Shown piece after piece: positions 1-64,000 of a DNA stretch of 64,000 nt (positions within the stretch are counted from its first letter, which is position 1; each line of letters begins with the position of its first letter). The stretch is taken from contig NZ_CP113783.1 of assembly GCF_029542205.1 (NCBI RefSeq), positions 797,001-861,000 on the forward strand. Reading direction: 5' to 3'. The notes under the pieces were generated by a model. It saw nothing but the letters and a program-made list of their open reading frames with translations. It was not told the DNA's origin and made no database searches. The stretch is from Pseudoxanthomonas sp. SE1 (lineage in GTDB: Bacteria; Pseudomonadota; Gammaproteobacteria; Xanthomonadales; Xanthomonadaceae). A program made the position numbers and the translations under genes.

Positions 1-66
1 GAGGATGCGCTGGTGATGGCGATCGAACTGGTCGCCGATGACATCGCCACGATGCCGCCGCTGTAG
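1..66 (+). CDS. 3' end of an unidentified gene
   Basis: Frame 1 is open from the window edge and ends in TAG at 64-66. Only the last 21 residues are visible, ending in DDIATMPPL. This is too short to identify a family. The valS gene that follows is convergent with it. Confidence 0.5.
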   Translation, partial: EDALVMAIELVADDIATMPPL

Positions 67-182
67 GGAGTCTGTCCGTCAGGCTGTTCTGTAATTCCTG
101 CGGCTTTCAACAGCCGGATGGCTGGTCAGGCGGGAATCCCCCCTGCTTCTGGCTGCGCTGAAGAGACAACGGCAACGTCAAA

Positions 183-210
183 ATGGATCCCAGCGTTCGC
201 TGGGATGACG
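183..210 (+). repeat. 28-bp intergenic palindromic repeat, copy 1
   Basis: The core is an inverted repeat, CCCAGCG-TT-CGCTGGG, flanked by ATGGAT and ATGACG. Near copies lie at 3074-3101 (opposite orientation) and 3151-3178 (same orientation), on the other side of valS. The upstream bases CAACGGCAA are also shared with the copy at 3151. It sits just downstream of the valS stop and could act as a transcript end. Confidence 0.7.
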
Positions 211-221
211 ACTGGATGCCG

Positions 222-3050
222 TCAGCCCAGCTTCGCGCGCTGTCCGTGCAGGGCGACCAGCTGGTTGCTCCAGTCGGCCAGGCGCTGCCGCTCCTGCTCC
301 ACTACCGCCGCCGGCACCTTGTCGGTGAACTTGGCCAGCTTGGCCTCGCTCTTGTCCTTCTCGGCGGCGACGCGGGCGATGTCTTTGTCCAGACGGGTGC
401 GCTCGGCATCCAGGTCGACCAGTCCTTCCAGCGGGACCAGCAGCTTCAGTTCTCCGACCACGGCGGCTGCGGACGCCGGTGCATCCGCGCCGGCCTCGAG
501 CCATGCGATGTCGTCCAGCTTCAGCAGGAACGCGAGCGACGAAGCGAAGCGCGTGATGCGCACGCGGTCGTTGTCATGGCCGTCCTGCAGCAGCAAGCGG
601 ATGGTCTTTGCCGGCGAGACGTTCAATTCGCTGCGCACGCGGCGGAGCGTGGAGACCATGGTCTTCAGCCACTCCACGTCGGCATCGGCCTGCGCGTACT
701 CCTGGCCGGCGAAATCGGCGGCGGTCGGGTAGGGGCGCAGCGAGACCGTGCCGCCTTCAATGCCGAGCTTCGGCGCGACCTGCTGCCACAGTTCCTCGGT
801 GACGAATGGCGTCAGCGGATGCAGCAGGCGCAGCAGCGCTTCCAGCACATACAGCAGTGTGCGGCGGGTGCTGTCGGCGGCTGCGTCGTCGTCGCCGTTC
901 AATGCAGGCTTGGCCAGTTCGACAAACCAGTCGCAGAACTCGTTCCAGGCGAATTCGTACAGCGCCTGCGACAGCAGGTCGAAGCGGTAGGCGGCGAACT
1001 GGGTTTCGACCTCGGCGGTGACCTTGGCCAGGCGCGAGAGGATCCACTTCTCGGCGTCGGTGACGGGCGTGAGTGTAGGAGGGGCTTCAGCCCCGACTGT
1101 GTCCGAGGCCGATGCGGTCGGGGCTGAAGCCCCTCCTACAACGAAGCCGTCGGTGTTCATCAGCACGAAGCGGGTGGCGTTCCACAGCTTGTTGCAGAAG
1201 TTCTTGTAGCCCTCGGCGCGGCCCATGTCGAACTTGATGTCGCGGCCATGGGTCGCCAAGGCGGCGATGGTGAAGCGCAGCGCGTCGGCGCCGTGCGGAA
1301 CGATGCCGTCCGGGAACTCCTTGCGCGTGGCCTTCTCGATCTTCTCGGCCATCTTCGGCTGCATCAGGCCGCCGGTGCGCTTGGCCACCAGGTCTTCCAG
1401 CGAGATGCCATCGATGATGTCGAGCGGGTCGAGCACGTTGCCCTTCGACTTGGACATCTTCTGGCCGTCCTTGTCGCGGATCAGGCCGGTCATGTAGACG
1501 TCGCGGAACGGCACCTGGCCGACGAAGCTGTCGGTGGCCATCACCATGCGCGCCACCCAGAAGAAGATGATGTCGAAACCGGTGACCAGCACCGACGACG
1601 GCAGGTAGCGGTCGAAGCCGCGCGCGGCCATCGCCTGTTCGTCCGGCCAGCCCATCGTGCTGAACGGCCACAGCTGCGAGGAGAACCAGGTTTCCAGCAC
1701 GTCGCTGTCCTGCGTCAGCGCGATGTCGGCGGACAGGCCGGCCTTCGCGCGCGCCTCCGCTTCGTCGCGGCCGACGTAGCAGTTGCCCGAGTCATCGAAC
1801 CAGGCCGGGATGCGATGGCCCCACCAGAGCTGGCGGCTGATGCACCAGTCCTGGATGTTCTCCATCCAGTGGCGGTAGGTGTTGATCCAGTTCGGCGGGA
1901 CGAACTTCACCTCGCCCGACTCGACGAGCTCCAGGCCGCGCTTGGCCAGCCCATCCATCTTCACGAACCACTGGTCGGTCAGGTAGGGCTCGATCACCTG
2001 GTTGGTGCGGTCGCCACGCGGCACTTGCAGTTTGTGGGGCTTGGTCTCGACCAGCAGGCCGAGGTCTTCGAGGTCCGCGAGCACGACCTTGCGTGCTTCA
2101 TAGCGGTCGAGACCGCGGTACTTCTCCGGCGCGTTATCGTTGATCGCCGCGGTCGGCGTCAGCAGGTTGATCAGCGGCAGGTCGTGGCGCAGGCCCACCT
2201 GGTAATCGTTGAAGTCATGCGCCGGCGTGACCTTGACCACGCCCGTGCCGAACTCGCGGTCGACGTACTCGTCGGCGATGACCGGGATCTCGCGCTCGGT
2301 CAGTGGCAGCTTCACCGTCTTGCCGATCAGATGTGCGTAGCGCTCATCCTCCGGATGCACCATCACCGCGGTGTCGCCGAGCATGGTTTCCGGGCGCGTA
2401 GTGGCGACGACCAGCGAACCGCTGCCGTCGGCGAGTGGATATTCGATCGACCACAGGAAGCCGTCTTCCTCGACGTTCTCCACTTCCAGGTCGGAAATCG
2501 CGGTCTTCAGTACCGGGTCCCAGTTGACCAGGCGCTGGCCGCGATAGATCAGGCCCTGCTCGTGCCAGCGCACGAACGCTTCGATGACGGCCTTCGATGC
2601 GTCCTCGTCCATCGTGAACGTGCTGCGCGACCAGTCGCCCGACGCACCCATGCGGCGCATCTGCCGCTCGATGGTGTCGCCGGACTGCGCCTTCCACTCC
2701 CACACCTTGGCGATGAAGCCGTCGCGACCCAGTGAATCGCGCGTCTCGCCCTTGCCTTCCAGCGCCAGGTTGCGGCTGACCACCATCTCCGTGGCGATGC
2801 CCGCATGGTCGGTACCCATCTGCCACAGCGTGTCGTAGCCGCGCATGCGGTGGTAGCGCACCAGTGCGTCCATCAGCGTGTGCTGGAACGCATGGCCCAT
2901 GTGCAGCGTGCCGGTGACGTTCGGCGGTGGCAGCAGCACGGTGTACGGTTCGCCCCGGCCACTGGGCTTGAAGTAGCCGGCGGCTTCCCACTGCGAGTAC
3001 AGGCGGGATTCGAAGGATTTCGGGTCGTAGCTGGAGGCGAGGTCGGTCAT
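222..3050 (-). CDS. valS: Valyl-tRNA synthetase
   Basis: Cytosolic class I aminoacyl-tRNA synthetase that charges tRNA-Val. The 942-residue protein has the ATP-binding HMGH signature at residues 50-53 and KMSKS at 531-535, followed by the anticodon-binding domain and a C-terminal coiled arm rich in Lys and Glu. The ATG at 3050 is chosen because [10 protein letters not shown] matches the usual xanthomonad start; the frame stays open upstream only through repeat DNA. It is last in the leftward group pepA-holC-valS. Residues about 637-659 are encoded by a GTAG-type palindromic repeat lying in frame (1074-1140), between the catalytic body and the helical anticodon domain. The identity of the gene is certain; the effect of the insert is not known. 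Confidence 0.98.
1074..1140. repeat. GTAG-type palindromic repeat inside valS
   Basis: The 24-bp arms 1074-1097 and 1117-1140 are perfect inverted complements separated by 19 bp. Each outer end carries TGTAG, as in the REP-like SMAG/GTAG elements of Stenotrophomonas. It is read through in frame by valS and encodes a Gly/Ala/Pro/Ser-rich stretch containing GGASAPT and GAEAPPT. Confidence 0.85.
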
Positions 3051-3073
3051 GGGGTTCCGGCGGATGTTTGAGT

Positions 3074-3178
3074 CGTCATCCCGGCGAACGTCGGGATCCA
3101 TCTTGATCTTGCATTTGCGTTGTCTGGCGCGAGGCCACCGCAACGGCAAATTGGATGCCAGCGTTCGCTGGAATGACG
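3074..3178. repeat. Two copies of the 28-bp palindromic repeat in the holC-valS gap
   Basis: Copy 2 is 3074-3101 on the minus strand and copy 3 is 3151-3178 on the plus strand, facing each other across about 50 bp. Each matches the copy at 183-210 with about three differences. The pair fills most of the 132-bp gap upstream of valS and could make a large hairpin in the mRNA. Confidence 0.7.
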
Positions 3179-3182
3179 GGTG

Positions 3183-3605
3183 TTACATATCGTGCTTGTT
3201 CACTTCAAAACCGCGCGCCTTGTACTGCTTCCAGCGCTCGCGCAGCGGTTCGCGCGCGGACGGGTCGGCGGGGACCACTTCCAGTACGCGTTCGCAGGCA
3301 CCGGCGAACGCATCGTCGCGCAGGTTGATGACCAGCGCGCGCGCGGGCACGTCGACCTCCGGCGTGGCGATCAGCACGGGCGTCAACTCGTCCTCTTCGT
3401 CACCGGCGATCTGGTGCGGGATGTAGGCGTCCGGATCGAACTCCCACAGCAGTTCGTCCAGTTCCTCCGCCTGCGCGGCATCGCGTGCCACGATCAGCGT
3501 CCACTGGTTGCTGTCGTAGGCCTTGCGGACCAGTTCGCACACCAGCTTGAGCGGTTCCTCAAGGAACCGCGGCTTGGCGATCAGGTAGAAGTCAGCTCTC
3601 GGCAT
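3183..3605 (-). CDS. holC: DNA polymerase III chi subunit
   Basis: A 140-residue HolC-family protein. It belongs to the clamp-loader accessory pair chi-psi, which links DNA polymerase III holoenzyme to single-strand binding protein. The N-terminus MPRADFYLI, the long acidic middle (residues about 50-75) and the basic C-terminal helix ending in ERWKQYKARGFEVNKHDM are typical. It lies between pepA and valS, the same order as in E. coli and many gammaproteobacteria, and is probably cotranscribed with them. Confidence 0.93.
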   Translation of the reverse strand: MPRADFYLIAKPRFLEEPLKLVCELVRKAYDSNQWTLIVARDAAQAEELDELLWEFDPDAYIPHQIAGDEEDELTPVLIATPEVDVPARALVINLRDDAFAGACERVLEVVPADPSAREPLRERWKQYKARGFEVNKHDM

Positions 3606-3617
3606 GGGGACGGGTTC

Positions 3618-3681
3618 TGTAGGAGCGGGCCATGCCCGCGATGCTTTTCCATGATGGTCGCGCCCACAGGGCGCTCCTACA
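3618..3681. repeat. GTAG-type palindromic repeat between pepA and holC
   Basis: The outer arms are TGTAGGAGCG (3618) and CGCTCCTACA (ending 3681). Two smaller hairpins lie inside. It is the same terminal sequence as the element at 58350-58430. It falls in the spacer of a leftward operon and may set differential mRNA stability. Confidence 0.75.
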
Positions 3682-3689
3682 CGTGGGCA

Positions 3690-5168
3690 TCATCCCGCAG
3701 TCCGGTCCAGCAGCCACTGGCTCAGCAGGCCGACCGGGCGACCGGTGGCCATCCCACGCTTGCCTTCGTCGTTGGCCACGCCGGCGATGTCCAGGTGCGC
3801 CCAGCGCTGGCCTTCGGTGAAGCGGGCCAGGAAGCAGCCGGCCGTGATGGCACCGGCCCAGCGGCCGCCGATGTTGTAGACATCGGCGAAGCTGGATTCG
3901 AGCTGGGTCTGGTACTCGTCCCACAGCGGCAGGCGCCAGGCGCGGTCGAAGACGGTTTCGCCGGCGCCCAGCAGCTCGTTGCTGAGGTCGTCGTGCTTGC
4001 TCATCAGGCCGCTGGCGTAGCGGCCCAGCGCGACGATGCAGGCGCCGGTCAGCGTGGCCACGTCGACCAGCGCGGCGGGCTTGAAGCGCTCGGCGTAGGT
4101 CAGGGCGTCGCACAGGATCAGGCGGCCCTCGGCGTCGGTGTTGCCGACTTCGATCGTCTTGCCGGACATGCTGGTGATGACGTCGGACGGACGATAGGCG
4201 TTGCCGTCGATGGCGTTCTCCACCGCCGGCACGATCACCACCAGGTTCAGCGGCAGCTTCATCTTCACGGCGGCCACGAAGGTGCCCAGCACGCTGCCTG
4301 CGCCCAGCATGTCGTACTTCATTTCCTCGATGCCGCCCTGCGTCTTCAGGTTGACGCCACCGGTATCGAAGGTGATGCCCTTGCCGACCAGCACGTAGGG
4401 CTTGGCGTCTGCGTCCGCCGCGCCGTTCCACTTCAGCACGATCAGGTGCGGACGGTTGGCCGAGCCGCGCGCCACGGCCAGCAGCGAGCCCATGCCGAGC
4501 GCTTCCATCTGCGTCTCGTCGAGGATCTCGGCCTCGGCGCCGTTCTCGGATGCGTACTTCCGTGCCTGCTCGGCCAGGTAGGCCGGATTGCAGATGTTCG
4601 GCGGCAGGTTGCCCAGCTCGCGGGTGACCTGCACGCCGGCGGCGACGGCGACGCCCTGCGCCAGTGCCTGCTCGTCGTCGCCGGTGACGGCGAACTGCGT
4701 CAGGCCCGGATCGTCGTTCTTCTTCTTGCCCAGCGTGGCGGTGTAGCGGTAGCAGGCATGGTCGGCCGCGATCACCGCCTGACGGATCTTCCACGCGGCA
4801 TCGCGGTCCTTCACGTCCACCTCGGACAGGGTGAACAGCGCTGACTTCACCGGGCCGGTCTTCAGGGTGCGGGCGGTATCACCCACCGCTTTCAGATACT
4901 GGGCGACGCCGAACTTCGCGGTCTCACCCAGCCCTACCACCAGCACCCGCGGCGCGACTACGCCGGGCAGGTCGTGCAGCAGGGTGGTCTTGCCGGTCTT
5001 GCCGCCGATGTCGCCCCGCTGGACCAGCGCCGACAGCTTGCCGCCGCTGGCCGCGTCCAGCGCCTGGCCGGCCGCGGTCAGGCTCTTGTCGGCGTAGGCG
5101 CCTACCACGATGCAATCGACGCCGGCCTGGGCGGGGGCTTCGTGGTTCAGGGTGAATTCCAGCGTCAT
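3690..5168 (-). CDS. pepA: Cytosol leucyl aminopeptidase (M17)
   Basis: A di-metal hexameric peptidase of 492 residues that removes N-terminal residues from peptides. In E. coli it is also an Xer-recombination accessory and DNA-binding protein. The M17 signature NTDAEGRL begins at residue 343, and the metal and active-site segment [10 protein letters not shown] lies about 75 residues before it. It is divergent from lptF across 129 bp and heads the pepA-holC-valS group. Synteny with lptF/lptG on the other strand is the common proteobacterial arrangement. Start and length agree with the family. Confidence 0.97.
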
Positions 5169-5297
5169 TGATCAGATTCCCGGTTCAGTTACGTACAATC
5201 GCAGGCCGGATGAAGGTGGCTGACGCCATCCCGGACCACAGAGACTGCCGCCATCGAGGCGGCGCACAAGCCCGAGATTGTAAATCAAGCCCCCCTG

Positions 5298-6377
5298 ATG
5301 CCGAAGCTGGACCGCTATCTCTTCCGGGAATTCACCCAGAGCTTCCTGGCCACCCTGATCATCCTGCTGATGGTCAGCGTGGGCGGCGTGATGGCGGACC
5401 TGCTGGGCGACGTGGCCGACGGCAAGGTGCCGGCGCGCCTGCTGCTGTCGCAGTTGGGGCTCCAGTTCCTCAACTACATGCCCTACATCATCCCGCTGGC
5501 GCTGATGCTGGGCCTGCTGCTGGCGTTCTCGCGCCTGTACCGGGATTCGGAAATGGCGGTGCTGACGGCGGCGGGCATCGGCCCGCGCCGCCTGCTGCGA
5601 CCGCTGTTGATGCTGGTGGTGCCGGTGGTGGTGGTGGTGGGCTTGTGCTCGCTGTGGCTGGGCCCGTGGGCGCTGCGCACGGCGCAGGACATGCTGGAAC
5701 ACGCCAACCGCAGCCTGGTGGTGTCCGGGCTGGATGCCGGCAAGTTCACCGTGCTGTCCAGCGGTGCGGTGGTCTACGTCAGCGCGCTGTCGCCGGATGG
5801 CACGGGGCTGAGCAAGGTGTTCATGCATCGTGCGAGCGAGGGCCGCATCGACGTGGTGACGGCGAAGTCCGGGCAGATGTTCTTCGAGGGCGAGCGCAAC
5901 CGCTACCTGCGGCTGGACGATGGTTTCCGGGTCGAAGGGCCGGATGGTGCGGGCCTGGACTACCGCCTGATCCGCTACAAGTCCAACGAGGTCGCGCTGC
6001 CGGACCGCGCCGATACGCTGGACAAGGACGACCCCGCGCTGCTGCCTACCCCCCAGTTGCTGGGCGACGCCCGGCCGCAGGCCAACGCCCAGGTCCACGC
6101 ACGCCTGACGCCGCCGCTGCTGGCGCTGGCCTTCGCGCTGTTGACCCTGCCGCTGTCCCGCAGTTCGCCACGGCAGACGCGCTACGGGCGGGTCATGCTG
6201 GGCTTCCTGGCCTATCTGGTGGGCGTCAGCCTGATGATCAACGGCACCCAGTTGCTGGCCGACGGCAAGGTGCCCGGCGTGGCGGGCCTGTGGTGGCTGA
6301 GCGTGCCGCTGCTGGTCGCGGCGTTCTGGTTCTATCTGCGTGATGGGCGTCTTTCGCCGCCGCGGAGGCGTGCATGA
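5298..6377 (+). CDS. lptF: LPS export ABC transporter permease LptF
   Basis: Inner-membrane permease of the LptB2FGC complex, which pulls lipopolysaccharide out of the inner membrane. The 359-residue protein has the family layout: two N-terminal membrane helices (residues about 15-35 and 55-80), one at about 100-120, a periplasmic beta-jellyroll (about 130-260) and three C-terminal helices. It starts MPKLDRYLFREF, the usual YjgP/YjgQ opening. It overlaps lptG by four bases (ATGA), so the two are translationally coupled. The C-terminal tail is short and arginine-rich. Confidence 0.96.
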   Translation: MPKLDRYLFREFTQSFLATLIILLMVSVGGVMADLLGDVADGKVPARLLLSQLGLQFLNYMPYIIPLALMLGLLLAFSRLYRDSEMAVLTAAGIGPRRLLRPLLMLVVPVVVVVGLCSLWLGPWALRTAQDMLEHANRSLVVSGLDAGKFTVLSSGAVVYVSALSPDGTGLSKVFMHRASEGRIDVVTAKSGQMFFEGERNRYLRLDDGFRVEGPDGAGLDYRLIRYKSNEVALPDRADTLDKDDPALLPTPQLLGDARPQANAQVHARLTPPLLALAFALLTLPLSRSSPRQTRYGRVMLGFLAYLVGVSLMINGTQLLADGKVPGVAGLWWLSVPLLVAAFWFYLRDGRLSPPRRRA

Positions 6378-7477
6378 GACTGTTGCCGCGCCTGCATGAC
6401 ACCTACGTGGGCCAGGTCGTCCTGGTCACCGTGCTGCTGACCTGGGCGGTGCTGGTGGGGCTGGACGTGGTGATGGCGCTGTCCGGCGAGATCGGCGACC
6501 TTGGCACCGGCAACTACACCTTCGGCCATGCGGTCGCGTGGGTGCTGTATACCGTGCCGCGGAGGGCCTACACGATGTTCCCCACGGCAGCCGTGATCGG
6601 TTCGCTGATGGGACTGGGGCAGTTGGCGGCCAGTTCGGAGCTGACCGCACTGCGCGCGGTCGGCCTGTCGCGCCTGCGCCTGAGCGTCTCGGTCGCCGCG
6701 GCATTGGGCATCCTGACCGTGCTGATGATCTTCAGTGGCGAAACGCTGGGCCCGTGGGGGCAGCGCCAGGCCGACGTGCTGAAGATGGCCGCGCGTACCG
6801 GCAACGTCGCGATGGATCGCTACTCGGGCCTGTGGGCGCGCGAAGGCAATACCTTCCTGTATGCGCAGAGCGGCGAAGAGAAGGATCAGGGCGGCGGCAA
6901 GGTGTCGCTGCAGCTGCGCGATGTGCGCATGTACGAACTGGCCGATGACGGGCGACTCGCCTCCATCGCGCACGCCGCCGTCGCCGAACACCTGGATGGC
7001 TACTGGCTGCTGAAGAACGTGCGCCGTACGACCTTCAACGAGCGGTCCGCCACCCAGGTCACCGTGCTGGGCGAACGCTGGGAATCGGAACTGGATGCCT
7101 CGGTGCTGTCGTCCAGCCTGGTGCGTGCACGCAACATGCCCAGCCATGAGCTGAGCCAGAACATCGACTACCGCAAGCGCAACGGGCTGGACGCGCGCGA
7201 TTACGAAGACCAGTACTGGGCGCGCTGGTTCTATCCGCTCAACGTGCTGGCGCTGTGCCTGGCCGCCATCCCGTTCGCCTTCGGCAGCCTGCGCAGCGGC
7301 GGCATGGGCAAGCGGCTGTTCCTCGGCATCGTGTTCGCGGTCGGCTTCTGGGTGCTGCAGACCATGTTCGTGCGCCTGGCCGGTGCGTTCCGCCTGGATT
7401 ACCGCATCGCCTACGCGGTTCCACCCTTCGCCCTGCTGGGCATCTCCTGGCTGATGTTCCGGCAGAGAAGCCGCTGA
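6374..7477 (+). CDS. lptG: LPS export ABC transporter permease LptG
   Basis: The second permease of the LptB2FG exporter, 367 residues, with the same two-sided helix and jellyroll layout as LptF. The N-terminus MRLLPRLHDTYVGQVV and the segment GLGQLAASSELTALRAVGLS, the coupling-helix region that contacts the LptB ATPase, are characteristic. The lptB gene itself is not in this window. It ends seven bases before the stop of the convergent RDD gene. Confidence 0.96.
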   Translation: MRLLPRLHDTYVGQVVLVTVLLTWAVLVGLDVVMALSGEIGDLGTGNYTFGHAVAWVLYTVPRRAYTMFPTAAVIGSLMGLGQLAASSELTALRAVGLSRLRLSVSVAAALGILTVLMIFSGETLGPWGQRQADVLKMAARTGNVAMDRYSGLWAREGNTFLYAQSGEEKDQGGGKVSLQLRDVRMYELADDGRLASIAHAAVAEHLDGYWLLKNVRRTTFNERSATQVTVLGERWESELDASVLSSSLVRARNMPSHELSQNIDYRKRNGLDARDYEDQYWARWFYPLNVLALCLAAIPFAFGSLRSGGMGKRLFLGIVFAVGFWVLQTMFVRLAGAFRLDYRIAYAVPPFALLGISWLMFRQRSR

Positions 7478-7484
7478 CGCGCCG

Positions 7485-7955
7485 TCAGGCGCGCTTCGGC
7501 AATCGCGCCATCCGCGTGCCGCTGTAGCGGTCGTGGAAGGTCAGGCGTTCGCGATCCAGCCACGCCCACCAGAACCCCAATCCCGCCGCCAGCGTCGAGA
7601 CCGTCGCCAGCGTGTAGCGACGCCACAATGCCGCGCGTGTCGGCGCATCCCCTGCGGCGGTGACCACTTTCAGTCGCCAGGGCCGCATGCCGAGCGTCTG
7701 CCCGCCGCGTTGCCAGCTCCAGGTGGCGTACACGCCGGTGACGGCCCAGCAGCAGATCCAGAGCAGCCACCACAACGGGCTGAAGGGTTGGATGTTGTGA
7801 CGGACATTGCCGCTGGCCACCACGTCGATCAGTACGAACGGGACCGCGACGGCGATCCACAGCGCCAGCACGGGCCAGAAGTCGTAGAGCAGCGCGAGCA
7901 GGCGCCAGCCGATCAGGGCGCGGGGTTTGTCGGTGGCGGGGGCGGATTTCGTCAT
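7485..7955 (-). CDS. RDD-family membrane protein
   Basis: A 156-residue protein with an RDD domain: a first helix region starting with GWRLLALLYDFWPVLALWI, two further hydrophobic stretches, and QTLGMRPWRLKVV with the usual RDD C-terminal motif LTFHDRYSGT. Function in this family is mostly unknown; some members are sodium/proton antiporters. The ATG at 7955 is preferred over longer frames because the upstream sequence is repeat DNA and a -10-like TATCCT lies exactly six bases before this ATG. It is convergent with lptG. Confidence 0.88.
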   Translation of the reverse strand: MTKSAPATDKPRALIGWRLLALLYDFWPVLALWIAVAVPFVLIDVVASGNVRHNIQPFSPLWWLLWICCWAVTGVYATWSWQRGGQTLGMRPWRLKVVTAAGDAPTRAALWRRYTLATVSTLAAGLGFWWAWLDRERLTFHDRYSGTRMARLPKRA

Positions 7956-7961
7956 CGCGAC

Positions 7962-7967
7962 AGGATA
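7962..7967 (-). promoter_or_regulatory. -10 box of a probable leaderless mRNA for the RDD gene
   Basis: Read on the minus strand this is TATCCT, then GTCGCG, then the ATG at 7955. The spacing puts +1 on the A of the start codon. No Shine-Dalgarno sequence is present. Confidence 0.4.
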
Positions 7968-7988
7968 CCGGCTAAGGCCCGAATGCCC

Positions 7989-8177
7989 GTGGGAGCGACG
8001 TGAGTCGCGAAGGTCAAAGTCCTTGGTGAGGCCGCAGATCAAGGATCCCGTTCGTGGTGAGCCCGCTCGACGGCGTGATGCCCTCCCTCGCGGACTACGC
8101 CGGAAAAAGCTGCCTGTTTTCATTCCCGGGATCGTGTGCTCGCCCGTACGCCCCTTCGCGACTGACGTCGCTCCCAC
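7989..8177. repeat. Composite element with GTGGGAGCGACG termini
   Basis: The 22-bp ends 7989-8010 and 8156-8177 are inverted complements with one mismatch (GTGGGAGCGACG followed by GTCGCGA-type sequence). They enclose about 145 bp without a convincing reading frame. A third partial end, TCGCTCCCACAAG, follows at about 8204-8216. The element fills the 283-bp gap between the divergent RDD and xerD genes. It resembles a REP pair or small non-autonomous mobile element. Confidence 0.65.
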
Positions 8178-8238
8178 AAGCAGGCGAGGCCATGCCCTCG
8201 CTCCCACAAGTAGCGAGTGCATCGCCTAAGCTTGCCGC

Positions 8239-9192
8239 ATGACTGCCCGCACGCCCGCCGAACGCCGCCAGCAGGCGAACGCCCTGCCGTCCGTCCCCGA
8301 TGCCGACGCCGATGCCATCGCGGCATTCCTCGACGTGATCTGGGCCGAGAACGGCCTGGCGAAGCCCTCGCTGGACAGCTACCGGCGCGACCTGGAGGGT
8401 TTCGCGCGCTGGCGCAACGGCCGTGACGGCGGGCTGGCGATGGCTGATCGCGCGGCCCTGTTCGACTATCTCGCATGGCGCACGCGCGAGGGCTATTCGC
8501 CGCGCAGCAATGCTCGGCTACTGTCGGCGCTGCGTGCGTTCTATGCGCATCGGCTGCGCCGTGGCGCACGCGCGGACGACCCCACCGCGCTGCTCGATCC
8601 ACCCCGCCTGCCGCGCTCGCTGCCGAAGGCGCTGGCGGAAACCGAGATCGACGCGCTGCTGGCCGCGCCCGACACCGCCACGCCGCTCGGCCTGCGTGAC
8701 CGCGCGATGCTGGAACTGATGTACGCCGCAGGCCTGCGCGTCAGTGAGCTGGTCACGCTGCCGGCGACCGCGGTCAACCTGCGGCAGGGCGTGCTGCGGG
8801 TCACCGGCAAGGGCAGCAAGGACCGGCTGGTGCCGCTGGGCGAGGAGTCGCAGCACTGGCTGGAAACCTATCTGGCCCGGGCGCGCCCGGCCCTGGCGGG
8901 CAAGCGCAGCACGCCGTTCCTGTTCATGGGCGCGAGCGCCGAACCGCCGACCCGGCAGCAGTTCTGGGTGCTGGTGAAGCGTTACGCGGCGCTGGCTGGC
9001 ATCGATCCGGTCCGGATCAGTCCTCACGGGCTGCGGCACAGCTTCGCCACCCACCTGCTCAACCGCGGCGCCGACCTCCGCGCGCTGCAGATGCTGCTGG
9101 GCCACAGTTCCCTGTCCACCACGCAGATCTACACCCTGGTCGCGCGCGAGCACCTCAAGCAACTGCACGGCCGGCACCATCCGCGCGCATGA
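8239..9192 (+). CDS. xerD: Site-specific tyrosine recombinase XerD
   Basis: With XerC it resolves chromosome dimers at dif during division. The 317-residue protein has the N-terminal SAM-like core-binding domain (about 25-115) and the catalytic domain with the full residue set: R167, K191, H263, R266, H289 and nucleophile Y298. The motifs [12 protein letters not shown] and [12 protein letters not shown] are classic. The N-terminus is about 15-20 residues longer than E. coli XerD. A weak -10 (TAAGCT) lies six bases before the ATG. The dsbC gene follows by 90 bp, as xerD-dsbC do in E. coli. Confidence 0.95.
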
Positions 9193-9282
9193 CGCGAGTC
9201 ACGCTTGCAGGCGATTAAGCCGCCTGCGCGGCGCCTTGTGCCAGAATCGCCGTCTGTTCCTGCCACCCAGCCGCGCTGCGGC

Positions 9283-10146
9283 ATGCCCCGGATGCCCTTG
9301 ATGCCCCGCCTGATGACTGCCGCCCTCCTGGGTGCCCTGAGCCTGACCGCCTGCGCGCAGGCCCCCCAGCCGCCTGCCCAGGGCGATGCCGCGGCCGCGG
9401 CCGCCGCGCCGCAGGCGGCAGTGCGCCAGATCAAGGCGGGCGTGGGCGCCACCCCCGATGAGCGTGCCCGTTCCGCGATCGCCCAACTCAATCCGCAGGC
9501 GAAGGTGGAGTACGTCGGCGCCGCACCGTTGCCGGGTTTCCGCGAGGTGATCGCGGGCGGCCAGCTGCTCTACATCAGTGACGACGGGCGCTACCTGATG
9601 CAGGGCACCGTTCTGGACCTGGACCAGCAGCAGGACCTGATGCAGACCAGCCCGGCGCTGGCCGGCTACCGCAGCAAGCTGATCGCGACCATCCCGCATG
9701 CCGAACGCATCGTGTTCGCGCCGCCGAATGCCAAATACACCGTCACCGTGTTCACCGACATCGAATGCGGCTATTGCCGCAAGCTGCATGGCGAAGTCGG
9801 CGAGCTCAACCGTCTCGGGATCGCGGTGGAGTACCTGGCATTCCCGCGCATGGGCCTGGGCAGCCAGGACCACAAGGACATGATCTCGGTCTGGTGCGCA
9901 CCCGACCGGAAGCGCGCGCTGACCGATGCCAAGGCCGGCAAGCCGATCCCTCAGCGCGACTGCAAGAACCCCGTGACCATGGAGTTCGACGTGGGCCAGC
10001 GCATCGGCGTCAGTGGCACCCCCGCGATCTATTCGGCCGAGGGTGTCCAGCTGGGCGGCTACCTGCCGCCCGCCGCCCTGCGGGCCAAATTGGACGAGCT
10101 GGCGGCAAAAAAGGCCCCGGCCGCCGCCGCAGGCGCCGCCCCGTGA
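9283..10146 (+). CDS. dsbC: Thiol:disulfide interchange protein DsbC, lipoprotein form
   Basis: Periplasmic disulfide isomerase with an N-terminal dimerisation domain, a linker helix and a C-terminal thioredoxin fold. The active site CGYC is at residues 162-165 of this start, and the cis-Pro loop reads GVSGTPAI. The leader MTAALLGALSLTACAQ ends in a lipobox (LTAC), so the mature protein is probably lipid-anchored, unlike soluble E. coli DsbC. Several ATGs (9283, 9292, 9301, 9313) could start it, and no clear ribosome-binding site decides between them. A Pro/Ala-rich linker follows the lipid Cys, and an Ala-rich tail ends the protein. XerD-DsbC synteny supports the call. Confidence 0.88.
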   Translation: MPRMPLMPRLMTAALLGALSLTACAQAPQPPAQGDAAAAAAAPQAAVRQIKAGVGATPDERARSAIAQLNPQAKVEYVGAAPLPGFREVIAGGQLLYISDDGRYLMQGTVLDLDQQQDLMQTSPALAGYRSKLIATIPHAERIVFAPPNAKYTVTVFTDIECGYCRKLHGEVGELNRLGIAVEYLAFPRMGLGSQDHKDMISVWCAPDRKRALTDAKAGKPIPQRDCKNPVTMEFDVGQRIGVSGTPAIYSAEGVQLGGYLPPAALRAKLDELAAKKAPAAAAGAAP

Positions 10147-10152
10147 TCCCGA

Positions 10153-10177
10153 CGAAGCCGGCCCTGCGCCGGCTTCG
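10153..10177 (+). terminator. Hairpin after dsbC
   Basis: A perfect 10-bp stem (CGAAGCCGGC/GCCGGCTTCG) with a 5-base loop, seven bases after the dsbC stop. There is no T tract, so efficiency is uncertain. Confidence 0.55.
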
Positions 10178-10178
10178 C

Positions 10179-10184
10179 TACAAT
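10179..10184 (+). promoter_or_regulatory. -10 box of the purL promoter
   Basis: TACAAT lies directly after the dsbC hairpin, about 42 bases before the purL ATG. No good -35 is seen because that position lies inside the hairpin. Confidence 0.4.
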
Positions 10185-10225
10185 AGCGGGCCCCGTCCTG
10201 ACGGCACGCCCCCACGGTTCCGGAC

Positions 10226-13200
10226 ATGATCGTCCTTGAAGGCCAACCGGCCTTGTCGCACTTCCGCCGCGCGCGGCTCGAATCCAAGCTCCAGTCGATT
10301 GCATCCGATGTCCACGCTCCAAAGGTGCGTGTCCGCGGCGCCTGGCATGTCTATTTCATCGAACCCGAGGCCGGTGCCGCCCCGGACCTGGCCACGCTGC
10401 GCCGCATCCTGCAAGCGGACGACCAGGACGAAGCGCTGGCCGATGGTGCGGTCTCCCGCTTCGTCACCCCACGCCTGGGCACCCTGTCGCCATGGGCCAG
10501 CAAAGCCACCGAGCTGCTGCGCGGCGCCGGTCAGCCGGTGAAGCGCGTCGAGCGCGGCATGCGCATTGACCTTTCCGGCTGGGACGATGCGCAGCCGGCG
10601 CTGGCGAAGGCGCTGCACGACCCGATGACGCAATCCTTGCTCGCCACGCGCGAGCAGGCGTCGGCGCTGTTCACCGAACCGGTCCGCGGCGAACTGGAAC
10701 GCATCCCGCTCGCCGAGCTGGAAGCCGCCAACACCCGCCTGGGCCTGGCGCTGGCGGACGACGAGATCGACTACCTGCGCGCACGCTACGCCGAGCTGGG
10801 CCGCGATCCGTCGGACGTCGAACTGATGATGTTCGCGCAGGCGAACTCCGAGCACTGCCGGCACAAGATCTTCAACGCCAGCTGGACCATCGACGGCAAG
10901 GACCAGGACCGCTCGCTGTTCCGGATGATCAAGCACACCCATGCGCAGACACCGGAGCACACGCTCAGTGCGTACAGCGACAACGCGGCCGTGCTCGAAG
11001 GCTATCCGGCCGCGCGCTTCCGCCCCGACGGCGGCGGCCAATACCGCATCGAGGCCAGCGTCGACTCGGCGTTCTGCATCAAGGTCGAAACCCACAACCA
11101 CCCGACCGCGATCGCGCCGTTCCCCGGCGCCAGCACCGGTGCTGGCGGCGAGATCCGCGACGAGGGTGCCACCGGCCGCGGCGGCAAGCCCAAGGCCGGC
11201 CTGACCGGCTTCTCGGTGTCGCACCTGCGCATCCCCACGCTGCAGCAGCCCTGGGAGACGCCGCGCGCGCTGAATCCGCGCATGGCGCCGGCGCTGGAGA
11301 TCATGCTGGACGGCCCGCTCGGTGGCGCGGCGTTCAACAACGAATTCGGCCGCCCGAACCTGCTGGGTTACTTCCGCAGTTTCGAACTGCCCGAAGGCGC
11401 CGGCCTGACCCGTGCCTACGACAAGCCGATCATGCTGGCCGGCGGCCTGGGTGCCATCGACCGCATCCAGGTGGAAAAGAAGACGCTGTCGGCCGGTGAC
11501 GCGGTGATCGTGCTCGGCGGTCCAGCGATGCTGATCGGCCTGGGCGGCGGCGCGGCGAGTTCGGTGGCTTCCGGCGAGAGTGCCGAAGCGCTCGACTTCG
11601 CCAGCGTGCAGCGCGACAACCCGGAGATGGAACGCCGCTGCCAGGAGGTCATCGACCGCTGCGTGGCCATGGGCGCGGACAATCCGATCCTGTGGTTCCA
11701 CGACGTCGGCGCAGGCGGCCTGTCCAACGCGATTCCCGAACTGCTGCACGATTCCGGCGTGGGCGGCGTGATCGACCTGGGCAAGGTGCCCAGCGACGAT
11801 CCCTCGCTGTCGCCGATGCAGTTGTGGTGCAACGAATCGCAGGAACGTTACGTGCTTGGTGTGCCGCAGGCGCGGTTGGCCGAGTTCGCGGCGATCTGCG
11901 AACGCGAACGTTGTCCGTTTGCGGCCGTGGGTGTCGCCACGAAGGAAGAGCGGCTTGTGGTCGGTTATGGCGCGCTGGCGGACGCCTCCCTTCTCCCTGC
12001 GGGAGAAGGTGCCCGAAGGGCGGATGAGGGTGCGACGAAGTCGGGAGAACAGCACGTCGCGGATGTTGCCGCGTCCGCGGTTTCCTTCGGCGCTACTGCT
12101 CCGCCGAACCCTCACCCCAACCCCAACCCCTCTCCCGAAGGGAGAGGGCCTTATCCGATCGACCTGCCGATGGACGTGCTGTTCGGCAAGGCGCCGAAGA
12201 TGCACCGCGACACCGGATACCCGGACGCACCGAAATGGCCCGCCCTGCAGACCGCAAGCCTGGACCTGCATGAAGCCGGCCTGCGCGTGCTTGCGCATCC
12301 CACGGTCGCCTCCAAGCAGTTCCTGATCACCATCGGCGACCGCAGCGTCGGCGGCCTGACCGCGCGCGACCAGCTGGTCGGCCCGTGGCAGATGCCGGTG
12401 GCCGACTGCGCGATCACGCTGAGCGGCTATGAAGGCTACGTCGGCGAAGCCATGGCCATCGGCGAGCGCACGCCACTGGCGCTGCTCGATGCCGCCGCCG
12501 CCGCCCGCATGGCGGTGGGCGAGGCCATCACCAACCTGTGCGCCGCGCCGGTCGAGTCGCTGCACCGGGTGAAGCTGTCGGCCAACTGGATGGCCGCCGC
12601 AGGCCATCCGGGTGAGGACGCGCTGTTGTTCGACGCGGTGAAGGCCGTGGGCATGGAGCTGTGCCCGGACCTGGACATCAGCATCCCGGTGGGCAAGGAC
12701 TCGCTGTCGATGCAGGCGCAGTGGCACAGCGACGGCCAGGCGCAGAAATCGGTGTCGCCGGTTTCGCTGATCATCAGCGCCTTCGCGCCGGTCACCGACG
12801 TGCGCCAGCAACTGACGCCGCTGCTGTCGCGCGAAGACGACAGCGAGCTGTGGCTGATCGGCCTGGGTGCAGGCAAGAAGCGTCTCGGCGGTTCCGTGCT
12901 GGCGCAGGTGTATCCGCAATCGGGCGGCGATGGCGCGTGGCCGGCCTTCGCCGGCGACGGTCGTGACGAAAGCGTGCCGGATCTCGACGATCCGCAGCGT
13001 CTGCGCGACTTCTTCCATCTGATTGCCGACGCACGCGAAGCCGGCCTGCTGCTGGCCTATCACGACCGCAGCGATGGCGGCGCGTTCGCCGCGTTGTGCG
13101 AGATGGCGTTCGCTTCGCATCGTGGCCTGGATATCAACCTGGATGGCTGGGGCGACGACGCATTCCGCACGCTGTTCGCCGAAGAGTTGGGCGCGGTAGT

Positions 13201-14290
13201 GCAGGTGGCCGATGAAGATCGTGCTGCATTCGCCGACCTGGTCGAGCGCCACGCCCTGACCGAATGCGCGCAGCGCATCGCACGCCCGACCACTGCATCC
13301 GTGGTGCGCGTGCAGCAGGACGGCGACGTGCTGGCGGAATGGCGCTGGGAAGAGCTGTTCGATGCATGGTGGTCGGTGACGCATGCCATGCAGAAGCTGC
13401 GCGACAACCCCGACGCCGCCGACCAGGAGCGCGAGATAGCGCGCCAGTTCGGCCGCACCGGGCTGAAGCCGAAGCTCTCGTTCGATGCCGGCGACGATAT
13501 CACCGCACCGTTCATCGCCACCGGCAAGCGGCCGAAGATCGCGATCCTGCGCGAGCAGGGCGTCAATGGCCAGATCGAGATGGCATCGGCCTTCACCCGT
13601 GCCGGCTTCGATGCATTCGACGTGCACATGAGCGACCTGATCAGCGGTCGCGTGGCGCTTTCGGACTTCAGCGGCCTCGCCGCGTGCGGCGGTTTCAGCT
13701 ACGGCGACGTGCTGGGCGCGGGCCGCGGCTGGGCGACCTCGATCCTGGAGCGCAGCGCGCTGCGCGATGCATTCGCGGCGTTCTTCGCGCGCCAGGACAC
13801 GTTCTCGCTCGGTGTCTGCAACGGCTGCCAGATGATGAGCCAGCTGAAGGACATCATCCCCGGCGCGCAGCATTGGCCGGTGTTCCTGCGCAACCAGAGC
13901 GAGCAGTTCGAAGCGCGCGTGGCCTTGCTGGAAGTGCAGGAGTCGCCGTCGGTGTTCTTCCGCGGCATGGCCGGCTCGCGCATTCCGGTGGCGGTGGCGC
14001 ATGGTGAAGGCCGCGCCCAGTTCGCCGGTGCGGTCGATCAGGCCGCTGCGCGCGTGGCATTGCGCTACGTGGACGGCGACGGGGCCATCGCCAGCCTGTA
14101 TCCGCAGAACCCCAATGGTTCGCCCGACGGCATCACCGGCCTGACCAGCGAGGATGGCCGCGCGACGATCCTGATGCCGCATCCGGAGCGCACCCCGCGC
14201 AGCGTCAACCACAGCTGGCATCCGGCGGGCTGGCCGGACGATTCGCCGTGGCTGCGCATGTTCCGCAACGCGCGGGCGTGGGTGGGGTGA
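10226..14290 (+). CDS. purL: Phosphoribosylformylglycinamidine synthase, single-chain
   Basis: Fourth step of purine synthesis: FGAR, glutamine and ATP give FGAM. The 1354-residue single-chain form contains an N-terminal PurS-like domain, a linker, two AIRS-like ATP-binding halves and a C-terminal glutaminase with nucleophile C1198 (GVCNGCQMM) and H1319/E1321 (HPER). E. coli PurL is about 1295 residues. Part of the excess is a segment at residues about 588-641, entirely encoded by an intergenic-type repeat (11986-12148), directly before the conserved [18 protein letters not shown]. The frame is intact across it. No other purine gene is nearby. Confidence 0.97.
11986..12148. repeat. Intergenic-type repeat inside purL
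   Basis: About 163 bp, beginning CTCCCTTCTCCCTGCGGGAG and ending CCCTCTCCCGAAGGGAGAGG. It has two small hairpins at its ends and opposed GGATGAGGGT / ACCCTCACCC arms. This wording is typical of abundant xanthomonad intergenic repeats. Here it is read through as coding sequence, giving a low-complexity stretch that includes [15 protein letters not shown]. Confidence 0.8.
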
Positions 14291-14298
14291 TCGTGTGC

Positions 14299-14318
14299 GC
14301 CCGCCGGCGACGGCGGGC
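14299..14318 (+). terminator. Hairpin after purL
   Basis: Stem GCCCGCCG/CGGCGGGC with loop GCGA, eight bases after the purL stop and 53 bases before gspE. No T tract follows. Confidence 0.5.
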
Positions 14319-14371
14319 CACGCCCTGGCAACGCGGCACCTGATAAAGTCCGGGCCTTCAAGGAGGCTTCC

Positions 14372-16084
14372 GTGAACGCTGCCGCGCTCGACCATCCCCT
14401 TTCCGACGATGAGCGCATCGTCGCGGCCCTGCTGGCGCGCGGACGCTTGAAGGAGGCCGATCTGGCGCGTGCCCGCCGGCTGCAGGACGAGACCGGCGGC
14501 GATTTGCTGGCGCTGCTGTCGCGGCTGGGACTGGTGTCCGAGCGCGACCATGCCGAGACCGCCGCCGAGGTGCTTGGGCTTCCCCTGGTGGCGGCGAAGG
14601 ATGCGCCGGACGCGCCGCCGGAATCGGTGGTGCTGTCGCAGCGCTTCCTCAAGCAGTTCCATGTCTGCCCGGTGGGCGAGGGCGAGGGCCACGTCGATCT
14701 GCTGATGGCCGATCCGCAGGACCATTACGCGCTTGAGGCCGTGCGGCTTGCGACCGGCCGCGCGGTGCGGCCGCAGGTCGCGCTGCGTTCGGAGATCAGC
14801 GACCTGATCGAGCGTTATTACGGCCAGGGCCGCAGCGCGATGGGCGCCATCGTCGAGAACGCGGACGGCGAGGCCACGGCCGACCTGGACGATGTCGAGC
14901 ACCTGCGTGACCTGGCGTCCGAGGCGCCGGTCATCCGCCTGGTCAACCTGGTGATCCAGCGTGCGGTCGAACTGCGCGCGTCCGACATCCATATCGAACC
15001 GTTCGAGAACCGCCTGAAGGTGCGCTACCGCATCGACGGCGTGCTGGAGGAAGGCGAAAGTCCGCCCGCCAACCTCACCGCCGCGGTCATCAGCCGCGTC
15101 AAGATCATGGCCAAGCTCAACATCGCCGAGCGCCGCCTGCCGCAGGATGGACGCATCATGCTGCGCGTACAGGGCAAGGAACTGGACCTTCGCGTCAGCA
15201 CCATGCCCACCGCGCATGGCGAGAGCGTGGTGATGCGCCTGCTGGACCGCGAGACGGTGGTGTTCGACTTCAAGAAGCTGGGCTTCACCGATGCGTTCCT
15301 GCCGCAGTTCCAGAAAGTGCTGGAGCAGCCGCACGGCATCCTGCTGGTCACCGGCCCGACCGGCTCGGGCAAGACCACCACGCTGTACACCGCACTGAGC
15401 AAGCTCAACACGCCGGACGTCAAGATCATCACCGTCGAGGATCCGGTCGAATACCAGATCGAGGGCATCAACCAGATCCAGGCCAAGCCGCAGATCGGGC
15501 TGGACTTCGCCCACGCCCTGCGCAGCATCGTCCGCCAGGACCCGGACATCATCATGATCGGCGAAATGCGCGACCTGGAAACCGCGCGCATCGCCATCCA
15601 GTCCGCGCTGACCGGCCATCTGGTGCTCAGCACGCTGCACACCAACAACGCGGCCGGTGGCATCACCCGCATGCTGGACATGGGCGTGGAGGACTATCTG
15701 ATGACCTCCACGGTCAACGGCATCCTGGCCCAGCGGCTGGTGCGGCGGCTTGAGCCCACGCATGCGGAACGGTACCCCGCATCGCCGGAGGAGATCGAGA
15801 AGTTCGCCCTGCGCCGCTTCCAGCCGCAGGGCGAGATATTCCTTTATCGCCCGCGCGGTTCGGCCATCGCGCCGACCGGCTATCTGGGGCGCACGACCAT
15901 CATCGAGTTCCTGGTGATGAACGACGAGATCCGTCGCGCCATCATGCGCCATGCCGGCATGGGCGAACTGGAGCAACTCGCGCGCGACTCGGGCATGCGC
16001 ACCATGTACGAGGACGGCATCGTCAAGGCGCTTGCCGGCGAGACGACCATCGAGGAAGTGCTGCGCGTGACCGAGGAGGGCTGA
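14372..16084 (+). CDS. xpsE: Type II secretion ATPase GspE (XpsE)
   Basis: Cytoplasmic hexameric ATPase that powers the type II secretion pseudopilus and docks to the membrane through GspL. The 570-residue protein has an N-terminal GspE-N domain, then the catalytic core with Walker A GPTGSGKTTT (328-337), the Asp box ITVEDPVEYQ, Walker B IIMIGEMRD and the His box LSTLHTNNA. It starts at GTG 14372, six bases after a strong AAGGAGG. The CxxC...CxxC zinc motif expected before GTGYRGR-type sequence is absent; the region contains no Cys and reads APTGYLGRTT. It stands apart from gspF-D by 9.8 kb and is followed four bases later by a small exported protein. Confidence 0.95.
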   Translation: MNAAALDHPLSDDERIVAALLARGRLKEADLARARRLQDETGGDLLALLSRLGLVSERDHAETAAEVLGLPLVAAKDAPDAPPESVVLSQRFLKQFHVCPVGEGEGHVDLLMADPQDHYALEAVRLATGRAVRPQVALRSEISDLIERYYGQGRSAMGAIVENADGEATADLDDVEHLRDLASEAPVIRLVNLVIQRAVELRASDIHIEPFENRLKVRYRIDGVLEEGESPPANLTAAVISRVKIMAKLNIAERRLPQDGRIMLRVQGKELDLRVSTMPTAHGESVVMRLLDRETVVFDFKKLGFTDAFLPQFQKVLEQPHGILLVTGPTGSGKTTTLYTALSKLNTPDVKIITVEDPVEYQIEGINQIQAKPQIGLDFAHALRSIVRQDPDIIMIGEMRDLETARIAIQSALTGHLVLSTLHTNNAAGGITRMLDMGVEDYLMTSTVNGILAQRLVRRLEPTHAERYPASPEEIEKFALRRFQPQGEIFLYRPRGSAIAPTGYLGRTTIIEFLVMNDEIRRAIMRHAGMGELEQLARDSGMRTMYEDGIVKALAGETTIEEVLRVTEEG

Positions 16085-16088
16085 GGCG

Positions 16089-16538
16089 ATGGACAGGATG
16101 CTGGCGGGCTGTCTGATGGTGGCGATGTGCGCGATACCGGTTGTCGCGTCGGCCGGCAAGGCCGCGCCGAAGACGCTGGCGCGTGGCGAGCTCCCGACCG
16201 GCTTCGCCGTCGGCACGGCATCGCCGTCGCTGGCGCTGCAGGTCGAGATCGTCGACGGCAAGGTCACGGCGTCCGCGCCGGCCAGCGGCGAACCCGGCAA
16301 CCTGCGCGCCGCGCGCAGTGGCGACGCCGCACAGACCACCCTGATGGTCAGCAGCACGTTGCCGGTGGCGATCAAGTTCGATCTTTACGTCTCGATGGAC
16401 GGTGAGCAGTTCACCTACGCCAGCAGCTGCGGCGTTACCCCGGGCATTTCTTCCTTCGAGATGTGGGAACAGCCGGTGAAGCATTTCGCGCTGGGCAATC
16501 CCCGCGTGCTGCCTGCCGGCCGCATGGCCTGCGACTGA
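16089..16538 (+). CDS. Small exported protein of unknown function
   Basis: 149 residues with a Sec signal peptide (MDRMLAGCLMVAMCAIPVVASA, cleavage after ASA near residue 22). Only two Cys remain after cleavage, in SSCGV and at MACD near the C-terminus, and these could pair in the periplasm. No family is recognised. It starts four bases after the xpsE stop and is probably cotranscribed with it. A role linked to secretion is possible but rests only on position. The next gene is convergent. Confidence 0.75.
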   Translation: MDRMLAGCLMVAMCAIPVVASAGKAAPKTLARGELPTGFAVGTASPSLALQVEIVDGKVTASAPASGEPGNLRAARSGDAAQTTLMVSSTLPVAIKFDLYVSMDGEQFTYASSCGVTPGISSFEMWEQPVKHFALGNPRVLPAGRMACD

Positions 16539-16561
16539 GTTGTGGCGCAAGGCGGAAAACA

Positions 16562-16584
16562 AGGGCCCGGCAATGCCGGGCCCT
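16562..16584. terminator. Bidirectional terminator between the xpsE unit and the autotransporter
   Basis: Perfect 10-bp stem AGGGCCCGGC/GCCGGGCCCT with loop AAT, between convergent genes. It would serve both strands. Confidence 0.7.
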
Positions 16585-16605
16585 CGTCTGTCGCGCTGAT
16601 GGAAC

Positions 16606-19600
16606 TTACAGGTCGATACCGAAGCCCACGCCGGCCGACTTCTCGTCACCGCTGAACGCGCCGCCGATACTGAACGACGCGCGCTCGCCGATCGGCTTGG
16701 AGTAGCCCACCGACAGCGCGTTCTCGCCGTTCTGCCAGCCCGCACCCACGGCCACGCGGCCACGCGGGCTGCGGCTGCCCGCGGCATTGATCGCCATGTT
16801 CAACATCGCCGAGCTCATCGCGCCCATCCTGTCGAGCCTGCGATCCTGCTCGGAGAAGCGGCGGTCAACGTCACCGCGGAAGGCATTGAAGTCGTCCTCC
16901 AGCGCCTTGACCTGGAAGTCCGCGTACGCCTTCGCACTGGCCAACGTGCTCGCCGAGGATTGATCGGTATAGGACTGTGCGCTGCTGAGCGTGTTGGCGT
17001 CGCCCGCATCGGCGTAGGACGCGGCCGCTGCCGGCACGTCCGCTGCCGCGGTGGCGTCGGTCGGTGCCGCGACCGCAGGTTGGCCACTGGCCACGGCGCC
17101 GCTGCCGGCGACATCCGTGGTGGTCGCCGTGCCGCGTGTCGGCGTCGACGCGGTGCCGCCGGTACCCGGCCCGGACGCCGTCTCGCCGGCAACCTGGCCC
17201 TGGCTGGCCTGCGTCGGCGGTGCCGCACTGGCGGACGCCGTGGCGCCGCTGCTCGATCCACTGTACATCCCGTACAACTCGTTGAGCTTGGCGTCGACGG
17301 CGGTGAACGCCGCGCCCACGTTGTTGTACGACGTGCCCTGGATCGTATAGCTCGGCGCGATGAACACGCCGCCGGAGAAGCCGGCGCCGCCGCCCAATGC
17401 ACTGGCGACGAAACTCAGCTGCGACAGGTTCACGGCATCGGTGGCCTGGGTGCCGGCCGCGACGTTGGTGATCTGCCGCTCGCTACCGGCGCTGCCGACC
17501 GAGACGGTGTCCTCGCGATCGGCAACGGAGTCGCCGCCGATGGCCACGCTGTTGTCGGCTTCGGCCGTGGCCAGGTTGCCCACGGCCACCGCATTGACGC
17601 CCGGCGTGTAGGCGCCACCGCCCACGGCCACCGAGTAGTCGCCGGAGGCTTCGGTCGGGAGGAAGCCGAAGAACGCACCACCGACGGCCACGCTGTTGTC
17701 GCCGCTGGCGATCGCGTTCGAGCCCAGCGCCGTGGCGTCGTAGTTGCTTGCCACGGCGCCGAAGCCCAGCGCGGTCGCACTCTCCTGCGACGCCTCTGCG
17801 CCATAGCCGAAGGCCGATGCGGCGAAAGCGGAGGCGCTGCTGTAACTGCCGATGGCAGCCGAACCATCCCCCGAGGCATCGCTGCGGAACCCGTTCGCGG
17901 TGGCCTGCAGGCCCGAGGCGGCGCTTTCCGTGCCGGTCGCGGTGGCATAGGCACCGGAGGCGGTCGCACCCGCACCGGTCGCGGTCGCGCCGGTGTCGCT
18001 GGCCACGGCACCCGCACCCAAGGCCGTCGCATCGTCCGCCGTCGCTTCCGTGCTGGCGTAGACCGGATTGCCATCTTCATCGAGCAGCGGATCACCGTTC
18101 TCATCGAACAGCGGCCGCTGTCCGCCAACCGCGACCGATCCCGCGCCGGTCGCCTGCGCACCTGCGCCGTTCGCTACGCTGTTCTCGCCGGTGGCGGTGG
18201 CATTGAAGCCGCTGGCCGTTGCGCCATTGGCAAGGGCGAAGGCGCCCGAGCCGGTGGCCGTCGCACCGACGCCCTCGGCCAGCGCGGCCGAACCCGATGC
18301 CGTCGCGTAGTCGCCGGTCGCGGTCGCATCATCGCTGCCGTCCCCCGCGCCATTGGCCTTGAAGTAGCGCGTGGCGTTCTCCGATGTCTCGGCCAGCGCG
18401 TTGAGCTGATCCAGGTTCACCGCATCGGTGCCTTCGGTACCCGCGGCCACGTTGGTGATCTGGCGTTCCGCCCCGACATCGCCTACCGACACCGTATCGT
18501 CGCGGTCGTTCCACGAATTGGCGCCGATCGCCACGCTGTTGGTCGCGCCCGCCACCGAGTTCACGCCCAGCGCCACGCTGTCGTCACCATCGGCGTAGCT
18601 GTTGTGGCCGATGGCCGTGCTGTACTCGCCGGTGGCCCAGGCACCGTTGCCGAAGGCAGAACCGCCGGTGCCGCTTGCACGCGTGTTGATCAGTCCGAAG
18701 AACGTGGTGCCACCGACGGCCGTACTCTCTTCTCCCCCGGCACTCGCGCCTTCGCCCACCGCGGTCGCGCCGCTGCCCGCCGCGTCGGCGCCATAGCCGA
18801 ACGCCGAGGCGAAGTCGCCGCCTGCGCTGCTGTAGCCGCCGACCGTGGTGGAGGCCAGTCCGTCCGCGCTGCTGCGGAAGCCGACCGCCGTGGACTGCGT
18901 CTCCGCCGCGGAAGCTTCCGTGCCCAGCGCAGTGGAGTAGGCGCCGGAGGCATTCGCACCCGCGCCGACGGCACTTGCGCCGATCTCGCCCGCGACAGCA
19001 CCGGCACCCACCGCAGTGGCGTCGTCCGCCATCGCTTCGGTGCCGGCATAGACGGGATTGCCGTCCTCATCGAGCAGCGGATCGCCGTTCTCGTCGAACA
19101 GCTGACGCTGTCCACCCAGGGCAATGGAACCCGCGCCCGAAGCTTGAGCGCCGGCACCGTTGGCCACGCTGTTGCTGCCGGTCGCGGTGGCGTTGAAGCC
19201 GGTCGCGGTCGCGCCATTCGCCAGTGCGAACGCACCCGAACCCGTTGCCGTAGCACCCACACCCTCGGCGAAAGCCGCCGAGCCGGATGCCGTGGCGTAG
19301 TCACCGTTGGCGGTGGCGTCGTCCGTGCCGTCGTCGGCACCATTCGCCTTGAAGTAGCGCGTCGCGTTCTCCGAGGCTTCGGCGACTTCGTTCAACTGGT
19401 CCAGGTTCACCGCATCGGTGCCCTCGGTGCCAGCCGCTACGTTGGTGATCTGCCGCTCGCTGCCTGCACTGCCGACCGAGACCGTGTCTTCGCGGTCCGC
19501 CACGGAATCACCGCCGATGGCGACGCTGTTGTCGGCTTCGGCCGTCGCAAGGTTGCCCAGCGCCACCGAATTGAAGCCGGGCGTGTAGGCACCACCACCG

Positions 19601-22600
19601 ACCGCGACGGAGTAGTCGCCCGAGGCTTCGGTCGGGATGAAGCCGAAGAACGCACCACCGACGGCCACGCTGTTGTCGCCACTGGCGATCGCGTTGGAAC
19701 CCAGCGCAGTGGAATCGAAGTTGCTGGCCACGGCACCGAAGCCCAGCGCGGTTGCGCTGTTGCCGCTGGCCTCGGCCCCGTAGCCGAAGGCCGAGGCGCC
19801 GAAGTTGGAGGCGTTGCTGTAGCCGCCGATGGCGGTGGCGGCATCGTCGGATGCACCGCTGCGGAAGCCGACGGCCGTTGCCTGGATGCCCGATGCAGTG
19901 GCCTCAGTACCGAGCGCCGAGGCATACGCACCGGATGCATTGGCGCCTGCGCCGACGGCGCTGGCGCCAACCTCGCTGGCCACGGCGCCGGCGCCCAGGG
20001 CCGTCGCATCGTCCGCCGTCGCCTCCGTGCTGGCATAGACCGGATTGCCGTCCTCATCGAGCAGCGGATCGCCGTTCTCGTCGAACAGCTGACGCTGCCC
20101 ACCCAAGGCAATGGAACCCGCACCCGAGGCTTGAGCGCCGGCACCGTTGGCCACGCTGTTGCTGCCGGTCGCGGTGGCGTTGAAGCCGGTCGCGGTCGCG
20201 CCATTCGCCAGTGCGAACGCACCTGAACCCGTTGCCGTTGCACCCACACCCTCGGCCAGTGCCGCCGAGCCGGACGCCGTGGCGTAGTCGCCGCTGGCTG
20301 TGGCGTCATCAGTGCCGTCGTTGGCACCGTTCGCCTTGAAGTAGCGTGTGGCATTTTCGGAGGCTTCGGCGACTTCGTTCAACTGATCCAGGTTCACCGC
20401 ATCGGTGCCCTCGGTGCCTGCAGCAACGTTGGTGATCTGCCGCTCGCTGCCCACGTCACCGACAGACACGGTGTTGTCGCGGTCCGCCGTCGAGTTGGCA
20501 CCCAGCGCCACGCTGTTGTCGCCCAGCGCCGTGCTGTAGAAGCCGACCGCTGTGCTGTTGTCGCCGCTGGCCCACGATTCCGCACCCAGCGCCGTGGCGT
20601 AATCGCCGGGCGCGTAGGAGAAGAAGCCTGCCGCCGTGCTCTCCAGTCCCGACGCTTCTGCCAGGCTGCCGGCTGCCAGGCTGTAGTCGCCCGCCGCGAT
20701 CGCGCCCGAACCGAAGGCGGCCGCGCTGAAACCGCTTGCCTGCGTATAGACGAGGAAACCAAAGCCGGGAATCAGATCCGCCGGCCCGCCGACCGCCACG
20801 CTGTAGTCGCCGGTGGCGCCGCTGGCGTGGCCAAAGCTGGACGCATACGAGCCGGTCGCCGTGCTGGCGTAACCGAAGGCGGAACTCGCTTCGCCACTCG
20901 CTTCGCTGAGTACGCCGAACGACGAACTGCCGAGGGCCGACGCCAGGCTGCCGGAGCCGACCGCCGTGGCGCCCAGGCCGGACGCCACCGTGTTGACGGT
21001 GATCGGATTGCCATCGGCATCGAAGGCATCCACCTGTCCGCCGATCGCGATGCTGGATTCGCCGCTGGCTTCCGCACTGCTGCCGTTGGCGACGCTGTTG
21101 CTGCCGGTCGCCGTTGCGTTGAAGCCGGTGGCCGTCGCACCGTCGGCCAGCGCAAACGCACCGGAGCCCGTTGCCGTTGCGCCGATGCCGTCGGCGAAAG
21201 CCGCCGAGCCGGAGGCCGTGGCGTAGTCACCGTTGGCGGTGGCGTCGTCCGTGCCGTCGTTGGCACCATTCGCCTTGAAGTAGCGCGTCGCGTTCTCCGA
21301 GGCTTCGGCGACTTCGTTCAACTGGTCCAGATTCACCGCATCGGTGCCTTCGGTGCCTGCCGCCACGTTGGTGATCTGGCGCTCGCTGCCTGCACTGCCG
21401 ACCGAGACCGTGTCTTCGCGGTCCGCCACGGAATCGCCACCGATGGCGACGCTGTTGTCGGCTTCGGCCGTCGCAAGGTTGCCCAGCGCCACCGAATTGA
21501 AGCCGGGCGTGTAGGCACCACCACCGACCGCGACGGAGTAGTCGCCCGAGGCTTCGGTCGGGATGAAGCCGAAGAACGCACCACCGACGGCCACGCTGTT
21601 GTCGCCACTGGCGATCGCGTTGGAACCCAGCGCAGTGGAATCGAAGTTGCTGGCCACGGCACCGAAGCCCAGCGCGGTTGCGCTGTTGCCGCTGGCCTCG
21701 GCCCCGTAGCCGAAGGCCGAGGCGCCGAAGTTGGAGGCGTTGCTGTAGCCGCCGATGGCGGTGGCGGCATCGTCGGATGCACCGCTGCGGAAGCCGACGG
21801 CCGTTGCCTGGATGCCCGATGCAGTGGCCTCAGTACCGAGCGCCGAGGCATACGCACCGGATGCATTGGCGCCTGCGCCGACGGCGCTGGCGCCAACCTC
21901 GCTGGCCACGGCGCCGGCACCCAGGGCCGTCGCATCGTCCGCCGTCGCCTCGGTGCTGGCGTAGACCGGATTGCCGTCCTCATCGAGCAGCGGATCGCCG
22001 TTCTCGTCGAACAGCTGACGCTGTCCACCGAGCGCGACCGCGCCGGATCCCGATGCTTGTGCCCCCGCACCGCTGGCGACGCTGTTCTCACCGGTCGCGG
22101 TCGCGTTGAAGCCGGTCGCTGTCGCCCCGTTCGCCAGTGCGAACGCGCCTGAGCCCGTCGCGGTCGCACCGACGCCTTCGGCCAGTGCCGCCGAGCCGGA
22201 CGCCGTGGCGTAGTCGCCGCTGGCTGTGGCGTCGTCCGTGCCGTCGTCCGTACCGTCGTTGGCACCGTTCGCCTTGAAGTAGCGCGTGGCGTTTTCGGAG
22301 GCGTCGGCAACTTCGTTCAACTGATCCAGATTCACCGCATCGGTGCCCTCGGTGCCTGCAGCAACGTTGGCGATCTGCCGCTCGCTACCTGTGCTGCCAA
22401 CGGACACCGTGTCTTCGCGATCGGCAACCGAATCGCCACCCAGCGCCACGCTGTTGTTGGCGGTCGCTGACGCGAGGTTGCCGATGGCAGTGGCATTGGT
22501 GCCCGGAGCCCACGCACCGCCACCGACCGCAGTGGAGAAATCGCCCGACGCCTCGGTTGGCAGGAAACCCAGCAGCGAACCGCCGACCGCCACGCTGTTG

Positions 22601-23394
22601 TAGCCCGTCGCGATGGAGCCCGAGCCCAGTGCCGTGCTGTCGCCGCCACTGGCATCGGCGCCGTAGCCGACCGCCGTGTCGAAATCGCCCGACGCGTTGG
22701 CGAAGCCGCCGATCGCGACGGTCGCAATGCCGGTGGCGGTGCTGGTGTGGCCGGCCGCCAGCGCCTGCGTGCCCGACGCGGTGGAAGCACTGCCGAAGGC
22801 ACCGGCATACGCGCCCGTCGCATTGCTGCCCGTGCCGACCGCGCTGGCGCCTGCACCCGTTGCATTCGCCTGCGTGCCGACGGCGGTCGCATTGGCGCCG
22901 GCGGCGTTGCTCTGGCTACCCAGCGCCGTCGCGCCCTGCGCGGTCGCGCTGCTGTCGTAGCCGACGGCGGTGGCATTCACGCCCGTGGCTTCGGCGTAGC
23001 CGCCGACGGCGGTCGCTCCCGCCTTGTTGGCAATGCTCTTGTAGCCGACCGCGACCGCATGGCGACCGGACGCATCCACGCCGTCGCCGCACGAGACCGC
23101 GTTCTCGCCGGGGCGCCCGTCCTTGATCGGATTGCCGCGTGCATCCACGCAGTAGGCAGGTCCCGTTCCGATCTGGGGCTTGTCGTTCTGGGGCTGGCCT
23201 TTCTGTTTGTCATGCGCCAATGCCGCGCCGAACGGTGCACCTGCAAGCAGGGCCGAGACCAGCAGCGTCACGCCAAGGCGCGCACGCACGCGCGCACCTG
23301 ACGACATCACGCCATGTGCGCGCCGCGCGAACTCCGAGGCCACCACCAGCATGCCAAGGGAAGGGTTCCACACCTTGCTGTAAATCCTGTTCAT
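16606..23394 (-). CDS. YadA-like trimeric autotransporter adhesin
   Basis: Surface adhesin of 2262 residues (type Vc). The N-terminus MNRIYSKVWNPSLGMLVVAS is an extended signal peptide region, followed by a hydrophobic core ending ALA. The passenger is built from YadA-head repeats (patterns such as ATAxG and NSVALG). Head blocks of about 313-332 residues end in necks carrying DREDTVSVGS and NVAAGTEGTDAVNLDQLN; the connector occurs about six times. A Thr/Ala/Pro-rich stretch and a coiled coil (ALEDDFNAFRGDVDRRFSEQ) lead to the C-terminal YadA anchor ending GFGIDL. The gene lies in reverse orientation inside the type II secretion locus. Long near-identical internal copies suggest recombination. 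Confidence 0.95.
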   Translation of the reverse strand: MNRIYSKVWNPSLGMLVVASEFARRAHGVMSSGARVRARLGVTLLVSALLAGAPFGAALAHDKQKGQPQNDKPQIGTGPAYCVDARGNPIKDGRPGENAVSCGDGVDASGRHAVAVGYKSIANKAGATAVGGYAEATGVNATAVGYDSSATAQGATALGSQSNAAGANATAVGTQANATGAGASAVGTGSNATGAYAGAFGSASTASGTQALAAGHTSTATGIATVAIGGFANASGDFDTAVGYGADASGGDSTALGSGSIATGYNSVAVGGSLLGFLPTEASGDFSTAVGGGAWAPGTNATAIGNLASATANNSVALGGDSVADREDTVSVGSTGSERQIANVAAGTEGTDAVNLDQLNEVADASENATRYFKANGANDGTDDGTDDATASGDYATASGSAALAEGVGATATGSGAFALANGATATGFNATATGENSVASGAGAQASGSGAVALGGQRQLFDENGDPLLDEDGNPVYASTEATADDATALGAGAVASEVGASAVGAGANASGAYASALGTEATASGIQATAVGFRSGASDDAATAIGGYSNASNFGASAFGYGAEASGNSATALGFGAVASNFDSTALGSNAIASGDNSVAVGGAFFGFIPTEASGDYSVAVGGGAYTPGFNSVALGNLATAEADNSVAIGGDSVADREDTVSVGSAGSERQITNVAAGTEGTDAVNLDQLNEVAEASENATRYFKANGANDGTDDATANGDYATASGSAAFADGIGATATGSGAFALADGATATGFNATATGSNSVANGSSAEASGESSIAIGGQVDAFDADGNPITVNTVASGLGATAVGSGSLASALGSSSFGVLSEASGEASSAFGYASTATGSYASSFGHASGATGDYSVAVGGPADLIPGFGFLVYTQASGFSAAAFGSGAIAAGDYSLAAGSLAEASGLESTAAGFFSYAPGDYATALGAESWASGDNSTAVGFYSTALGDNSVALGANSTADRDNTVSVGDVGSERQITNVAAGTEGTDAVNLDQLNEVAEASENATRYFKANGANDGTDDATASGDYATASGSAALAEGVGATATGSGAFALANGATATGFNATATGSNSVANGAGAQASGAGSIALGGQRQLFDENGDPLLDEDGNPVYASTEATADDATALGAGAVASEVGASAVGAGANASGAYASALGTEATASGIQATAVGFRSGASDDAATAIGGYSNASNFGASAFGYGAEASGNSATALGFGAVASNFDSTALGSNAIASGDNSVAVGGAFFGFIPTEASGDYSVAVGGGAYTPGFNSVALGNLATAEADNSVAIGGDSVADREDTVSVGSAGSERQITNVAAGTEGTDAVNLDQLNEVAEASENATRYFKANGADDGTDDATANGDYATASGSAAFAEGVGATATGSGAFALANGATATGFNATATGSNSVANGAGAQASGAGSIALGGQRQLFDENGDPLLDEDGNPVYAGTEAMADDATAVGAGAVAGEIGASAVGAGANASGAYSTALGTEASAAETQSTAVGFRSSADGLASTTVGGYSSAGGDFASAFGYGADAAGSGATAVGEGASAGGEESTAVGGTTFFGLINTRASGTGGSAFGNGAWATGEYSTAIGHNSYADGDDSVALGVNSVAGATNSVAIGANSWNDRDDTVSVGDVGAERQITNVAAGTEGTDAVNLDQLNALAETSENATRYFKANGAGDGSDDATATGDYATASGSAALAEGVGATATGSGAFALANGATASGFNATATGENSVANGAGAQATGAGSVAVGGQRPLFDENGDPLLDEDGNPVYASTEATADDATALGAGAVASDTGATATGAGATASGAYATATGTESAASGLQATANGFRSDASGDGSAAIGSYSSASAFAASAFGYGAEASQESATALGFGAVASNYDATALGSNAIASGDNSVAVGGAFFGFLPTEASGDYSVAVGGGAYTPGVNAVAVGNLATAEADNSVAIGGDSVADREDTVSVGSAGSERQITNVAAGTQATDAVNLSQLSFVASALGGGAGFSGGVFIAPSYTIQGTSYNNVGAAFTAVDAKLNELYGMYSGSSSGATASASAAPPTQASQGQVAGETASGPGTGGTASTPTRGTATTTDVAGSGAVASGQPAVAAPTDATAAADVPAAAASYADAGDANTLSSAQSYTDQSSASTLASAKAYADFQVKALEDDFNAFRGDVDRRFSEQDRRLDRMGAMSSAMLNMAINAAGSRSPRGRVAVGAGWQNGENALSVGYSKPIGERASFSIGGAFSGDEKSAGVGFGIDL
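19450..20095 (-). repeat. Near-identical internal duplication in the adhesin, copy A
   Basis: This ~645-bp stretch matches 21376-22021 at a constant offset of 1926 bp (642 codons) with only a handful of differences. It encodes one head block. Confidence 0.85.
21376..22021 (-). repeat. Near-identical internal duplication in the adhesin, copy B
   Basis: Partner of 19450-20095. The level of DNA identity, far above that of the neighbouring head blocks, points to recent duplication or gene conversion. Confidence 0.85.
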
Positions 23395-23993
23395 GGATCA
23401 CGTCCTTCATTCTGTGTTTTCGGGGGAATACGACAGCACCCGGGCCTCGCGGCACGGGGTTTCGAGGCGGACAACGTCAGGGAAACAGACAGCGCGGCAT
23501 GCGACAGGGGAGACGCATGGCCGGGTCGCACGGAGCAGCGGAAGCGGGGAGGAGAGAGGCGCGGACATCCGACGTCAGCACCGGGGTGTACCGACGTTGG
23601 CGCAAGGAACACGACGCGGGTACGTCGCGGAAAAGACGTGCAAGCGGATCTGCGAAGCAAGATGTCGCGTCGAAACAGGATTCCCGCATTCCCCATCCCC
23701 TCATCCCGAGATGATGCAAAACAACTCCGTGCGATCGAACACTACATCCGCGTTGTGCAATTTGCGAGAGATTTGCTACGTTCGGCGGAACGCGACGAAA
23801 CCGCTGAAAACAAGGCGTTAACGCCATGTGTAGGCGATGTGCACAACGTGTTCCCGTCGCGTGAAGAGTGTCGTGGCAGGTAAACAGGGGTACCTGCACG
23901 ATCCGCTTGAAATGGAAACCGCAAGTCGTTGAGTAAGCACGTAGTAAACGGGTTACCCAGTTCGTTCTTCCTTGCAGACATGGAGCAGGTCAA
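23395..23993. other. 599-bp divergent intergenic region
   Basis: No supported gene lies here. The right half (23700-23990) is clearly less GC-rich than the rest of the window and probably holds the promoter(s) of the protease and perhaps the adhesin. The inverted repeat GCAGGTA-N8-TACCTGC at 23876-23897 could be an operator. No -35/-10 pair stands out. The gap separates the minus-strand adhesin from the plus-strand protease. Confidence 0.6.
23876..23897. promoter_or_regulatory. Inverted repeat, possible operator upstream of the protease
   Basis: GCAGGTA (23876-23882) and TACCTGC (23891-23897) are perfect inverted complements spaced by eight bases, about 97 bp before the protease start codon. 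Confidence 0.35.
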
Positions 23994-25793
23994 GTGAATT
24001 CATATTCCTCATTCAACCGTTCGCGTCGTCGTCCTCTCGTCGCTGCGCTCGCCGCAATCGTCACATTCGGAGCCTTCGCCGGCGCGGCATCCGCGGGCGA
24101 TGTCAGTACCGCCGGTCTCCGCGACGGCGAAACCTACGACCGGTTCATCGTGAAGTACCGCGATGGCAGCAGCGCACGTACCAGCAGTGCGACGCTGCAG
24201 CGCTCACTGGTGGGTGCGGTATCGCGTGCCGCGCTGGGTCCTGCGAACGGCAAGGCGGTAAGCGCCGCGAAGTTGCGCCGCCTGGGCATCGGTGCGGAAC
24301 TGGTGCAGACCTCGCGCAGGCTGGACCGCGTCGAAGCCGAGAGCCTGCTGCGCCAACTGGCGACCGACCCGGACGTCGAGTTCGTCGAAGTGGATGCGCG
24401 CCGCTATGCGCGCCTCGTTCCCAATGACACCTACTACAACCAGTATCAGTGGCACTTCAAGGATCCGGTCGGCGGCATCAACCTGCCGGCTGCCTGGGAC
24501 AACGCGACCGGTGCGGGCGTCGTGGTCGCGGTGCTGGACACCGGCATCACCGCGCACAGCGACCTCGATGCGAACATCCTGCCGGGCTACGACTTCATCA
24601 GTGACACCTTCGTGTCGCGCGATGGCGATCTCCGCGATGCGAATCCGCTCGACGAAGGAGACTGGAATCCGGTGGCGGGCGAATGCTATGCCGGCTCGCC
24701 GGTGCAGGACAGCAGCTGGCACGGTACCCATGTGGCGGGAACGGTCGCGGAAGTGACCAACAACGCCAAGGGCATGGCGGGCGGCGCGTTCGATGCGAAG
24801 GTGGTGCCGGCGCGCGTGCTGGGCCGCTGCGGCGGCTACACCTCGGACATTTCCGATGCGGTGATCTGGGCGTCCGGCGGCACCGTCGCCGGGGTGCCGG
24901 CCAACGCCAATCCCGCGGAAGTGATCAACCTGAGCCTGGGCGGATCGGGTGCCTGCAGCACCGTCGAACAGAATGCGTTCAACCTGGCCATCGCGAACGG
25001 CAGCACGGTCGTCGTGGCGGCCGGCAACGATGCCGGCAACGTGAGCGGGTACTCGCCAGGCAACTGCGCCGGCGTCATCACCGTGGCCGCGACGCGCATT
25101 ACCGGCGGCATCGCTTCGTATTCCAACTACGGTACGCGCATCGACATCTCGGCACCGGGCGGCGGCGGTGGCGTGGACGGCAATCCGGGCGGCTACGTCT
25201 GGTCCACCGGCAACGCTGGTGCGACGGTGCCCACCACCGAGACCTACTTCGGCCTGGGCGGCACGTCCATGTCCGCGCCGCACGTGGCGGCGGTCGTCGC
25301 GCTGATGCAGAGCGTCGCCGATACGCCGCTGACGCCTGCGCAGGTACTGGCCACGCTGAAGTCGACGGCGCGTCCGTTCCCGGTCGCGCCACCTGCCAAT
25401 CGGCCGATCGGTGCGGGCATCGTCAATGCGGCGGCTGCGGTACAGGCCGTCATCAATGGCGGCGAGCCTCCTACGGCGACCTTGCTGACCAACAACGTGG
25501 CCGTCGGCGGCAACACGGGCGCGAAGGACGCCGTCATCCAGTACGCCCTCGTCGTGCCTGCCGGTGCCACCAGTCTGTCGTTCATCAGCTATGGGGGCAG
25601 TGGCAATGCCGATGTCTACGTGAAGTTCGGCAGCGCGGCCACGGCGACCAACTACGATCTGCGGTCGGCACGCCCCGGCAACAATGAGGTGATCAACATC
25701 GCCGCGCCGCAGGCGGGCACGTATTACGTGTCGCTGGTGGGCAAGACGAAGTTCGCCAACGTCAGCCTGAGGGGCAGCTTCACCGCGCCGTGA
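23994..25793 (+). CDS. Secreted S8 (subtilisin-like) serine protease
   Basis: Extracellular protease of 599 residues. It has a Sec signal peptide (to about residue 34, ending AGAASA), an N-terminal prodomain, the peptidase S8 domain with the triad D182 (VLDTGI), H243 (HGTHVAG) and S425 (GTSMSAPHVA), and a C-terminal PPC domain (about 500-599) of beta type. It starts at GTG 23994, eight bases after GGAG. It resembles the major extracellular proteases of Xanthomonas, which are type II secretion substrates. Its place directly before gspF makes it a strong candidate substrate of this machine. Substrate status is inferred. Confidence 0.94.
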   Translation: MNSYSSFNRSRRRPLVAALAAIVTFGAFAGAASAGDVSTAGLRDGETYDRFIVKYRDGSSARTSSATLQRSLVGAVSRAALGPANGKAVSAAKLRRLGIGAELVQTSRRLDRVEAESLLRQLATDPDVEFVEVDARRYARLVPNDTYYNQYQWHFKDPVGGINLPAAWDNATGAGVVVAVLDTGITAHSDLDANILPGYDFISDTFVSRDGDLRDANPLDEGDWNPVAGECYAGSPVQDSSWHGTHVAGTVAEVTNNAKGMAGGAFDAKVVPARVLGRCGGYTSDISDAVIWASGGTVAGVPANANPAEVINLSLGGSGACSTVEQNAFNLAIANGSTVVVAAGNDAGNVSGYSPGNCAGVITVAATRITGGIASYSNYGTRIDISAPGGGGGVDGNPGGYVWSTGNAGATVPTTETYFGLGGTSMSAPHVAAVVALMQSVADTPLTPAQVLATLKSTARPFPVAPPANRPIGAGIVNAAAAVQAVINGGEPPTATLLTNNVAVGGNTGAKDAVIQYALVVPAGATSLSFISYGGSGNADVYVKFGSAATATNYDLRSARPGNNEVINIAAPQAGTYYVSLVGKTKFANVSLRGSFTAP

Positions 25794-25815
25794 CGGCACG
25801 CGCGGATGCGATGCG

Positions 25816-25841
25816 ACGGCCCCGGCATGCCGGGGCCGTTT
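25816..25841 (+). terminator. Rho-independent-like terminator after the protease
   Basis: The 24-bp perfect palindrome ACGGCCCCGGCATGCCGGGG plus CCGT is followed by TT, starting 22 bases after the protease stop. It separates protease transcription from gspF. Confidence 0.7.
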
Positions 25842-25921
25842 CATGTCGCAGTCGCGCATCCCTGCATGACGTTGCCCGGCGGAATGCGGTAACTTTGCGC
25901 ATTCCCCGACCAGCGTCCCGC

Positions 25922-27136
25922 ATGCCGCTTTTCCGCTACAAGGCACTTGATGCACACGGCGAGATGCTGGAAGGCCAGATGGAGGCTGCCAGCGACGCCG
26001 AGGTGGTGGCGCGCCTGCAGGAACAGGGCCATCTGCCGGTCGAGGCCGCGCTGGCCGTTGCCGGAGGTGGACGCAGCTGGGGCCAGTTGTGGCGGCCGAA
26101 CGCGTTTGCGGGCGGTCGGCTGGTGCAGTTCACCCAGCAACTGGCGACGTTGCTGGGCGCAGGCCAGCCGCTGGATCGTGCGCTGGGCATCCTGCTGGAC
26201 CTGCCCGAGGACGACAAGGCACGGCGGGTCATCAGTGATGTTCGCGATGCCGTGCGGGGCGGTGCGCCGCTGTCCACGGCACTGGACCGTCAGCATGGCC
26301 TCTTTTCCCGCCTGTACATCAACATGGTGCGCGCGGGCGAAGCAGGTGGCAGCCTGCACGATACGCTGCAGCGGCTGGGCGATTACCTCGAGCGCAGCCG
26401 CGCGCTGAAGGGGCGCGTGGTCAACGCGCTGGTGTATCCGGCCATCCTGCTGGTGGTGGTCGGCCTGGCGCTGTTGTTCCTGCTGGGTTACGTGGTCCCG
26501 CAGTTCGCGGTGATGTACGAGAGCCTGGATGTCGCGCTGCCGTGGTTCACGCGCGGCGTGCTGTGGTTGGGCAGCTTCGTGCGTGATTTCTGGTTCGTGC
26601 TGGTCGCGTTGCCATTGCTGGCGGTGCTCTGGTTCGACCGTCGCCGCCGCGATCCCGTATTCCGTGGCCGGCTGGACGCGTGGCTGCTGGACCGGCCGCT
26701 GGCGGGGCCGTTGCTGGCCCGGCTGGAAACCGCGCGCCTGGCACGCACGCTGGGCACGTTGCTGAAGAACGGGGTGCCACTGCTGACGGCGCTGGGCATC
26801 GCCCGCAACGTGCTGGGCAACCGGGCGCTGGCGGCCGATGTCGATGCCGCCGCCGAGGATGTGAAGAACGGTCACGGCCTGTCCGCGTCGCTGGCCAAGG
26901 GCAAGCGCTTTCCGCGGCTGGCCCTGCAGATGATCCAGGTGGGCGAGGAGTCCGGTGCCCTGGACAGCATGCTGCTGAAGACGGCCGAAACCTTCGAGCA
27001 GGAAACCGCTCAGGTGCTGGACCGTATGCTGGCCGCCCTGGTGCCTGCCATCACGCTGGTCCTGGCCGGTGTCGTGGGCATCGTCATCGTCGCCGTGCTG
27101 GTCCCGCTGTACGATCTGACCGGCGCCATCAATTGA
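25922..27136 (+). CDS. xpsF: Type II secretion inner-membrane protein GspF (XpsF)
   Basis: Polytopic inner-membrane platform protein, 404 residues, with two T2SSF domains (about 70-190 and 270-395) and three membrane helices near residues 170, 225 and 380. It starts MPLFRYKALDAHGEMLEGQ, the standard family opening; the frame upstream of 25922 is not coding. It is the first gene of the tight gspF-G-H-I-J-K-L-M-N-D run. No Shine-Dalgarno sequence is obvious before the ATG. Confidence 0.96.
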   Translation: MPLFRYKALDAHGEMLEGQMEAASDAEVVARLQEQGHLPVEAALAVAGGGRSWGQLWRPNAFAGGRLVQFTQQLATLLGAGQPLDRALGILLDLPEDDKARRVISDVRDAVRGGAPLSTALDRQHGLFSRLYINMVRAGEAGGSLHDTLQRLGDYLERSRALKGRVVNALVYPAILLVVVGLALLFLLGYVVPQFAVMYESLDVALPWFTRGVLWLGSFVRDFWFVLVALPLLAVLWFDRRRRDPVFRGRLDAWLLDRPLAGPLLARLETARLARTLGTLLKNGVPLLTALGIARNVLGNRALAADVDAAAEDVKNGHGLSASLAKGKRFPRLALQMIQVGEESGALDSMLLKTAETFEQETAQVLDRMLAALVPAITLVLAGVVGIVIVAVLVPLYDLTGAIN

Positions 27137-27158
27137 GAACACTGGAGAGTCCGCCACC

Positions 27159-27593
27159 ATGTCCCGCATGCGCCCCATGAACGCGTTCCATTCCCCCAGG
27201 TCGCAGCAGGGCTTCAGCCTGCTGGAAATCATCATCGTGCTGGTGCTGATCGGCGGCATCCTGGTGCTGGTGGGCAGCCGCGTGATGGGCGGCGCCGACA
27301 GCGGCAAGGTGAAGCTGGCGCAGTCGCAGCTGCAGACGCTGTCCGGCAAGGTCGAGACCTTCCAACTGGATACCGGCCATTACCCCACGCAGCTGTCGGA
27401 CCTGGTGACACAGCCGGGCAACGCGGCCGGCTGGCTCGGCCCGTACGCGAAGGAAAGCGAACTGCAGGATCCGTGGAAGAATCCCATTGAATATCGCATC
27501 CCCGGCGAAACACAGCGCTTCGACCTGATCAGTCTCGGCGCCGATGGCAAGGCGGGCGGTGACAGTGTCAATGCGGACATCAAGAACGAATAA
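27159..27593 (+). CDS. xpsG: Major pseudopilin GspG (XpsG)
   Basis: Main subunit of the secretion pseudopilus, 144 residues. The prepilin peptidase site is QQG/FSLLE, with Glu5 present and a hydrophobic helix IIIVLVLIGGILVLV. The C-terminal segment with DPWKNP and SLGADGKAGG is the calcium-binding part of GspG. The ribosome-binding site is CTGGAGAG before ATG 27159. The prepilin peptidase gene is not in the window. Confidence 0.96.
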   Translation: MSRMRPMNAFHSPRSQQGFSLLEIIIVLVLIGGILVLVGSRVMGGADSGKVKLAQSQLQTLSGKVETFQLDTGHYPTQLSDLVTQPGNAAGWLGPYAKESELQDPWKNPIEYRIPGETQRFDLISLGADGKAGGDSVNADIKNE

Positions 27594-27611
27594 GCACCTG
27601 CGCCCGCGACT

Positions 27612-28118
27612 GTGGCATTCCGCCGCGCCACTTCACCGGTGACCGCCACCAGGCCCGCGGGCTCCCGGCGCATGGATGGCTTCACCCTGCTGGAAACATT
27701 GCTCGTCATGACCTTGATGGCGGCCGCCACCCTGCTGGCGGCGATGATGTTCACCGGCGGCATGGAGGGCATGCGCCTGCGCTCGGAATCCAAGGAGATC
27801 GCGGCGCAGCTGCGCTACACGCGTGCACGCGCGATCGCCACGGGACAACCGCAGCGTTTTCTGGTGGATCCGCGCGCGCACCGATGGGAGGCCGCCGGTG
27901 ATCGCCATGGCGACATCGATGCTTCGTTGTCGGTGCGCTTCACCGGCGCACGGCAGGCGCAGGCGCGCGCGGGCGAAGGCGCGATCCTGTTCTTTCCGGA
28001 CGGCGGCTCGACCGGGGGACGCGTCACCCTTGTGGCTGGACAGGCGGCGTGGAGTGCCGACGTGGCATGGCTGACCGGTGAAGTGCGCCTGGTGCGCGAT
28101 GCGGTCGCTGCGCGATGA
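27612..28118 (+). CDS. xpsH: Minor pseudopilin GspH (XpsH)
   Basis: Minor pseudopilin of 168 residues with the prepilin motif MDG/FTLLE and a GspH-type beta domain. The start is uncertain: GTG 27612 gives a 23-residue leader, while ATG 27672 would leave only three residues before the cleavage site. The longer form is kept. It overlaps gspI by four bases (ATGA). Confidence 0.9.
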   Translation: MAFRRATSPVTATRPAGSRRMDGFTLLETLLVMTLMAAATLLAAMMFTGGMEGMRLRSESKEIAAQLRYTRARAIATGQPQRFLVDPRAHRWEAAGDRHGDIDASLSVRFTGARQAQARAGEGAILFFPDGGSTGGRVTLVAGQAAWSADVAWLTGEVRLVRDAVAAR

Positions 28119-28546
28119 GCATTCCCGCGCGACGGCAGCAACGCGGCTTCACCCTGCTCGAAGTCATCGTGGCGTTCGCGCTGCTGGCGCTGGCGTTGAC
28201 GTTGCTGCTGGGCGCGCTCTCGGGCGCGAGCCGACAGGTGCGTATGTCGGCCGACAGCAGCCGCGCCACGCTGCATGCGCAGTCGTTGCTCGCCCAGCTG
28301 GGCACCGGCGAAGTCCTGCAGCCCGGTCGCCAGGACGGCAGCTTCGACGGCGACCGCTACCGCTGGCAACTCGAAGTGTCGCCATTCGCCGACCCCCTGG
28401 CGGCGCGTGCGCAGCGCGACGCGGGGGCACCGCAATTGCTGGATGTGCGCCTGCTGGTGCGCTGGGGCGATGCGCGCGACCAGTCCTTGCAGTGGCGGAC
28501 GTTGCGGCTGGCGCCGCGCGACATCAACCAGGTCACGCCGCCATGA
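28115..28546 (+). CDS. xpsI: Minor pseudopilin GspI (XpsI)
   Basis: 143 residues with prepilin site QQRG/FTLLEVIVAFALL and a small soluble domain. In the family, GspI, GspJ and GspK form the tip complex of the pseudopilus. It is translationally coupled to gspH and gspJ by ATGA overlaps. Confidence 0.92.
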   Translation: MSIPARRQQRGFTLLEVIVAFALLALALTLLLGALSGASRQVRMSADSSRATLHAQSLLAQLGTGEVLQPGRQDGSFDGDRYRWQLEVSPFADPLAARAQRDAGAPQLLDVRLLVRWGDARDQSLQWRTLRLAPRDINQVTPP

Positions 28547-29214
28547 GATCGGCGCATCAGCGCGGCTTCACCCTGATCGAAGTGCTGGTAGCGCTGGTGT
28601 TGCTGGCCGCCGGGCTGGCGCTGGCCTTCGCCACCCTGCGGTCGTCCACCGCGGTCGTCACGCGCGGCGAGGACATGGCGCAGGCAAGCGAGCGCATGCG
28701 CGCCGTGCACGGTTACCTGCGCGCACGCCTGGCGTCGGCGCAACCCATCGTGTTCGCGACCGATCGCGGCACCCTTCGCGAAGCACGCTTCATCGGCACG
28801 CCGCAACGCATGCGTTTCGTGGCCGACCTGCCGGACTACCTGGGTTACGGCGGCCCCTATCTGCATGACGTGTCGGTCGATGACGCCGGGCGTTTGCAGG
28901 TCCTGTTCGCCGTCGCGCAACCGGATGCCTCGCTGGAGGATGTCGATCTGCGGGTACGCGGACTGCGCGCCGAGCGCCTGGCTGACGGTCTGCGCGCGGT
29001 GCGTTTCCGTTATCGCGGACTGGATGCCGACAACCGGCTGGGCCCATGGCAGGACCGCTGGGAAACCTCGGAAATGCTGCCCCTGCAGGTGAAAATCGAA
29101 ATGGACGCCGTGCGCGGCGGGCGCTGGCCCGACCTGGTGGTCACGCTGGTGCGCAGCGAGGGCGGCGCGGGTGGCGGGCTGCTTCCCGGTGGCGGAAGTC
29201 CGGTACTGCCATGA
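28543..29214 (+). CDS. xpsJ: Minor pseudopilin GspJ (XpsJ)
   Basis: 223 residues starting [21 protein letters not shown], a class III leader with Glu5. The tip subunit contacts GspI and GspK. ATG 28543 is fixed by the four-base overlap with gspI; open frame further upstream is not used. The C-terminus is Gly-rich. Confidence 0.93.
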
Positions 29215-30062
29215 GATACCAGCACGGCGCCGCGTTGTTGATCGTGTTGTGGCTGGTGGCGTTGCTCACCGCGCTGGTGGGGGCGTTCGCACTGACGGCA
29301 CGGATGGAAGCGTTGCAGGGAAAGGTGGGCAGTCGCGGCACGGTGGCGCAGGAGATCGCGCGCTCCGGCATGGAATACGCGCTGGTGCGCGTGGCGGACC
29401 GCAACCCGGAGACGCACTGGCAACCCAATGGCCGCGCGTATGGCTGGAGGTTCGATGGCCATGATGTGCAGGTGCGCATCATCGATGAGACGGGCAAGGT
29501 GGACCTCAACCAGGCCGACATGTCGCTGCTGTCGCGCCTGATGCAGGCGCTCGGGCAACCGGCCGATGCGAGCGACGTGATCGCCGCGGCGATCGTGGAC
29601 TGGCGTGATGCCGACAACCTCAGCCAGCCCGTCGGTGGCGCGGAGGACGGCGACTATGCAGCGGCGGGGCGCGACTACGGCGCCAAGGACGCGCCGTTCG
29701 AAACCCTCGCGGAAGTCGAACAGGTCCTGGGCATGACACCCGAGTTGTACGCACAGTTGGCGCCGTTCCTCACCCTGTATTCGGGGCGCGGCCAGCCCGA
29801 TGCGACCTACGCGCAGGGGCCGGTGCTGGTCGCGATGGGGGTGGATGCGACGGCATGGCTGGCGCAGCGCAACGCGACCGGTGTCACGGGAAGCAACCAA
29901 CTCGTCGGTGCCGGCAGCGGCACGTATAGTATCGAGAGCCGTGCGCGGCTGGCCGATGGCCGCGAGGCGTCGTTATGGACAGTGGTGCGCGCGGGAGCCA
30001 GCCCGGTACCGGGTTCGGCTTATACCTTGTTGCGCTGGGAGGAGGGAGCGGCACCACAATGA
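29211..30062 (+). CDS. xpsK: Minor pseudopilin GspK (XpsK)
   Basis: 283 residues, the largest pseudopilin, with leader [17 protein letters not shown]. As is normal for GspK, the Glu at position 5 of the mature protein is missing. The insert domain includes [10 protein letters not shown] and VDWRDADN, the helical part seen in GspK of other species. It overlaps gspJ and gspL by ATGA junctions. Confidence 0.94.
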
Positions 30063-31201
30063 GCGGCGTACGCGACACCTTGCAGCAGTTCCGGGCGCGA
30101 CTGGGTCCCGGGCCCCGCAGTTTCCTGGCGTGGTGGGGACAGGCGCTGGCGACCTGGTTGCCGGCGCGCTGGCGCGTGCTGCTCGGCCTGACCCGCGACC
30201 GGCTGTTCTTCCAGCACCAGGGTGACGAACTCGAGATGACATGGGGGGAGGGCACGCAACGCCATGTGTTGGCGCGCCTGCCTGCCACGACCACGCCCGA
30301 CGACCTGCGCGCGCTGCTCGGCAGCCGGCTTGCGAACCTGCCGCGCTGGTGGTTGGCGCCGCCGGGCATGGTGCTGCGGCGACGCCTGCTGCTGCCGGCG
30401 GCGGCAGCGGATCGCCTGCGCGATGTGCTGCGGTTCGAACTCGACCGGCAGACGCCTTTCACCGCGAACGAGGCCTGCTTCGATGCGCGCGTGCTGGGCG
30501 TCCGCGAGGATGGCCAACTCGATGTCGAACTGGCGGCGGTGCCAAAAGCCGCATTCGCCATGGGCCTGGGCCGACTGGGTGCGTTGGCGGACGGACTGGC
30601 GGGGGCCGACGTTGAAGATGCCGGCGGCGCGCCGCTGGGCGTGAACTTGCTGCCCGAGGAGGCGCGCGTGGCCCGCCAGGCACCGCAGCGCGGGTTGCAC
30701 CTGACGCTGGCAGCGGTCGCGGTGATCGCACTGGTGTTCGGTGCCTGGGCGGTGCTCGACAATCGGCGCGCGGCCGCAGACGTCTTCGCCGCACAGGTGG
30801 AAAGCCGTGCCGACGAAGCGCGCCAGGTGGCGTCGCGACGGCAGCAACTCGTCGATCTCGTCGCCGGTACGGCCACGTTGAACCGGACCAGCGCACAACG
30901 CCCCACCGCGCTGGAAGTGATGGACGATGTGACCCGGCGCCTGCCTGACAACACCTATCTGGAGAAGCTGGCGATCGAGGGTGATCGGCTGACGCTGATC
31001 GGCTTCAGCCCGGAGGCATCCGGGTTGGTCGCGCGCCTGCAGGAATCGCCGCTGTGGCGCAATCCCGCCTTGAGCGGCGCGCTGCAGCCCGACCCGCGCA
31101 CGCGCATGGACCGCTTCACCCTCACCGCCGAATTGCTGGGCAAGCAGGATCCCGCCAGCGCGGGCACGCAGGGAGGCGCCGATGCCGCTGGCCGTGACTG
31201 A
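30059..31201 (+). CDS. xpsL: Type II secretion protein GspL (XpsL), PilN-like
   Basis: Bitopic inner-membrane protein that recruits the GspE ATPase. It has 380 residues: a cytoplasmic part with actin-like fold remnants ([11 protein letters not shown] at about 130-140), one membrane helix (about 218-240) and a periplasmic PilN-like ferredoxin domain. This is the shortened Xps-type GspL. ATG 30059 overlaps the gspK stop. It overlaps gspM by 20 bases. Confidence 0.9.
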
Positions 31202-31802
31202 GCGTGACCGCTGGCTGGCCCTGGCGCTGCTGCTGGTGGCGCTGCTGCTCGGCTATCTGGTGCTGGTCCATCCCTGGTGGACGGTGCCGATGCAGGACGT
31301 GAACGCTCGCGTGGCAGAACTGCGCGACCGCGAACTGCGCATCCGCACCCAGCTCCAGCAGGCACCGCAGGTGCAGCGCGAACTGGCCGCGGCGCTGGCG
31401 CAACAGGCGCAGCGCCCGGGCTTCCTGCCCGAAGCGACGGTTGAACTTGCTACCGCCGGGCTGGTGCAGCGGCTGGAAACCGTCGTCAGGCAGGCCAGTC
31501 CGGGCAACCGCAGTTGCGCCATCGCCAACCAGTCGCCGCTGGCGATCGCCGGCCGCGAGGTCTATCCGCGCGTGGTGGTGCAGGTACGCCTGCGCTGTGG
31601 TGCGCCGGAACTGGCGTCGGTGCTGCACCAGATCGAGTCCGGCAGCCCGCGGTTGTTCGTCGAGAATCTCAACATCCTCGCGCAGCGGTATGCATTCCAG
31701 GCCAGCGAAAGCGGTGCAGGCGGGCTGGACGTGAACTTCGACCTGTACGGTTATCTCAAGCCCGCGCCCGCCGCCGTGCAGGAGCCGCCCCGTGCGCCTT
31801 GA
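31182..31802 (+). CDS. xpsM: Type II secretion protein GspM (XpsM)
   Basis: 206 residues with one N-terminal membrane helix (LALALLLVALLLGYLVLV) and a periplasmic coiled coil followed by a ferredoxin-like domain. GspM partners GspL in the inner-membrane platform. Two Cys in the periplasmic part (SCAIAN and RCGAPE) could form a disulfide. Confidence 0.9.
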   Translation: MPLAVTERDRWLALALLLVALLLGYLVLVHPWWTVPMQDVNARVAELRDRELRIRTQLQQAPQVQRELAAALAQQAQRPGFLPEATVELATAGLVQRLETVVRQASPGNRSCAIANQSPLAIAGREVYPRVVVQVRLRCGAPELASVLHQIESGSPRLFVENLNILAQRYAFQASESGAGGLDVNFDLYGYLKPAPAAVQEPPRAP

Positions 31803-32625
31803 GACCTGGACCGCGCGCACCTGGATCCTTGCCGTGACGGCGGGATGGGCGGTGCTGGTCGCGCTGCTGGCGCTGTTCGGCCTGGGTGGCCGCATCACGC
31901 CGTTGCCTGCCGATCCGGCCCTCGTGCAGGCATTGCCACGCCTGCCTCCTGGCCCACCGGAACGCCTGGGTGCGTTGACCCGGTACGCGGAGGTCGGCGA
32001 ACGGCCGCTGTTCTCTGAAGATCGTCGGCCCAAACCGTTCTTCCTGTCCGGCGAGGAAGCCGCTGCGCCGGCCTTCGACCTGGTGTTGAGCAGCGTGCTG
32101 ATCACGCCAGCGCTGGAACTGGCCATCGTCCAGCCTGCGCAGGGCGGCGAGGGCTTGCGGGTGAAGGTGGGCGAATCCCCTGCAGGCTTCCCGGGTTGGC
32201 GGTTGAGCGAACTGGCACCGCGCCGGGCCGTGTTCGATGGCCCTGAAGGTCGGCGTGAGCTGGAACTGCGCGTCTTCGACGGCGCGGGTGGCCAGCCGCC
32301 CACGCCCATCGTGGGCGGATCGCCGCCGGTGGCCGTCCCGCCGGCCGGTGTGCCCATGCCCGCGCCCATGCCGGGCAGCCGCACGACCGGCGGCAACAAT
32401 GCCCCTGCCGTCATGCCGACCGTGCCGTCGCCGGCTGCACAGGGGCCGGCGCCGGTGCCTGCACCCTCGCCGCCACGCGCCAACGACGCGGCGGCCGCAC
32501 CGGCAACGACCACCGACCAGCAGATGGAAGCCATCCGCCAGCGCATCGAGCAGCGCCGCGCGCAGCTGCGCCAGCAGCAGGCGCAACCCACCACGCCGCC
32601 GGCAACGCCCGGCAAGACACAGTAG
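31792..32625 (+). CDS. xpsN: Type II secretion protein XpsN (GspN position)
   Basis: 277 residues starting at GTG 31792, overlapping gspM. One membrane helix near residues 12-32 is followed by a GspC-like homology region (residues about 60-165, RPLFSEDRRP and the LVLSSVLITP segment), then a long Pro/Ala-rich tail ending in a Gln/Arg-rich helix. In Xanthomonas, XpsN takes the role of GspC in linking the platform to the secretin. No separate gspC is seen. The role is from family knowledge plus position. Confidence 0.85.
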   Translation: MRLETWTARTWILAVTAGWAVLVALLALFGLGGRITPLPADPALVQALPRLPPGPPERLGALTRYAEVGERPLFSEDRRPKPFFLSGEEAAAPAFDLVLSSVLITPALELAIVQPAQGGEGLRVKVGESPAGFPGWRLSELAPRRAVFDGPEGRRELELRVFDGAGGQPPTPIVGGSPPVAVPPAGVPMPAPMPGSRTTGGNNAPAVMPTVPSPAAQGPAPVPAPSPPRANDAAAAPATTTDQQMEAIRQRIEQRRAQLRQQQAQPTTPPATPGKTQ

Positions 32626-32634
32626 AGTGCCGGC

Positions 32635-34839
32635 ATGACGCCACGTGTGATCCTGTTTTCCCTTTGCCTCGGCCTGTTGGCCGGCTGTGCCAGTGCGCCG
32701 GTGCCGGATGTGCGCCGCACGTCGCCCACGCCGCCCGGCGAGGTCGTGCCCGGCAGTGCGCAGACCGCGCCATTGAAGGATGCCGAGGCGCCGGTCGGGG
32801 GTCCGCAGGCGCAGATCCGCCGCGGCAGCGGCCAGATGATCAACCGCAGTGCGGCGGCCGCCCCGATGCCGTCGCTCGGCAGCGCAAGCAGCGGATCGGC
32901 CACCTTCAATTTCGAAGGCGAATCCGTGCACGCCGTGGTCAAGGCGATCCTGGGCGACATGCTGGGGCAGAACTACGTGATCGCGCCTGGCGTGCAGGGC
33001 ACCGTCACGCTGGGCACGCCCAAGCCGGTATCGCCTGCCGAGGCGTTGAACCTGCTGGAAATGGTGCTGGGCTGGAACAACGCCCGGCTGGTCTACAGCG
33101 GTGGCCGCTACAACATCGTGCCCGCCGACCAGGCGTTGGCCGGCAGCGTGGCGCCCGGCACCGGCAGTCCCGCCAATGCGCGTGGTTTCGAGGTGCGCGT
33201 GGTGCCGCTGCGTTTCATCTCCGCGAGCGAGATGAAAAAGGTCCTGGAGCCCTACGCGCGGCCCAACGCCATCGTCAACACGGACGCCACCCGCAACGTC
33301 ATCACGCTCGCCGGCACCCGCTCCGAGCTGGAGAACTACCTCCGCACCGTCGAGATCTTCGACGTGGACTGGCTGTCTGGCATGTCGGTGGGCGTGTTCC
33401 CGCTGCAGTCCGGCCGCGCCACGCGCGTGGTGGCCGACCTGGAGAAGGTGTTCGGCAACGACAGCAAGACGCCCAGTGCGGGCATGTTCCGCTTCATGCC
33501 GCTGGAAGGCGCGAACGCGGTGCTTGTGATTACCCCGCAGCCGGCCTATCTCGACCAGATCCAGCAGTGGCTGGAACGCATCGACGGTGCGGGCGAAGGC
33601 AGCCGGTTGTTCTCTTACGAACTGAAATACGTCAAGGCGCGCGAACTCGCGCAGCGACTGGCGGAGGTGTTCGGCGCGTCGGGTGGCGGTAGCGGTGGCG
33701 ATGACCGTTCCACCGGCGGGCCAGGCAATGTGTCGCTGATGCCGGGCACGGATCCTGTACAGATCAACGACGGCGGCATGAACGGTACCGGCGGCTCGGT
33801 CGATTTCGGCGGCTCGGGCAGCAGCGGTTCCGGCGGCGGACTGGGTGGCGGGTCGCTCTCGCTCAATCAGCGCGACAACGGCAACGGCGCGGTCACGCTG
33901 GACGTGGATGGCAGTCGCGTGGGCGTGGCCGCAGTGGAAGAAACCAACACCTTGCTGGTGCGTTCGAGCGCCAGCGCCTGGCAATCGATCCGCGAGGTGG
34001 TCGAGAAGCTCGACGTGATGCCGTTGCAGGTCCACATCGAAGCGCAGATCGCGGAAGTGTCGCTGACCGGCGACCTGAGCTACGGCGTGAACTGGTACCT
34101 GGAACGCGCGATGACCGACAACGGCCTGGGGCCCTTCGCTTCGCCGGCCGCAGGTGGCCCCAGCAAGTGGAGCACCCTCGCCGGCAGCATCGGCGGCGTC
34201 AGCGGCGCGGGGGCCGTGTGGACGCTGGTCAAGAACGACGCGGCCGCCGTCATCACCGCGCTGGACGAAGTGTCCGACGTGCGCCTGCTGCAGACGCCCT
34301 CCATCTTCGTGCGCAACAACGCCGAAGCGACACTCAATGTCGGCAGCCGCATCCCGATATCGTCCGTCACCGTCAATCCGGGACTGGGCACGGACAACAC
34401 CTACAGCCAGGTGCAGTACCTGGATACGGGCGTGATCCTCAAGGTGCGCCCGCGCGTGACCCGGGACGGCATGGTGTTCCTCGATATCGTGCAGGAAGTC
34501 AGCTCGCCCGGCAGCGAGCCGGATGCCAACGGCAACGTGCGGATCAATACGCGCCGCTTCAAGACCGAGGGCGCCGTGCAGGCCGGCAACACGGTGATGC
34601 TGGCCGGTCTGATCAGCGACACGGCGACCCAGGGATCGTCCGGCATTCCGGGCCTGAGCCGTCTTCCGATCATCGGGGGGCTGTTCGGCAGGAAGACCAC
34701 GGGCACCGAGCGCAGCGAAGTCATCGTGCTGCTGACGCCGACCATCGTCAGCAATCCGCAGGAAGCCAACGACCTGACCGACGAGTACGGGAAGCGCTTC
34801 CGCGCGTTGGAACCCTTGAACACCCCGCGCGACAAGTGA
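32635..34839 (+). CDS. xpsD: Type II secretion secretin GspD (XpsD), lipoprotein
   Basis: Outer-membrane secretin of 734 residues, forming the multimeric exit channel. The signal peptide ends in lipobox LAGC, so the N-terminus is lipid-anchored as known for XpsD. A Pro-rich linker precedes the N0-N3 domains (FNFEGESVHAVVKAIL onward). A Gly/Ser-rich loop lies in N3 (residues about 345-410). The C-terminal secretin domain has VPVxG-type motifs, here SRIPISSV and VLLTPTIV. It is the last gene of the xps run, with a 4-base GTGA overlap to the next gene. Confidence 0.96.
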   Translation: MTPRVILFSLCLGLLAGCASAPVPDVRRTSPTPPGEVVPGSAQTAPLKDAEAPVGGPQAQIRRGSGQMINRSAAAAPMPSLGSASSGSATFNFEGESVHAVVKAILGDMLGQNYVIAPGVQGTVTLGTPKPVSPAEALNLLEMVLGWNNARLVYSGGRYNIVPADQALAGSVAPGTGSPANARGFEVRVVPLRFISASEMKKVLEPYARPNAIVNTDATRNVITLAGTRSELENYLRTVEIFDVDWLSGMSVGVFPLQSGRATRVVADLEKVFGNDSKTPSAGMFRFMPLEGANAVLVITPQPAYLDQIQQWLERIDGAGEGSRLFSYELKYVKARELAQRLAEVFGASGGGSGGDDRSTGGPGNVSLMPGTDPVQINDGGMNGTGGSVDFGGSGSSGSGGGLGGGSLSLNQRDNGNGAVTLDVDGSRVGVAAVEETNTLLVRSSASAWQSIREVVEKLDVMPLQVHIEAQIAEVSLTGDLSYGVNWYLERAMTDNGLGPFASPAAGGPSKWSTLAGSIGGVSGAGAVWTLVKNDAAAVITALDEVSDVRLLQTPSIFVRNNAEATLNVGSRIPISSVTVNPGLGTDNTYSQVQYLDTGVILKVRPRVTRDGMVFLDIVQEVSSPGSEPDANGNVRINTRRFKTEGAVQAGNTVMLAGLISDTATQGSSGIPGLSRLPIIGGLFGRKTTGTERSEVIVLLTPTIVSNPQEANDLTDEYGKRFRALEPLNTPRDK

Positions 34840-35684
34840 CACCATCCGCCGCATCGTCCCTGCCCATCGTCCTGTTGCCCATCGGCACCGACGACGATGC
34901 GCTCGACGCCTGCCTGGGTGCACTGGAGGCCGGGACACCGGCCGGCACACGCCTGTGGCTGGCCGACGACGCGCAGGCGGGCCCGCGCGGGCTGGCCATC
35001 ATCGAGGGCTGGCTGACGCGTACGCGACTGCAGGCCGACTACACGCGGCGACCGCGCATGCTGGGCGAAGTCGCGCATGTGGACCAGATGCTGGCAGCCT
35101 GTGGCGACGCCGACGTGGTGGTGCTGGCACCGGATGCGCAGCCGTTGCCGGGCTGGCTGCAGCAACTGGCCGCCTGTTTCGCCCGCGACGCCGCCATCGC
35201 CACCGCCACGCCCTGGTGCAATGCGGGCGAAGCCGCTGCCTGGCCGCGGCTCGGCGAAGTGAGCCCGCCGCCCGCGGACTTCGAACGCACGGCGCATGCG
35301 TGCGCGGCGATGGCGCCGCTGCACCCGGAGCTGCCCGCGGCCGTCGCGCACGCGGTGGCGTTGCGCGGCAGCGCCCGCAAGCGCGTCGGTGGCCTGGATG
35401 CCGCGAGCTACGGCTCGTGGTACGCCGCGCTGGTCGACCTGTCGCTGCGCCTGGCCGGACTGGGGTGGCGCAACGCCCTGTGCGAGACCGCCTTCGTCGC
35501 ACGCGGAGGCGAGGGCGGGCCTGCCGATGGCGACATGGACGCATTGAACGCACGCTGGCCCGCCTTCACGCCGCGGCTGGCGACGTTCCTGATGGAGGAT
35601 CCGCTGCACGAGCCGCGCGAACGGTTGGGTGCGCTGTACGCCGACGCGGGATCACCGGAGCGCCAGCGTGACCTCTTCGGCTGA
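34836..35684 (+). CDS. Glycosyltransferase-like protein (GT-A fold)
   Basis: 282 residues from GTG 34836, overlapping the xpsD stop as GTGA. The opening LPIVLLPIGTDDDALDACLG and the segment DADVVVLAPDAQPLPGWL match the N-terminal half of GT2-type glycosyltransferases, with a possible metal motif DAQ rather than DxD. The C-terminal half is Ala-rich and less recognisable. Coupling to the secretin gene suggests the same transcript. The substrate is unknown, and some catalytic features look weak. Confidence 0.7.
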   Translation: MTPSAASSLPIVLLPIGTDDDALDACLGALEAGTPAGTRLWLADDAQAGPRGLAIIEGWLTRTRLQADYTRRPRMLGEVAHVDQMLAACGDADVVVLAPDAQPLPGWLQQLAACFARDAAIATATPWCNAGEAAAWPRLGEVSPPPADFERTAHACAAMAPLHPELPAAVAHAVALRGSARKRVGGLDAASYGSWYAALVDLSLRLAGLGWRNALCETAFVARGGEGGPADGDMDALNARWPAFTPRLATFLMEDPLHEPRERLGALYADAGSPERQRDLFG

Positions 35685-36525
35685 GAACGCCGGCATTGCC
35701 GTGGTGGTGGTCACGCATGAGAGCGCCACCAGCATCGACGATTGCCTGATGCGGCTGCGCACGGCGCACGGCGTGGACGAGATCCGCGTGGTGGACAATG
35801 CCTCCACCGATGACACGATGGAGATTGTGCAGCGCCACGCGCTGCATGATGCGCGCCTGCGCTTCATCGCCAATCCCGACAATCCCGGCTTCGCAGTCGG
35901 CTGCAACCAGGGCGCACGCGATACGCATGCCCCCTGGCTGGCGTTCGTGAATCCCGACCTGATGGTCGAGGCCGACACGCTGTCGCGCTTGCGCGCGCAT
36001 GCCTGCCATGCGATGGGCGAGGTGTTGCTGGGCGTGGACCTGGTGGACGAACGTGGCGCGCGCGATGCGGCGGCGCGTCGTCGCGATCCTCTGTTCGCCG
36101 CGATGCTGCGCTCGCCGGGCGCGGCGTCCAGGCTGGCGGTGCCGGTCGATGAAGGGCAGGTGCTGCAGCCGGTGGACATCGTGTCGGGCGCGTTGATGCT
36201 GATGCCGCGCGCGCTGTTCGACAGGATTGACGGGTTCGACGAAGGCTATCGCCTGCACGCCGAGGACATGGACCTCTGCCGTCGCTCACGTGCGGCAGGG
36301 GCGAAGGTCGCCGTCGCCAACGACATCCGCGTACTGCATATCCGTGGCGTATCGAGCCGTGCGCGGCCGATGTTCGTGGAGTGGCACAAGCACCGCGGCC
36401 TGTGGCGCTACTTCCGCAAGTTCGAAGCCGCACGATGCGGGGCGGTCACCCGCGCGGGTGTGTTTGGTGCCATCTGGCTGCACTTCGGCGCTGTAGCGGC
36501 GCGCATCCTGCTGCGGCGGCGGTGA
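35668..36525 (+). CDS. Family 2 glycosyltransferase, rhamnosyltransferase-like
   Basis: 285 residues from GTG 35668, overlapping the previous gene by 17 bases. It has the GT2 N-terminus VVVVTHESATSIDDCL, VVDNASTDDT, a GFAVGCNQG motif, the acceptor-side NPDLMVE (DxD-like) and the EDxDxCRR box (HAEDMDLCRR) typical of WbbL-type rhamnosyl- or related sugar transferases. It probably acts on a surface polysaccharide at the cytoplasmic face. The donor sugar cannot be told. Confidence 0.87.
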   Translation: MTSSAENAGIAVVVVTHESATSIDDCLMRLRTAHGVDEIRVVDNASTDDTMEIVQRHALHDARLRFIANPDNPGFAVGCNQGARDTHAPWLAFVNPDLMVEADTLSRLRAHACHAMGEVLLGVDLVDERGARDAAARRRDPLFAAMLRSPGAASRLAVPVDEGQVLQPVDIVSGALMLMPRALFDRIDGFDEGYRLHAEDMDLCRRSRAAGAKVAVANDIRVLHIRGVSSRARPMFVEWHKHRGLWRYFRKFEAARCGAVTRAGVFGAIWLHFGAVAARILLRRR

Positions 36526-36540
36526 CGTAGCTGCCGTCTT

Positions 36541-36924
36541 TCAAGCGTCGATGCGATGACCCGCGTCGCGCAGTGCCGACACCGCCTCGTCCAGCTGCGG
36601 CGCCTGCACCAGCACGTAATCCGTATCGTAGGTCGACAGCGCGAAGATCCCGACGCCCGCCGCCGCCAGCGGATCCAGCACCGCCTCCAGGATGCCGGTC
36701 AGGGCGAAATCGAAGGGCCCCTGCAGCTTGAACATGCGCCAGCCGCGCTGGCAGCGCACGTCCTCGGGAACATGCGCTTCCTCGCAGACCAGCGACAGTT
36801 CTTCATCGGTCCAGCCGGCATGTCGCATGCCGGTGTTGGGCCACCACGCGGGCAGTGCGGAATCCGCAGGCAGTTGCGCGACCGCGTAGCGACCCGGCAG
36901 CAGGGCCAGCGCCAACGATGTCAT
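36541..36924 (-). CDS. ACT-domain protein
   Basis: 127 residues, made almost entirely of two ACT-like halves of the CASTOR/YkfA type. The pattern includes MFKLQGPFDFALTGILEAVL, DPLAAAGVGIFALSTYDTDYVLV and a C-terminal amphipathic helix. Such small proteins are usually amino-acid-sensing regulators, but no partner enzyme is known here. It overlaps the stop of the SLC13 gene by four bases (ATGA), so both are on one leftward mRNA. Confidence 0.85.
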   Translation of the reverse strand: MTSLALALLPGRYAVAQLPADSALPAWWPNTGMRHAGWTDEELSLVCEEAHVPEDVRCQRGWRMFKLQGPFDFALTGILEAVLDPLAAAGVGIFALSTYDTDYVLVQAPQLDEAVSALRDAGHRIDA

Positions 36925-38789
36925 CCTGCGCGTCCGTTCCACCAGAACAACGCGTTGACCGCCAGCACCACCACCACGGTATAGATCAGCGACAGCGGGC
37001 CGCCGACACGCCACAGCTGGCGCGAGGTGTAGTTGGCCGGGCCGACGATCATCGAGATCACGGGATTGGATGCCGTCATCAGGTTGTTGGACGCGGACAG
37101 CGCCACGATCAGCGCGAATGCGGTCGGGTTGCCGCCAGCCGCAAGCGCGAGATTGATCGCCATGGGCACCATCACGATGGTCGCGCCGACATGGCTGATG
37201 ACCAGCGAGAAGGCCGTGGTCAGCAACGCGACCGCGATCTCCAGCGCCCACACGGGAATGCCTTCGGGCAAGCGTTCCACTGTATGCCCGGCCACCCAGG
37301 CCGCCGCGCCACTGCTGTCCATCGCCCAGCCGAGCGGAATCAGGCCGGCCATCAGGAACACGGTCTTCCAGTTGATCGCACCGTAGGCCTCGTCCATGCG
37401 CAGCACGCCGGTCAGCAACATGCCGGCCACGCCGGTCATCAGCGTCAGCGCCACCGGCAGCTTGGACGTCAGCGCGATGATGATGGTGATGGCGAAGATG
37501 GTCATCGCGATCTTGAACTTGTGCGGCCGCTGCTCGCCTTTCGGGTAGTCGGTCACCACCACGAAGTCGCGGCTTTCCGCCGCCTGGCCCAGGTCCTGCC
37601 AGATGCTGTGGAACACCAGCATGTCGCCGGCGCGCAGCTTCTCCTCGCGCACGTTGTCGCGGATGACCTTCTTGTCGCGGTTGATGGCCAGCAGGCTGAT
37701 GCCGTTCTGCTTGCGCAGGCGCAGCTCGCGCGCGGTCTTGCCGATGAACTTGGATGTCGGCGGCACCACGGCCTCGGAGATGCCGGCGCGGCTCGGGTTG
37801 AACAGGTCGCCGAAATGGCGCAGGCGCGAGGACATGCGCAGGAACTGGTTCTGGGCGAAATCGCCCACCTCCTGCCGCGTGCCCATCACGCCCAGCACGC
37901 TGCCCACCCAGATGCGCATGTCGGCCGGCGGCGCGAGCCGCGTGTCATTGCCGGTCTGCAGGGCCAGCATCAGCGGCGCATCGTGCAGCGCTTCGGCTTC
38001 GCCCAGCGACATGCCCACCAGCGGGCTTTCCGCGGTGACCACCAGTTCGAACACGTCGCCTTCGATGCCGTAGGTATTGGCGAAGTAGCTCTCGGTGCGT
38101 GCCGGGGTGACGGCACCGTCAGCGTCAGGGGTTTCGTCCTTCAGCTTGCGGTCGCCATGGAAGCGGAAGTACAGCAGTGAGGCGGCGACCAGTGCCAGTC
38201 CGATCGGCAACGGCGCGAACATGCGCAGCGGCTCCAGCGTGGCCATGCCGGAGGGCAGGTTGTTGTTGGCGGAGACCAACAGGTCGTTGAGCAGGATCAG
38301 CGGCGAGTTGCCGACCATGGTGAACGCGCCGCCCATGACGATGGCGGCGGCGATCGGCAGCAGCAGCCGCTGCAGCGACAACCCGGTGCGCGACGACAGC
38401 CGGGAGGCGACCGGCATGAACAGCGCCATCACCGATGGGTTCTGCATGAAGGAGGAGTTGAGGCTGGCGATGGCGGTGGTCATCAGCAGCAGCCGCTGCT
38501 CGATGCCGTGTCCACGCCGCAGCAGCCACGAGGCCAGGCGGTTCAGTGCGCCCGTGCGGTCCAGTCCCGCACCGAGAATCATGGTGGCGATGATGCTCAT
38601 CACCGCGTTGCCGGAGAAGCCACCGAAGATCTCCTCCGGCGCGATCAGGCCGGTGATGCCCAAGACCACCAGCACCACCAGCGCCACCAGGTCGGCGCGG
38701 ATGCGCTCGAACAGGAACATCGCCATCGTGAAGCCGACCAGCCCGAGGACGAGCTTCATGTCGTTGGTCAGCGTCAGCGCGTTTTCCAT
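36921..38789 (-). CDS. SLC13/DASS-type anion transporter with TrkA-C domains
   Basis: A 622-residue inner-membrane carrier. The N-terminal helices (residues about 10-200) include SNNNLPSG-like and NSSFMQNPSVMALFMP segments. Two TrkA-C ligand-binding domains lie in the middle (about 235-400), and the second helix block ends with SNNLMTASNPVISMIVGPANYT. Homologues move dicarboxylates, sulfate or related anions with sodium. The soluble TrkA-C pair suggests allosteric control. The substrate is not determined. Confidence 0.9.
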   Translation of the reverse strand: MENALTLTNDMKLVLGLVGFTMAMFLFERIRADLVALVVLVVLGITGLIAPEEIFGGFSGNAVMSIIATMILGAGLDRTGALNRLASWLLRRGHGIEQRLLLMTTAIASLNSSFMQNPSVMALFMPVASRLSSRTGLSLQRLLLPIAAAIVMGGAFTMVGNSPLILLNDLLVSANNNLPSGMATLEPLRMFAPLPIGLALVAASLLYFRFHGDRKLKDETPDADGAVTPARTESYFANTYGIEGDVFELVVTAESPLVGMSLGEAEALHDAPLMLALQTGNDTRLAPPADMRIWVGSVLGVMGTRQEVGDFAQNQFLRMSSRLRHFGDLFNPSRAGISEAVVPPTSKFIGKTARELRLRKQNGISLLAINRDKKVIRDNVREEKLRAGDMLVFHSIWQDLGQAAESRDFVVVTDYPKGEQRPHKFKIAMTIFAITIIIALTSKLPVALTLMTGVAGMLLTGVLRMDEAYGAINWKTVFLMAGLIPLGWAMDSSGAAAWVAGHTVERLPEGIPVWALEIAVALLTTAFSLVISHVGATIVMVPMAINLALAAGGNPTAFALIVALSASNNLMTASNPVISMIVGPANYTSRQLWRVGGPLSLIYTVVVVLAVNALFWWNGRAG

Positions 38790-38822
38790 GTCGCGGTCGG
38801 TTTCCTGGTGCGTGCTGCGGTC

Positions 38823-39557
38823 TTACTCGCGGTCGTACAGAAGATCCCACACCCCGTGCCCGAGCTTCTGGCCGCGGGTCTCGAAATGCGTCTGCGGCCG
38901 CCAGTCGGGGCGCGGCACGCTGCCACGCGGGCCGGTGCGGTTGGCCAGCCCGGGGGTCGCGTCCAGCACATCCCACATGTGCTCGGCGTAGGCTTCCCAG
39001 TCGGTGGCGCAGTGAAGGCGGCCGCCGACGCGCAGCTTGCGCGCGACCAGAGCGGCGAACTCCGGCTGCACCAGGCGGCGCTTGTTGTGGCGCTTCTTGT
39101 GCCACGGATCGGGGAAGTAGATGCGGACTTCGTCCAGCGAGCCATCCGCGACCTCGTGCTGCAGGACTTCCACCGCGTCGTGGTGGTAGATGCGCACGTG
39201 ATCGCTGCCGTCCTCGGCCAATGCGTTGAGCAGGCGGCCGACGCCCGGCGCATGCACTTCCAGGCCGAGGTAGTCGCGTTCCTTGTCGTGGGCGGCCGCG
39301 AAGCGCAACGCCTCGCCATTGCCGAAGCCGATTTCCAGCACGCGCGGCGCCGTGCGGCCGAACACCGCGTCGTAGTCGCGTGGTTCGCCCGTGTAGTCCA
39401 GCCCGAAGCGCGGCCATTGCGTGTCGAACGCGCGTTGCTGGGCTTCGGTGAAGCGGCCCTGGCGCAACACGAAGCTGCGGATTTCGCGCCGCCCTTCGCT
39501 GATCGTGAACGGCTTGGGGGGTGTCTTGGCGCCCGGGCTGGAAAACGGGTCCGTCAT
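38823..39557 (-). CDS. trmB: tRNA (guanine-N7-)-methyltransferase
   Basis: SAM-dependent enzyme making m7G46 in tRNA. 244 residues with the SAM site [11 protein letters not shown], the [15 protein letters not shown] motif that is diagnostic of TrmB, and [11 protein letters not shown]. The ATG at 39557 overlaps the thiG stop (ATGA), so it is the third gene of thiS-thiG-trmB. Confidence 0.97.
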
Positions 39558-40351
39558 CAGCCGATCAGTCCGTCGATCGGGCTCGAAGCCGAGGCATTGC
39601 GCTTGCGCGGGATGCGGCCGGCCAGGAAGGCCTCGCGGCCGGCTTCCACGGCCTTCCTCATCGCGCTGGCCATCAGCACGGGATGCTTCGCACCGGCGAT
39701 GGCGGTGTTCATCAGCACACCATCGCAGCCGAGCTCCATGGCGATGGCGGCGTCGGACGCGGTGCCGACGCCGGCATCGACCAGCACGGGCACCTTGGCG
39801 TTCTCGATGATTTCCAGCAGGTTGTACTTGTTCTGGACACCCAGGCCGGAACCGATCGGGGCGGCCAGCGGCATCACCGCGACGCAGCCGATCTCTTCCA
39901 GGCGACGGGCCAGGATGGGGTCGTCGCTGGTGTAGACCATCACGTCGAAGCCATCGGCGACCAGCTTCTCGGCGGCGGCGAGGGTCTGCACGACATCCGG
40001 GTAAAGGGTCTTCTGGTCGCCCAGCACTTCCAGCTTCACCAGCGTGTGGCCATCGAGCAGTTCGCGCGCCAGCCGGCAGGTGCGCACGGCGTCGTCGGCG
40101 GTGTAGCAGCCGGCGGTGTTGGGCAGAATGGTGTAGCGGTCCGGCGGCAGCACGTCGAGCAGGTTGGGCTCGTTGGGCGACTGGCCCAGGTTGGTACGGC
40201 GGATGGCCACGGTGACGATTTCGGCGCCCGCGGCCTCGGTGGCCAGGCGGGTTTCCTCGAAATCCTTGAACTTGCCGGTGCCGGTCAGCAGGCGGGAACG
40301 GTAGGTCTTGCCCGCGATCACGAGCGGGTCATGGGGGGCGGTGTTGGACAT
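39557..40351 (-). CDS. thiG: Thiazole synthase ThiG
   Basis: Makes the thiazole phosphate moiety of thiamine from deoxyxylulose phosphate, dehydroglycine and ThiS thiocarboxylate. 264 residues, TIM barrel, with catalytic-Lys segment [11 protein letters not shown] and phosphate-binding [17 protein letters not shown] 40351 is preferred over the in-frame ATG six codons upstream, because [20 protein letters not shown] fits the family. A -10-like GATAAT lies exactly six bases before it. It is downstream of thiS. Confidence 0.97.
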
Positions 40352-40357
40352 GCGGCG

Positions 40358-40363
40358 ATTATC
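40358..40363 (-). promoter_or_regulatory. -10 box of a probable leaderless thiG mRNA
   Basis: On the minus strand GATAAT, then CGCCGC, then ATG at 40351. The spacing places transcription start on the ATG. No Shine-Dalgarno is present. Confidence 0.45.
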
Positions 40364-40411
40364 GCCCATGTCGCGCCGGTGCGTCCCGTCGATCGGGATC
40401 GATACGTGGTT

Positions 40412-40612
40412 TCAGCCGCCGCCCAGTGCGTGCACGATCTCGACACGGTCACCCGCCTGCAGCATGTGCTGTGCGTGCTGCCCGCGCGGGATGATCTCGC
40501 CATTGACCTCGATGGCCACGCGGCGCTCGGCCAGGCCTTGCCGGTGGAGGAGGGTGGCGACGGTGCTCTGGTCCGGCAGCGCCAGGGGCTGCCCGTTCAA
40601 CTGGATATCCAT
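40412..40612 (-). CDS. thiS: Sulfur carrier protein ThiS
   Basis: 66-residue ubiquitin-like sulfur carrier for thiazole synthesis. It begins MDIQLNGQPLALPDQSTVAT and ends in the Gly-Gly tail (HALGGG) that is adenylated and thiocarboxylated. Start ATG 40612 fits the family; upstream in-frame sequence is not ThiS-like. Its neighbour is thiG, 60 bp downstream. Confidence 0.95.
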   Translation of the reverse strand: MDIQLNGQPLALPDQSTVATLLHRQGLAERRVAIEVNGEIIPRGQHAQHMLQAGDRVEIVHALGGG

Positions 40613-40618
40613 GCCGCC

Positions 40619-40624
40619 ATTGTC
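40619..40624 (-). promoter_or_regulatory. -10 box of a probable leaderless thiS mRNA
   Basis: On the minus strand GACAAT, then GGCGGC, then ATG at 40612, with the same six-base spacing as thiG. No thiamine-pyrophosphate riboswitch was recognised upstream. Confidence 0.45.
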
Positions 40625-40752
40625 GCCGATGGCCCGCGTGCTTGCCGCATTGCAGCGTGTGCGCCGACGGGCTTGGTGGAAGGATGCGCGCCATGCGCAG
40701 CCGTACGGCTGCGCCGGCGCGCAGCCCATCATCCATTGCCCCGGGAGATTCC

Positions 40753-42585
40753 ATGAAGCGTTCCATCTCGCCCGTCCGTTCGTTGCTGGCCCTCGCGCTG
40801 GCCGCGGCGGCGACCCCCGCCCTTGCGCAGGACGGCCCCTATTCGCAGACCATCTTCTTCGGCGACAGCCTGACCGACGCAGGCTACTTCCGGCCGCTGC
40901 TGCCGGCTTCGGTGCGGCCGGTGACCGGCCAGTTCACCACCAATCCCGGCTTTGTCTGGTCGCAGTACCTGGCGGAGTACTACGGCACCAGCGCCTACGC
41001 CAACGGCAACGGCCAGGTGGGTACCAACTACGCGGCCGGCGGTGCGCGCGTGGGCACGAACACGACCGGTGCGCTGGGGCCGATCCCCTCGCTGGCCAGC
41101 CAGGTGAACACCTACCTCGCCTCCACCGGCGGACGCGCCGACCCCGATGCGCTGTATACGGTGTGGGGCGGGGCCAACGACCTGTTCGCGATCACCAATG
41201 GCGGCGCGGACCCTGCTACGACGATAGGTTCTGCGGTAACTGCGCAGGTGGGCATCATCGCCACGCTGCAGAACGCGGGCGCCCGCTACATCCTGGTGCC
41301 CACGGTGCCCGACCTCGGCGTCACGCCGGGCTTCCGCGCACAGGGCCCGGCGGCCATGGCGGGCGGCACCCAACTGGCGACGACGTACAACAATGCGTTG
41401 TACGGCGCCATCAGCACGGCTGGCCTGCGCGTGATTCCGCTGAACACGTTCACGTTGTTGCAGGAGATCGTGGCCAGCCCGGCCGCGTACGGTTTCGCCA
41501 ATGTCACCGGCACTGCCTGCCAGCCGCAGATCACCGCGAACTCGCTGACCTGCAACCCCACCTCGTACGTCACCCCGAATGCACCCGACACCTACGCGTT
41601 CGCGGATGGCGTGCATCCGACCTCGCGCGCTCACGGCATCCTGTCGCAGTACGCGGTCTCGATGCTGGAGGGGCCGCGCCAGATCGCGCTGCTGCCGTAT
41701 ACCGCGTCCGTGCATGGCCGCGCGCGCGCGGACCGCGTGGCCTCGCACGTGGCCGGCAAGCCCGAAGGCGATGGCATGCGCTGGTGGGGTGACCTGCGCG
41801 GCGACTTCCTGCGTTACGGAGACGGCGACGTGTACGACGGCGTCGGCCCGACCGGTACGTTCGGGGTGGACTGGTCGCGTGGCTCCTGGGTCTATGGCGG
41901 CTTCGCGGGCTATGGTCGTGCGCAGTACGACTTCGGCCGCCGTGGCGGCAGTTTCGACGAGTCCGACGCCACCCTGGGCGGTTTCGTCGGCTGGTATGGC
42001 GATCATCTCTGGGCGAACGCACAGATCAGCTACAGCTGGATCTCCTACGACGTGGACCGCGAAGTGCAGCTGGGTGACATGACCCGTCGCCATTCCGGCT
42101 CGCCGGACGGCACCAACCTGAGCGTCGGCGCCAGCGTGGGTTACGAGTTCGGCGAGGGCGCGTTCCGCCATGGTCCGGTAGCCAGCGTGCTTTCGCAGAC
42201 CATCGAGATGGATGGGTACAGCGAGAGCAACCTCAGTTCCAGCGCGCTGGCCTACCCGGACCAGGATTTCGATTCGCTGATCGGCAGCGCAGGCTGGCAG
42301 GTCAGCTACGCCATCCATGATCACCTGGCGCCGTATGCCCGGCTGACGGTGGATCGCGAATTCGAGGATCCGGCGGAGGAAGTCTTCGCTCAGGTCCTGT
42401 CGCTGCCGGGCACGACGCCCTATGCGGTGCCGGGCCTGGATACCGATGACAGCTACGGAACCCTGCTGCTGGGCGCACGCACGCGGTTGTTCGGGTTCGA
42501 CGCCAACCTGGGCGTCAATACGACGGTCAACCAGGGGGGTGGCACCAACACCACGGCGTTCATGACCCTGAGCGGCAACTTCTGA
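40753..42585 (+). CDS. Autotransporter GDSL-family esterase/lipase
   Basis: 610-residue surface esterase of the EstA/ApeE type (classical type Va). The signal peptide ends ALA/QDG. The GDSL hydrolase domain has nucleophile S39 (FFGDSLTDAG), block III GGANDLF and the Asp-His pair in DGVHPT. A C-terminal beta-barrel of about 270 residues ends in the aromatic MTLSGNF. Passengers of this type stay attached to the cell and split short- to medium-chain esters. ATG 40753 follows GGGAGATTCC, a good ribosome-binding site. Confidence 0.95.
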   Translation: MKRSISPVRSLLALALAAAATPALAQDGPYSQTIFFGDSLTDAGYFRPLLPASVRPVTGQFTTNPGFVWSQYLAEYYGTSAYANGNGQVGTNYAAGGARVGTNTTGALGPIPSLASQVNTYLASTGGRADPDALYTVWGGANDLFAITNGGADPATTIGSAVTAQVGIIATLQNAGARYILVPTVPDLGVTPGFRAQGPAAMAGGTQLATTYNNALYGAISTAGLRVIPLNTFTLLQEIVASPAAYGFANVTGTACQPQITANSLTCNPTSYVTPNAPDTYAFADGVHPTSRAHGILSQYAVSMLEGPRQIALLPYTASVHGRARADRVASHVAGKPEGDGMRWWGDLRGDFLRYGDGDVYDGVGPTGTFGVDWSRGSWVYGGFAGYGRAQYDFGRRGGSFDESDATLGGFVGWYGDHLWANAQISYSWISYDVDREVQLGDMTRRHSGSPDGTNLSVGASVGYEFGEGAFRHGPVASVLSQTIEMDGYSESNLSSSALAYPDQDFDSLIGSAGWQVSYAIHDHLAPYARLTVDREFEDPAEEVFAQVLSLPGTTPYAVPGLDTDDSYGTLLLGARTRLFGFDANLGVNTTVNQGGGTNTTAFMTLSGNF

Positions 42586-42595
42586 TGCACGACCC

Positions 42596-42628
42596 GCAAT
42601 GCGGCGCCGGGCGCCGGCGCCGCATTGC
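42596..42628 (+). terminator. Strong hairpin after the esterase gene
   Basis: Perfect 15-bp stem (42596-42610 with 42614-42628) and loop GCG, ten bases after the stop. The bases after it also contribute the -35 box of the tRNA gene. Confidence 0.75.
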
Positions 42629-42653
42629 CTTGCCGCGTCCTGCGGCATAGACT
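42625..42653 (+). promoter_or_regulatory. Promoter of tRNA-Gly
   Basis: -35 TTGCCT (42625-42630), 17-bp spacer, -10 TAGACT (42648-42653), then the tRNA 11 bases later. Confidence 0.6.
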
Positions 42654-42664
42654 CGCCGCATCGT

Positions 42665-42738
42665 GCGGGTGTAGTTCAATGGTAGAACTGCAGCTTCCCA
42701 AGCTGCTAGCGTGGGTTCGATTCCCATCACCCGCTCCA
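42665..42738 (+). tRNA. tRNA-Gly (anticodon CCC)
   Basis: 74 nt including an encoded CCA. The acceptor stem is GCGGGTG/CACCCGC, the anticodon stem GCAGC/GCTGC with loop TTCCCAA, and the T arm contains GGTTCGATTCC. It closely resembles E. coli glyU. It is a single tRNA gene, not in a cluster. Confidence 0.97.
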
Positions 42739-42823
42739 TCTCCGCATTTCCTTTCCCACGTCCTGTCATCGCCCGGTATCCGGTGCGTGGCAAGCTGTGC
42801 CCGGCCCCCGTGATCGCCCACCC

Positions 42824-43699
42824 ATGAAGCTCGCCATCCTGTCGCGCAACGGCAAGCTGTACTCGACACGACGTCTCGTCGAAGCCGCGCGCCAGCGTGG
42901 CCATACGGCGCGGGTGCTGGATCCGTTGCGGTGCTACATGCGCATCGCATCCACCGGCTTCCAGTTGCATTACAAGGGCAGGTCGCTGGCCGACTACGAT
43001 GCCGTCATTCCGCGCATCGGCGCCTCCATCACGCGCTATGGCACGGCCGTGTTGCGGCAGTTCGAGCTCATGGGGACGTACAGCCCCAACCCGTCGGATG
43101 CCATCCTGCGCGCACGCGACAAGCTGCGCGCGCACCAGTTGCTGGCGGCGCAGGGGATCGATCTGCCGGTGACCGTATTCGGCGACAACCCGGACGACAC
43201 CCACGACCTGCTTTCGATGCTGGGCCCGCCCCCCCATGTCATCAAGTTGAACGAAGGCGCACAGGGAGCCGGTGTGATGCTGACGGAGAAGCCGTCCGCG
43301 TCCCGCAGCGTCGTCGAGGCCTTGCGCGGCCTGTACGCCAGCTTCGTGGTGCAGGAATTCATCGCGGAGGCCGAGGGTGCCGACCTGCGCTGCTTCGTGG
43401 TCGGTGACCAAGTGGTCGCGTCGATGCGCCGGCAGGCCCCGGAGGGGGACTTCCGGTCCAACCTGCATCGGGGTGGCACAGCCCAGAACGCGGTGGCCAC
43501 GGAAGAGGAATGCGCCGTCGCCATCCGGGCGGCGCGCGTCCTGGGACTGGGCGTGGCGGGCGTGGACCTGATCCGCGCCGCGCGTGGCCCGCTGGTCCTG
43601 GAGGTCAACTCGACCCCGGGGCTGGAAGGCATCGAAGCGGTCTGCGGTGTGGACGTCGCCGGACGGATCGTCGAACACCTGGCTGCCCACTCTGAATAG
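42824..43699 (+). CDS. RimK-family ATP-grasp ligase
   Basis: 291 residues. ATP-grasp fold with [20 protein letters not shown] at the start, [17 protein letters not shown] (lysine and glycine loop), [20 protein letters not shown] and the metal-binding [14 protein letters not shown]. Family members ligate glutamate to the C-terminus of ribosomal protein S6 or make related peptide bonds. The xanthomonad group is annotated as S6 modification protein or alpha-L-glutamate ligase. ATG 42824 fits the family start. The gene stands alone. Confidence 0.92.
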
Positions 43700-43779
43700 G
43701 GCGGCAGGACACGATCTGCGACAGGACATTGAATTTCACGTGGAATTAACGCGCCCTTTAACGGTGGTTTAATCGAAAC

Positions 43780-43911
43780 CCGCGTAGCCTTGTCCGGACC
43801 GCAGCTCTGCGTTCCTCCCGGTGTTTGCATCTGGAAAGCACAGGTTTACGGTAATCGGGGCATCAGTTTGGCCCAAGCGGGCTTCCACCCGCTTGGGCCT
43901 TTGTTTTTCTC
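43780..43911 (+). ncRNA. Candidate small RNA ending in a strong terminator
   Basis: After the RimK-like gene, an AT-richer stretch with TTTAAT at 43768-43773 could be a -10 box. About 130 nt downstream comes a strong intrinsic terminator. In between is the hairpin CGCAG-CT-CTGCG and C-rich loops, with no reading frame. It could instead be the 3' end of the RimK transcript. The start given is approximate. Confidence 0.3.
43871..43909 (+). terminator. Intrinsic terminator
   Basis: 11-bp stem GCCCAAGCGGG (43871-43881) with CCCGCTTGGGC (43888-43898), six-base loop, followed by CTTTGTTTTT. This is the best classical terminator in the window. Confidence 0.88.
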
Positions 43912-43929
43912 GATCAGCCCTTCCGATAC

Positions 43930-43958
43930 TTGCTGGCATGGGTCCCGTTGGCTAAATT
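43930..43958 (+). promoter_or_regulatory. Promoter of the exported-protein/two-component unit
   Basis: -35 TTGCTG (43930-43935), 17-bp spacer and -10 TAAATT (43953-43958). The first gene starts 30 bases later behind AAGGAAG. Confidence 0.5.
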
Positions 43959-43987
43959 CGGTAATCCCCATCACGTAAGGAAGCAGC

Positions 43988-44464
43988 ATGCGTCGCCCTC
44001 CCTTCATGGCATTGATGCTGCTGCTGTTTGCAGCGACCGCCCACGGTGCTCCCCGCGACAAGTCGGCCAAACCGCAAGCACTGGACCTCGACAAGCCGCT
44101 GCCCGAGCAGGTGGAGCTGATCCAGAAACAGCTGGATGATGGCGAAACCTATGCCGAGATCGCGGCCGCCGACCGTGCCAAGGTCAAGGAATCCCTCGCC
44201 AGGTTCGCCTCGATCATCAATGAGAGCGGCGGGTCCTTGAACCCCGAGCAGAAGACCCAGCTCGCCAACGAACGGAACGAAATCAACCAGATCCTGTCCC
44301 AGGCCGCCGCCGACAGCCGTCTCATCTGCCGCCGTGAGGCGCAGATCGGTTCGCTGCGTACGACGACCCAGTGCAAGACCGTGGCAGAGCGTCGTCGCGA
44401 TGCCCAGGAGGCGCAGGAAGTGATGCGCCGCAATCCCTCGGGTACCTACAACAAGGGCAGTTGA
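43988..44464 (+). CDS. Small exported protein, paralogue 1
   Basis: 158 residues with a Sec signal peptide (cleavage after AHG, about residue 20). It is mostly charged helix, with the C-terminal motif SRLICRREAQIG...C...TVAERRR holding the only two Cys, 15 residues apart, probably a disulfide. The next gene encodes a paralogue with the same motif. No known family is recognised. It precedes a two-component system and may share its transcript. Confidence 0.82.
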   Translation: MRRPPFMALMLLLFAATAHGAPRDKSAKPQALDLDKPLPEQVELIQKQLDDGETYAEIAAADRAKVKESLARFASIINESGGSLNPEQKTQLANERNEINQILSQAAADSRLICRREAQIGSLRTTTQCKTVAERRRDAQEAQEVMRRNPSGTYNKGS

Positions 44465-44579
44465 AGCGCCTGATAGTCGGGTGGTCGCTTGAATGGTCCT
44501 GTTCGAGCCGTTCGCCCGGAAGTCTGTCCAAGATACGTTTGATCGTGCTCCCCCAGCCACACAACAGGAGATTCAAAGC

Positions 44580-45062
44580 ATGCACAAGGCGATTGTTCTG
44601 GGCTTTTTGCTGGTAACTTCCTCGGCAGCGCACGCCAAGATTGATTCGCTGTCTTCACGCGAAGGCTCGGACAGTGCACTGGACATCAAGTCGCCCTTCG
44701 AGACGCAGCAGCAACAGATCCTCAATGATCTTGCCGGAGGCAAGAAGTATGGCGAGATCAGCCCCCAGGATTCGGCCAAGGTGAAGGAAGCGCTGAGTCG
44801 CATGTCCAGCCAGTTGGCTCGCGCAAACGGCTCGGTAGATGGACTTTCCGCCGAACAGAAGATTGCAGTGTTGAACGATCAGGAATTGATCAACGCCATA
44901 CTGACCCATGCCGGTGAAGAGAGTCGGCTCGTCTGCAAGAGGGAGGCCCCCGTCGGTACGAGACGCGCCATCACTCACTGCATCACGGTCGCGGAGCGTC
45001 GACGGCATCGTGACGAGGCGCAGAACGAGATGGACAAGAACTTCCGCTCGCCTATCAATTGA
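44580..45062 (+). CDS. Small exported protein, paralogue 2
   Basis: 160 residues with signal peptide ending SSAAHA (about residue 19). It aligns with paralogue 1 over most of its length: YGEI / YAEI, AKVKEALSR / AKVKESLAR, SRLVCKREAPVG, and TVAERRR, with the same two Cys. ATG 44580 is chosen because AGGAG lies 9 bases upstream and a signal peptide follows. It ends 12 bases before the response regulator gene. The function is unknown. Confidence 0.82.
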   Translation: MHKAIVLGFLLVTSSAAHAKIDSLSSREGSDSALDIKSPFETQQQQILNDLAGGKKYGEISPQDSAKVKEALSRMSSQLARANGSVDGLSAEQKIAVLNDQELINAILTHAGEESRLVCKREAPVGTRRAITHCITVAERRRHRDEAQNEMDKNFRSPIN

Positions 45063-45074
45063 CTGAAGCCTGAC

Positions 45075-45758
45075 ATGCGCATTCTGGTTATCGAAGACAA
45101 CAGCGACATCGCCGCCAACCTTGGTGATTACCTTGAGGAGCGGGGTCATACGGTGGACTTCGCGGCCGATGGCGTGACGGGTCTGCACCTGGCGGTAGTG
45201 CATGAGTTCGATGCGATCGTGCTCGACCTCAACCTGCCCGGGATGGATGGGCTGGAGGTCTGCCGCAAGTTGCGCAACGAGGCCCGCAAGCAGACGCCGG
45301 TGCTGATGCTGACGGCACGGGACTCGCTGGACAACAAGCTGGCCGGCTTCGATTCCGGTGCCGACGACTATCTGATCAAGCCGTTCGCGTTGCAGGAAGT
45401 CGAGGTGCGCCTCAATGCCTTGTCGCGGCGCGGCAAAGGCGTGCAGACGCGGGTGCTGGAAGTCGGCGAGCTGGAGTACAACCTGGACACGCTGGAAGTG
45501 CGCCGCCAGGGCAAGCTGCTGCAGCTCAATCCGACCGCGCTGAAGATCCTGCAGGCCTTGATGGAGGCGTCGCCCGCCGTGGTGACGCGCCAGGAGCTGG
45601 AAACGCGGGTCTGGGGCGAAGAGTTGCCCGATTCGGATTCCCTGCGCGTGCACATCCACGGCTTGCGTGCGGTGGTGGACAAGCCGTTCGACAGCCCGTA
45701 CATCCAGACCCGCCACGGCATCGGATACCGCATCGCCGCACCCGATGCCAGCAGCTGA
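45075..45758 (+). CDS. OmpR/PhoP-type response regulator
   Basis: 227 residues. Receiver domain (1-115) with acidic pocket E7-D8, phospho-acceptor D51 (VLDLNLPG), T79-region MLTA and K in IKPF, then a winged-helix DNA-binding domain (about 130-222, ending RTRHGIGYRI style). It is paired with the overlapping sensor kinase. The target genes are not known; the upstream exported proteins are natural candidates. It belongs to the PhoP/QseB/TctD group, but the symbol is not assigned. Confidence 0.93.
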   Translation: MRILVIEDNSDIAANLGDYLEERGHTVDFAADGVTGLHLAVVHEFDAIVLDLNLPGMDGLEVCRKLRNEARKQTPVLMLTARDSLDNKLAGFDSGADDYLIKPFALQEVEVRLNALSRRGKGVQTRVLEVGELEYNLDTLEVRRQGKLLQLNPTALKILQALMEASPAVVTRQELETRVWGEELPDSDSLRVHIHGLRAVVDKPFDSPYIQTRHGIGYRIAAPDASS

Positions 45759-47118
45759 GTCGTCGAAACCCCGCCGCCACCGCCGCTTCCGGCGGCGGCT
45801 GCGCACCCGCATCATCCTGTCGTTCGTGCTGTTGGGGTTTGGCCTGACGGTCCTGTTCGCCTACGCGACCATCGTTGCGCGTCAGCGCGTCGAGGACCAG
45901 TTGGTCGAAGATGTCATGAACCGCAACCTGGACGAGTCGTGGCGACGTTTCGCCGAGAGTGATGGGCAGGTCATAGGCGCACCGTTCGAGCAGGTGAAGG
46001 CGTACTACTATCTGCCCGACAGGTTCGAAAGCGTCAGGCTCAACAAGCCTGAGTGGTATGCGCTGCCTGATGGTATCCACAACATTACCGACATTGGCGA
46101 CGATGGAAGGCCCTATCCCTTCAAGCTCGGCGTCAGGAAGACCCCGCAGGTCTGGTTCTTCCTTGCCTACGACATGGGCCAGACAGCGCGCGCCGAAGTC
46201 CAGTTCAAGCGGGCCGTTTATGGCTCGATCGCGGTGTTCACCCTCTTCTCGCTTCTGGTGGGCTGGTGGTCCGCTTCGCGCGTGATGAGCCCTGTTTCCG
46301 AACTGGCGGCGCGTCTCCGTTCCTATCGCGGCAGCAGCAACCCTCGCGCGCTGGCGCCCCATTTTCCCGAGGATGAGGTGGGCGAACTCGCCAAGGCGCT
46401 GGACGACTATTCCGGCCGCCTGACCGAAGTCGTCCAGCGCGACCGCGAGTTCAACGCCGACGTCAGCCACGAGTTGCGCACGCCACTGGCCATCATCCGC
46501 GGCTCGGTCGAGCTGATGCTGTCGCGCCCGGACATGGACGAGAAGACGCGCACCCGCATCCAGCGCATCCAGCGTGCCGAGCAGCAGTGCACGGACCTGA
46601 TCAGCGCGCTGCTGTTGCTGTCGCGCAACGAGCGTGGCCATGGCAACACCGACGTCGCGCGCGTGGTCGACCAGTTGCTCGATGCCCATCGCGCCACGCT
46701 GGGAGGAAAGCCGCTGGTCCTCCGGGTCGAAGGCGAAGGTGGTGTCACCGTGGACTCGCCCGAGGCCGCACTGTCGGTGGCGCTGGGCAACCTGATCGGC
46801 AACGCGGTCAAGTACACCAAGGATGGCGAAGTGGTCGTCCGCCTGTTGCCGGACGCCGTCGAAGTCGTCGATTCGGGGCCCGGGCTGAGCAAGGAAGACG
46901 CCGCGCGCCTGTTCGAGCGAGGCTATCGCGGCACGCATGCCGGCCATTCGCAAGGCGGCGGCATCGGCCTGTCCATCGTCAGTCGCCTGTGCGCGCTCTA
47001 TGGCTGGCAGGTCGGCGTCCGGCCGGGGGACTCGAAAGGCGTCGTGGCCACGTTGCGTTTCTCGCCAGCGCGGGACATGCCGCCGGACCCTTCGAGCGCT
47101 GCGCCGCAGGACGCGTGA
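45745..47118 (+). CDS. Sensor histidine kinase
   Basis: 457 residues. It has two membrane helices (about 22-45 and 155-175) around a periplasmic domain of about 110 residues, then HAMP-like sequence, HisKA with phospho-acceptor H242 (FNADVSHELRTPL) and HATPase_c with N box NLIGNAVKYT, G1 DSGPGLS and G2 GGGIGLSIV. ATG 45745 overlaps the regulator gene by 14 bases, so the pair is coupled. The periplasmic ligand is unknown. Confidence 0.92.
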   Translation: MPAAESSKPRRHRRFRRRLRTRIILSFVLLGFGLTVLFAYATIVARQRVEDQLVEDVMNRNLDESWRRFAESDGQVIGAPFEQVKAYYYLPDRFESVRLNKPEWYALPDGIHNITDIGDDGRPYPFKLGVRKTPQVWFFLAYDMGQTARAEVQFKRAVYGSIAVFTLFSLLVGWWSASRVMSPVSELAARLRSYRGSSNPRALAPHFPEDEVGELAKALDDYSGRLTEVVQRDREFNADVSHELRTPLAIIRGSVELMLSRPDMDEKTRTRIQRIQRAEQQCTDLISALLLLSRNERGHGNTDVARVVDQLLDAHRATLGGKPLVLRVEGEGGVTVDSPEAALSVALGNLIGNAVKYTKDGEVVVRLLPDAVEVVDSGPGLSKEDAARLFERGYRGTHAGHSQGGGIGLSIVSRLCALYGWQVGVRPGDSKGVVATLRFSPARDMPPDPSSAAPQDA

Positions 47119-47132
47119 GGTCCCGGGTTTCC

Positions 47133-47726
47133 CTACAGCGTGATCCAGAAGCAGTTGTAGGCGCGGCGCAGGCCGAACGTCGTATCGGCGGGTGTGGCGC
47201 TGTTCTTCAGCGTCTGCACCACGCGCAGGCCGATGGGACGCTGCCGCTGCGCGGTGTGCGGGTAGTAGCCGTCCAGGTTGGTGTCGACCACCTGTCCGGT
47301 GGCATCGAGCACCGGTGAAGGGGCGGGGCGGACCGGGACGATGTCGACCAGCGGGCGCTGGGCGACCGCATCGAGCCGGTCGAGGATGCGCAGTGCGGTG
47401 GCATCTGACGCGCCGGTCCAGTGGTAAACGCCGGCGAGACGATTCACGTCCTTCGCCTGGATGGCCGACGAGACCTGCATCACCAGGTCGCTGAGTGTGC
47501 GTGAGCAGCCGCCCCGGTACAGGGCACCTGCCGCGGCGGTCGGCATGTCGCCCGACGGCAAGCGGTCCATCGCGCCGATATCCTCGCAGCGCTTGTCGGT
47601 GTAGACGGTCTGGCCGGACATCGTGGTGCAGCGCTGCACGCCCTGTTGCTGCGCGCGCGCGTCATGCGCCGTCAGGCAGGTCCACGGGGCCAGGCAGAGC
47701 AGGGCAAGACACGACAAGGAGCGCAT
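47133..47726 (-). CDS. Exported protein with DUF4124-like N-terminal part
   Basis: 197 residues with a signal peptide (to about DARA, residue 25). The mature N-terminus QRCTTMSGQTVYTDKRCE resembles DUF4124 (a short motif with YTD and paired Cys). The rest is a helical region plus a C-terminal domain ending FGLRRAYNCFWITL. The function is unknown. It is convergent with the sensor kinase gene, 14 bases apart. A -10-like TAGGCT six bases before the ATG suggests a leaderless mRNA. Confidence 0.78.
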   Translation of the reverse strand: MRSLSCLALLCLAPWTCLTAHDARAQQQGVQRCTTMSGQTVYTDKRCEDIGAMDRLPSGDMPTAAAGALYRGGCSRTLSDLVMQVSSAIQAKDVNRLAGVYHWTGASDATALRILDRLDAVAQRPLVDIVPVRPAPSPVLDATGQVVDTNLDGYYPHTAQRQRPIGLRVVQTLKNSATPADTTFGLRRAYNCFWITL

Positions 47727-47825
47727 GCGACCAGCCTAATCCGCGCCTGCGTCCAGGTCATGGCGCAAGCGCACGGAATGGGATGGCCATTCACCTGCAG
47801 GAAGGATGGACCCGGCCGCCGTTGC

Positions 47826-48659
47826 TCAGCGTGCCCAGCCCAGCCGCGACAGCACGGTCTGTGTGGGCTTGGCCAGGTTGAGCGTGTAGAAATGCAGCGA
47901 GGGCGCGCCGCCTGCGATCAGGCGTTCGCACAGGCCGGCGACCACGTCGGCACCGAAGTCGCGGACGGCATCCGCATCGTCGCCCAGCGCCTGCATGCGC
48001 TTGCCGATCCAGCGCGGGATCTCCGCGCCGCAGGCCTCGGAGAAACGGCGCAACTGGGCGAAGTTGGAGATCGGCATGATGCCCGGGATGATCGGGATCT
48101 CCACCCCGAGCCTGCGCACCGCGTCCACGAAGTGGAAGTACGCATCCGGGTTGTAGAAGTACTGGGTGATCGCGCCATCGGCGCCGGCATCGACCTTGGC
48201 CTTGAAGTGGCGCAGGTCCATCAGTGCATCTGCCGCCTGCGGGTGGGTCTCGGGATACGCGCCGACTTCGATATGGAAGGTGTCGCCGTGCTCGGCGCGG
48301 ATGAATTCGATCAGTTCGGAGGCGTACCGCAGGTCGCCGGGATGGCCCATGCCGGAAGGCAGGTCACCGCGCAGGGCGACGATGCGCTTGCAGCCGAGGG
48401 CCCGATACAGCCGCAGCAGTTCGCGGATTTCCTCGCGGCTGCCGCCCACGCACGAGAGGTGCGGCGCGGCATCGAAGCCATGGTGCTGGTTGAGGTGGCG
48501 GACCGTTTCGGAGGTATAGCTGAGGGTGGAGCCGCCTGCGCCGAACGTGCACGACACATATTCGGGTGCGTACGCCTTGAGCTTGTCCGCGGTGCGGTCC
48601 AACTGCGTGCGCTGCTCATCGGTCTTGGGAGGATAGAACTCGAAGCTGATGGATGGCAT
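47826..48659 (-). CDS. metF: 5,10-methylenetetrahydrofolate reductase
   Basis: FAD enzyme making 5-methyltetrahydrofolate for methionine synthesis. 277 residues, TIM barrel, starting MPSISFEFYPPKTDEQ (active-site Glu in the first strand), with CTFGAGGST, IVALRGD and ITQYFYNPDAYF. ATG 48659 is set by the family start. The promoter carries the palindrome shared with ahcY and metK. The xanthomonad protein is slightly shorter than E. coli MetF (296). Confidence 0.97.
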   Translation of the reverse strand: MPSISFEFYPPKTDEQRTQLDRTADKLKAYAPEYVSCTFGAGGSTLSYTSETVRHLNQHHGFDAAPHLSCVGGSREEIRELLRLYRALGCKRIVALRGDLPSGMGHPGDLRYASELIEFIRAEHGDTFHIEVGAYPETHPQAADALMDLRHFKAKVDAGADGAITQYFYNPDAYFHFVDAVRRLGVEIPIIPGIMPISNFAQLRRFSEACGAEIPRWIGKRMQALGDDADAVRDFGADVVAGLCERLIAGGAPSLHFYTLNLAKPTQTVLSRLGWAR

Positions 48660-48686
48660 GGAGGGCGCCCGTCGGATCGTGGGCGC

Positions 48687-48710
48687 AGTATATCTCTTCA
48701 TCCGGATGAA
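48687..48710 (-). promoter_or_regulatory. metF promoter with methyl-cycle operator
   Basis: On the minus strand the perfect palindrome TTCATCCGGATGAA (48697-48710) is followed after four bases by -10 TATACT (48687-48692). The same layout recurs upstream of ahcY and metK. Confidence 0.7.
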
Positions 48711-48792
48711 TGATGCTCCCGGGCGGCGTCGGACCGTATCCCACGGCGGGCTGGCGCGGCTACCCTGTCGCCATCCCGCCGCCGGCTGCCGC

Positions 48793-49350
48793 ATGACCAT
48801 CGTCCTCACGCCCTTCGCCCGCACCCGCCTGTTCCCCGCCGACAAGCGCCGCAATGCCATCCAGGACTGCACCCCGGAGGCATTCGAGCAACGCCTCAAC
48901 GAAGAGAAGCCGCTGCATGTACTCGATGGCTATGCTCCGTTCTGTCGCCTGCACGTGCACCGGAACTGGACGTCGACCCGCTGCCTGACCATGCCGATCA
49001 CCGACGGCAACCGGCATCTGCTGCGGTCGGGCTACGAAGCACGCTCGTCGGCGGAACTGCCCGTGCTGGTGCGCTGGTTCGAAGGGGTCGAACCGCCGGT
49101 GGCCGACTACCTGGTCGTCATCCTCTACAGCGCCGCGCAGCTGGCGAAGGAGGAGGCGCCGATCGACGGCGACTGGGGCGTGGTGGGCTGCCTCTACACC
49201 GCCACGCCGCAGGAGATCCCGATGGCGCCCATCACGATGATGCGCAATGCGCTGGGCGTGGAAGAAGGCGGCTCGGGCGTGCCGCTGGATGCCGGGGCCT
49301 ACCGGCGGAGCGTGGCGTTCTGGGAACGCAATGCCAACTGGCGCCCGTAG
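48793..49350 (+). CDS. DUF3228-family protein
   Basis: 185 residues of the DUF3228 type: IVLTPFARTRLFPADKRRNA at the start, HVHRNWTSTRCLTMPITDGN, and C-terminal GVPLDAGAYRRSVAFWERNA. The role of this family is not known. No signal or membrane segment is seen. It is divergent from metF and convergent with the gluconokinase gene, 18 bases apart. Confidence 0.88.
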   Translation: MTIVLTPFARTRLFPADKRRNAIQDCTPEAFEQRLNEEKPLHVLDGYAPFCRLHVHRNWTSTRCLTMPITDGNRHLLRSGYEARSSAELPVLVRWFEGVEPPVADYLVVILYSAAQLAKEEAPIDGDWGVVGCLYTATPQEIPMAPITMMRNALGVEEGGSGVPLDAGAYRRSVAFWERNANWRP

Positions 49351-49368
49351 AAGGCGCATCGTTGTGGC

Positions 49369-49881
49369 TCAGGGCAACGCCAGCGCCGCCAGCGCATCGC
49401 GCAGCTGCACGGCGGGCGGATCGGCCACGTCGATCCCCGTGACATCGGCTTCCTCCCGCGGCGCTTCCAGCGCGGCGAACTGGCTGTCCAGCAGCGAGGC
49501 CGGCATGTAATGGTCATGGCGCACCTGCAGCCGCGTGGCGATCAGCTCCTGGTCGCCGTGCAGGAACAGGAACCGCATTGGCACGCCGGTCGCACGCAGC
49601 CGGTCACGGTGGCGCCGGCGCAGGCCGGAGAACGCCAGCACCACGCGTTCGCCTGCCGCCACGTGTTGTTGCAGGTCCATGGCGATGCGACGTACCCAGG
49701 GGGCGCGCATGCGGTCGGTGAGCGGTCGGCCACTGGCCATGCGCGCTTTCGCCACCGCGCTGTGGAAGTCGTCGGCATCCAGGAACGTCGCTGGCCAGGC
49801 GCCGGCCAAGGCGCGCGCCAGGGTGGTCTTGCCGCTGCCCGACACGCCCATCACCACGATGACGTTCACGCGGTCGCTCAT
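49369..49881 (-). CDS. gntK: Gluconokinase
   Basis: Phosphorylates gluconate to 6-phosphogluconate. 170 residues with P-loop [12 protein letters not shown] (residues 11-22), FLDADDFH and the substrate segment [14 protein letters not shown] characteristic of GntK. ATG 49881 overlaps the stop of the GH94 gene (ATGA), so it is the third gene of the transporter-phosphorylase-kinase operon. The pairing makes sense because GH94 cellobionate phosphorylase releases gluconate. Confidence 0.95.
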
Positions 49882-52250
49882 GCCGGCACTTCCACCCGCA
49901 CCTGGTAGGTGCGTCCCGCTGCGAAGCCACGGATGGCGGCGTCGTCCTGCCACACGCCATCCAGCGCCACACGTACCTGGGTGAGCCCGGCGACGCGTTC
50001 GATGGCGACCTCGAACGTGGCGCCCCGGAAGCGGCGCGACGCGCGCGCCGACGGCCAGTGCGAGGGCAGGTGCGGTTCGATCCGCAACGCATCGCCATCG
50101 CCACGCAGGCCGAACAGCTCCTCCACCAGGCAGCGGTACAGCCAGGCGGCGGTGCCGGTGTTGAACAACTGGCTGGAACGGCCGGCGGTACGCGGGTGCA
50201 GCCGCCACGCGCCCCGGTAGTAGTTGGGCACGAACACCGGCAACTGGCCGCGCTGCAGGCAATCGGCCGCCTCCGGCGAAGGCAGCATCGCGCGCAGCAC
50301 CTGCCAGGCACGGTCGGCATCCCCGGCCTGGTACAGGCTGTAGAGGTAGAACGCTGCGGCATGGTTGTAGACCGCGCCGTTCTCGGCGGTGCCCGGGAAC
50401 TTCTGCGTCACCCGCCCAATATCCTCGCGCATGCGCGTGTACGGCGGGTCGTACATGGTCACGCCATACGGCGATACCAGGTGCGTGTCGATGGCGCCCA
50501 GCATGCGCGCCTGCCGGCCCGCATCCGCCGCGCCGCTGAGCAGGGCCCAGCTCTGCGGGTTGAGGAAGAGGCGGCCTTCGTGGTCCGCGCTGACGCCGAA
50601 CGCGACACCATCGTCGGTGATGCCGCGACCGTACCAGTCGCCGTCCCACAGGTGCGTGTTCATGGCGGCATTGCATGCTTCCGCGCCCGCGCGGAACTCG
50701 TCGGCGCGCGCCGCGTCACCACGGCGTGCGCAGATGTCCGCCCACTGCTTCAACGCATAGGCGCTGGCCAGCGTCAGCCAGCCGGACACGCCGCGCCCGC
50801 GCCAGCCGACCATGTTCATCGGATCGCACCAGTCGCCCTGCGCGATGTAGCTCAGCCCGCGCGCATCGCGCGCCTGCAGCAGCCAGCGCATGGCGTGCGT
50901 GATGCGCTCGCCGACCGGGGCGGCATGGCCCTCGCGGTCGGTGACCATGGCGTCGAGCATCGCGTCGTCACCCGTCTCGTCCAGGTAGGCGCGCAGGCAG
51001 ACCGGCAGCCACACGCAATGGTCGGTGTGCGGGATCTGGTTGATGTACTTCAGCTCGGCGCCTTCGACCAGCAGGACGCCGTCCGGCATCGCCCCGGACG
51101 GTTCCTGCTGCGACAGCGCATGCAGGAACGCCGCCCGCGCCACCTCGGGACGGAGGAAGGCCATGCCCATGTGGTCCTGCAGGTAGTTGCGTGTCTGCGG
51201 GTCCGTCGTCAGGCGGTTGACGTCGCCGTGGTAGAACACCTGCCGCGGCAGCCAGTGGTTGGCGAACGCATCCAGCCACGGATCGGGCGTTTCGATGCGC
51301 AGGCAGCCCGCGCCGGCCTCGATGTGCGCGGCGCCAGCGCTCCGGGCTTCGGCGAAACCGTCCAGTGAAAGATGTCGCGCGCGCAGCTGGCGGATCCCGT
51401 CATCGTCGCGCGCGGGCGCGAACACGAAGCGGTACTCCTGCATCTCGCCATCGTCGAGCGCCACGCGGTACTGCAGCACCGTCGTCGGCATTTCGTAGGC
51501 CGCGTCGCCGCCGCCCAGACACTCGCCGCCGACGATGCCGTGCGGGGCATGCAGCCCGCCTTCGCCCTCGAACTGGGCCTGGTTCGCTTCCCATGCGTCC
51601 GGCGTACGCGCGTGCAACAGCACGGTACGGTCCTTGAAGTCGCGCTGGCGGAAGTAGTCCTCGACCTTCTGGTACGGCGCGATGCTGTCGCAGACGATCG
51701 CGCCCAAGTCGGCGCGGTACCGTCCGGACTGGTTCATCCACGACATGTAGCCGACCGGGAAATACGGATACAGGCTCAGTCGTCGTCGTCGGCCCGACCG
51801 GTTGCGCACGCGCACCGTCCACAACTCCGCCACGTCGTCGACTGGCAACACCACGCCCATCTCGACCTCGATGCCCGCGCATCGCACCCGCCACGCGACA
51901 TCGCTCAGGCCGACGGAGAACGCGAACGCCTCCGGCGTCCGTCGCACCGGTTCGTGTGGCACCGAAAAAAGTCCGCCGTCCTCCTCGTCCTTCACGTAGC
52001 AGAAGCGGCCCGGATGGTGCGCGTAATACGGCTGTTCCGGCTGCATGAAGGTCTTGGCCTCCAGCGTCGGTGCATGCGCGTATTTGGCGGGCTCCGGCTG
52101 CATGAACTGCGCCGTGGCGAATCCGCGGCAGTTGAGTTGCAGCAGCATGCGCCGGTTCCACAGGAACGTGGACGCGGCGGGCATCGCCGTGGGACTGGTC
52201 AGGATGAAGCGGCGGCCCTGTTCCTCGAAGCCGTACGGCACGTTCGTCAT
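49878..52250 (-). CDS. GH94 glycoside phosphorylase, probably cellobionic acid phosphorylase
   Basis: 790 residues, cytoplasmic (no signal). It has an N-terminal beta-sandwich, a helical (alpha/alpha)6 barrel and a C-terminal sandwich. The catalytic acid is expected in the [17 protein letters not shown] segment (general-acid Asp), with phosphate-binding His/Thr residues in [16 protein letters not shown]94 covers cellobiose, chitobiose and cellobionic acid phosphorylases. The adjoining gluconokinase and sugar carrier favour cellobionate + Pi giving glucose-1-phosphate + gluconate, as established for the Saccharophagus and Neurospora enzymes. Specificity is inferred from context. Confidence 0.88.
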
Positions 52251-53647
52251 GCCGATGCCTCCCGGCGCGATTTCAGTTCGGCCTGGATCTGAGCCAGCGT
52301 GGCGTCATCCAGCGGATAGAACCGCATTACCCATGCAGCCAGCAGGGCGACGCCACCTGGGATGGCTGTCAGCAGCAGCACGATGCCGAGCCGCGAGGCA
52401 TCCGACTGCGCCGCGTTCGCCACATAGCCCATGCCGGCCAGGATCCACGCGATCGTCGCCGACGCCAGCGCACCGCCGAGTTTCTGCGAGAACGTCGCCG
52501 CGGCGAAGGTCATCGCGGTGGCGCGCCGGCCGGTCTTCCATTCGGTGTAATCCGCACAGTCGGCGTACATCGAGAACGCCAGCGGCGATTTCGGCCCCAG
52601 CATCAGGCCGACCAGCAGGTTGAGCGCGAACATGACCCAGACCGATTCAGGGGGGATGAAGAACATCGCACAACTCACCACGCCGACGCCCGCCATCAGC
52701 CACGCCATCAATCTGCGCTTGTCGACGTAGCGGGTCATCAGTGGCGTCAGCCCGGCGCCCACGGCCAGGGCCAGCGCATAGGCGCCCAGGAAAAGACCGG
52801 TCAGCTCCGGCCGCTCGAGATGGTACTTGAGGTAATACGCCAGCGAGCCGCCCCGCATCACGATGGTCACCATGATGATCAGCGCCAACGCGAACAGCAC
52901 CATCCACGGCCGGTTGTGCAGCAGGTCGGTCACGTCCTGGCGGACGGCGCTGCGTTGCTGCGGCAGCGGCGCGACGCGTTCGCGCGTGGTCAGGAACACC
53001 GTGACGAACGCAGCCGTGGCGATCATGCCGTACAGCGACAGCGTCAACTGCCAGCCCAGCGCCTCATCGCCATGTCCGAGCCAGCGCACCAGGTCCAGCG
53101 TGAGCCAGTTCACCGCCATCGTGCCGGCGAAGGCGGCGATGAAGCGGAAACTGATCAGCTGGGTGCGCTGCTGGCTGTCGGCCGTGATCACACCGGAGAG
53201 CGCGGAGTAGGGAATGCTCAGCACGGTATAGGCCAGCATCATCAGGGTGAAGGTCGCATACGCCCACACCAGTTTTCCCCCGTCGCCGAGATCGGGCACG
53301 GTCCAGGTCAGCACGCCCGCGAACGCCATCGGCAATGCCCCATAGAGCAGATAGGGCCTGAAGCGACCAGACCGGCTGCGCGTGCGATCCGCGAGTGCGC
53401 CCATCAGCGGATCGGTGACGGCGTCCACCACCTTGGTGAGGAGCATCATCGTGCCGACTGCGGCGGCGGCCAGTCCCATCACGTCGGTATAGAAGATGAG
53501 CAGGAACGCCGAGATGTTGGCCCAGTAAAGGTTGAAGCCGAAATCGCCGACGCCGTAGCCGACTTTTTCGCCCAGACGGGGTTCCGTTGCTGGTGTTGCC
53601 TTGCTTGCGGGGTGCGCGGTGCCGCCGCTCCCCTGGTCGCGTTGCAT
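52247..53647 (-). CDS. GPH-family sugar/uronide:cation symporter (MFS)
   Basis: 466 residues with twelve membrane helices. The GPH signature is [20 protein letters not shown] in helix 1, [15 protein letters not shown] and [18 protein letters not shown] in the central loop. It belongs with MelB/UidB-type carriers. It overlaps the GH94 gene by four bases and probably imports the disaccharide or aldobionate used by it. ATG 53647 follows GGGAG five bases upstream, which favours it over the in-frame GTG at 53653. Confidence 0.9.
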
Positions 53648-53803
53648 GTCCACTCCCGGATTGACGTCGTTGCGCGACGGGGCACGAAGGACAGTGCCCG
53701 GCGCAAACCGAAACGGCGGCCAAGCTTGCGATGATCGCGCCGGGGAGGCAAGCGCAGGGGTGTGGTGACGGTGACGGTAAAGCGCATTCCGTCACGCAAT
53801 GCA

Positions 53804-53829
53804 GAACGGGCGCCCTGGGGCGCCCGTTC
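53804..53829 (-). terminator. Hairpin after ahcY
   Basis: 11-bp stem GAACGGGCGCC/GGCGCCCGTTC with a four-base loop, 28 bp beyond the ahcY stop. No T tract follows on the minus strand. Confidence 0.6.
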
Positions 53830-53857
53830 CGGAAGTGCAGCGAAACCGCCGACGCGA

Positions 53858-55297
53858 TCAGTAGCGGTAGTGGTCCGGCTTGTACGGGCCTTCGACCGCC
53901 ACGCCGAGGTAGTCGGCCTGGTCCCTGGTGAGCGTGGTCAGCTTCACGCCGATCTTCTCCAGGTGCAGGCGGGCGACTTCCTCGTCCAGCTGCTTCGGCA
54001 GGCGGTAGACGGTCTTCTCGTACACGTCCTTGTTCGCCCACAGGTCGATCTGCGCCAGCGTCTGGTTGGCGAAGGAGTTCGACATGACGAAGCTCGGGTG
54101 GCCGGTGGCGCAGCCCAGGTTCACCAGGCGGCCTTCGGCCAGCAGGAAGATCGCATTGCCGTTCGGGAACACGAACTTGTCCACCTGCGGCTTGATGTTG
54201 ATGCGCTTGGCTTCCGAGGCGTACAGCGCATCCACCTGGATCTCGTTGTCGAAGTGGCCGATGTTGCAGACGATGGCCTGGTCCTTCATCGCCTTCATGT
54301 GCTCGAGGGTAATGATGTCCTTGTTGCCGGTCGTGGTGACGTAGATGTCGGCCTGGCCCAGGCTGTCCTCGACGGTGTTGACCTCGAAGCCTTCCATCGC
54401 CGCCTGCAGCGCGCAGATCGGATCGATCTCGGTGACGATGACGCGGGCGCCGTACGCGCGCAGCGAGTGCGCCGAGCCCTTGCCCACGTCGCCGTAGCCG
54501 CAGACTACCGCGACCTTGCCGGCCAGCATCACGTCCATCGCGCGCTTCAGGCCGTCGGCCAACGACTCGCGGCAGCCGTACAGGTTGTCGAACTTGGACT
54601 TGGTGACCGAGTCGTTGACGTTGATCGCCGGCACCAGCAGCTTGCCGGCTTCGGCGATCTGGTACAGGCGGTGCACGCCGGTGGTGGTCTCTTCGGAGAC
54701 GCCCTTCCAGTCCTTGACCACGCGGGTCCAGTAACCGGGGCGCTCGACGGCGACGCGCTTCAGCAGCGCCTTGATCACGCCTTCCTCGTGCGAGGAGGCC
54801 GGCTCGTCGACCCACTTCGAGCCGTTCTCCAGCTCATAGCCCTTGTGGATCAGCAGGGTGACGTCGCCGCCATCGTCCACCACCAGCTCCGGACCGGTCT
54901 GGGTGCCGTCGGGCAGGGTGAAGGTCAGTGCGTCGAGCGTGCAGTCCCAGTATTCCTCCAGCGTCTCGCCCTTCCACGCGAACACCGGCGTGCCGGTGGC
55001 GGCGATCGCGGCGGCAGCGTGGTCCTGCGTCGAGAAAATGTTGCACGAAGCCCAGCGCACGTCGGCGCCGATGTCCTTCAGCGTCTCGATCAGCACGGCG
55101 GTCTGGATCGTCATGTGCAGCGAGCCGGTCACGCGCACGCCGTCCAGCGGCCTGGTGGCGGCATGCTTGCGGCGGATCGACATCAGGCCGGGCATCTCGT
55201 GCTCGGCGATGTCGAGTTCCTTGCGGCCCCAGTCGGCCAGGGAAATGTCGGCGACCTTGTAGTCGCCCTCGGTCGAAAACTTGCGTACTGCGTTCAT
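53858..55297 (-). CDS. ahcY: Adenosylhomocysteinase
   Basis: Splits S-adenosylhomocysteine into adenosine and homocysteine, relieving product inhibition of methyltransferases. 479 residues with the NAD fold [19 protein letters not shown], the [16 protein letters not shown] hinge (here [12 protein letters not shown]) and C-terminal KPDHYRY. The ATG at 55297 is preceded by GGAG seven bases upstream. The leader carries an SAH riboswitch and the promoter the shared palindrome. The upstream gene ppc is divergent. Confidence 0.98.
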
Positions 55298-55334
55298 GGC
55301 ATTGCTCCGGTCTGTGCGATCAGGGTCGCAGGTT

Positions 55335-55460
55335 ATCCGGGCGCCGTTGCAGGTTCATTCCGCCGAGCCTGGCCGGACTATGTGGAAAGTCTGCACAAGG
55401 ATGTGCAGGCTTTTGCGGAAGGATCCGCACATGTCACGGTCGCAGCGCCCCTCGGCGAAG
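55335..55460 (-). promoter_or_regulatory. SAH riboswitch in the ahcY leader
   Basis: On the minus strand the leader begins CGCCGAGGGGCGCTGCGACC and later has CCAGGCTCGGCG and GCAACGGCGCCC. P1 pairs CGCCGAG with CTCGGCG (7 bp). P2 pairs GGGCGC with GCGCCC. The conserved core GAGG(R)GCGCTGC and CCAGGCTCG match the SAH riboswitch known from Ralstonia. The variable arm holds two extra hairpins. In this class, binding SAH turns ahcY on. Confidence 0.87.
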
Positions 55461-55467
55461 GGCGGCC

Positions 55468-55491
55468 ATTATATCGCTTGTTCCGGATGAA
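55468..55491 (-). promoter_or_regulatory. ahcY promoter with methyl-cycle operator
   Basis: On the minus strand TTCATCCGGAACAA (55478-55491), four bases, then -10 TATAAT (55468-55473). Transcription would start near 55461, directly at the 5' edge of the riboswitch. Confidence 0.75.
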
Positions 55492-55611
55492 ACGATGGCG
55501 CACGGATTTGCCTGATCGGGTAGGCTTGGATTGTTGCCTTGCAGCAGACCAATTGCCCTTCCCGGCAATACCAATACAAGCCAAACGAACGACGGGATCC
55601 ACGCGCCGCGC

Positions 55612-58335
55612 ATGAACAGCCCCCGCAGTCTCGAATTCGCTCCGCCCGATGTCCCCTTGCGTGAAGACGTGCGCCGGCTGGGCGCGCTGGTCGGCGACAT
55701 GCTGGCCGAACAGGTGTCGCCCGATTTCCTGGCCGATGTGGAGCGCGTGCGCACCACCGCCATCGCGCGCCGGCAGGCCGGCGAGCCGCCGCAGTCACTG
55801 GCGGGGCTTCTGGATGGCCAGCCGCCCGAGCAGGCGGAATCGTTGATCCGCGCCTTCAGCACCTATTTCCAGGTCGTGAACATCGCCGAGCGCGTCCACC
55901 GCATCCGCCGTCGCCGTGACTATCAGCGCGCCGGCAGTGCGCGGCCGCAGCCCGATGGCCTGCACGACACGCTTTCCAAGCTCAAGGCGCAAGGGGTGAC
56001 GCTGGAAGAGCTGGCCGACTGGCTGCCGCGCATCGACGTGGAGCCGGTGTTCACCGCGCACCCGACCGAAGCCGTGCGCCGGGCGCTGCTGGAAAAGGAG
56101 CAGCTGATGGTGGCCAGCCTGATCAACGGGCTGGACGGCACGCGTACGCCGGGCGAACTGGCCACCGACACCGCGCGTTTCCGCATGGCGCTGACCTCGG
56201 CCTGGCAGACGGCGGATTCTTCGCCTGTCCGGCCAGGAGTCGAGGACGAGCGCGAGCATGTCGGCTTCTACCTGATCGAAGTGCTCTACCGCGTCATCCC
56301 GGTGCTGTATGAAACGCTGGAGAACGCGATCACGGAGGTCTACGGCGCTGCGCCGCAGGTCACCGCGCACCTGCCCCGGGTGTTGCGTTTCGGCACCTGG
56401 GTCGGCGGCGACATGGACGGCAACCCGAACGTCGATGCCGGCACGATCACCGCCACGCTGGATGCGCAACGACGCGCCATCCTGACGCGCTACCTGAAGG
56501 AACTGCGCCAGCTCACCACGCTGCTCAGTCAATCGAGCTCCATCATCGGGGTGTCGCGCGATGTGGCCGAGCGCGTGGAGGCCTATCGCGCGCTGATGCC
56601 GGAAGCAGTGAAGAAGTCGCGCCCGCGCCATGGCGACATGCCGTACCGCCTGCTCAACGACCTGATGCGTGCGCGCCTGCAGGCCGCGCTGGACGGCCGC
56701 CCGGAAGGCTATGCCTCGCCGGAGGAACTGGCGCATGACGTCGACCTGATCCTCAACAGCCTGGAAGCCAACCGCGGCATCCATGCCGGCTGGTTCGCCG
56801 TGCGCCGCTTGGCGTGGCGTGTGCGCACGTTCGGCTTCCATCTCGCGCGGTTGGATGTGCGCCAGGAATCCAGCGTGCATGCGCGTGCCGTGGCTGCGGC
56901 CTTGGGCGACGCGGGCTGGGAAAGCCGCGATGCCGTCGACCGCGCAGCCCTGCTGGGTCCGTATGCCAACGGCGATGCGGCGCTGCCGGCCAGCAGTGAA
57001 GAGGGCAACGACCGTCTCGATGCGGTTTTCCGTGCGTTGGCCGATGCGCGTGCGCGCCACGGCACCGATGCGCTGGGGACCTACATCATCAGCATGGCGC
57101 ACAGCCGCGCCGACGTGTTGACCGTATTGGCGCTGGCGCGGCGTGGCGGCCTGGTCGACGATGCAGGGCAGGTGCCGCTCGATATCGCGCCGCTGTTCGA
57201 GACCATCGACGACCTCGGACATGGCACCGAGGTGCTGCGCGACCTGCTCGCCGACCCCGTCTATCGCGCCCACCTGGCCGCGCGCTACAACGTGCAGATG
57301 GTGATGCTGGGTTACTCCGACAGCGGCAAGGACGGCGGCATCGCCGCCTCGCGCTGGGGGCTGCAGCGGGCGCAGGTGGACCTCGTCGACGCTGCGCAGG
57401 AACTCGGCATCAAGCTGACGTTCTTCCATGGCCGTGGCGGGTCGATCATCCGCGGCGGTGGCAAGACCTCGCGCGCGCTGGAAGCGGCGCCGCGCGGCAG
57501 CGTCGACGGCCGCCTGCGCGTGACCGAGCAGGGCGAGGTGATCCATCGCAAGTACGGCATCCGCGCATTGGCGCTGCGTTCGCTTGAGCAGTCCGTCGGC
57601 GCCGTGTTGCTGTCCAGCCTGCGCCCGCGTCCGCCGGAGCCGCGCGAAGCGCACTGGCGCGAGATCATGGCGCTGGTCGCGAGCGAGAGCACGCAGGCCT
57701 ACCGCGCGTTCGTGCAGTCGCCGCGCTTCATGGACTATTTCCGCAGTGCCACACCGATCGATGTGATCGAACGGATGACGTTGGGTTCGCGACCCTCGCG
57801 ACGGCTGGGCCAGGACGCGGCGCTCGGCAACCTGCGCGCGATTCCGTGGGTGTTCGCCTGGAGCCAGGCGCGCGCGGTGATCCCCGGCTGGTACGGCGTG
57901 GGCGCCGGCCTGCAGGCAGCCGCAGATGCGTACGGTGAAGACGCGCTGCGCGAGATGGCGCGCGACTGGCCGTTCTTCAAGACCTTCCTCGACGACGTCT
58001 CGATGGTGCTGGCGAAGGGCGACCTGAGCATCGCCGAGATGTACTCGAAGATGGCCGGCGAGCTGCACGATGCGTTCTTCCCGCGGATACAACGCGAGCA
58101 CGCATCGGTGCTGCACTGGGTGCTGACGCTCAACGGCAATGAATGGCTGCTGCAGCACGACCAGCGACTCGCGCTGTCGATCCGGTTGCGCAATCCCTAC
58201 ATCGACCCGATCAGCATCATGCAGGCCGACCTGCTGAAGCGCTGGCGCGCCAGTGATCGCGAGGACGACGCGCTGCTGCATGCCCTGGTGGCCAGCATCA
58301 ACGGCGTGTCGCAGGGTGTGCAGAATACCGGCTGA
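55612..58335 (+). CDS. ppc: Phosphoenolpyruvate carboxylase
   Basis: Anaplerotic enzyme making oxaloacetate from PEP and bicarbonate. 907 residues with catalytic H150 ([12 protein letters not shown]), [37 protein letters not shown] (bicarbonate and PEP site) and C-terminal QNTG. ATG 55612 gives the family start. The frame upstream is open but reads non-family sequence. It is divergent from ahcY and convergent with uup. Confidence 0.97.
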
Positions 58336-58349
58336 GGCGATCTCGCTTC

Positions 58350-58430
58350 TGTAGGAGCGCCCTCGGGCGCGATGCCTTTCATTCCGATCATTCCCCGCGC
58401 ATGAGCATCGCGCCCGAGGGCGCTCCTACA
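58350..58430. repeat. GTAG-type palindromic repeat between ppc and uup
   Basis: Perfect 26-bp arms, 58350-58375 and 58405-58430, around 29 bp. The ends are TGTAGGAGCG / CGCTCCTACA. It lies between convergent genes and can form a long hairpin in both transcripts, so it may act as terminator. Confidence 0.85.
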
Positions 58431-58444
58431 TGGGGTTCAGGATT

Positions 58445-60304
58445 TCACCCATCCAGCTCCGACCAGCGCTGGTATGCATGCTCGAGTTCCGTCTGCCTGG
58501 CCGCGAGCTCGTCATTCGCGCGCTGCAGGTCGGCGGGCGCCTGCTGGTAATAGGCCGCGTCGTTCATGGCCGCCGTGCGTTTGGCGATGTCGGTTTCCAA
58601 TGACTCGATGCGCGAGGGCAGCAGTTCCAGTTCGCGTGCTTCCTTGAAGCCCAGCTTGCGCTTGGCCGCCGCCGGTTCCGGTTGTTTGGACAGCGTGGGC
58701 TTAGCCGGCGTCGCAGACGCGACAACCGGCGTGCGGCGTTGCCTCAGCCAATCCGAATAGCCACCGACGTAGTCGCCCAGTCGGCCTTCGCCCTCCAGCA
58801 CCAGCGTGCTGGTGACGACGTTGTCGAGGAAGTCGCGGTCGTGGCTGACCAGCAGCAGCGTGCCCTTGTAGTCCAGCAGCAGCTCTTCCAGCAGTTCCAG
58901 CGTTTCCACGTCCAGGTCGTTGGTGGGTTCGTCCATCACCAGCAGGTTGGAGGGCTGCGCGAACAGCTTGGCCAGCAGCAGGCGGTTGCGCTCGCCGCCG
59001 GACAGGCGGGTGATCGGCGCGCGGGCGCGCTCGGGCGAGAACAGGAAGTCCTGCAGGTAGCCGATGACGTGCTTGCGGCTGCCGTTGATCTCGACGAAGT
59101 CGCTGCCTTCGGCGACGTTCTCCAGCGTGGTGCGCGTGTCGTCCAACTGGCTGCGGTGCTGGTCGAAGTAGGCGATCTGCAGCCCGGTACCCAGCTTCAC
59201 CTCGCCGTGCTGCGGGGCGAGTTCGCCCAGCAGGATCTTCAACAGCGTCGACTTGCCCGCACCATTCGGGCCGACGATGCCGACGCGGTCACCGCGCATG
59301 ATCGTCGCCGACACATCGTCCAGCAGCACGCGACCGTCATAGGCCTGGGTGATGTCTTTCGCCTCGATGACCTTCTTGCCCGACGACTGTGCCGCCGCGG
59401 CTTCCATCCTGACGTTGCCGGATAGGTCGCGTCGTTGGGCGCGCTCGCGCCGCATCGCCTTCAGCGCGGTCACGCGGCCCTCGTTGCGGGTACGGCGCGC
59501 CTTGATGCCTTGGCGGATCCACACTTCTTCCTGCGCCAGCAGCTTGTCGAAGCGCGCGTTCTCCTGCGCCTCGGCATGCAGGCGCTCTTCGCGCCGACGC
59601 AGGTAGTTGTCGTAGTCGCCCGGCCAACTGGTCAGCTGGCCGCGGTCGATCTCGAGGATGCGCGTGGCCAGCGAGCGCAGGAAGCTGCGGTCATGGGTGA
59701 CGAACACGATGCTGCCGCCGAAGGACTTCAGGAAGCCCTCCAGCCAGGCGATCGCCTCGATGTCCAGGTGGTTGGTGGGTTCGTCCAGCAGCAGGATGTC
59801 CGGGTTGCGCACCAGCGCCTGCGCCAGCAGCACGCGCCGCTTCATGCCGCCGGAGAGCGCAGCGAAGTCGGTTTCTTCGGGCAGTTCCAGGCGCGTCAGC
59901 ACCTGTTGCACGCGCAGGTCGAGGTCCCAGCCGTGCTGCGCCTCGATCTGCGCTTGTGCCTCGCCCATCGCATCCATGTCCCCGTCGTGGAGGGCATGGT
60001 GGTAGCGCGCCAGCAACTGGCCCAGGTCGCCCAGTCCTTCGGCGACCACATCGAACACGGTGCCCTGCGTGTCCTGCGGCACTTCCTGCGCCATGCGCGC
60101 GACGATCACGCCGTTCTGCACGCGGATCTCGCCGTCGTCGGGCTTCAGTTCGCCGGCCATCAGCCGCATGAGCGTGGATTTGCCCATGCCGTTGCGGCCG
60201 ACGATGCAGACGCGCTCGCCGGGTTCGATGGACAGGTCGACGTGTTCGAGGAGAAGCGGCCCGCCGACGCTGAAGTCGACCCGCTGGAATTGCATCAAGG
60301 ACAT
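58445..60304 (-). CDS. uup: ABC-F ATPase Uup
   Basis: Cytoplasmic ribosome-associated ATPase with two ABC domains and no membrane part, 619 residues. First P-loop GRNGMGKST (36-44) with LSGGMKRR; second P-loop GPNGAGKST (about 345) with LSGGERNR; DEPTNHLD and DEPTNDLD follow. The linker is basic (KARRTRNEGRVTALKAMRRE), and a C-terminal coiled coil (about 550-619) is typical of Uup. A -10 box lies six bases before the ATG, so the mRNA is probably leaderless. The thioesterase gene is upstream on the same strand. Confidence 0.95.
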   Translation of the reverse strand: MSLMQFQRVDFSVGGPLLLEHVDLSIEPGERVCIVGRNGMGKSTLMRLMAGELKPDDGEIRVQNGVIVARMAQEVPQDTQGTVFDVVAEGLGDLGQLLARYHHALHDGDMDAMGEAQAQIEAQHGWDLDLRVQQVLTRLELPEETDFAALSGGMKRRVLLAQALVRNPDILLLDEPTNHLDIEAIAWLEGFLKSFGGSIVFVTHDRSFLRSLATRILEIDRGQLTSWPGDYDNYLRRREERLHAEAQENARFDKLLAQEEVWIRQGIKARRTRNEGRVTALKAMRRERAQRRDLSGNVRMEAAAAQSSGKKVIEAKDITQAYDGRVLLDDVSATIMRGDRVGIVGPNGAGKSTLLKILLGELAPQHGEVKLGTGLQIAYFDQHRSQLDDTRTTLENVAEGSDFVEINGSRKHVIGYLQDFLFSPERARAPITRLSGGERNRLLLAKLFAQPSNLLVMDEPTNDLDVETLELLEELLLDYKGTLLLVSHDRDFLDNVVTSTLVLEGEGRLGDYVGGYSDWLRQRRTPVVASATPAKPTLSKQPEPAAAKRKLGFKEARELELLPSRIESLETDIAKRTAAMNDAAYYQQAPADLQRANDELAARQTELEHAYQRWSELDG

Positions 60305-60310
60305 GTGCGT

Positions 60311-60316
60311 ATTGTA
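60311..60316 (-). promoter_or_regulatory. -10 box of a probable leaderless uup mRNA
   Basis: On the minus strand TACAAT, then ACGCAC, then the ATG at 60304. No Shine-Dalgarno sequence is present between the thioesterase stop and this ATG. Confidence 0.5.
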
Positions 60317-60344
60317 GCCGGCGCGCGCCGGCCGAAACGGCGGT

Positions 60345-60842
60345 TCAGGCGTTTTCCGCCGCCCGGCTGCCCAGTTCGGCGTGCCGCCGTTCCATTTCCT
60401 CGCGCAACTGACGGCGCAGGCGCGCGGCGGCGAAGCGGCGGATCTCGTCCGGCGTGGACGGCTCCAACGGCGGCACCGGCGTAGTACGGCCGTCGTCGTC
60501 GACCGCGACCATCGTGAAGAAGCAGCTGTTCGCGTGGCGCACGCTCTGCTTGCGGATATCCTCGGCCACCACCTTGATGCCGATCTCCATCGACGAGGTG
60601 CCGGTGTGGTTGACCGAGGCCAGGAAGGTCACCAGTTCGCCCACGTTGATGGCCTGGCGGAACATCACCTGGTCCACCGACAGGGTGACCACGTACTTGC
60701 CGGCGTAGCGGCTGCCGCAGGCGTAGGCCACCTGGTCGAGCAGCTTGAGGATGGCGCCGCCGTGGACCTTGCCGGAGAAGTTGGCCATGTCCGGCGTCAT
60801 CAGCACCGTCATCGTGAGCTGGTGGCTTTTGAGTGATTCCAC
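60345..60842 (-). CDS. Acyl-CoA thioesterase (YciA/ACOT type hotdog)
   Basis: 165 residues with the hotdog motif NFSGKVHGGAILKLLDQVAY, catalytic Asp within HGGAILKLLD, and TLSVDQVMFRQAINVGELV. The C-terminal tail is long, Arg-rich and helical. It hydrolyses acyl-CoA in the cytoplasm; chain preference is not visible. GTG 60842 is preferred because GGAGG lies six bases upstream; the frame extends to a TTG five codons further. It may share a promoter with uup, although uup also has its own -10. Confidence 0.9.
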   Translation of the reverse strand: MESLKSHQLTMTVLMTPDMANFSGKVHGGAILKLLDQVAYACGSRYAGKYVVTLSVDQVMFRQAINVGELVTFLASVNHTGTSSMEIGIKVVAEDIRKQSVRHANSCFFTMVAVDDDGRTTPVPPLEPSTPDEIRRFAAARLRRQLREEMERRHAELGSRAAENA

Positions 60843-60910
60843 GGCATGCCTCCGCAAGGTGAGGCGCGCAGGCTAACCGATCCCGGCGCGGGGCGTGCGA
60901 TGCCGCTTCC

Positions 60911-60941
60911 CGAAAGAAAACGGGCCGCTGGTGCGGCCCGT
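60911..60941 (-). terminator. Intrinsic terminator after metK
   Basis: On the minus strand stem ACGGGCCGC/GCGGCCCGT with loop ACCA, followed by TTTCTTTC. It starts 27 bases beyond the metK stop. Confidence 0.8.
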
Positions 60942-60967
60942 TCCTGTCATCGTGAAGGTCGCGGCGA

Positions 60968-62179
60968 TTACTTCAGCTTGGCATCCTTGCGGAGCGCTTC
61001 GGCGCGGTCGGTCTTCTCCCAGGAGAAGGCGGTCGCGGTGTGCTTCTTGCCGGCGCCGTCCACGTAGCTGATCTCGCGCGGCTTGCGGCCGAAGTGGCCG
61101 TAGCTGGCGGTCGGCTGGTAGATCGGGTGCTCCAGGTCGAGCATCCTGGTGATGCCGTACGGGCGCAGGTCGAAGTGCTTGCGGATCAGCTTCTCGATGA
61201 CGTCGTCACCGACCTTGCCGGTGCCGAACGTGGTCACCGAGATCGAGGTCGGCTCGGCCACGCCGATGGCGTAGGAGACCTGCACTTCGCACTTGTCGGC
61301 CAGGCCGGCGGCCACGATGTTCTTGGCCACGTAACGCGCGGCGTAGGCGGCCGAACGGTCCACCTTCGACGGATCCTTGCCCGAGAACGCGCCGCCGCCA
61401 TGACGGGCCATGCCGCCGTAGCTGTCGACGATGATCTTGCGGCCGGTCAGGCCGCAGTCGCCCACCGGGCCACCGATGACGAACTTGCCGGTCGGGTTGA
61501 TGTGCACCTTGTTCTTCGGCAGCGCGTCCAGCCACTTCTTCGGCAGCACGGGCTTGAGGATGCTCTCGCGCACGGCTTCGATCAGGTCCTTCTGCTTGAC
61601 GTCCGGGTCATGCTGGGTGGACAGCACGACAGCGTCGAGGCCGAGGATGCTGTTGCCGTCGTAGCGCAGCGTGACCTGCGACTTGGCGTCGGGGCGCAGC
61701 CACTTCAGTTTGCCGTTCTTGCGGACCTTGGCCTGCTGTTCCACCAGGCGGTGGCTGTAGTACAGCGGGGCAGGCATGAATTCCGGCGCCTCGTTGCAGG
61801 CGTAGCCGAACATCAGGCCCTGGTCGCCCGCGCCCTGTTCTTCCGGCTTCTTGCGGTCCACGCCCTGGTTGATGTCGGGCGACTGCTTGCCGAGCATGTT
61901 GATGATGGCGCAGGTGTGGCCGTCGAAACCGACGTCCGAATTGTCGTAGCCGATGTCGTTGATGACCTTGCGCGCCAGCGACTCGATGTCGACCCACGCG
62001 GTGGTGGTGACTTCGCCGGCCACGATGGCGGCACCCGTCTTCACCAGGGTTTCGCAGGCCACGCGTGCGCGCTTGTCCTGGGCCAGGATCGCGTCCAGCA
62101 CGGCGTCGGAGATCTGGTCGGCGATCTTGTCCGGATGGCCTTCGGAGACCGATTCGGAGGTGAACAGGTAGCTGGACAT
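60968..62179 (-). CDS. metK: S-adenosylmethionine synthetase
   Basis: Makes SAM from methionine and ATP. 403 residues starting [20 protein letters not shown], with [12 protein letters not shown] and the P-loop-like [16 protein letters not shown]. The ATG 62179 is firm because it matches the family start. The -10 box lies only four bases upstream, so the mRNA has practically no leader. The operator shared with metF and ahcY overlaps the promoter. Confidence 0.98.
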
Positions 62180-62183
62180 CAGG

Positions 62184-62207
62184 CTTATATCCTTTGATTC
62201 GGATGAA
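62184..62207 (-). promoter_or_regulatory. metK promoter with methyl-cycle operator
   Basis: On the minus strand TTCATCCGAATCAA (62194-62207), four bases, then -10 TATAAG (62184-62189), then CCTG and the ATG. The spacing is identical to metF and ahcY. No SAM riboswitch is possible in so short a leader. Confidence 0.75.
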
Positions 62208-62391
62208 AAGATGGGCGCGCATGATACACGCCGGGGGCGGTGTGTGCATTCTGCGTCGTTCAGGGTTGCCGCGGGTTAAGCGGGAATCACGGCTCCGCTG
62301 TCACCGGACTGCCAGAAAACGGAAACCGGGCTGTCGCCGGCCAGGCGCAGGCTGCGCGGCGAAACCCCGCCGCCAGGCTTTGCCCACGACC

Positions 62392-64000
62392 ATGCGCCCC
62401 CTGGAACAGCAGATCGTCGAACGCTATCCGCACTGGTTCCGCGGCCGTCGCGCCGGACTGACCCGGCCACTGCTGCGCACGCTGGGCCGCTGGTCCCGGC
62501 TGGACCAGGCCTATGCCTTCCTGGCCGACCACGGCCACCTGCACGGACTCGACTTCGTCGATGCCGCCATCGACCATCTCAACCTCAGGCCGACGGTCGA
62601 TCCCGCCGCGGAGCGGCGCATCCCGGCGCAGGGCCGGTTGCTGATCGTGGCCAACCATCCTTCCGGTGCGCTGGACGCATTGGCGCTCCTGCAACTCGTC
62701 GGCCGCGTGCGGCGTGACGTCAAGATCGTCGCCAACGACTTCCTGACGGGTATCGCACCGCTGACCAGTCTGTTGCTGCCGGTCCGCATCCTTGGCGGCA
62801 AGCCCGGCGCGGACAGCGTGCGCGCGGTCGAGCAGGCGCTGGAAGCCGAGCAGTGCGTGATCGTATTCCCCGCCGGCGAAGTGTCGCGGCTGGGTCCGCG
62901 TGGCGTGCGCGATACCCGCTGGCGCCGGGGCTTCCTCCGCTTCGCCCGTACGACCGCCGCACCGGTACTGCCCATCCGGGTGGAAGCGCGCAATTCGGCG
63001 CTGTTCTACGGTGCATCGGCCTTGTTCAAGCCGGCGGGCACGGCGTTGCTTGCACGCGAGATGTTCCGCCGCCACCAGCGACGCCTGCAATTGCATGTGG
63101 GGCACCTGCTGCGCATGGACGCGGACGAGGACGCCGCTGCCCAGATCCTGCGGGTCCGCAAGGCGCTCTATGCGCTGGGCGGCGGGATGGCACTGCCCGC
63201 GCCGGAAGCCGGCGACTCACCGGAGCCACTGGCGGAGGCGCTGGCGCCGGACATGCTGGAAGCCTGTATCGATGCGCTCGACGTACTGGGCGAAACGACC
63301 GACGGAAAACGCATCTGCGTGGGGCGCCTGGCGGGCGGCTCACCGCTGCTGCGGGAGATCGGCCGCCTGCGCGAGCTGACGTTCCGGGTCGTGGGCGAAG
63401 GCACCGGCAAGCGGATGGACGTGGATGCGTTCGATGCGTGGTACGAGCACATCGTGCTATGGGATGGAGCGCAGCGGAAGATCGCCGGCGCCTACCGGAT
63501 CGCGCGTGGGGCGCCGGTGCTGGCGGCGCAGGGGTTGAAGGGCCTCTACACGGCCTCGCTGTTCGACTACGCCGACGACGCGCTGCCGCGCCTGGCCTCG
63601 GGCATGGAACTGGGGCGCAGCTTCGTGGTGCCCGAATACTGGGGCAGCCGCAGCATCGACTATCTGTGGCAGGGCATCGGCGCCTACCTGCGCCGGCATC
63701 CGCGTGTGCGCTACCTGTTCGGCGCGGTGTCGATGAGCGCGGCGTTGCCTCTGCACGCGCGCGAACAGATCGTCGCGTACTACGCGCACTACTACGGCGA
63801 CCCCAACGGCGAAGCGCGCTCGCGCCATCCGTTCCGCTACACCGCCACGCCGACCTGTTTCGATGCGCTGGATGCCGACACGGCGTTCCGCGTGCTGAAG
63901 ACCAATCTCGACACGCTGGGGGCGACCGTGCCGATGCTCTACAAGCAGTACACCGACCTGTGCGAGCCCGGCGGTGCGCGCTTCCTCGCGTTCGGGGTGG
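62392..64000 (+). CDS. OlsF-like fused acyltransferase / putative hemolysin (5' part)
   Basis: Open from ATG 62392 to the window edge, 536 codons visible. The N-terminal half is a PlsC-type acyltransferase with NHPSGALD (H89, D95) and FPAGEVSR near residue 163. After residue about 290 comes a GNAT-like domain of the OlsB/hemolysin type (ELTFRVVGEGTGKR, GAYRIARG, ELGRSFVVPEYWG). This order matches the bifunctional ornithine-lipid synthase OlsF. It might instead be a lysophospholipid acyltransferase with unknown partner domain. It is divergent from metK over 212 bp of otherwise featureless sequence. Confidence 0.82.
   Translation, partial: MRPLEQQIVERYPHWFRGRRAGLTRPLLRTLGRWSRLDQAYAFLADHGHLHGLDFVDAAIDHLNLRPTVDPAAERRIPAQGRLLIVANHPSGALDALALLQLVGRVRRDVKIVANDFLTGIAPLTSLLLPVRILGGKPGADSVRAVEQALEAEQCVIVFPAGEVSRLGPRGVRDTRWRRGFLRFARTTAAPVLPIRVEARNSALFYGASALFKPAGTALLAREMFRRHQRRLQLHVGHLLRMDADEDAAAQILRVRKALYALGGGMALPAPEAGDSPEPLAEALAPDMLEACIDALDVLGETTDGKRICVGRLAGGSPLLREIGRLRELTFRVVGEGTGKRMDVDAFDAWYEHIVLWDGAQRKIAGAYRIARGAPVLAAQGLKGLYTASLFDYADDALPRLASGMELGRSFVVPEYWGSRSIDYLWQGIGAYLRRHPRVRYLFGAVSMSAALPLHAREQIVAYYAHYYGDPNGEARSRHPFRYTATPTCFDALDADTAFRVLKTNLDTLGATVPMLYKQYTDLCEPGGARFLAFGV

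Follow-up and report, generated by a model that had tools for sequence, protein, structure and literature searches.

The closest described system to the one analysed here is the SamR regulon, which comprises, according to Leyn et al. in 2014 (PMC4239095), an ArsR-family regulator encoded in the arrangement samR-metH1-metH2, a 24-bp palindrome of the pattern ATC-10nt-GAT, and the target genes metF, metK, metX2 and metE. By the figure given in that paper, SamR is only about 30% identical to SahR, another member of the ArsR family, which binds a 20-bp palindrome, has sahR, ahcY, metH, metF and metK as core targets (PMC4239095) and responds to SAH (PMC8877191, PMC4239095). For SamR itself, a response to SAM was proposed and the question was called unresolved, the proposal resting on the observation that, of the SAM-cycle genes, metK alone belonged to the regulon (PMC4239095). 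There is also a described case of an ArsR-family operator sharing a methionine operon with a riboswitch, namely hom-metXC of Oceanicaulis alexandrii, where SahR is combined with a SAM_alpha riboswitch (PMC4239095).

The window analysed here, that is, the whole stretch of 64,000 nucleotides at positions 797001-861000 of a genome of 4,229,371 bases (4.23 Mb), carries three genes of the methyl cycle whose upstream regions share one palindromic element. The features concerned are the following:

47826-48659, minus strand: metF, methylenetetrahydrofolate reductase (NCBIfam TIGR00676, 333 bits)
48687-48692, minus strand: probable metF -10 box, TATACT, its first base common with the operator
48692-48715, minus strand: metF operator, 24 bp, three mismatches (G000:C1:845692-845715)
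53858-55297, minus strand: ahcY, adenosylhomocysteinase (NCBIfam TIGR00936, 623 bits)
55332-55459, minus strand: SAH riboswitch aptamer in the ahcY leader (Rfam RF01057, 53.8 bits, gathering threshold 37)
55468-55473, minus strand: ahcY -10 box, TATAAT, its first base common with the operator
55473-55496, minus strand: ahcY operator, 24 bp, ATCGTTTCATCCGGAACAAGCGAT
60968-62179, minus strand: metK, S-adenosylmethionine synthetase (NCBIfam TIGR01034, 594 bits)
62189-62212, minus strand: metK operator, 24 bp, ATCTTTTCATCCGAATCAAAGGAT, spanning roughly +2 to +25 should TATCAT serve as the -10 box
62190-62195, minus strand: metK Shine-Dalgarno sequence AAAGGA, within the operator's right arm
62221-62226, minus strand: probable true metK -10 box, TATCAT, preceded by TG, from a survey of TATSRT hexamers in metK upstream regions

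A preliminary description of this DNA had pointed to three related 14-mers, each followed after four bases by a -10-like hexamer, and they are found exactly there: TTCATCCGGATGAA at 48697-48710 ahead of metF (contained in the metF operator listed above), TTCATCCGGAACAA at 55478-55491 on the minus strand ahead of ahcY and TTCATCCGAATCAA at 62194-62207 on the minus strand ahead of metK, with TATACT, TATAAT and TATAAG, respectively, four bases further on. The exact word TTCATCCGNANNAA occurs at four places in the genome, which are these three and the region upstream of metX2, and the exact composite TTCATCCG-N8-GATATA occurs three times genome-wide, at metF, ahcY and metK, where 0.003 occurrences would be expected from the base composition of the window. 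The three shared sites are thus real and beyond chance. Specificity is lost once mismatches are allowed in these short patterns, since TTCATCCGNANNAA with one mismatch gives 74 strand hits versus 36 in the reversed control, and the composite with up to three mismatches gives 85 versus 57, its weaker genome matches including those at 365421 and 425161.

Comparison of the sites reveals longer arms, and the 14-mer is only the core of a 24-bp palindrome of the approximate form ATCGCTTCATCC/GGATGAAGCGAT. The longer pattern is far more selective: ATCNNTTCATCNNNATNAAGNGAT at up to three mismatches gives 13 strand hits at eight places in the genome, and none in the reversed control, these places being metE, metX2, a TonB-dependent receptor, ahcY, metK, metF and two weaker ones at 1339789 and 3193164. 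Many matches before unrelated genes would have spoken against a dedicated operator; apart from the methionine genes and the TonB receptor, the pattern has only these two weaker places. A more divergent copy, ATCTCTATATCGCGATAGGAAGAT, which lies beyond the reach of that search, is located four bases ahead of the samR start codon, at the head of samR-metH1-metH2. The centre of symmetry falls between positions 12 and 13, where all six site sets have their highest share of complementary pairs; an alternative centre between positions 16 and 17, the midpoint of ATC-10nt-GAT, is visible as a secondary one in the metF/metK, ahcY and samR sets and was rejected, the 12/13 centre scoring higher. The ATC at positions 9-11 is present in 29 of 29 training sites and the GAT at positions 22-24 in 28 of them, these 29 metF/metK sites, from the window and named relatives, having been chosen by eye (consensus score of at least 14 at the expected place, with identical repeats and site-less loci dropped) to build the matrix used below.

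The position of the element relative to the promoter differs among its targets. At metF and ahcY, operator and -10 box overlap by a single T, with which the former ends and the latter begins (GATATACT and GATATAAT), so that the operator would cover the spacer and a weak -35 region. At metF, the right arm is intact and the left outer arm is displaced by one base, and a -10-like hexamer stands at or near the place of TATACT in most operator-bearing metF upstream regions, as judged by eye; at ahcY, a -10-like sequence with the shared last T follows the operator in all 46 operator-bearing genomes. The preliminary description had extended to metK both the fixed four-base spacing and the placement of the site between the -35 and -10 boxes, and there the two claims fail. 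The hexamer TATAAG (62184-62189) ends four bases from the metK ATG (62179), too close for a normal transcript, since transcription would then start inside the gene, and it was rejected as the -10 box. Hexamers of the TATCAT/TATGAT type (TATSRT), ending 36-50 nt ahead of the ATG, are found in 24 of 35 metK upstream regions, including five of the six that carry no operator, and this frequency even without an operator suggests that the metK operator lies just downstream of the transcription start and includes the Shine-Dalgarno sequence. With the -10 box reassigned in this way, the common spacing holds for metF and ahcY only. In the case of metX2, the same arm of the operator runs into TTGACA, a -35-type hexamer (GCGATTGACA), in 29 of 30 loci, with TTGACG in L350, and the samR operator ends four bases ahead of the ATG, over the ribosome-binding region.

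The element is conserved in relatives, to a degree that depends on the gene, and the second outcome that would have spoken against the preliminary description, a site confined to this genome, is thereby not what is seen. A matrix match is present at metX2 in all 30 loci scored (the gene is present in 49 of 60 family genomes), with a lowest score of 25.6 versus a shuffled maximum of 10.0; at metE in 18 of 18 (the gene being found in 18 of 60 genomes), with 18.7 versus 8.6; and at samR in 30 of 30, with 21.3 versus 14.9. Upstream of metK, the operator is found in 29 of 35 regions and absent in six, and upstream of metF it is found in 17 of 24 and absent in seven, both counts including the training loci. 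As for the TonB receptor, 14 of 15 orthologues of at least 57% identity score above the shuffled maximum of 13.5, as do 6 of the 15 that are more distant, and in the majority of these conservation is limited to the left arm and the core and does not extend to the right outer arm; the matrix scan of the orthologues detected no operator at this gene in L375.

The ahcY operator has a patchier distribution. It is present in 46 of 130 genomes, belonging to 22 of 47 genera and with each of the five families represented, at a score of at least 11.8, a cut-off that was set after the scores were known and that compares with a 99.9% point of 11.7 and a maximum of 12.8 in 1680 shuffles; 44 of the 130 genomes lie above that maximum. 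The 130 are the genomes ranked highest by AhcY among 236 with a match, with G186 and 105 lower-ranked ones left out. All nine genomes of the window's genus carry the operator, and presence is mixed within six genera. The matrix scan found none in the remaining 84 of the 130 genomes, including L077, whose AhcY is 96% identical, and all those of the genera g3 (0 of 17), g5 (0 of 6) and g8 (0 of 7). In the genus g2, four of six genomes have it and weak, decayed forms are visible, which suggests loss. The loci of five named Xanthomonas and four named Stenotrophomonas are likewise without an ahcY operator, and this may explain why ahcY was missed in the 2014 survey of four Xanthomonadales genomes.

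Three of the genes preceded by the element also carry a riboswitch in their leader. At ahcY, the SAH aptamer begins approximately where transcription from TATAAT would start, and it matches 78 of 78 positions of the RF01057 model, with one hairpin holding an insert of 57 nt, as against 7 in the model; in this order, that riboswitch is often preceded by a protein operator. The aptamer scores above the Rfam gathering threshold in 42 of the 46 genomes with an ahcY operator, the other four being L272 (33.1 bits), L273 (none) and L175 and L186 (below gathering despite the core pattern). Text patterns that missed the aptamer core in many operator-bearing loci had suggested that the operator replaces the riboswitch, and such mutual exclusivity is ruled out by the Rfam model, with which 18 of 20 of these loci score above gathering, L272 scores below it and L273 gives no hit. 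The metX2 leader contains a SAM-I riboswitch in all 20 loci tested (of the 30), and the metE leader a cobalamin riboswitch in 18 of 18. One operator is, in this way, combined with three different RNA sensors on ahcY, metX2 and metE.

The best candidate for the protein that binds these sites is encoded 1 Mb away from the window, at G000:C1:1894551-1895480 (L067:8552-9481). Its product, an ArsR-family protein of 309 aa, joins an HTH_5 domain (residues 15-60, 1.9e-15) to a Methyltransf_11 domain (residues 152-245, 1e-23). It thus combines an ArsR-type DNA-binding part with a methyltransferase-fold domain of the type that binds SAM or SAH, and in this second domain the motif VLDIASGDG is unchanged across all 30 relatives compared. 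The gene lies directly upstream of a split metH (metH1 and metH2), its stop codon overlapping the metH1 start by four bases; the two genes are neighbours in 30 of 30 loci, and metH2 comes next in the window's genome. Regulator and motif fit SamR as defined by Leyn et al. (PMC4239095), and 234 of the order's 239 genomes contain a match to the protein with an E value no higher than 1e-25. A regulator common to metF, ahcY and metK, as put forward in the preliminary description, is well supported by these data, and its guess of a SahR-like ArsR protein was right as to the type, the fit being to the SamR of Xanthomonadales rather than to SahR itself.

The co-occurrence of gene and site weakly supports the same assignment. 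In a hand-picked set of 20 genomes, the metK site is present in 12 of 15 samR-positive genomes versus one of three samR-negative ones with a readable metK upstream region, two further samR-negative genomes having partial metK genes only. G010 and G020, which lack samR, have neither the ahcY nor the metK site, and the ahcY site is present in three genomes of their family that do have samR. Against SamR as the binder stand G120, a draft of about 290 contigs with a strong metK site in which no samR was found; G044, G029 and G005, which are samR-positive and have no metK site; the five further ArsR-type HTH matches in the window's genome; and the loci listed above where the operator is missing, at ahcY (84 of 130 genomes, L077 among them), metF, metK and, in L375, the TonB receptor.

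On balance, the 24-bp sites are very probably SamR operators, through which the promoters would be repressed according to the SAM/SAH state, with the riboswitch leaders adding local control. We infer SamR as the binder, as a dimer and as a repressor, as well as its ligand; repression in particular is suggested by the operator positions, which fit blocking by a bound protein. A SamR dimer on the palindrome would block transcription because different core elements are hidden beneath it: at metF and ahcY the -35 region with the spacer as far as the -10 box, at metK and samR the start region together with the ribosome-binding site, and at metX2 the edge of a -35 box. Its release or binding would be set by the SAM/SAH state, read by the C-terminal domain. 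The promoter layer would then convey one signal shared by the methyl cycle and the leader layer a local signal specific to each gene.

Which metabolite would SamR read? According to a first reading, to which we give close to an even chance, it is a sensor of SAH or of the SAM:SAH ratio and SAH relieves repression, with the operator and the riboswitch of ahcY reading the same metabolite in the same direction. This agrees with an operator placed directly ahead of an SAH-responsive leader and with the core targets of SahR, the named homologue, among which are ahcY, metH, metF and metK (PMC4239095). Nonetheless, the layout does not discriminate, given that at ahcY an SAH sensor would duplicate the riboswitch, just as at metX2 a SAM sensor would duplicate the SAM-I riboswitch. 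According to a second reading, which we regard as a serious possibility at distinctly less than even chances, SamR is a SAM sensor with SAM bound as co-repressor, as in MetJ, ahcY is repressed at high SAM and the riboswitch alone reads SAH. It has in its favour the proposal of Leyn et al. (PMC4239095) and the presence of the SAM supply genes metK, metX2, metE and metF in the regulon. However, the argument for SAM, in a paper that left the ligand open, was that metK alone represented the SAM cycle, and it falls with ahcY inside the regulon, where 46 of 130 genomes have the operator; besides, SahR, a distant homologue, responds to SAH. That response, together with the place of ahcY among the core targets of SahR, tilts the balance slightly towards SAH (PMC8877191, PMC4239095). 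A bolder reading, which we would put below even odds as a whole, is that SamR senses SAH or SAM:SAH and that ahcY is gated twice in many Lysobacterales, by a protein sensor of the methyl cycle at the promoter and by an SAH-sensing RNA at the very beginning of the transcript, with the same protein layer combined with SAM-I and cobalamin sensors at metX2 and metE. If this holds true, one repressor broadcasts the methylation state and each leader adds its own metabolite. Whichever metabolite is read, ahcY offers a clean test promoter for the SamR ligand, with the operator there in roughly one of every three genomes surveyed, and the three natural operator-riboswitch combinations and the six mixed genera lend themselves to studying what a riboswitch gains from a sensor at the promoter.

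Two other explanations of the sites survive much less well. The LysR-type methionine regulator MetR binds the consensus TGAA-N5-TTCA, and the core of the element does hold TTCA and TGAA, although the half-sites occur here as TTCA-N6-TGAA, in the opposite order. In favour of MetR is its control, in Xanthomonadales, of metE and of a second metF (PMC4239095). Against it is the presence of the same element ahead of samR, with metH1 adjoining, in 30 of 30 loci; this and the order of the half-sites led us to reject MetR, as a very improbable owner of the sites. A chance similarity of promoters, for which it could be argued that all three sites lie near TATA-like sequences and that short patterns are unspecific with mismatches, is refuted by the composition expectation given above and by the fact that the element recurs ahead of other methionine genes as well as in remote relatives, and its probability is practically nil.

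Compared with the SamR regulon of 2014, SamR as the regulator of these sites agrees in what defines the system: a SahR-like ArsR-family regulator next to metH1/metH2, a 24-bp palindrome with ATC-10nt-GAT, and metF, metK, metX2 and metE as targets, the metX gene found here being equated with the metX2 of Leyn et al. on the assumption that its type, NCBIfam homoserine O-succinyltransferase MetX, identifies it. The motif, the regulator and most of the targets are, consequently, already predicted (PMC4239095). The differences are the ahcY operator, seen here and in 46 of 130 genomes, whereas in the four genomes of 2014 metK was the only target among the SAM-cycle genes; the TonB receptor, a further candidate target, the word "TonB" being absent from the main text of that paper; and the stacking with SAM-I and cobalamin riboswitches, absent from its passage on SahR and SamR (PMC4239095). 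Among the matches listed for the SahR, SamR and SAH-riboswitch literature, in a search with most subscription journals outside it, no title or abstract opening reports an ahcY operator, and the operator-riboswitch stack of ahcY and the TonB receptor are taken to be the new parts. The SahR regulon is alike in its ArsR family and in its core targets, and unlike in the size of its palindrome, 20 bp versus 24 bp here. Finally, the hom-metXC operon of Oceanicaulis alexandrii provides the precedent for an ArsR-family operator and a riboswitch on one methionine operon, and yet it concerns one genome and another riboswitch, while the operator described here is stacked on three genes with three riboswitches across many genera.

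In the locus that encodes the predicted binder of the operator, the ArsR-family protein SamR, methionine synthase (MetH) is encoded by two genes, metH1 and metH2, which immediately follow samR (L067 4786-9481). The family f10 of the surveyed order includes the genomes of the L405 and L409 regions (G037, G010 and G020). Both samR and the ahcY operator are present in two of its genera (G029, G044 and G037), and neither is found in the genomes of another one (G010 and G020), a joint absence that possibly represents a natural loss of the regulator. In Xanthomonas sp. XNM01 (L077), whose AhcY is 96% identical to that of the window, the ahcY promoter has kept the TATACT box, and the operator is absent.

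Outside the window, a strong SamR-type operator is predicted in the same genome (G000):

L070 2919-2942 (G000:C1:3317918-3317941), SamR-type operator at a gene for a TonB-dependent receptor

This operator is found in 14 of the 15 close orthologues of the receptor, with its right outer arm mostly absent. The receptor itself matched the models of vitamin B12 receptors, but below their cut-off. The annotations of the SamR-type operator (2606-2629) and of the cobalamin riboswitch overlap at metE (L068), since the Rfam match to the riboswitch (2581-2815) already starts upstream of the operator; the 5' portion of this match may be spurious.

The window also contains a tRNA gene, whose anticodon, judged by eye, is apparently CCC (glycine):

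42665-42735, + strand, tRNA gene

As for riboswitches near ahcY, G030, another genome of the order, carries one for TPP (L213 235-329) at most 630 bases upstream of this gene, on the strand opposite to the SAH aptamer. Long SAH aptamer matches, of about 125 nt, occur in two further genomes of the window's genus (L209 and L212) as well as in the window itself (55332-55459), where one hairpin of the ahcY aptamer carries an insert of 57 nt, compared with 7 nt in the alignment to the Rfam model.
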